NCBI GenBank assembly: GCA_001574975.1
Contig: KQ965809.1
Coordinates: forward strand, 72,154 to 103,285
Reading direction: 5' to 3'
DNA length: 31,132 bases
DNA from: Gonapodya prolifera JEL478
Lineage: Eukaryota; Monoblepharomycota; Monoblepharidomycetes; Monoblepharidales; Gonapodyaceae
Part shown: positions 1 to 31,132 of the stretch, in pieces
Layout of the letters: each line of letters starts with the position of its first letter
Numbering within the stretch: the stretch's first letter is position 1
Notes under the pieces: model-generated
Told to the model about the DNA's origin: nothing
Seen by the model: the letters and a program-made list of their open reading frames with translations, nothing else
Databases searched by the model: none
Made by a program: the position numbers and the translations under genes

Positions 1-2166
1 TCGGGGAGTGACGCGCTTATCCCGGGCGTGACGGACGCCGCTCCGCTCGTGAACCCTGACGCGGGGGACCCCTTCGCGACCGCGGGGCAGCCCCCGCCCA
101 AGGCCGCGCTTCCGACCCACTTTGCCCTCGTGACGCAACCAACGGGCGTGTTTGCCGTCGTGCCCGTGTACGCGTCGTATGCGTTCCGATATGCGTCCCG
201 TGCAGGAACACCTGCTGTGGGCGCGGACGAGGCGGAGAAGGCCATGAGGAAGAAGGAACGGGAGCGCGCGAAGGGATTTGCGCTGGCGAAAGGGGTCAGG
301 ATGGTGGACGGTATGGTCATCAAGGACGAGCCTGGTGGCGGAGGCGGGAAGGCCCAAAGCCAGCAGGCGATGGTTTGGGGCGGGCTGTTTGGAGCGGGGA
401 TGGGCGGGGGCGATGTGAAAGTTAAGACGGAGCCGCAGGACGAGGATGAAGAAGAGGCCATGGACCTTGTGGCCAGGGAGCTGGCGACGGGGCGTGGGAG
501 AGGAAGGCGGCGAGGTGGTGCGGGTGCGGGACCGGACCGGTTCGCGTTGGCGAGGTTGGGCGCCCTCCCCACGTCGACAGGCGGCGGAGGCGGCGGGTCG
601 CGACGAGGCCGCCCCCGTCCCCAGCGGTCCGACCACGTTGACGACGCCGTTGCCGAAGACGCCGAGTTTGCAGACGCGGAGCATTTCAGCGACGACGAGG
701 AGTTTGGCGGTGCCGGTATGGGTGATGGCGAGGAGGGGGAGTTCGACGGATCAGGGTCTTTGCGCAAGGAGGCCGAGGAGCGGCATAGGGAACGGGAACG
801 GGCGCGCATGCGGACAGAGGAAGAGGAGCTGTTTGGTGCCAGTAGCGACGAGGACGGCGAGAGTGTCCCTGCAGCGGGGAAGAAAAAGACGGCTCATTAT
901 GATAAGCATGGCAAGAGGATCGCGGGTGTGTTGAAGAGGGATAAGGAAAGGGTGAAGGAGGCAGGTGGAGGAAAGGACGACGAGGACTCTAGCAGCGATG
1001 AGGATGATCCAGCGCGAGGATGGATGCGAGACTATGGCGTCGGCGGTGGCAGACAAGGAAGCGATGATGAGGGGCCCGCAAAGAGAACGGGCAGACCGGC
1101 GGCGGCGGATGGGGGCGCGGACGTGTGGTCGGATTTGGGCGTCGGAAGGGAGGAGTTGAAGCGGCGAGAGCGCGAACGGAAGCAGAGAGAGAAAGAGGCC
1201 AAGATGAAGCTCAAGGCGGAGAAGGCGGAAAANGCCGGCAAGTGGAAGGGTCCTATGAGCGGCGGTGGTGCTGGCGGGGCGGTGTTGATGAAGATCGACC
1301 CGCCCAAGGAGGGTAAAGCGGAGACGACGGTGTCGGCGGGACAGGCGGACAAGGGGAGTGAGGGTTCGCCCAAGGGTGCCGGACGGGCTTCGTCGCCAAA
1401 GGGGCCGGGGCTGGCACGAGCAGCGTCTCCCCCGCCCAGAGGTGTCTCCCCGGCGCCGACGGTGGGAAAGTCAGGGCCATCGCGACCACAGCAGAACCAG
1501 GCGCACGGTGGCGGAATGCCAGGCAGCCATTCGTACAGACCTCGTCCGACCAGCCCCGATTTCGTTCTGGGGTCCATCAGCCCGCCGTACTCCCCTCCCA
1601 ACTCTCCCCCTTCCTCACCGCCCTACGCCCCTAATTCGCCACCGTATATGCCCAACTCGCCCGGGTACATGCCGGGATCGCCTGCTGGGTCTGTGGGAAG
1701 CGTTGCGGAGAGCTCTTCTAACGCGGCGCCTCCTTCCGCGAAGGCAAGGAAACGTAAAGCGGCCGAGGTGGAGGAGACGGACGATAAAGCGAAGGTGAAG
1801 CGGCCGCATACTGATCGGGAGATGGAGGGTGTTGTTGTCATGCCAGATGGAGAGGGTGAGTTCACGCACTAGCCGGTAGTTAGTGCGATTATGAGGTGGT
1901 ACTTAGGCGGCGTTCCGAATCCTCGTGTAGGCTCCCTCACGGACGCCGACATCATCCTGGCGATCCAACTTCAACCGGGCAGCCGGTGTACGACACGCCA
2001 GCTCATGCGGGCCCTCAAGTATCGCCTTGAACGCAATCCCGACGCACGCAAGACCCTGTCGGAGCAGATCAAGCGAGTTGCAAAGGTGAAGCGGGAGGCG
2101 GATGGGCAGATGTATCTGGTGCTTAAAGAGGGCGTGGGAAGTGCCGGTGCTGGGGCGGAGCGATGA
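1..2166 (+). CDS. TFIIF alpha subunit (RAP74/Tfg1-like), 5' partial
   Basis: Large subunit of general transcription factor TFIIF, which binds RNA polymerase II and helps assemble the initiation complex in the nucleus. The frame is open from base 1, so the start and probably part of the N-terminal dimerisation domain lie outside the window. A long charged middle region (Lys/Glu/Asp-rich, Gly-rich) leads to a Ser/Pro/Tyr-rich stretch and a basic segment. The track-like frame stops at 1870-1872, but a GTGAGT..TTAG intron at 1856-1906 (51 bp) removes that stop and joins exon 1907-2166 in frame. This last exon encodes the diagnostic C-terminal winged helix: LTDADIILAIQ, then TTRQLMRALKYRL, then a basic helix and DGQMYLVLKEG, matching the RAP74 C-terminal pattern that contacts the CTD phosphatase FCP1. 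One codon near 1233 contains N. The family assignment rests mainly on the winged helix and the charged linker. Confidence 0.85.
1574..1684 (+). repeat. Ser-Pro-Tyr repeat tract inside TFIIF alpha
   Basis: About 37 residues made of short units of the type SPPY-SPPN-SPP, SPPYAPN, SPPYMPN, SPGYMPG. Tyr recurs roughly every seven residues next to Ser-Pro pairs, recalling degenerate RNA polymerase II CTD heptads (YSPTSPS). It is seen directly in the frame; any role as a kinase or CTD-factor substrate is inference. Confidence 0.75.
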
Positions 2167-2453
2167 GTTGGGGGTGTCTGGCATGGACTAGTGGAGAGCC
2201 ACGACGTTGTTGGGCTCAGTAAGTAGAGGCGAAGAAACGCTTAATGTGTAGGAGCGAATACCATCGGAATTTAAAAGTGATGATTGAAAAGTCTAAAGGT
2301 GTTGTCTAACAATTCCAAAACAAACGCACCAAAGGTCTACACTGTTCGCCGGTTGTAATACAACTGAAATTTCTCCTACAGACATTTCGCTCAATGCTAC
2401 TCCCAGTCTCCCACTACACCATTTCGCCCAAGTCCGGCATCGGTCCGATTCAT

Positions 2454-3788
2454 CTATCCAGCTTTTGGGTACCAAAAGTCACACGTCACACGTTTCGAAC
2501 ATTGTTGATCCGCTAATCCTTTCCTGACTTCTCCCTCCAAGGTCTTGACGCTTCTTCTCAGATCGCTTCCAATATCACTTTCTCCAAAGATACGACCACC
2601 ATCCACAATGTAAAACTTCAGCCAAATCGTCTCCGCCGGTTGCTGTTTTACGAAGTCTGCAAAAAATGTCCAAAAGTCCCTGTTGATCAACATGTCCGCC
2701 GGTCTCATCTCCATGATAAGCGTTAATTCCTCCAAGCATGGAAACAATGCGCCGATGGTCGTTGAAAAACAATGAAGGACGGAGGCGTGGTCGTCCCGCA
2801 ATGAATGCATTGAGAGCTCCAATGCCTTCAATTGTTTCGATACGGTAAACTCCTTCCCTGAAAGGGATTCCACGGAAAGCGAGGACCAATTCGAACGAGT
2901 GCCTATACTGATTTTCCTCAATCGCGGGAGAGAGGCAGATACATGCACAACCTGAATCAGACCAGGACTTTCCGATTGTCCTTTCCCCGTCACTTTGATT
3001 TCTTCCCATGGGCTCGTGCTTCTGTCAGCTCCGGTAAGGAGGGAAATACGGGCAAAAATGTCCTGTGCTGCAGGATTGTGAGTATCCCCCCCTGGGGCAC
3101 CGATTTCCAGAGACAGTCGTCGGAGATTCGGGAACAGGCGAGATCCGACATTGCAATGACGTGGGATCATAGTACTGCCAGCGCCAGAAGAAGTTTCCAC
3201 ATGAAGGTCCTCGATATCGGGGAAAGACCACCGTTTTGCAGATTGTGACATTTTCTCAAGGAGATTCTGTTCAATCCAAAGTTTCCGAGCGGCGGTGAAC
3301 GGAACCTTTTCGAGCCAGTCTGCGAACTCTTCGGTGTCTCTCCATGGCGCCTGGAGCTCCGTACTCACAGATGAAACTCCACAGAAGGCGAACTTGCCCA
3401 TTTCATCAAAGTCTTTGCTCAAACGAGCAATATCGACCTTTATAATGTCCGTTCCGCTGTCCACCATCAACTTCACGTTCGCAACAACTTTGCGACCTCC
3501 GACGAGGCTGCACCGGTCAGCTGGTTGAATGAACCAGTGATATCCACCGATTCGTTTGCGATCGTTGCATATCACTCCCCCCGAGTGCATCCAAATGATG
3601 TGGGTGATCGCGTCGACTCCGACATCAACGACGACGCCAGGTCGCCCATCGGGGAGGAACAGTCGCCCCACCAGTGTCTTCCATCGCTTTGAGACCCGGA
3701 CAGCGCATTGGAACAGGATGCGGGGTGGGAGGAGGTCGAGAATCTGTAGAATCAGTTCTTCCGCATGTGACTCGATAGAAGGCGCCAT
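2454..3788 (-). CDS. F-box protein, paralog 1 of tandem cluster
   Basis: Predicted 444-residue single-exon protein. Residues about 4-40 form an F-box: SIES, then EELILQILDLLPPRILFQ and VSKRWKTLVGRLF. F-box proteins bind Skp1 and recruit substrates to SCF ubiquitin ligases. The rest has leucine-rich, loosely repeated segments (LFPNLRRLSLEIG, LPRLRKISIG, FPCLEELTLIM) that may form a degenerate LRR-like binding surface. It ends in FWYPKAG, matching the tails of the next two paralogs. The start at 3788 is chosen because the paralogs begin a few residues before SIES; an in-frame ATG at 3824 would add 12 residues. The substrate is unknown. Confidence 0.75.
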   Translation of the reverse strand: MAPSIESHAEELILQILDLLPPRILFQCAVRVSKRWKTLVGRLFLPDGRPGVVVDVGVDAITHIIWMHSGGVICNDRKRIGGYHWFIQPADRCSLVGGRKVVANVKLMVDSGTDIIKVDIARLSKDFDEMGKFAFCGVSSVSTELQAPWRDTEEFADWLEKVPFTAARKLWIEQNLLEKMSQSAKRWSFPDIEDLHVETSSGAGSTMIPRHCNVGSRLFPNLRRLSLEIGAPGGDTHNPAAQDIFARISLLTGADRSTSPWEEIKVTGKGQSESPGLIQVVHVSASLPRLRKISIGTRSNWSSLSVESLSGKEFTVSKQLKALELSMHSLRDDHASVLHCFSTTIGALFPCLEELTLIMEMRPADMLINRDFWTFFADFVKQQPAETIWLKFYIVDGGRIFGESDIGSDLRRSVKTLEGEVRKGLADQQCSKRVTCDFWYPKAG

Positions 3789-3824
3789 CCTGCTGTGTCT
3801 GGACAGACACCCGCCCTCTGACAC

Positions 3825-4561
3825 TTATACCGCAGAGTCGTGCGTGTGCAATGAATTGAAGCGTGGTGCGGAAAGGTCACAATTTGATTTGTCAGAACGC
3901 CCTGCACTCAGTTCACCTGAAAAGTTCCGCAAGGTTCACTGGACATGCTGATCGCTGCTTTGATCTCCGTAATTTCTTTCTTGAAACCTACAAGCAGTCA
4001 TATCAAATGAGCGGAAGGAGAATTGTGGCCCCAAATCTCACAATTTAATTGGATAAAGCAACGCACGCGCCAGATGGGAATCCAGGCAGAATCCTAATAA
4101 AATCACCAGCGAATCCGGCCCTGAAATCGGTCCTTTTCCGCGCAAATAAAAGTGCCGGTCCTTTAACGATCTTAGACTTTGGTCCCTTCAACTCGTGATG
4201 CAAAAGGAAATGGGTTTAGGAACCTTCCTCACCAGTGCAATGTCACAACCTTTCGTGCCCAAAGTTGACTTCGAAAATTACAAGCAACCACGGCAAGAAG
4301 CGAATGCCAAGATGGATACGAAGTGAGACACGCCACGTTGAGGTTGTACCTCGAAGTGCTCCAACCATTGTTCAGTTTGGTGTCATACCATTCGATGGTG
4401 AGCACATGTCGAAAATCAATTTACGTCCATAATAAGTAACTTTGCTGGCGGGCATTCCGTAGTACAGCGTCTCTTCACCCAGCGAAGTTTACACGACCCA
4501 ACCTTACATAGATTACATAGAAAAGTCATCACGGTTATTTCAAGCGTTCTTTTGAACGCCC
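3825..4561. other. Intergenic DNA between F-box genes 1 and 2
   Basis: No convincing gene. About 4224-4390 and 4455-4580 resemble the sequence around the other two F-box genes. The stretch at about 3860-4225 has no counterpart beside paralogs 2 and 3, so it looks like extra DNA in this unit. It is also more AT-rich than the genes. Confidence 0.5.
4224..4390. repeat. Conserved flank block, copy 1 of tandem F-box unit
   Basis: Shares a chain of short identical words (CCAGTGCAATG, GACTTCGAAAATTAC, GCCAAGATGGATACGAAG, CACGTTGAGGTTGTACCTCG) in the same order as the blocks at 5914-6075 and 7560-7690. Here it lies about 440 bp upstream of the F-box start, whereas the other two copies lie about 57 bp upstream. 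Confidence 0.7.
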
Positions 4562-5857
4562 TCAGGGTACCCAAAAGCCACACGATAGCACTCGTATTGG
4601 ATCGCTTTGATCCATTAACCCTTTCCTGACTTCTCCCTCAAAGCGTGTCAGAATTCTTCTGAGATTCCGACTAATGCCGTTCTCCCCAAAAACTTGACTG
4701 CCATCCACAATATGAAACTTGAGCCAAATCCTTCGGGCTGGTTGCTCCTTTATGAAATCCACGAAAGCTGTCCACAAGATCCTCCTGAGCAAAATATCTG
4801 TGGGTCTAATCAATACGATCAGTGTCAACTCCTCAGAGAACGGGAAAAAGGTTGTCAATGATTTTGAAAATGGACTAAGAATGGTCGCGGGATCATCTGG
4901 CAACGATTGGAGGGTACTTTCAAGCGCTGTCAATTGATTGGCACCAACAATCCCCGTTGGCATCCCAAATGCATCCGACACCAGAGGGGTCCAGTTGAGG
5001 AGGCTCGTGTTGAAAACCTTCTTCAATCGCGCTAAGGACGCAGAGATGCGCGCCGTCGCATGCAAAAAGGTCTGAAATTGTCCTCCAATTGGAAGTCTGA
5101 GCTCTTCGATGGTACAGATGCTAACTGCCGTTCCCGTAAGTAGGGAAATCACCGCAAGAACATCCTGCGCTGGATCTTGCAACCCGTCCGTAATCTCCAG
5201 TGATAGTCGGTGGAGCTTCGGAAAGAAACCTAATTCTCTATTCAAGCGAAGCGTGCGTAGCTGCAGGTTTTGCACATGCAGGTCCTTGATGCTGGGAAAA
5301 GACCACCGGTTTGCTCGAAATGCTAATTGCTCAACAACTCTCTGTTCAATCCAAACCTTCCCTGAACCAGTTATTGGAACCTTCTCGAGCCAGGTTGCCA
5401 GCTCGTCAATGCCTCTCCATGGTGCCCAGAAGTCCAATCTCACAGAAGAAACTCCACAGAATACGAAATATCCTTCTTCATCAATGGATTCGCATAAAGC
5501 GGCAATGTTGACTCTTGAAACGTCCGCGTCTGCCTCATCACCCATCAACTGGAGATTCGCCACGACTTTACATCCTTCGATGATGCTGCAGGAGTCTGCT
5601 GGCTCTATGGAATACCAGAAACCGTCTATTATTCGTTCAGGTTTGTTACGCTCCACGAGTTGCGCCCTCCGAATGACTGACTTTCCAATGTGCGCAACGA
5701 TGCCAGGTCGCCCATGGGGCAGGAAGAGACCCTCAACCAGTGTCTTCCATCTTGTCGAGACAAGGACGGCAGACTGGAAAAGGCTGCGGGGTGGGAGGAG
5801 GTCGAGAATCTGAAGAACGAGTTCGTCCGGAAGGGACTCAATCGAAAAGAGCGGCAT
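4562..5857 (-). CDS. F-box protein, paralog 2 of tandem cluster
   Basis: 431-residue single-exon protein, closely related to paralogs 1 and 3 throughout. The F-box at residues about 5-40 reads SIESLPDELVLQILDLLPPR, then LFQSAVLVSTRWKTLVEGLF, the usual Leu-Pro-x-Glu core. The remainder carries the family motifs FFPKLHRLSLEI, TIEELRLPI and FPFSEELTLIVLI and a Lys/Arg-rich end before the closing CGFWVP. No membrane segment or signal peptide is visible. By family it should be a substrate adaptor for an SCF ubiquitin ligase; the target is not known. The reading frame is intact and the start ATG is the first in frame. Confidence 0.8.
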   Translation of the reverse strand: MPLFSIESLPDELVLQILDLLPPRSLFQSAVLVSTRWKTLVEGLFLPHGRPGIVAHIGKSVIRRAQLVERNKPERIIDGFWYSIEPADSCSIIEGCKVVANLQLMGDEADADVSRVNIAALCESIDEEGYFVFCGVSSVRLDFWAPWRGIDELATWLEKVPITGSGKVWIEQRVVEQLAFRANRWSFPSIKDLHVQNLQLRTLRLNRELGFFPKLHRLSLEITDGLQDPAQDVLAVISLLTGTAVSICTIEELRLPIGGQFQTFLHATARISASLARLKKVFNTSLLNWTPLVSDAFGMPTGIVGANQLTALESTLQSLPDDPATILSPFSKSLTTFFPFSEELTLIVLIRPTDILLRRILWTAFVDFIKEQPARRIWLKFHIVDGSQVFGENGISRNLRRILTRFEGEVRKGLMDQSDPIRVLSCGFWVP

Positions 5858-5913
5858 CCTGTCCGCTCTTCGGGAGTAGTTTAGTCGCTGGGAATTCCCT
5901 GCAAGAAAGAAAG

Positions 5914-6075
5914 CGGGCCTTAGCTGTGCAATGAAACACTACGTTCCGCGGACCCCAAAGTTGCCTTCGAAGATCACCGACCACGGGAATCGAGTGCCAA
6001 GACGGAATATACGAAGGAAGAAAGTCACGTTGAAGTTGTACCTCGGAGTGCTACTATGCTATTTTGATGCTGTCG
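5914..6075. repeat. Conserved flank block, copy 2 of tandem F-box unit
   Basis: Sits 57 bp upstream of the F-box paralog 2 start. It shares ordered words with 4224-4390 and 7560-7690 (GTGCAATGAAACAC, GTTGCCTTCGAA, GCCAAGACGGA, CACGTTGAAGT). The region downstream of paralog 3 (about 6080-6200) also matches that downstream of paralog 2 (about 4460-4580), so the duplicated unit is about 1.6 kb. The 5858-6177 interval holds no gene. Confidence 0.7.
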
Positions 6076-6177
6076 GGCCTTCCATTGTACAGCATCTCTT
6101 CACGCAGGGCAGTTTGCCTGAACCACCCCGTAAAAGCCATCACGATATCCAAAACTCCATTCGAGCATTCATTGGAT

Positions 6178-7503
6178 TCAAATGCCCTCCGGGTACCAAA
6201 AGCCACACTTCAGTACTCTTTTCGGACCGCTTTGAACCATCAACCGTTTTCTGACTTCTCCCTCAAAGCGCTTGACGATACGTTTTACATCCCGATCAAT
6301 GTCCCTCTGTTCCAACACATGATCGCCATCCGCGCCTTTAAATTTCAGCCAAAACCTCCGCGCTGGCTGTTGCTTGATGAAATCTGCGAACGCTATCCAA
6401 AAGATCGTCTTGAGCAAAATTTTTGTGGGCTTCATCAGTATGATCAGTGTCAACTCCTCTAATAGCGGGAAAGAGGATGCCAGGGTCGTTGAAAATGGTG
6501 GGAAAACGGTCGCGGGGTTATATGGCAACGATTCAAAGGAAATTTGAAGCGCTTTCAATCGATTGGTCCCCACTGCAAACCCCGTTAATGCTGATCCAAA
6601 TGCAACCGACTGTGGAGGGTTCCAATTCAGGCGATCACTGGCGCTGACCATTTTCTTCAATCGCGGTAGGGATGCAGAGGTGCGCGCCATCGCTTGCAAA
6701 ACGTTTTGCAATGGTCCGTTAATCCCCAGTCTGAGCTCTTCAATGGTGCAGATGTCAGCTGCCGTTCCTGTAACACGTAAAACCATTGCCAGAACCACTT
6801 GCGCTGTATCGTCGCACTCTCCCGCAAATGCAAGCGATAGCCTTTGAAGCTTCGGGAACAGACTGGCTTCTCTGTTCACACCATCACTGGCCTCGGTAAG
6901 TGTGCGTGTGTAGAATTTCACATCGAGGTCCTTAATACCGGGGAAGGACCACCGTTTCCCGGAGAGCGTCATTTGGTGAAGGAGACTCTGTTCGGTCCAA
7001 ATCTTCTTTGAACCAGTAAATGGCGTCTTTTCGAGCCAGATTGCGAGGTCTTCCGGGTCTCTCCATGGCGGCCAGAACTCCAATCTGACAGAAGAAACTC
7101 CGCAGACTACGAAATGCCCTTCTTCCGCAATATTGTTGGATAAACCAGCAATGTTCACGTTCGAAACTTCAACCACATCATCAACCATCAACTGCAGATT
7201 CGCAACGACTTTTCGCCCATCGATGACGCTGCAGGCATCTGCTGGTTGTATAAAGTACTGAAAACCGTCGTATCTTCGTTCAGCTTTGTTCCCTTCCACT
7301 AATCGCTTCCGAAGGTTGTGATTGGATATTCCGATGTTCACAACGATACCAGGTCGCCCATGCGGCAAGAAGACCCGCCCGACCAGCGCATTCCATTGTT
7401 TCGAGACCAGAACGCAGGATTGGAAAAGGCAGAGGGGTGGGAGGAGGTCGAGAATCTGAAGAAAGAGTTCCTCCGGAAGCGACTCGATCGAAAAGAGTGA
7501 CAT
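6178..7503 (-). CDS. F-box protein, paralog 3 of tandem cluster
   Basis: 441-residue protein if started at the ATG at 7503, which gives MSLFSIESLPEELF, aligning with paralog 2 (MPLFSIESLPDELV). The frame stays open upstream to 7743, but that extension has no counterpart in the paralogs and is probably the promoter/5' UTR. F-box at residues about 5-40, then the family's leucine-rich segments (LFPKLQRLSLAF, TIEELRLGI, FPLLEELTLII) and the ending GFWYPEGI. Expected role: SCF adaptor with unknown substrate. Intact frame, no introns seen. Confidence 0.8.
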   Translation of the reverse strand: MSLFSIESLPEELFLQILDLLPPLCLFQSCVLVSKQWNALVGRVFLPHGRPGIVVNIGISNHNLRKRLVEGNKAERRYDGFQYFIQPADACSVIDGRKVVANLQLMVDDVVEVSNVNIAGLSNNIAEEGHFVVCGVSSVRLEFWPPWRDPEDLAIWLEKTPFTGSKKIWTEQSLLHQMTLSGKRWSFPGIKDLDVKFYTRTLTEASDGVNREASLFPKLQRLSLAFAGECDDTAQVVLAMVLRVTGTAADICTIEELRLGINGPLQNVLQAMARTSASLPRLKKMVSASDRLNWNPPQSVAFGSALTGFAVGTNRLKALQISFESLPYNPATVFPPFSTTLASSFPLLEELTLIILMKPTKILLKTIFWIAFADFIKQQPARRFWLKFKGADGDHVLEQRDIDRDVKRIVKRFEGEVRKRLMVQSGPKRVLKCGFWYPEGI

Positions 7504-7559
7504 CTTGTTCACTCGTAAGGAACACTCTAGTCGCTGCGAATCCCACGCAAGAATGAGAG

Positions 7560-7690
7560 CGAGGCCCACCAGTGCAATGAAACACCCACGTTGCCTTCGA
7601 AAATTACAACCGACCTCAGGTAACGAGCGCCAAGACGGATACAACGCCACGTTGAAGTCATACCTCGAAATGCTGCTACGCTGGTTTATT
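7560..7690. repeat. Conserved flank block, copy 3 of tandem F-box unit
   Basis: Lies 57 bp upstream of paralog 3 and matches the blocks at 5914-6075 and 4224-4390 in order (CCAGTGCAATGAAACACC, GTTGCCTTCGAAAATTAC, GCCAAGACGGATACAACG). Position and conservation suggest the shared promoter/5' UTR of the family. Confidence 0.65.
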
Positions 7691-7742
7691 TCTCCAGTAC
7701 TAATAGGAGAGCGCACGGACAGCAACTTCGATTGCCCGAGCA

Positions 7743-10733
7743 CTAAAATGACACACTATCTTTTCCCAGAAGGGCCCGCCTCTCAATAATTGTCCTACTG
7801 AAAGAGCTGAAATAGTTCCCAACGAATATGTCCGCCAACAGGCATAGCTCCATATCCAACAAGGCCAGCTCCACTTGATCTAAAGTTCGCTCTCTCCACA
7901 TACGACAGGTTTTCAGTCGTGTAACAGAGTTACTTTCAGGAGATTCATTGCTCGAGAGGTAGCATAGGTGCTCAAAAAGATTGCTTGTTGTAACTGCGCG
8001 ACTCAGTGTTATTCCTTCCGAGGAAACCTGGGAGCTCGAAACATTGAGAGCCCGCCATATTTCATTCATTATGCGATCCATCATCCTATTGCTCGCCTTG
8101 TTCGTCGCCACAAACAACGTGAACGTAACATTTTGAACTGGCCCGTCACTTCGCGCCACCTTGCTCCTTCCGACATGGTCCACTACCGCTCTGGCAACAA
8201 CGCGCCCGACCCTTTCGAAGGAGGGATAACAGCTCTCGCGCAGATCGAGCTCCTTGATGGCATTGCATTTCTTTTTGTAGTCGCCCCTCCGAACATGAGT
8301 TGTCACGATCAACGAAGTCCCGTTCTGCGACACGGCGCTCATTCTAGCAAGCAGGTCTTCCGCGAGTATGCGAAGATCAGGTCGCCATTTCATTCCATGG
8401 ATTATCTCAGCGTACGCTTTGACGTCCATGTAATCTTGGAACTGCTCGAGTGGGTAGGGCTGTTGCGGTTTGCCGAATCCATGAAGCCAAAATGCCGACC
8501 CCAAGGCGATAACCCGTCGTTCTTCATTCGATGGACCTTCAAAGGCTCTCTTGATGCCATCTGTTGAGAGGAATTGCAGACGTTCCGACGTCACGACACC
8601 TCCGTGTCGAACATTCAAAGTCGACCCATAGTACTGCTCCAGTTGATTTTCGTTAGTGGCCGAAGCGATAGGATTGCTCATGAGTGTACCAAATTCCAGC
8701 GAGCCGGGATTGTCATAGTGCAGGCCCATCAAGTTCTCCATCGAAATCGTGCCACAGCCTTGGTCGGCCTCGTAATCCAAATCGAAGTACTTCTCCCACG
8801 CCTCCCACCTATAGTCGTCCACATCAAACGAAAACGCCCACTTTTCGTCACCATCACCTCCACCTTCTCTCCGGTACCCAACTCTGGGCAGCAACAGCGT
8901 CCGCCCGAGCTCTCGCGCGACAGCACACGCGGAGCGGAACCCGATGAGTTGGTTGTTGAGCTGTTCCCATGGCATGTAGGCCAAAAATCGTAAGTCCACG
9001 TGCCTAGTCGGGAGTGCAAGGTGAAGAAGGGACACGAGGTGCGAGGTAGTGCGACGGGGGAAGGATGGATGCAAGGAAGGCGTGTTGAGTGACGCATAAC
9101 GAGTGCGGGAGAGTGAGCACAATGTCCGAAGTCCTGGGTTTGGGTGTGGTGAAGCGTCCACGATTGTGAAGGAAAGTTTGGTATCGGTTTTTCCAAGACC
9201 CCGAGTCAAAAGTGCCCGCGACACAAAGTCGACAGGTCCTTGTTCGGGAATTGTGTAATTCAAAATCAAAATACCGCAATAAGGAAGGTCTCGAAGGAGC
9301 ATGTCGCGTTGATTTGAGGAATCGTCCACAGTCATGTTAAGCCGCTGGAAGCTCGCGACACCCTCCAAAGAGGGGAAAGCCTGGAACATATCATCAAAGT
9401 CCCCCATTAGACAAACAGACTGCGTCTGTCCTAACATTTCTGTATCTTCCGAAGTTCGTGTTACCCTCGGATGACCGGGCATCGAAATGTTCCAAAAGCT
9501 CGAAAAGAATATTCGAGTCCGATCATATAATGGAAGCACGAGATTTGTGTGCTCAGAAAATTGATCCTTATGTCGTGCGCCATGGCCGTCGTCGTACTGG
9601 AAGAAGGCGGGGTGAAGTCCCAGTACAGCTTTTCGAAAGACTACGATTCCACTGATATCATCGACAGGAAGTTGGTCGGTGGAGCCATCCTGAAGGGACG
9701 CTGCCAGTCGACCAGCAGCCAATGAAGAAGATACCAGTGTGAAGAAGGTTTCCAACCCGGGCAGCACACTCTTCGCCTGCGAGGGCTTGCCGAGAATGCA
9801 TCGTACGCGCTCCCTCAACGAATCCTCTCCTCGTATGAGCTTCAATTTTTCACTCCCAGATGTCGGCGGTTTCTCGTACGCATGTATCACCAGAATTCCA
9901 AGCCGCACCCCAACCGCACTCCCAGCGACCACGGACAGGTTCAGCCCCATAAGTATAGGCAGCTGGAGCGGGGTATAGTCTCTCACGGTGTACATGTAGT
10001 CCCGCGGTGGGTACCGTTTAGGTGGCAAGAAAACGTGGAACACACGAGTCCCCAGGGCCGTAGTGCTGTTGTCATGCGCCGTCTCCATGAATACAGTCGA
10101 GGCATGACACGCGTAAGCGTACATCTCGCGCTTCGATCCCAAGGGACCCGGGTTGGTGCGAACTGGCTTCCCTTCGCACTTCAGCTGGGCGTACCCCTTC
10201 GCATCCTCCTCCTCGGTCGGAGCCACCGTGCTGCACGACGAGTCCGCCCACGCGGTATCTTGAGTGGATGGCGGACAAAACTCGGTCATTATAAATGGGT
10301 CGACGGGTTGATACTGCTCGTCCGGCTGGTTTGTATGAGGTCCGAAGGGAATGAGCCATTGGAACCGTGTCCATGGTGGTAGGGGGAGTTTCGGGAGCGC
10401 AACGCTTTCGTCTTCTGTTCGTCCCTGCAGTGAGATTGGCAACTGTCAGAATTATGAGAGTCCTGATCACCAATTGAACGCACGCACCGCTTGCGCCGGA
10501 CCACGGCCGCCACTTCCCTCCTGCTCGAGTACGTCCTGTACACCCTTCCGCTCTCTGACGCGACCAGCTGGCGGAACGAAGCCAGGGTTATCTTCGAACC
10601 AGGACTTGTCCGTTCTATCACCCCCGTGGCCACCGAAGTCGGACAGGTAAGGCCCGATGAACGCTCGCGATAGAAAGAGAACTGATGTGGCGATTGTGGT
10701 GACGAGTGCGAGGCGCTGGTAGCGGCGGTTCAT
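7743..10733 (-). CDS. Type II membrane glycosyltransferase with O-fucosyltransferase domain
   Basis: Two exons, 10733-10488 and 10424-7743, joined over a 63-bp GTGCGT..CTGCAG intron in phase 0; predicted 975 residues. Exon 1 supplies a short basic cytosolic end and one hydrophobic anchor (residues about 8-30, LALVTTIATSVLF), typical of a Golgi type II enzyme. The C-terminal part (from about residue 560) carries O-fucosyltransferase-like hallmarks: WEQLNNQLIGFRSACAVA (the donor-site N-Q-L type motif), THVRRGDY at about residue 791 and ADIFVGNYFSSFSRTIIERR near the end. This family transfers fucose or related sugars from GDP-sugars to proteins or glycans in the secretory pathway. The N-terminal half (about 100-540) is a separate domain with GIVVFRKAVLGL and a possible GT61-like pattern; that part is a weak guess. 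The low-complexity link at about 9000-9200 may hide a cryptic intron. Confidence 0.7.
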
Positions 10734-10995
10734 CGATGGTTCATGGAACGATGTCTAGATATCAACTTTCCAACCACCAACCCCCTTCACCCCCGGCACG
10801 CATGTGAGAAAGTACGAAAAGATTCATTCAAATCAACAACCCCATGACCATAACCACCTCCATATACATTCGAAGCACTCTGTGCGAATGCTTCCTGCTC
10901 CGCTCCTCTACATCATATTCATTCAACTTTCAAACTATAAACCAAACGACACGAATGCGACTGAGGGCCGATGGGTAACTTCTTCCACACTCCAA

Positions 10996-12861
10996 TTACA
11001 GGGCGAGGGCAGCAAGCGCAACTCCCGCCAACGCGCTCAGGGACCCTCCAACACTGATGGACGAACTGCGCGGGGCGGCACCGGGCTTAGCGGCGCCGCT
11101 GGTAGCAGCTGCGGGAGGGGCGGCGGCGGGGGACGCGGCGGTGGGGCCGGCAGTCGCGGTGGCGGCCTTGGTGCCGGAACTGCTGGCGGAGGACGCGGCG
11201 GGGGCGGAGCCGGTGCCAGAGCAAGCTAAAAGAGAAAAAGGAGGTAGAGGTGAGACGTGAAGCTCGACTCGGTTCAGAGGCACACGGAAGGAAGAACTCA
11301 CAAGTCCTGTAGGGGCTGGTATCACCTAAGCACGTGGCAATGTTCACGGCCGTGTAGTTGTAGCTCCTAATGGTGGCGAAGATGAAGGGCGCGGTCTGGG
11401 CAGAGCAGGGCCAGAGGTCCGAGTTCACCGCGACGTAGGTCGAGGTCCCGTTGGGAAGCTGGGTGAAAGCCGTGATGTAGTTTTGGAGAATGCCAGTCTG
11501 GCACGCGGCGGCGTTGTTGGACGAGGCGTACATGTAGTCGCCAGAGTCGAGGTTGTAGCCGACGGGCTGTGGTGGAGGAGGGCGGAGAGGGGAAGAGGAC
11601 GTGAGTGGGTTGCGCGTGTTGGGTGGGAAAAGAAGGGGAGTACGTACGATGTATCCTTGGGACTTGACAGTGTTGTAAGCCGACTGAGGGGTGTCGATGG
11701 GCAAGTAGATGTCTGCAAATCGCAAATCCATCCGAGAGTCAGTCAACTTGCACGTATCCATTTCTCCCACAACTGCAACAAGCACTCACATTTGGGCGCC
11801 TTCTGGGTGTACTGGAACACAGCATTGCAGTCGTCCGACAGCTGCTGGATGATTTGGGCGTCGGTGGCGTTCAGGATCGAGACCGTGGTGGGCCATTCTA
11901 GTTGAGTTTCAAATGAGACGGAGTAGGAGAAAAGTGCAGTGGCAGGAGGCACTTACGAAGACCGATAAGAGCGCCGGCGTTGGAGACTTGGGTGAGGGGC
12001 ACGTTGGACGTGACCTGAAAACGACAGAACACGTGAGCCCCCTTGCACGACATTGACTCGATCGCATGTACGCTACTCACGTCCTTCAAGTACCTTGTGA
12101 TCGCGAAGAAGGTGAGCGCCGAAGCGTTGGTTCCGCCAGCGATCACGTTCGAGAACAATGTCGCGGTGTTGGCGCTGGTGAGGGGTGGTGGGAGAGCAAG
12201 GGGTGTGGTGTTGGCTCGTGGTGCTCTTGTGATGGCGGAAGAGAGCAAAGGGGAGAAAAGGGAGACTCACGCAGGTCCGCCGGCCCAGAAGACGGAGACT
12301 TGGCCACTTTTTCAGGGAGGGGGGTTAAGGAAGAGGTAAGAACAGTAGAACAGAGAGAGAGTAAGGGAAGAAGATATCACATACGTTTTGCACTGGTTGG
12401 GGTAGTAGGATGGGTTGGCTGGAGGTGGGATAGGGATGTTTATGAAAGGGAGGTTTTGTTAACAGGGCCTTTTGTGTATCTCCGACAGAAAAGCACAGGA
12501 AAACAAAAATGGGGGAGTCCGGGTCCAGGTAGCGTATCGCACTCGAGCGGTGGTCTCGGTATCGCTCTGCGATGAGTCTTCCACTTCGCATGGCATTGGC
12601 CTCCTCGGTCGGTGGTGTCACACCTCAGGCCTCCTTCTCCCTCCACCAGAGTACTTCGCTGCGAGGAATTCGCCTCCTGTTGTCCGACTCAGATCGTCGC
12701 AGTCGCCAAGGTCGCCAAGTGACCCTTTCCGTGATTTCACCCGACACTCAAGCCAGACGATGGGTTTTGCGCCACTCACTGAAGCCGTATGTGCCCGTCT
12801 GCGCCATGGCAGCGGAGACGAAGGCCAACATCCCGACGAGGGAAGCTACGATGGGTGCCAT
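10996..12861 (-). CDS. Secreted CE4 (polysaccharide deacetylase)-like pseudoenzyme, copy 1
   Basis: Nine exons: 12861-12780, 12418-12385, 12306-12271, 12174-12081, 12014-11957, 11897-11790, 11712-11648, 11566-11302, 11225-10996; 323 residues. A signal peptide ends near residue 21 (FVSAAMAQ). The body follows the NodB/CE4 order seen in chitin deacetylases, but catalytic positions are lost: TFDDGP becomes VFWAGGP (44-50), the zinc His-xxx-His becomes LQWPTT (101-106), and RPPYG becomes YLPIDT (140-145). NLDSGDY (164-170) still matches the later D-x-x-D-W region, with Tyr for Trp. An Ala/Ser/Pro/Thr-rich linker leads to a C-terminal hydrophobic stretch (LSALAGVALAALAL), as in a GPI signal. Likely a cell-surface protein that binds rather than cuts chitin-type glycans (inference). 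Every splice phase agrees with the divergent paralog at 13576. Confidence 0.75.
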
Positions 12862-13575
12862 TTCTAAGAGGTGCTGGCAGATTTGGGGGTATGAGGCGGG
12901 GGCAGAGGCGGGGCTGTAGCCACACGAGACTGCACCTTCTAAGACGGATCGGGCGAGTCCTGGAGTAGGTGGTAGAGCGAGGCCGAGCGAAGAGCGGTGA
13001 GGTCAGCGAGTGGCCTGTGATATGGTCACCTGTGCTTGGCTGAAGAAAGGGCCAATTTCGTCAGGGTGGTGCCCGGGTTGTGGCGCAGCAAAATCATTCT
13101 AAATGCTTCTCCCAATTATGCCACTGCAAGTTTCGCATCGCTCATCCTCTGCGTTGTTGAAAGATAAGCCGGAAATATGATGTACTGAATTATTAGTGAC
13201 GGTATCTGGCTTTATCTTCGACCCATGCAGACATGCTCAAATATTCACTTTCAATTATGCCGTATCGCCGTCCGAATGCTGACGACATGTCGATCGAAAT
13301 GCAAATGCAAGCCGTGTGTTGCCAGGCTTCCAAAAAGGGACGTGTGTGGCACAGCACTGCGGTGCGCCTCTGCCTTCTCTACCCAAACTCAAAATTCCAT
13401 AACACGTCGCCTTCTTCGCTACATTCGCACTGCACCTGAGATCCCACGCTCCCTCCACCCGTGAGTCGCCCTAGCAACGGAACTCTCCCCTCCACCCGCC
13501 CTGCGCTTCCGCGCCTGAAGCATTTCACGCCGACGCTGACCCTTTCATTAACGCCACCGTCACACAGACACTCAA
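12862..13575. promoter_or_regulatory. Shared divergent intergenic region of the CE4-like pair
   Basis: 714 bp separate the two divergently read start codons. No coding exon was recognised. It must hold both promoters, which would allow co-regulation, but no specific element was identified by eye. Confidence 0.45.
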
Positions 13576-15341
13576 ATGACTCGATTGCTCGTCACTCTAC
13601 TGGCGGCCGTGCTTACGGCGACGACGGTCCTCGCTCAGTTCTCCTACGGTGAGTGGCGATTGCGCCGTGCGGTCGGCTCCCATCAGGGAGCGATTTCTCT
13701 TCTCCTACCGGCGAAAGGAACCCGGAAAGACACGGAAGCTGGACCACGACGTCAACCTTTCCTCTGGAAGACTGTATCTCCCGGAAGTTTTCTCTTACTG
13801 GACGTTTATTCTCCCTGTTTCGCTGCTCACCTTTCATGTGACGCTCCTTCTCATGATTCCGCCCGTCTCTTTTAGATAACCCCACATACTTCCCCTCGGC
13901 CTGCAAAAAGTACGTCTTACTGTCCTCTTCCTTCCTACCCCGTTCTAACCTCCCTTTGTCACCCCTGTCACCTCCACCAAAGGCAGGGCCAAATCGCAGT
14001 CATATACGCCGAAGGACCCTCGTAAGTCCCTTGTCTCTCTCTTCCTCACTTCCGCCTTTTCCTCACTCTCGTCCAACGAAACTCCCGCTGCCCGTTGCCC
14101 ACTTGGACGATAGGAAATACACCTCGCTCATCTACCAAAACCTCGTCGCAGCCGGCCTGCCCGCGGCAAACATGAGTTTCTTCCCCGTTACGACATACCT
14201 CAAAGATGTAAGTACTCGCCTTTTTTGGCTCTGGGTCCCCGCCTTTGTCTTTTCGCGGTTGTCGGTGCTAACAAACAGCCTTTCGTACTAATCCAATTGG
14301 GTAACAGGTCACGAGTAACGTTCCCCTCAGCCAAGTCGGAAAGGCCGGCGCGTTCATCGGAATGCGTGAGTCCCCATATGCCCCTTTGGCTCCCACACGC
14401 TCTCAACCCGACGCCTCTAACCGCTGTTCTACCTTGACACCTCCAGGATGGACCACGCAACAAAAACTCAACAGCCTATCCGCAGCCCAGATCGCCACGC
14501 AGCTCGAATCCGACTGCACACAGATCATGACCTACACAGGAAAGGCTCCCAAATGTGAGACATCTGATCGTGGCTGTGTGCTCGAGGCACGAGTCGTTGA
14601 CCCTTGGGTTAAATCCACACAGACATCTTCCTCCCCCGTGACCAAGTCGACGAGACTTCGTACAACGCCGTCAAGGCGCAAGGATATGTCGTGAGTCTTC
14701 CCTACTCCCATGTACCTCTCTTTCCCCTCTTACTCACCTTTCCTCCTCCCTTAACCCCACCCAGCCTGTCGCGTACAACCTCGACTCCCTCGACTACACC
14801 TTCAACGGCACTGACAACGCCACTTGCATCAACGGCGTCCAAACCGCCTACATCGCCACCCTCGGCCAGCTCACCGCAGGGTCGGCCTACTGGATCGCTC
14901 TGCAGAGGGACTTGATCCAGTGCACGGTCGATTCGGCAGCCACGGTGTACACGACGATCAAGAACTATGGGTACACGTGGGTCGATATTGGCACGTGCCT
15001 TGGTGACACGAGCCCGTACAAGACTTGTGAGCCGAGTAATCACCATCCCCCTCTCACCCCGAACCCACTGACCGTGAACCTCTCAACCACCCCCACCCAC
15101 CACAGCCTGCACCGCCTCGGGTGCCTCGGCCCCGCCCCCCGCCAGCGCTGCAGCCAGCAGCGGCGCGTCGGCCACCAAGGCGCCCAGCGCGTCTCCGTCC
15201 GCCACGACCGCCGGCGGCGCCGCTGCTGCGACTGGAACCGCCGCCGCTAAGCCCGGCGCAGCTGCCCCTGCGCGTTTCTCGTGGTCCGTGTACGCTACTC
15301 TGGCCATCGCCGTTATCATTGCGGCGGTGGTGAGGTTGTAA
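13576..15341 (+). CDS. Secreted CE4 (polysaccharide deacetylase)-like pseudoenzyme, copy 2
   Basis: Nine exons: 13576-13648, 13876-13909, 13983-14021, 14114-14207, 14308-14365, 14447-14554, 14623-14690, 14765-15026, 15106-15341; 323 residues, the same length as copy 1. Signal peptide of about 20 residues (LTATTVLAQ). CE4 order is recognisable: GQIAVIYAEGPS where active enzymes have TFDDGPS (so Asp-Asp is Ala-Glu at 45-46), MSFFPVTTYL for ATFFVTGN, GMRWTTQQKLNSLSAAQI for the G-x-H-T-x-x-H-x-x-L helix (both His lost), GKAPKYIFLPRDQ for the G-x-x-P-x-x-x-R-P-P-Y region, and YNLDSLDY retained. The final L-x-H motif is IALQRD (202-207). The Ala/Ser-rich tail ends in a hydrophobic helix (VYATLAIAVIIAAVVRL) that anchors it by GPI or as a membrane segment. 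Deacetylase activity is not expected. Confidence 0.75.
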
Positions 15342-15716
15342 AGAAAACGAGGAAGGACTGTATCAAGGAGGGCTGAGTCCACGTACGTGAAGTCGTATAC
15401 CCCGTTGTTGGAGACGCCGCGCGTGTGCATGTGCGTGTACGTGGGCGTGGGCGTGGGCGTGGGCGTGGGCGTGGGCGTGGGCGTGGGCGTGTGCGCAATG
15501 AACTCATGAACATTCACAAAAGTACTTGCATTTGAAGTATGTCACGAAACGAGCGAGCTTCAATAAAGTAGAATTTGCAATTCTTCGTACCGGCGTCCGG
15601 CTCGCAATTGTGGTTGGAGAGAAGACCGTAGTGTAGTTGCATGATCAAGTCATGTTCCACCAACACTTCGACAAAATTTGCAATCCACCACACCCATCCA
15701 CCCTCACCGTCCAACC
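15342..15716. other. Intergenic region with possible poly(A) signal
   Basis: No gene seen. It contains the GTGGGC array described separately and an AATAAA at about 15562, which could serve the upstream CE4-like gene 220 bp away. The ZNF511-like start codon follows at 15717. Confidence 0.4.
15441..15488. repeat. GTGGGC hexamer microsatellite, 8 units
   Basis: Eight perfect GTGGGC units, flanked on both sides by imperfect GTGTGC/GTGCGT variants. G-rich on this strand, so it could form a G-quadruplex (inference). It lies 100 bp after the CE4-like stop codon. Confidence 0.9.
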
Positions 15717-17987
15717 ATGTCCGCCTTCACATTCACCACCCCCTCCGATCCACTTTCGACGCGAAAACGGCCTCGCGACGATGATGCCATGGACACGGGC
15801 GACGATTGGGTTGAATCTGGAGTTGATTCCTATGCGACAGCCATGCGCGCCGCCGAGGAGGGCGCTGGAAGGGTGACAAAGGCTCTAAGAACGGATGATG
15901 TGCCCACGGTGGAGGTTGTGTCGCGGGGTGATGCGATCGATTGGTTGGCTGCGGGTGTGTTTTCGCATGGGAAGAAGAGAACGAGGGATTCGGTTGGCGG
16001 GGCGAACGAAGAAGAAAACGTGACAGAAGCAGCAGAGGCTCAGGCCGAAATGGACTCTGAGAATGCTCGCGTGAGCAAGTTTGTGAGGACAATGTCAAAT
16101 GATGAGAAGAAGGAAGACGTGAGGAAGGTGGAACCGGATCCTGATGAGCCGTGAGTACAGAAGGGCCGTGATAGATGTCGCGGAGCTCGCTTTGTTGCCT
16201 CGTTTGTCAGCTTTCACAAGGGTGCTAAATCCCCTTTCTCATCCTCTACAGACTCATCCGCTGCACACTCCACCCCACCTGCCGGTTCCTCCCCCCCCTC
16301 ACCATCCCCTTATACGAGAAACACTACACCCGCGTGCACACCAACCGGTGCGCCGTGTGTGTACGAACGCTCCCGACGCCGCGGTTGCTGGAGATTCATG
16401 TGCAGGAGTGCCATGATTCGTGGTTCGCTGTGAGGGCGGGGAGGGGGGAGAGTATGGTATGTTCAGTGAGGCTAGGATTTGAAGGCGTTGATAAGGTATC
16501 CTCGAGTGGTTTTTGCCTGACAATGTGACCTACACTAAACACAGTACGCATGCCTCCACACACTCACCGTCCCATCCACCGAGCCTTCCTCCACCACCTC
16601 ACCACCCTCGACCGACGTCATGTCCACTCTGCCCTCATACAAAATCGTCCCCTGCGACCGCACCTTCCTCACCCCCGGTCAGCGCGACGCTCACCTCATC
16701 AGGGACCACAGCTACCCGGCGAGCTACGTCCGGTCCAAGCAGTTTTTGGAACTGATGGTGCTAGGGATGGGTGAGGGCGAGGCGGAGTGGTGGAGGGGGG
16801 AGTTGGAAGGGAGACGGGGTGCGTTGCAGTCGCAGTCTGCTGGGGCTACTCATTCAGTGGATGCTGGAGCGCTGAAGTCTGGTGCAGGAGTTCAGGCAAA
16901 GCTGACAGCTGACCAACCATCCAACATTCATGATGACGTTACCCTGGGAAAAGCGTCGACCAGTGGAAAACCACGACGTACCCGGACGACTACTGACCAT
17001 ACAAACCCCAACCCCTCTACTGCAAGTCTGCCTTCTAAACCCACCACCAATACCACTATGGACGTTTCGGACGACGATGAACCCGCCCATGCCCCTCCCC
17101 GCCGTGGCATTTCGGGAGTCGCTGACATTCTCCAATGGATCGCCAAGGAGGGGATCGTCGCGCCTGCACCGGCGCAGTCCAATGACACTGAAGCACCACC
17201 GCCTGGCGTAGTTGAGCCGGCGTCTCCAACGGTCCCGCAATCGCCTGTTGGTGAGGCTTCGGTGCCACTGCAGACGATGACGAGCAGACAGCGCAAAACT
17301 CTCGCGTACCGGGAAAAGGTCGCGCAGTTTCGGAAGGGTCGGAAGGGCAAGGGGCAGGGAGGGTTGGGCGCTTCGTCTGATGTGAAGAATCTCGCGTCAC
17401 AGGATGAAGTGTCGCGGGGTGATACCATGGAGGTTGATGTCGGGCAAATTCCTTCCGAAAGTGCCGCACACGATGAAAGTCTTAACCCCAGTCCTGGTGG
17501 AAGAGGCCGTGAAAGAGGACGAGGCGGGCGTGGCAAGGCGCGGGGCAAGCACAAGGATTCTAAGACTAACGGGCAAATGGACACTGATGTGGGCGTTAGT
17601 GAAGGAGGCAGTGATGTCAGCGGACCATCTCAACACCAAGAAGCGCGTCATGGAAGGGATCGGGGCCGGGGCCGGGGCAAAGGACGCGGCGGGAAGTTAT
17701 TGAAAACCGGACCCGACAGTGTCTCCGAAGCGCCTTCCGACCCACCAACCGCCGACACCCTTTCAACTATCACGAACGTTCTCTCGAGCATCCGTGTATC
17801 TCAGCCTCCTTCTCAATTCTCGTTCGGACGCGGCGCTCACCGCGCTTTTGGCACGACCATGCACAGAGACCATGTGGAGTGGACCTTTGGGCGGATTCTG
17901 AGGGCGCATAAGGGTAATAGGCCGTTCGTGGTATATGGGGAGGATGGGGCAGTCGTTGAAGTGCGGCAGAGGGTTGGTGGGCACTAG
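15717..17987 (+). CDS. ZNF511-like C2H2 zinc-finger protein with Arg/Gly-rich tail
   Basis: Three exons, 15717-16150, 16252-16456 and 16545-17987; 693 residues. After an acidic, NLS-like N terminus (TRKRPRDDD) come three atypical C2H2 fingers spaced as in ZNF511: C149/C155/H169/H174 (YEKHYTRVH), C178/C181/H194/H199 (CAVCVRTLP, LLEIHVQECHDSWF) and C216/C250/H263/H268 (YACL.. VPCDRTF.. RDAHLIRDHSYPASY). HDS-x-F and HxYPxxY are family hallmarks. The cysteines of the third finger are 33 residues apart because of a Ser/Thr/Pro insertion. Residues from about 300 on are not in animal ZNF511: a disordered region, a GRGRERGRGGRG-type Arg/Gly segment (about 530-605) and a conserved-looking end (SFGRGAHRAFGTTMHR). 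The molecular role of ZNF511 is poorly known; nucleic-acid binding is likely. Confidence 0.8.
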
Positions 17988-18128
17988 CTGGAATCATTGG
18001 AGTGTTCATTACTTGACATCAAAAACAAAATTTGAATTCGATGTCATCGTAGAATGCAATCAAAACGTGCAAAAGTCTCGATCAAAAAATTCTGTCCTCA
18101 AAATTACATCTTCACGTCATCGCCCACA

Positions 18129-19249
18129 TCACGCGACAGTCGCAACCCCTTTCATGAACAAGCTGTATATCTCATCATAGCAGATTTCGCAGATACCGTG
18201 GTTGATGATGATGTCGGAGGAGATGAAAGCGTCGGCGTATTGCGTGGGCGTGAGCCTGTGAAGCGATTACGACCTGCATCAGTCCAACGGAACTATGCAC
18301 CTTGACGAAGTTGAGCCTACCATGCGTGATCTACCGTATTGGACGCGTGCTGTCCGAGCTTGCCCCTCAGACCAATGATCGGGACTTTTCCAGTTGCGGA
18401 GTCGTCCATGAGCGGATACCCGCTGTCCACCATCGTCAGAAGTACGAGGTCTGCGAGCTATCGTTATGGCACAGCCCCGAAAGAGGGTCAAACGATCTCG
18501 TGCGGCACATGTCATTTAGCTCTCACTAACCTGATTGATTTCCTTCACGGTGACAAGAATCCGCTTGCAATAGGTGCAAACGGTGCGGACGGGTTTTGCC
18601 TGTAGTTCTCCGGGTGAAGCCACTGGGAGGGCTTTGCGGCCGAGGTAGTTGGCGCGGCGGGGGTGAGGAGTCTCCGAGAGGATCGTTGATATCCTTGATT
18701 TCGATCGGTCGTAAAAATCTAACACGTCATCTCATCGATATAGATCTCACCACACGACAAGTTTCTTTCCGTTTGTCCCCGTTATCCCAACGACCGTCAT
18801 GCGCATCCTCCTCTCGTAATCTGGCGAATCACAGAACCAGCCGTAGGTGAACCTGGTCGTCCCCCCGGTGCCAGACGTGACTGAGGCGATGATGTGGCGG
18901 AAGAAAGATTGCGTGCTTAGATCAGTGATGAACTCGAAGAGCGATGTGCCGAGGAGATTCGGGAATGTGAATCTGGGAATGGCGCGACCGAAACAGCCAG
19001 GAGCGGATCAATGATCAGGTGCCAAACAAAGCGAAGCAATTCTGGCTGGTGGACACACCTGTTCATGTACTGTGGAAGCGGTGACGGGCAGTTCTCTTTG
19101 ATGACTTCATACGATCCACACCTCAATGATGACTCCAAATATACACGACCCACGACGGACTCACACTTGTTCCACAACCCTTCCTCCACGAGCTCGAACA
19201 CTCCGGCCGTGTCTGTCATATAGACGATGTCGGCATCGCGGGGGATGTG
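18129..19249 (-). CDS. PAS-like domain protein with CxxC and HGICxxC motifs (5' end unresolved)
   Basis: Reading-frame continuity and GT/AG sites support exons 19249-19059, 18972-18751, 18693-18527, 18450-18321 and 18255-18129; a further 45-bp intron may lie inside the first. One or more 5' exons are missing from this model (a candidate ATG is at 19512). Visible pieces: LLGTSLFEFITDLSTQSFFRH, then FCDSPDYERRMRMTV, then TVCTYCKRILVTV, then AWLTPTQYADAF and INHGICEICYDE at the C terminus. This order (GRSLFDFI, F-R-C-D-S-P-x-x-R-R, C-x-W-C-K-R, W-x-x-x-x-x-Y, S-H-G-I-C-P-x-C) is one I know from small bacterial PAS-type proteins. The two Cys pairs could bind metal. The ligand and partner are unknown. 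Confidence 0.55.
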
Positions 19250-19624
19250 CTGGCAGTAAACCGGGTGAGTGACATTAGTGCGATCAACACGTGATCCGTG
19301 ACGATGACATAAAGCTCTTCGGGCCATCATCCCTCCACCAGAACCCCTTCCTGCTATCCTCTCTCTGGCGACCACTCCGGACCAACCTTCCCACTCCCAT
19401 CACATGGCTGCTTAGGCGGACTGGGCGTTGTGTCCTCCACGACCTTTCCACTTCTTTCGCCGAGCTTATGAAAGATCGTGGGCGGTGTTGACGGCGGCGA
19501 AGGGAACAACATTGTCGGGTGGTGGTGAACGACTAATCGTGACGATGTGGAGGTTGGGAACCCTTGCTCACGAAATCATCAGCCCACGCATTATTCATCA
19601 TAAATTACAGTCCCCTAAATACAC

Positions 19625-22048
19625 TCATTTCTTTCCGCTCTTTTTCTTGCCACCAGTCTTCCCCGCCCGCGCTTGGCTCCCATTTGGTACGTCCGGGGGC
19701 GCATACTTTGCCAGAACAGCTTCCAGCACCTTCTTCTCCGAAATCCGCACCACAAGCGAGCTCCTCAGCCGCATGTTGTCGACGACACCGGCGGTGCCCT
19801 TCTCCGCCGTCGCGCTGAATCCCTGGTACCAAAACATTAAGAAGTTCAGCTTCACGAACCACCCAAGACGCAAAATCCTAATAGCGCAACGTACCAGTTT
19901 GGCAAACTCCGCCTCATCTTCCGCCAAACTCGTCGGATACGCCTCCCTCCTCGTCCTCGCCACGACCGCCACGCACTTCTTGACCCTCTCGACGGCATCC
20001 CCGGCCACCCACACCACTTTAGGACCCTTTGCCCCCTTCGCTGCCGCCCCTGACTTCCCCTTCACCGCACGCACCTCAACCTCCTTCTCGCCTGCATATG
20101 CCCCGCCGTGACCTACCCGCACTGCCTCGGCGAAATCGGCCGCCGCGGCGCCCGTCTCGTCGTCCGCGAGTCGGCGCAGGATCCCGTCCTGGCACGCGAG
20201 GATGTGAAGCAGCGAGATGAGGGATGCGGAGGGGGAGCCGTCGGAGCGGAGCGGGAAGAGGGGAGCTTCTTCGTCTTCTTCCTCGTCGTCGGCGCCGGCG
20301 CCTTCACCGTCCTCGCCGTCGTCACCGGGTGCGCAGCATGACCCGTCCTTGGCATGCCGGTGTCCACTTTCCTGCCCGTGTCCGTGTCCGTGTTCCGCTA
20401 CCTCCTCCTCTTCCTCCCCCTCATCCTCTCCGCCCTCCTCCTCCTCATCCCACTCGAACAAACCCCTGTACGCCGACCACACGGCCACTCTCAGTTCGAT
20501 CCTTTCCTCAATCGTCTCCATCTTGGCAGACCCGCTGCGCTTGTTCTTGGACTTGGCGGGCGCGGCGGCTGGAGCGGCGGGGAGGAGTGATTCGGAGACG
20601 GCGGTTTGGAGGACTGTATCCTGTCATGACGAGTACAAACGCGAGTTCCTTCACGGAGTACACCTCGTGAAGGGGATGACACAACACTCACGAGGTCGAT
20701 AAGCACGACGTCGTGCGGGTTGGTTCCTGGGCGCTCGTCCGTGAAGCCGTACCTGTGCAGCAACTCGGCGTTCGATCTTCCCCCATAGGTACTAGTGCAA
20801 CATGTAAACCGTCACACCATGATCGCAACCCACCCGAAAACACCGCAAGAACTCACTTGAACACCTCCTCCCCATCCACCTTTGGCAATTCCCTCACGAC
20901 ACGCATCTCCAACCGCTCCGCATCGTCCGGGTCCGTCGCGGTACTCTCCGCGTCGGACGGCACGGACTCGATGTCACCCATGGTCACGTCGGAAGCGGGC
21001 AGGGAGAGAACCTCGTCGGCGTCCTCTGGGGTGTCGTCCTCCACAACTTCAGCGCCCGAAGCTGACGAAGCGTCGGACCACTCCCCGTCGCCGTCACTCC
21101 CGTCGCCACCAGCGGAGGAAGTGCCCATGTCGAGCTCCGCGTGCATGCAGTACCCGAATTTGGCGCCGCAGTGGGGACACACGTCGAGGTCGGTTTCGAT
21201 GTGAAGGTGTTCGGAGCCGGAGCCGTCGCTTGGAGTTGGCAGGTGGCAGGTGGCAGCGGTAAACATACGTGTAGAAAAGGAGGAGAGAAACGAAGAGGGA
21301 AGGGGATCGCTCACCTTCGGTGGTTGAATGCGTCGGCGAGGGGGACAAGACTGTCGCCGTAGTATTCGTCCACCTTCGAGTGACGTATGATCAAAATCGA
21401 GAAATCCAATTGATTTTCGCACAGAGATGACGCACCAAGAACGCCCGCGACGTGATGACCGTCATGGCCCTTAGAAAACTCTCGAACGAAAACTTCTCCC
21501 GTGGGACGAACCACGTCTCGTTCTTCTGCACCACCGGCCGTACGACGGTTTCATACACTTCCTTCAGCGTTTCAAAGTCCCGCTTCGCAGCTCGTTCGGC
21601 TTCCGTCCCCGCAAGGAGATGCGTCACGTCAGATTCGGGCCATAGCAGGGGCGCGTCTTCGAACAGTGGGAGCGATTGGATGTACCCGTGCCAGGGTGAG
21701 TCGGGGCCAAGTGATCGTTCGTGCATGAGGCAGAGCGCGAGGGCAATTTCTGTGCCGTTTGGGGGGCCGATGGTACAATCTTCCCACCACTAAGCCGATC
21801 AACGACGACTCACCGCCATCCAGCCCCGCCTCCTCGACCAGATCGCCGACCTGGCAATTCTTTGGCGACATCACAGCCCCCTTTGGCATCCTGACCACCA
21901 CGGCATCGACGTCTGCGCCCTTTCCTGTGCTTACGACGCGGATTGCTCCGTTTTCATCGACGATGCGGAGTGCGGACGTGTCGTACCAGATGTCGTTGGA
22001 GGCGAGCCAGCCCAGGAGTGTGGACAGGCGGGGAGTCGGTGTGGCCAT
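19625..22048 (-). CDS. SET-domain protein lysine methyltransferase, SETD6/RKM type
   Basis: Seven exons, 22048-21814, 21749-21436, 21373-21315, 21228-20857, 20791-20692, 20620-19895 and 19822-19625; 667 residues. The family uses S-adenosylmethionine to methylate lysines of ribosomal and other proteins. Visible landmarks: N-terminal LSTLLGWLASNDI, IALALCLMHER, SPWHGYIQSLP with PLLWPESDVTHLLAGTEAE, then GDSLVPLADAFNHR (the N-H catalytic-core motif) and TYGGRSNAELLHRYGF (the S-N-A-x-L-L/Y-G-F motif). The C-terminal half is the Rubisco-LSMT-type substrate-binding region. It is interrupted by an acidic, His-rich insert (EHGHGHGQESGHRH and Glu/Asp runs at about 20290-20460). The last intron, 19894-19823 (72 bp), has no in-frame stop. 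The end is Lys-rich (GGKKKSGKK). Each exon was chosen to keep frame and family motifs. Confidence 0.8.
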
Positions 22049-22195
22049 TGAGGGATGGAAGAATGAACGTGGAAAGATAAAACCGGGAGTGGCCACAGGT
22101 CACCAAAGCAAGAGCGACTGAAAGCGGACTCAATGTTCGACGATATCAAAAAGATCCAAGGATAGGAATATTTAAATAGGTCTCCAGAAATTTTA

Positions 22196-22220
22196 CCCCC
22201 CCCCCCCCCCCCCCCCCCCC
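22196..22220. repeat. Poly-C tract, 25 bases
   Basis: Uninterrupted run of 25 C. Its true length is uncertain in a draft assembly. It sits between the SET gene and the end of decayed copy A. Confidence 0.9.
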
Positions 22221-22429
22221 ATCCAGAATGAGCGGAGGAGCGTGTACAACAAATTCACAAGTTTACTCCAACTCCTAACTCACAATGCCCGACTCGGCGC
22301 GGCGGCCTGGAATGGCGGTTGGAGGTACGAAAAAGCCGGTCCCTACGCGAAATCCTCCGCCCACTACACACTCCAATCCAACTTGAGGTTCGAAATACCA
22401 CGTACTACAACATCAATGTGGCACGACTC

Positions 22430-23362
22430 AACAGGTCTTCGCTGTACCTTTCAAGAAACGTATTTTATTCCAGAGCACCACCCGTAAGCCTGACGTGCCT
22501 CGCTCGAAGGATTTCACTGTTTCGATCTTATCTCGACAACCAATTGCAGCAACGGGGGACAAAATCACGAGCACCAGATTGATTCCAACAAACGTATTGA
22601 AGACACACAGCGACACGTCGCACCCACATCGTCCGACAACCACAAGAGTATCGGCTTCAAAGGTGAAGCTTCCGGGTCGCTCGGCCTTGTGTACCACACC
22701 CTGTAGAAGTCAAGTATGTTTGCGAGTTCGACTGTCCACCCTGCCCGAAGTTGATAATAGTCCAGGTCAAAGCGGAGGTCGAAAAACTGCACTTTTCAAA
22801 TGGTGAGACGGCCCGAACCGTTCTCTGGGGAATGTCGGCGATATCGCATGGTGGTAGATCCCCACCTTTAACGAGCTGGATGACGACCTGGCATCCGAGA
22901 TAGTACCGAGACCAGGGCGCAGTGGCATTGACTTTATTGCACCTGATACTTTATCTCCAAAGTGCAGGGTTTAGCCTCGGGGGACGAGGAGGGGACAGGA
23001 AACGGTTCCGCTGCATCATCTGTTGCTTCAGGTGCGAAGCATCTCGGTAGACTTCTATCCTGACCGAGCAAACAAGAGTTGATGCTAGCAAAATGAATGG
23101 TCAGTTCAGAGAACGGTACCAAGGGAATGGCGCGACCACTATTGAGACGAACCTCTGCGGATGGTTGTCTGAATCTCGCGGAATTGACGGCAGACCAGGG
23201 ATATGGAATGTAGAAGGCCGCGCAATCAGCGAGGAGGACGAGAGTGCAAAGAACGAGCTCGTTCGGGAGTTGGGTCCATCCTTTGAAGAACTCTTTCCAG
23301 AGCCCAGATAAGGGTAGATACAATCTACTTCTTACTATCGTTAGGTCGCGAAAGAAAAACAT
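22430..23362 (-). pseudogene. Unnamed minus-strand gene family, copy A (frameshifted)
   Basis: Reads WTQLPNELVLCTLVLLADC near the 5' end, a possible degenerate F-box, followed by SELTIHFAS, RYYLGCQVVIQLV and GDLPPCDIADIPQRTV in other frames. Each piece has a counterpart in copy B (ILLRTFVLLADR, AELNVYFAS, HIGCTMVIQQLQ, ADLPPRDIAESIQRTV). At about 23070-23095, copy A has one base more than copy B inside an otherwise near-identical stretch, which shifts the frame; in-frame stops follow. No copy of the family's C-terminal part is found downstream. The function of the family is not recognised. Confidence 0.6.
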
Positions 23363-23390
23363 TCACTCTAATCCGAAGAGACATCTATTG

Positions 23391-24725
23391 TCACACAGTG
23401 ACATCTAACTGCCAAGTCCACGTGCCTGGCTTTGGTGGAAGTAGGGCGAACGGGGCGTCCACACGAAATCCTCCACCCAGAACACATTCCAGCCCGACCT
23501 TGCACTCATATTCATGCATGTCAACATCTACGTGCCTAGCAGGGTTCGACTTGTCTTTGCTGTATCGATGAAGAAATAAGTCCTGTGAAAATTTGTTCAT
23601 CGCAAAGACACAAAGCGACGCAGAAGGACACGCATCAACAAGTGCCAGGAGAGCGAGGATTGCTGGATGACTGTCGTCAGGATTATCGGTTTCCGTCCAG
23701 AACACTGCGACTTGTATTTCACGTAGTCGAGGGAACCGCCCAGGTTCATGGAGAAAGACTATCGCCATTTCACGGAAGACTCCTACGTGGAAGACGTTAA
23801 TGTGGCCCAAGAAGACGACCTCCAAATTTTGTGTACGTCGTAGTGATCTGACAACACTAATGGCGTAGTGTGGTGGGTATTAGAAACCGATATTTCCAAA
23901 TGCGCAGCGACGGGAAAACATAATATTGCTTCCAGAGGGGCGCCCATAAGCCTGACGTGTCTCGCTCGAAGGCATTTCACTCGACCGCCATTTCCAGTAA
24001 TGGGCAAAAAATTTGATGAAAAGTATCGAAGACATAACCCCACATCGTAGTCACGTCCTCCAACAACCACGGGAGTAGTGGCTTCAAACCTAAGCTTTCC
24101 GACTGTGCCCTGAAGACCACCCTGTTGACGTCCAGTATGTTGCCTAGTTCGACGGTCCACCATGCCGAGAGTTCATCTTCGTCCAGGACAAAGCTCAAAC
24201 ACGAAAACAGAACTTTTCCGAGCGGTAGGACTGTTCTCTGGATACTCTCGGCGATATCACGTGGAGGTAAATCAGCAAGTTGGAGTTGCTGGATAACCAT
24301 CGTGCATCCAATGTGGTCGGTCCTCGCAAGTCCTGGAGTGCTCGAGTAAAGTTGGCAGGGGACAAGTCGTGGTACAGTTGTTTCAGGCGCCAAGCATCTC
24401 GGTGCACTTCAATGATGACCGAGCAGACAAGAGTCGTGCTAGCAAAATATACGTTCAGCTCAGCGAACGACGCCGAAGAAGCTCGACGTGCAACATTGTT
24501 GTCGAACCTTTGCGGATTGTCGTCTGAATCTCCCAGAATCGGCGGCTGACCGTGAGTGTAGAACGCCTTACGATCCGCCAAGAGGACGAAGGTGCGAAGA
24601 AGGATCTCGTTTCGCCTAATACAATGAAATAAGTGCCTTGAGTACCAGGCATAGATGGATCGATTTGCAAAATACGAGAGCAGAGGACCGACGAAAGTTG
24701 AAGACATGCTCGTTACTAGTGGCAC
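23391..24725 (-). pseudogene. Unnamed minus-strand gene family, copy B (most complete)
   Basis: Best-preserved member. Pieces in order: ILLRTFVLLADR, SASFAELNVYFAS, VIIEVHRDAWRLKQ, HIGCTMVIQQLQLADLPPRD, WWTVELGNILDVNRVVF, LEVVFLGHINVFHVGVF, FPRLREIQVAVFWTETDN, LALLALVDACPSASLCVF, and the end WTWQLDVTV with stop at 23391. Moving between pieces needs frame changes at about 24350 and 23985-24000, which may be introns or lesions; I could not fit clean splice sites at both. The LRR-like segments resemble F-box family C termini, but homology to the 2-8 kb F-box genes is not evident. It could still be a live gene. Confidence 0.5.
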
Positions 24726-25210
24726 GTTCGCTAAAACCGATTATCAAGTGTGAGCGTGGCGCAGGTGTTCCGTTTAAACCATTTCATCCAGTTGTGTGGG
24801 GGAATGTGCAGCATGCTGATCGCATGCATTAACGTCGCAGAAAGCTCTTCCGCTTATTTACGAATCATCCACGCACTTTCCAGGAGAGCACACCAATTAT
24901 CTCGCTGTAATAGAGTTACTTTTACTCTTGTCATTCAAACGCGTCATCTATGCTGCGACGTCTACTGGCACCAGCTCCGACACCGCCAAGGCCTAGAATA
25001 CGAGCTGAGGAGAGTCTTTCAGCAATAGAGACGCGTTCAGCTCGTATTGAGTCACCTAGTGCCTCCCTCCACTCGTGGGGGCTGAGCAAGCGGCAGCGGG
25101 TCATCGTCACCCGGACCGGAAGTACCAGCAACTTAAGTGTCGCCCACCACACAAACAGTCTCCCACCGGATACATTCTTCTCATTTTCATACACACGCGG
25201 CGCCCAACAG
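24726..25210. other. Region upstream of the 2OG oxygenase
   Basis: No separate gene. From 24950 the oxygenase frame is open upstream of its chosen start, so this region holds its promoter/5' UTR or, if translation starts at 24950, an 87-residue N-terminal extension. Confidence 0.5.
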
Positions 25211-26419
25211 ATGGTCGTCCCGGTCTTTTCCATCCCAACAATCGATGTGTCCGTTCTGCGCGACCCCACGCCGGACCAGTCCGCGCTCGCCGCCGTCGCT
25301 GCAGAGATGCGATCCGCTGCCACTACTTCCGGGTTCTTTCAAATCGTCAACCACCCGCTGGACGCCGACCTGATCCGGAAGACGTTTGACTACTCGCGAC
25401 AATTCTTCGCGCTCCCGCTCGACTCCAAGCTCGCCGCGTCGGCGCACATGTCTGGGTATGAGCCTTTTGGAAACACTACCGTTCAGAAGGGAACCCCGCC
25501 GGACGCCAAGGAAGGATTCTTCGTCATGAAGGAGGGCTCCTCACTTCCACACATGGGGATCGCGGGGAACGTGTGGCCTACTGACCGTGAGTGGCACATC
25601 ACGGTCTTCCCGGCGACAGTTGTATCGGGTTCTTGCGTACTGTCGAACAGATTTTGAACTTTCTTTTCATTCTGTGTGATTACTACAGCGTCGCTCCCGC
25701 CCGACTTCAAATCCACCATCCTGGAGTACTGGACGCGCGTTCAACAGCTGTCTGTGCAGATGTACAGGCTTCTGGCGCTATCTTTGGAGCTTCCCGCGGA
25801 CTACTTTGACAGGCTCTTGGTGAATGACATTTCCCCGTTGCGCCTCCTACATTATCCGCCGACGCCCCAGGATGCGCTCGGAAGGCAGAAGGGAATCGGA
25901 GCTCATACAGGTCAGTGCCTTTGTTGTGCTTGGGGGTATTTGACGCATTGTTGTTGACACCCTTGACCTCGGCTCGGGGAACTTAATACACCATGTTCAG
26001 ACTACGGCGGCCTCACGCTTCTCGTGCAAGACAGTGTCGGCGGGTTGCAGATCCACCCAACCGGTTATGTGGAGGACGACGAGGCATGGCAAGACGTTCC
26101 ACCTGTCGTCGTGGAGGCCGACGCGACACCCGCAATCGTATGCAACATTGGCGACTTCATTCAACTGTGGACCAACGGGCTGTACAAATCAACCATGCAC
26201 CGCGTGATCAACCGGTCGGGCAAGGATCGGTACTCGATGGCATTCTTGTCGAACATGGATCTGGACATCGAGGTCGAGCCCATCGAAAAATGCGTGGAGT
26301 TAACGGGGGGGAAAAAGCTGTTCGAGAAGATTACTGCGGGGCAGCATGTCTTTGCGAGGTTCAAGTGGAGTTTGGAGCAGAGCAAGAAGCTGCAGGATGG
26401 CACGGCTGATGCCGCTTGA
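25211..26419 (+). CDS. 2-oxoglutarate/Fe(II)-dependent oxygenase, isopenicillin N synthase-like
   Basis: Three exons, 25211-25586, 25689-25910 and 26001-26419; 338 residues, a normal length for the family. The N-terminal DIOX_N-like part reads FSIPTIDVS, then SGFFQIVNHPLD and YSRQFFALPLDSKLA. The iron ligands are H198 and D200 (GAHTDYGGLTLLVQD) and H266 (MHRVINRSGKDRYS), and R276/S278 form the RxS that binds 2-oxoglutarate. The D200 codon is split by the second intron. Such enzymes hydroxylate or desaturate small molecules, often in secondary metabolism or hormone pathways; the substrate cannot be told from this sequence. The frame continues upstream to an ATG at 24950, giving an Arg-rich MLRRLLAPAPTPPRPRIR start that could be a mitochondrial presequence; 25211 is preferred by family length. 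No biosynthetic cluster is evident around it. Confidence 0.85.
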
Positions 26420-26670
26420 TCGCGATGCGTTGTTGATGCCAGATGTGATCATAATTATGTTGTACTTATCTATGCTTCGTGAATTGACGTGAATTAAATT
26501 ACTTCAGAGCAAGATGTTGCAGCGCGAAGCAACTTCTCAAGAGATTTTTTACTCTATTCCCACGTCAGCTCGAAGATGAGAGACACTCAAAGACATGCAG
26601 AGCCCCCCCAAACTCTTAGCAATATTCAGTATAAACATGCTATGGCATCGAGAACTGGCAAATATTGTTG

Positions 26671-27624
26671 CTACATCGCGGTCGACCCAGGACTTGCCTT
26701 CAAAAAGCGACCTGCTTCACTCAGAACGCATTCGAGTCCAATGTCCGGTGCTAATTCCAACCCGTAGGTGTCCCGACAACGTTTATACGACCACGCCACG
26801 TCAGTATCGTTTCGTTGTGCTTTTGGACAAAATTGTGCTTCGAATGATCGTCATCTGTAAGGACTCGAACGGAAACAGCTGGATATGTGTCAAGTAGGTC
26901 CAAAACCGCGAGAGTTGTGGGACCAGGGTGATCAGAACTCCTCCTCACGGCATAGAACCAGACTTGAAGTTCGCGGAGTCGAGGGAAACATCCTCGGAGA
27001 AGGACTTTGGACATTTCAAGCAACACTCTAACATCAGTGTCGTTATGAAGCCAAGGTCAAGTATCTCCAAGTTCTCATGTGACGCGTGGCCGTCAAAGTT
27101 CTCCAAAAATGAGGTCACTCCAAGGTTTCGATTCTCCACATCCAAAAATCTGGCGTTTGGAAAGCAAAAGAGAGTTCTTTCTAAGAGGCGCGTTGATGAG
27201 CCTGACTCGACTTGCTTCGAGGGACCTCCCTGCGTAGATCTGGGTTCACCATAGTGCAGTGGTAGGCCCAGTCAAATATCAACTCTCCTGAAAGCGAGAA
27301 CGTTTCACACACAAAAGCTCACATAGCCTGCCAACCATTGCAGCATTGCTTTAAAAGAACGTCGTGGATCTTCCGTTAAGAGCGTGACCCTGCTCACATC
27401 CAGGGCGTTGGCAAGTTGAATACTAACGGCGCGGGAATTACGCCCGCAACAATGTTCAGGGAGCAAAATCGAACATTCCTGAATGGTGATATTCCGCGAA
27501 CAACCTTCTGGAGCGTCTCCGACACATCCCGCGGTGGAATGCGTTCCAGTCCTTCGTGTTTTAGAAAGATACGGCTCATGAGGTTGTACAGCGACCAATT
27601 TCCCTTCTCCCTTCCGCCTCGCAC
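26671..27624 (-). pseudogene. Unnamed minus-strand gene family, copy C (degenerate)
   Basis: Matches copy B in its C-terminal half: IPPRDVSETLQKVV (ADLPPRDIAESIQRTV in B), FPRLRELQVWFYAVR (FPRLREIQVAVFWTE), LAVLDLLDTYPAVSVRVL (LALLALVDACPSASLCVF), then IGLECVLSEAG (VGLECVLGGG). The last match lies in a different frame from the one before it, so there is a frameshift near 26755, and stops occur between other segments. No equivalent of the 5' third of copy B is seen. Nucleotide similarity to A and B is visible around 27193 (GAGCCTGACTCG). Confidence 0.6.
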
Positions 27625-27669
27625 GTTGTGTTAACGAAATCCCACACTCAAAGGTTCTACGTTGTCCTC

Positions 27670-28100
27670 ATGGAAATCGACGGCGGCTTCTCATACGCCT
27701 TCCCCGCACCCGAGCCCGCCACACTCACCGTGGTAGGGACTTGCGATGTTAGTTCGTAAGACGTGTTGTACTACTGGGCGAGACTGGCGATTGGGTGGGA
27801 CTGGAAGGGCGGGAAGGGCGACGAACTTGGGTCGAATGGGGTGTAGGGCGGAGGCGTTGCTGAAAAGTCGATGTACTCAACTTCCCACCCCTGCCGATAC
27901 CAGCCCAGACCGACATCGACACCCTCCTCAACCGGCACGCCGCTCTCCGCTCCAAACTTCCTCCCTTCAAAACCGGCCCTCCCACCTCCCAAGAGCTCCA
28001 CCTGGCCGATTACGCCGTGTCGCCCTGGATCCGCGGGGACGACAAAGTCCCCGAGGGTGCGCTCAAGAGCTGGGAGCTGTACTCGGAGTATGAGTGTTAG
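27670..28100 (+). CDS. Hypothetical protein, model incomplete
   Basis: An ATG at 27670 opens MEIDGGFSYAFPAPEPATLT with strongly C/G-ending codons. A second well-biased open stretch starts near 27880 (FPPLPIPAQTDIDTLLN, then ELHLADYAVSPWIRGDD and LKSWELYSEYEC) and stops at 28100. The stretch between (about 27730-27880) has stops in each frame and would need one or two introns; DVLYYWARLAIGWDWKGG could be a middle exon. I do not recognise the family. The opposite strand also has a 145-residue ORF, but its codon usage is less convincing. Confidence 0.4.
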
Positions 28101-28200
28101 GGGTGGCGTGAGTGACTCAGGGAGGCTGTATAGAGGGTGTGTGTGTTTGGGCCGCGGTGAGTTGGACAGTGCGGAAAGTGGGCCGTTGGGTTGATCAAAT

Positions 28201-28402
28201 CGGAACATACGTCATGATATATGAAGTGTCACTACAGAGAGTACCCGATTTATTGTAAAAATAGATACTAGCATAATCCAAATGTACCCGATACAGAAGA
28301 CCTCATCAGGCATGTCAATAGAGTTCAGGAGTCTTCACTATAAACCCTGATACAAGAGAGCACTCCAGCGTCACATCCGGCTCATCCCTGTCTAAAACAA
28401 CG
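28201..28402. other. Gene-free stretch
   Basis: About 200 bases of moderately AT-rich sequence between the hypothetical gene and copy D. Nothing recognised. Confidence 0.4.
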
Positions 28403-28680
28403 TCAATTTGTGTCAAGAAACATTTCCAAGGAGTTCTTGTTTCGCGCTAGGACACGAAGCGACACATTTGGATTTGCGTCAAGAACGGCGAGGAACGGAA
28501 GCATTGAGGGGGTATACTCGTCAGTGCCCTTGTCTTCCCAGATAAACATGACGCGAATCGTTCGTAGTTGAGGGACACTTGCCTGGGCAATAGCTTCCGT
28601 GATGCGATGAAAAGGCCTGGACGTGGAAGTTCGTCAATTTAGCCAAACTCGAGAGTCTCCAAGCTGTACGGCTCTTTTTC
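28403..28680 (-). pseudogene. Unnamed minus-strand gene family, copy D (C-terminal fragment)
   Basis: Encodes SVPQLRTIRVMFIWED, then LPFLAVLDANPNVSLRVL and NSLEMFLDTN with stop at 28403. This parallels copy B FPRLREIQVAVFWTE and LALLALVDACPSASLCVF and copy C FPRLRELQVWF. Upstream, LAKLTNFHVQAF resembles copy B LGHINVFHVGVF, but a T-run near 28610 puts it in another frame. Homology ends at about 28680, where the Sel1-repeat ORF on the other strand begins its recognisable sequence. Confidence 0.55.
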
Positions 28681-30014
28681 GAATTGGGGTGATTTACAAT
28701 CGAGGGTTGGGAGGAGTTTCGAAGGATTTGTGGGAATCTGCATATTGGTGGGAAAAGGCTGCGGAGCAAGGAATTACTGAAGCACAGTTTAGTGTTGGAT
28801 ATTGCTACTACAAAGGAGAAGGAGTGATGGAGGACTTGACAAGGGCAGTGTTTTGGTACACAAAGGCTGCGGAGCAAGGAGATGCCAACGCTCAGTTTTA
28901 TCTCGGAGTTTCCTACAAACATGGAATAGGGGTGGGGAGGGACGATAAAATGGCAGTGTTTTGGTACACAGAGGCTGCAGAGCAAGGAATTACTGAAGCA
29001 CAGGTTAATATTGGACTTATCTACTACAATGGAGAAGGTGTGGAAAAGGACTTTGAAATGGCACTGTTTTGGTGGACCGAAGGTGCGGAGCAAGGATTTG
29101 CCGAAGCACAGGTTTGTCTTGGAAGTTACTACTACAATGGTGGAGGGGTGGAAAGGGACCGGGAAATGGCAGTGTTTTGGTACACCAAGGCCGCAGAGCA
29201 AGGAATCGTCGATGCTCAGCGGAATCTTGGAATTTGCTATGATAACGGTGAAGGGGTGGGAACAGACCAAGAAATGGCAGTGTTTTGGTGGACAAAGGCC
29301 GCAGAGCAAGGAAATGCCAGTGCACAGGAGAGACTTGGATTTTCCTACAACAATGGAAAAGGGGTGGAGAAAGACCANATGGCAGTCTTTTGGTGGACCA
29401 AGGCCGCAAAGCAAGGAGAGGCCAGTGCACAGTTCTGTCTTGGAAGTTACTACGCCATTAGAGAAGGGGTGGAAAAGGACTTGGAAATGGCAGTCTTTTG
29501 GTGGACCAAGGCCGCAGAGCAAGGATATGATGATGCACAATTCNNTCTTGGACTTTGCTACGGTAGTGGAGAAGGGGCAGAAAAGGACTCTAAATTGGCT
29601 GTATTTTGGTACACAAAGGCCGCGGTGCAAGGAAAGGTCGATGCACAGCATAATCTTGGAATTTGCTATGATAACGGTGAAGGTGTGGAAAAAGACCAGA
29701 AAATGGCAGTATTTTGGTGGACAAAGGCTGCGGAACAAGGCAATGTTAAATCACAGAAGAGCCTTGGATCTTGCTACGAGAACGGTGAAGGTGTGGAAAA
29801 GAATGATGAACTTGCATTGCATTGGTGGACCAAAGCAGCGGAGCAAGGTGACGTTGATATGCAGTACAAAGTTGCAGTGTGCTATGAGAACGGCAAAGGT
29901 GTTGATGTTGACGTGGACCACAGGAAATTTTGGTACACCAAGGCGGCAGAGCAAGGATATCACCAAGCCAAGTTCAATTTGGGACTTTGCGACATTGATG
30001 GAAATTTGTTTTAG
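28623..30014 (+). CDS. Sel1-like repeat protein, 5' end unresolved
   Basis: About 460 residues made almost wholly of Sel1-like (TPR-related) repeats of 36 residues: twelve units with the core FWWTKAAEQG followed by A-Q-x-x-LG-x-x-Y-x-x-GEGVEKD, plus partial units at both ends. Sel1 repeats fold into alpha solenoids that scaffold protein complexes, for example in ER-associated degradation or signalling. No ATG lies at the start of the open frame (it begins after a TGA with GTG at 28623; the first Met is about 200 bases in), so an upstream exon or 5' truncation is likely. Units are very similar at DNA level, pointing to recent internal expansion. N bases at about 29378 (one codon short compared with other units) and 29544 mark assembly doubt. 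It ends in LCDIDGNLF. Confidence 0.8.
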   Translation: MEVRQFSQTRESPSCTALFRIGVIYNRGLGGVSKDLWESAYWWEKAAEQGITEAQFSVGYCYYKGEGVMEDLTRAVFWYTKAAEQGDANAQFYLGVSYKHGIGVGRDDKMAVFWYTEAAEQGITEAQVNIGLIYYNGEGVEKDFEMALFWWTEGAEQGFAEAQVCLGSYYYNGGGVERDREMAVFWYTKAAEQGIVDAQRNLGICYDNGEGVGTDQEMAVFWWTKAAEQGNASAQERLGFSYNNGKGVEKDXMAVFWWTKAAKQGEASAQFCLGSYYAIREGVEKDLEMAVFWWTKAAEQGYDDAQFXLGLCYGSGEGAEKDSKLAVFWYTKAAVQGKVDAQHNLGICYDNGEGVEKDQKMAVFWWTKAAEQGNVKSQKSLGSCYENGEGVEKNDELALHWWTKAAEQGDVDMQYKVAVCYENGKGVDVDVDHRKFWYTKAAEQGYHQAKFNLGLCDIDGNLF

Positions 30015-30045
30015 GATATCGTTACAGTCGTACCAATTAAAAATG

Positions 30046-30246
30046 TCATATTAAATTTTCGGAGAAATTCTTTTTGAAACAATTTCTGAAAATATTCTGG
30101 ACTTTTACTACTGAGATGGATTTTAGGTTCTCTTGTATTTTTTTTTCAATTTTTGTTTTTGGAATACATTTTCTGACTCTAGACTTCAACATCTGAAAGA
30201 CATATTCTACCGGGTTCAAAAAAGGACAATAAGGCGCTATAAACAT
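30046..30246 (-). mobile_element. Tc1/mariner (IS630-type) transposase C-terminal remnant
   Basis: A 66-residue frame contains FIAPYCPFLNPVEYVFQMLK, which matches the P-Y-S-P-x-L-N-P-I-E-x-x-F motif carrying the last catalytic acidic residue of DDE/DDD transposases of the Tc1/mariner superfamily. The upstream minus strand (30250-30480) gives no intact frame and no clear first or second Asp motif, so this is a truncated remnant. It sits in the AT-rich end of the window. No terminal inverted repeats were identified. Confidence 0.75.
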
Positions 30247-30924
30247 TGCTTCGTTGTTTTTTGACTCTCATCGTGGGCATTTGATGGGTGCTTATGAATT
30301 GATGAGCTTTCGCATCTGCCGTGAAATTTTCCGTTAGTCCAAAGAATTGCAGGATTTTGCCTCTTCATTTCCTTGGAACTCATCACGATGCTTACATGCG
30401 TTTTTGATGACCAAAGCGTACAATCATTTTTAAAATGAAGTCGTGATTTGGAAAACTAAAGACGATAGTGGTGAAAAGATACGTAATTTTCCTTATATTT
30501 TGCGCGCTACAATTCATCCGGAGCTGTTGTCCATATATAAAATCCCCTTTTCTAATCGTACCAAAATTTTCCGAGATTTCAATCGAAAAAAGCGTTGATC
30601 TCAAACTCCCCCAAATTGGAATTTTCGCTGTCAAGTTCTTTCGGACATTTTTCCGAAAAATAAAAATCTTTTCCCGAAATTCGTAAATCTCGGCTAAACT
30701 ATTTAACCGTCGCGAAAATTGCGTATTTCCAAGTTGGAAGATTTCGCAAAAGTATTTTGTACTTGAAGGACATTTACCGAAATTTGAATATACTTTTGAA
30801 GTTCGTAAATTCCCGCTAAACTATTTAACGTTTGCGAAAATTTCGGATTTTCAATTTACAAGATTTCGGAATTTCAAAATTTTCGGAAATGATGAAAAGG
30901 AAAACATTTTTTAGGAAAACCAAT
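30247..30924. other. AT-rich, repeat-bearing noncoding region
   Basis: Strongly AT-rich compared with the left two thirds of the window. Rich in GAAATTC/TTTCGGAAA-like words. It probably contains decayed transposon sequence on the minus strand up to about 30480; no gene is supported. Confidence 0.5.
30676..30868. repeat. Diverged direct repeat, two units 122 bp apart
   Basis: The unit at 30676-30746 and the unit at 30798-30868 share GCTAAACTATTTAAC, GTTCGTAAAT/ATTCGTAAAT, GCGAAAATT and AAGATTTCG in the same order and spacing. Most of the roughly 70 bases can be paired by eye. The origin is unknown; they could be solo repeats of a transposon or a satellite start. Confidence 0.7.
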
Positions 30925-31131
30925 CTATATGCAAAACATTTTTTCTACCAATTCCACATGACCATTTTCTAGTAGAAATTTCATCATGTCCAACATTATT
31001 TGTTGTTGTATTTTGAATTGCTCAGTTTCCTTCTCTGATTTAATCCTTTCTTTTTCTATTTCCAAATCCTTGTCCGATTTGATCCTTTGATTTTCAATTT
31101 CCAATTCCTTTTCCATCTTAACTCTCTTCAT
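30925..31131 (-). CDS. Coiled-coil protein C terminus, possibly 5' partial
   Basis: Sixty-eight residues from an ATG at the window edge, which may be internal. About 28 residues form near-repeats of about 13 (ELEIENQRIKSDKD, then DLEIEKERIKSEKE), a charged heptad-type helix, followed by a hydrophobic end (IMLDMMKFLLENGHVELVEK). Such short coiled-coil tails occur at the ends of transposon-linked and other repeat-family proteins. No function is assignable. Confidence 0.4.
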   Translation of the reverse strand: MKRVKMEKELEIENQRIKSDKDLEIEKERIKSEKETEQFKIQQQIMLDMMKFLLENGHVELVEKMFCI

Positions 31132-31132
31132 G

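Follow-up and report, generated by a model that had tools for sequence, protein, structure and literature searches.

Two neighbouring genes of fungal type, in opposite orientation, are found in the 31,132-nucleotide stretch of Gonapodya prolifera JEL478 DNA that was analysed as a whole (the window). Both encode proteins that had been described as secreted members of the CE4 (NodB, chitin deacetylase) fold with every catalytic motif replaced. The locus raises the question of whether the two proteins are of CE4 descent, whether either could still deacetylate chitin and, if neither could, what role they may have been kept for.

The divergent gene pair

On the minus strand, gene A runs from position 12861 to 10996; gene B runs from 13576 to 15341 on the plus strand. 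Each has nine exons and a predicted product of 323 amino acids. The exons of gene A (minus strand) are 12861-12780, 12418-12385, 12306-12271, 12174-12081, 12014-11957, 11897-11790, 11712-11648, 11566-11302 and 11225-10996, and those of gene B (plus strand) are 13576-13648, 13876-13909, 13983-14021, 14114-14207, 14308-14365, 14447-14554, 14623-14690, 14765-15026 and 15106-15341. The coordinates, the splice pattern and the two product lengths of the original prediction were all found again in the sequence. Both reading frames of the splice models are open from start to stop, all 16 introns have GT..AG borders, with an AAG acceptor at the second intron of each gene, and the phases of the eight introns are 1, 2, 2, 0, 1, 1, 0, 1 in A as in B. 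Exons 2, 4, 5 and 6 are of equal length in the two genes. The two hand-chosen models are not fully independent, since their splice sites were picked by eye from the reading frame and from a comparison of the genes, as they had been in the original prediction.

The proteins are 45 % identical in the MAFFT alignment, with 142 identical columns out of 328 in a pairwise alignment and 47.4 % identity over 228 aligned domain positions, and on these sequences they are paralogues. The two start codons are separated by 714 bp (12862 to 13575, by the coordinates of the ATG codons), a region which could possibly serve as a shared promoter of A and B. When the window was searched by tblastn at E values up to 1, only A and B themselves were recovered, and a tRNA scan gave no tRNA.

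CE4 descent and the replaced motifs

The predicted protein of gene B matched the Pfam family PF01522 with an E value of 1.4e-5 and 25.5 bits, exceeding the gathering score of 23.1. In phmmer searches its best sequence match was 2iw0 (E=9.5e-10), which was aligned with residues 33-240 with the motif positions in order, and APKY, NLDxxDY and CLGD are common to both proteins. Weaker phmmer matches of B were to 7bly (E=3.2e-7), whose entry name says no more than that it is an Aspergillus niger contig product, and to 2y8u (E=2e-5). The name chitin deacetylase is carried by 2iw0 as well as by 2y8u, and the source species of 2iw0 is Colletotrichum lindemuthianum.

The protein of gene A, searched alone, matched no Pfam family at E values up to 10, and its match to 2iw0 was weak (E=0.005, residues 91-242 only). 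The NCBIfam model PdaB matched B with E=8.4e-9 and A with E=9.6e-5, the latter at 22.2 bits, far under the model cut-off of 237.4. A profile made from A and B together matched 2iw0 with E=5.5e-10, and with the same profile the match to 2y8u weakened to 0.00066. As judged by these matches, CE4/NodB homology is clear and strong for B and weak for A alone, and since A alone was matched so weakly, it is placed in CE4 mainly through its relation to B. The original assignment of both proteins to CE4 is thus borne out at the level of sequence homology for B, by PF01522 and 2iw0, and is less secure for A taken alone. The best explanation of the matches is that A and B descend from a chitin-deacetylase-like ancestor and would share the CE4 fold, which, taken jointly with the role proposed for them below, we regard as probable. 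The Pfam search identified no carbohydrate-binding module in either protein.

The former catalytic positions were placed by means of the printed 2iw0 alignments and the alignment of A with B, and the roles of the CE4 catalytic and metal residues are those given in the available text of section 5.1 of PMC5855634. The counterpart of the motif 1 sequence TFDDGP is VFWAGGP in A and VIYAEGP in B. In exon 3 of gene A (12271 to 12306, minus strand) the motif now reads FWAGGP, where the A-B alignment and the A+B profile put Ala47 and Gly48 in place of the general-base Asp and the metal Asp, and in exon 3 of gene B (13983 to 14021, plus strand) it reads IYAEGP, with Ala45 and Glu46 at the two positions. 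The zinc-binding His pair of motif 2 (HxxxH) is replaced by Gln102 and Thr106 in QWPTT of A, within exons 5 and 6 and the intron between them (11790 to 12014, minus strand), and by Arg100 and Gln104 in RWTTQ of B, within the corresponding exons and intron (14308 to 14554, plus strand). In motif 3 (RxPY) the Arg has become Tyr140 in A (YLPIDT) and Phe138 in B (FLPRDQ); the Pro of this motif is kept and the Tyr is not.

Motif 4 (DxxD(W/Y)) is present in exon 8 of both genes, as NLDSGDY in A (11302 to 11566, minus strand) and as NLDSLDY in B (14765 to 15026, plus strand). The same exons code for the former motif 5, in which the general-acid His is Ser208 in A and Arg206 in B, the last LxHD having become AVNSD and ALQRD, respectively, and for the sequence TCLGDTSPY near the exon end.

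In both proteins, then, all six of the residues used in CE4 chemistry have been replaced, namely the base Asp and the metal Asp of motif 1, the metal His pair of motif 2, the Arg of motif 3 and the His of motif 5. The replacement sequences and the lost LxH originally quoted for the pair are present as described, as is the retained YNLDS-x-DY. The claim that every catalytic motif had been replaced applies to the six residues, but goes too far for motif 4 (DxxDY) and for the motif 3 Pro, which are kept, as the original description itself says in part.

There is no histidine among the 323+323 residues of A and B, which leaves neither chain the means to form a His-based metal site at another place. 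When the three sense frames of each gene were scanned with six patterns for motifs uninterrupted by a splice junction, one DDG, ten HxxxH, one RxPF and one LxHD string came up, 13 in all, and none of them had the place and frame of a CE4 motif. On the established, metal-dependent CE4 mechanism A and B are very unlikely to deacetylate, the metal ligands, the base and the acid being gone. Of the six former catalytic positions, only that of the general-base Asp has the same replacing residue, Ala, in A and B; the other five differ, so that no common new site is visible there.

Relatives of the pair were searched for in collections which, by their descriptions, contain no fungal genomes, so that the absence of relatives there says little. 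Two peptide patterns (alignment A1) gave 39 stretches in viral_contigs, none of which was confirmed, and two DNA patterns gave no match each in the same collection. Six patterns, representing 251 residues of B, gave 20 stretches in genome_contigs, again with none confirmed. In the plasmids collection, tblastn with 247 residues of B found three records with 24.6-26.0 % identity, and tblastn with 249 residues of A found none. In the available text of the literature searched, most subscription journals lying outside it, neither this pair nor any pseudo-CE4 protein from a chytrid was found to be reported.

Predicted surface display, constraint and possible roles

The first 21 residues of both proteins are hydrophobic, with a mean hydropathy of 1.76 in A and 1.57 in B, as are the last 18 (1.97 in A and 2.20 in B), and the most hydrophobic 17-residue stretch starting within residues 23-290 has a mean of 1.33 in A and 1.30 in B. 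Exon 9 of gene A (10996 to 11225, minus strand) codes for an Ala-rich linker with Ser, Gly, Pro and Thr, followed by the hydrophobic end, and exon 9 of gene B (15106 to 15341, plus strand) for a similar Ala-rich linker with Ser, Pro, Gly and Thr and a hydrophobic end. From residue 251 onwards the tails consist of 36-38 % Ala, only 22-27 % Ser+Thr and 10 % Pro. Six Cys are at aligned positions in the two proteins. The hydropathy of both ends fits the features of GPI wall proteins, a comparison made by hydropathy measures only, and the linker between is rich in Ala rather than in Ser and Thr. B ends in Val-Val-Arg-Leu, which is not an ideal ending for a GPI signal. It is plausible, as predicted from hydropathy only, that A and B are secreted and tethered at their C-termini. 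GPI anchoring has been predicted for three Cryptococcus deacetylases, according to the available text of PMC6415152.

The dN/dS ratio of A versus B (NG86, 228 aligned domain codons) was 0.47, with a bootstrap range of 0.33-0.67 from 300 replicates, a value which is rough because of saturation at a dS of about 1.05 (0.79-1.47). A and B had the same base at fractions of 0.58, 0.68 and 0.50 of the first, second and third codon positions, respectively. With the splice signals trimmed, six of the eight introns had similarity z scores from -1.5 to 1.0 against 200 Markov resamples, and introns 1 and 3 had scores of 3.0 and 2.7. Untrimmed, all eight scored higher than the average for 50 mononucleotide shuffles, intron 4 by a very narrow margin. 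Some intron similarity between A and B may thus remain, which makes the contrast between exons and introns weaker. A and B seem to be constrained at the amino-acid level even though their active site has been lost.

The kept core, motif 4 and the tail suggest a tethered protein that acts by contact. We consider it probable that A and B are a pair of paralogous CE4 pseudoenzymes displayed at the cell surface, which would act in this way rather than by deacetylation. A GPI-type C-terminus would hold them at the membrane or the wall, where their function could be structural, within the wall, or could lie in the binding of glycans such as chitin or chitosan. Chitin or chitosan is possibly the ligand, a natural guess from the putative ancestry. 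The original prediction had named a conserved family of surface pseudo-deacetylases; CE4 homologues that have lost the six catalytic and metal residues and whose genes look maintained (by the dN/dS ratio) agree with this, but the family, as known here, consists of two paralogues alone. A bolder version, which we hold only tentatively, would see in A and B a lineage-specific, wall-anchored and His-free CE4 family in which the fold has been recast as a non-catalytic glycan receptor or a wall-building block. The stretches YLKDVTSNVPL and TCLGDTSPY, both strongly kept, would then form a new functional surface.

The main rival would have A and B regulate active chitin deacetylases or chitin synthase complexes, or act as their partners, with the dead domain binding to an active relative, or to the substrate of that relative, and steering it. 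The retention of the core and of motif 4 around a replaced active site would suit such a role, as would the divergent arrangement with its possible joint expression, but the window holds no other copy of A or B at the tblastn threshold used, and we judge this role rather unlikely.

That A and B are enzymes which use the NodB fold for some other chemistry, one that needs no metal, is a less probable reading still. There is a precedent in 3CL6, an enzyme of NodB fold described, in the available text of PMC10967932, as not metal-dependent and as having neither Asp of motif 1 nor the second His of motif 2. According to the same text, however, 3CL6 keeps the Asp of motif 4 and the His of motif 5, whereas A and B have neither the motif 5 His nor any other, and a replacing residue common to both at a single former catalytic position also argues against this reading. 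Equally improbable is the idea that A and B are soluble or shed decoys by which chitin fragments are hidden from the organism's host or its prey, which was a suggestion of the original prediction and for which the secreted type of N-terminus, as judged by hydropathy, might speak. The hydrophobic C-termini suggest tethering instead, and an anchor there, if real, argues against a diffusible decoy.

That the genes are decaying copies on their way to becoming pseudogenes would agree with the divergence of A from B at five of the six former catalytic positions, but this reading is disfavoured by the two open frames, the intact borders of all 16 introns and a dN/dS ratio below 1 even at its upper bound, and is very improbable. 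Chance resemblance to CE4 of two unrelated proteins, to which the weak matches of A alone might point, is the least credible reading of all in view of the score of B against PF01522, its ordered match to 2iw0 and the match of the A+B profile.

Comparison with known CE4 proteins

Surface-displayed pseudoenzymes, as A and B are proposed to be, would share a predicted GPI anchor with the chitin deacetylases of Cryptococcus neoformans, which are likewise fungal CE4 proteins but which are described, in the available text of PMC6415152, as deacetylating wall chitin. Among chytrids, deacetylase-like genes have been described for Batrachochytrium (PMC3569864), and one CE4 protein has been described as part of the secretome of Rhizoclosmatium (PMC12115818); the available text of these sources makes no mention of lost catalytic residues. 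CE4 genes are counted as chitin deacetylases in genome comparisons, for example in a chytrid figure legend (PMC12115818, available text). A and B, which look constrained and yet have none of the catalytic residues, suggest that proteins making no chitosan can be among the genes so counted.

The printed sequence of 2iw0, the chitin deacetylase closest to B, retains the CE4 motif residues, whereas A and B retain none of the six. BA0150 of Bacillus anthracis (BaPdaB, PDB 4M1B) is a CE4 protein without the Asp-His-His metal triad which has been termed a pseudoenzyme (PMC10967932, PMC5855634, available text). The PdaB profile was matched by both A and B, by A far under its cut-off. Unlike A and B, BA0150 is said to hold the conserved catalytic Asp and His (PMC5855634, available text).

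Inactive CE4 proteins are thus already known, notably the microsporidian ECU11_0510 of Encephalitozoon cuniculi (PDB 2VYO), and A and B add to them. In the available text of PMC10967932 and PMC5855634, ECU11_0510 is said to be without the catalytic Asp, both His of motif 2 and the Arg of motif 3, and to have no deacetylase activity on chitin oligomers. A and B are likewise without these catalytic residues, but B matched ECU11_0510 with an E value of only 0.11 (phmmer), so the catalytic residues would appear to have been lost independently. A and B are thus a further eukaryotic case, beside ECU11_0510, in which the role of the fold without catalysis can be asked. What they add is the replacement of the metal Asp and of the His of motif 5, neither being listed among the losses of ECU11_0510 in the same text, and their arrangement as divergent duplicates, whose tails are of low complexity and whose ends are hydrophobic.

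Segments common to the two pseudo-deacetylase candidates

Comparison of the proteins encoded by the paralogous CE4-type genes A and B showed that the segment TCLGDTSPY, located at the end of the deacetylase-like domain, is identical in both (gene A, 11304-11335, minus strand; gene B, 14993-15024, plus strand), as is the segment YLKDVTSNVPL. Together, these stretches possibly represent a new functional surface of the two proteins. A tandem array of the GCGTGG/GCGTGT type (15421-15495) begins 80 bp downstream of gene B.

Other coding regions and repeats

A long open frame on the minus strand (7746-10445) matches GDP-fucose protein O-fucosyltransferase (PF10250, E=6.6e-11). The same strand carries a tandem trio of F-box-type open frames, at 2454-3824, 4562-5938 and 6178-7755. 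Their F-box-like Pfam matches have E-values of 8.1e-5, 1.6e-7 and 3.9e-6, respectively, the first of which falls short of the Pfam cut-off.

On the plus strand, 24914-26419 is likely a spliced 2-oxoglutarate/Fe(II) dioxygenase gene: its DIOX_N (1.2e-22) and 2OG-FeII_Oxy (2.9e-18) matches each lie in an open frame of their own on that strand. A run of 25 C is present at 22196-22220.

Tandem repeats of 108 bp (28745-29848, plus strand) encode Sel1 repeats, the match to PF08238 (E=2.7e-69) being on 28614-29375. The strand opposite the repeats also contains a long open frame (28521-29750).
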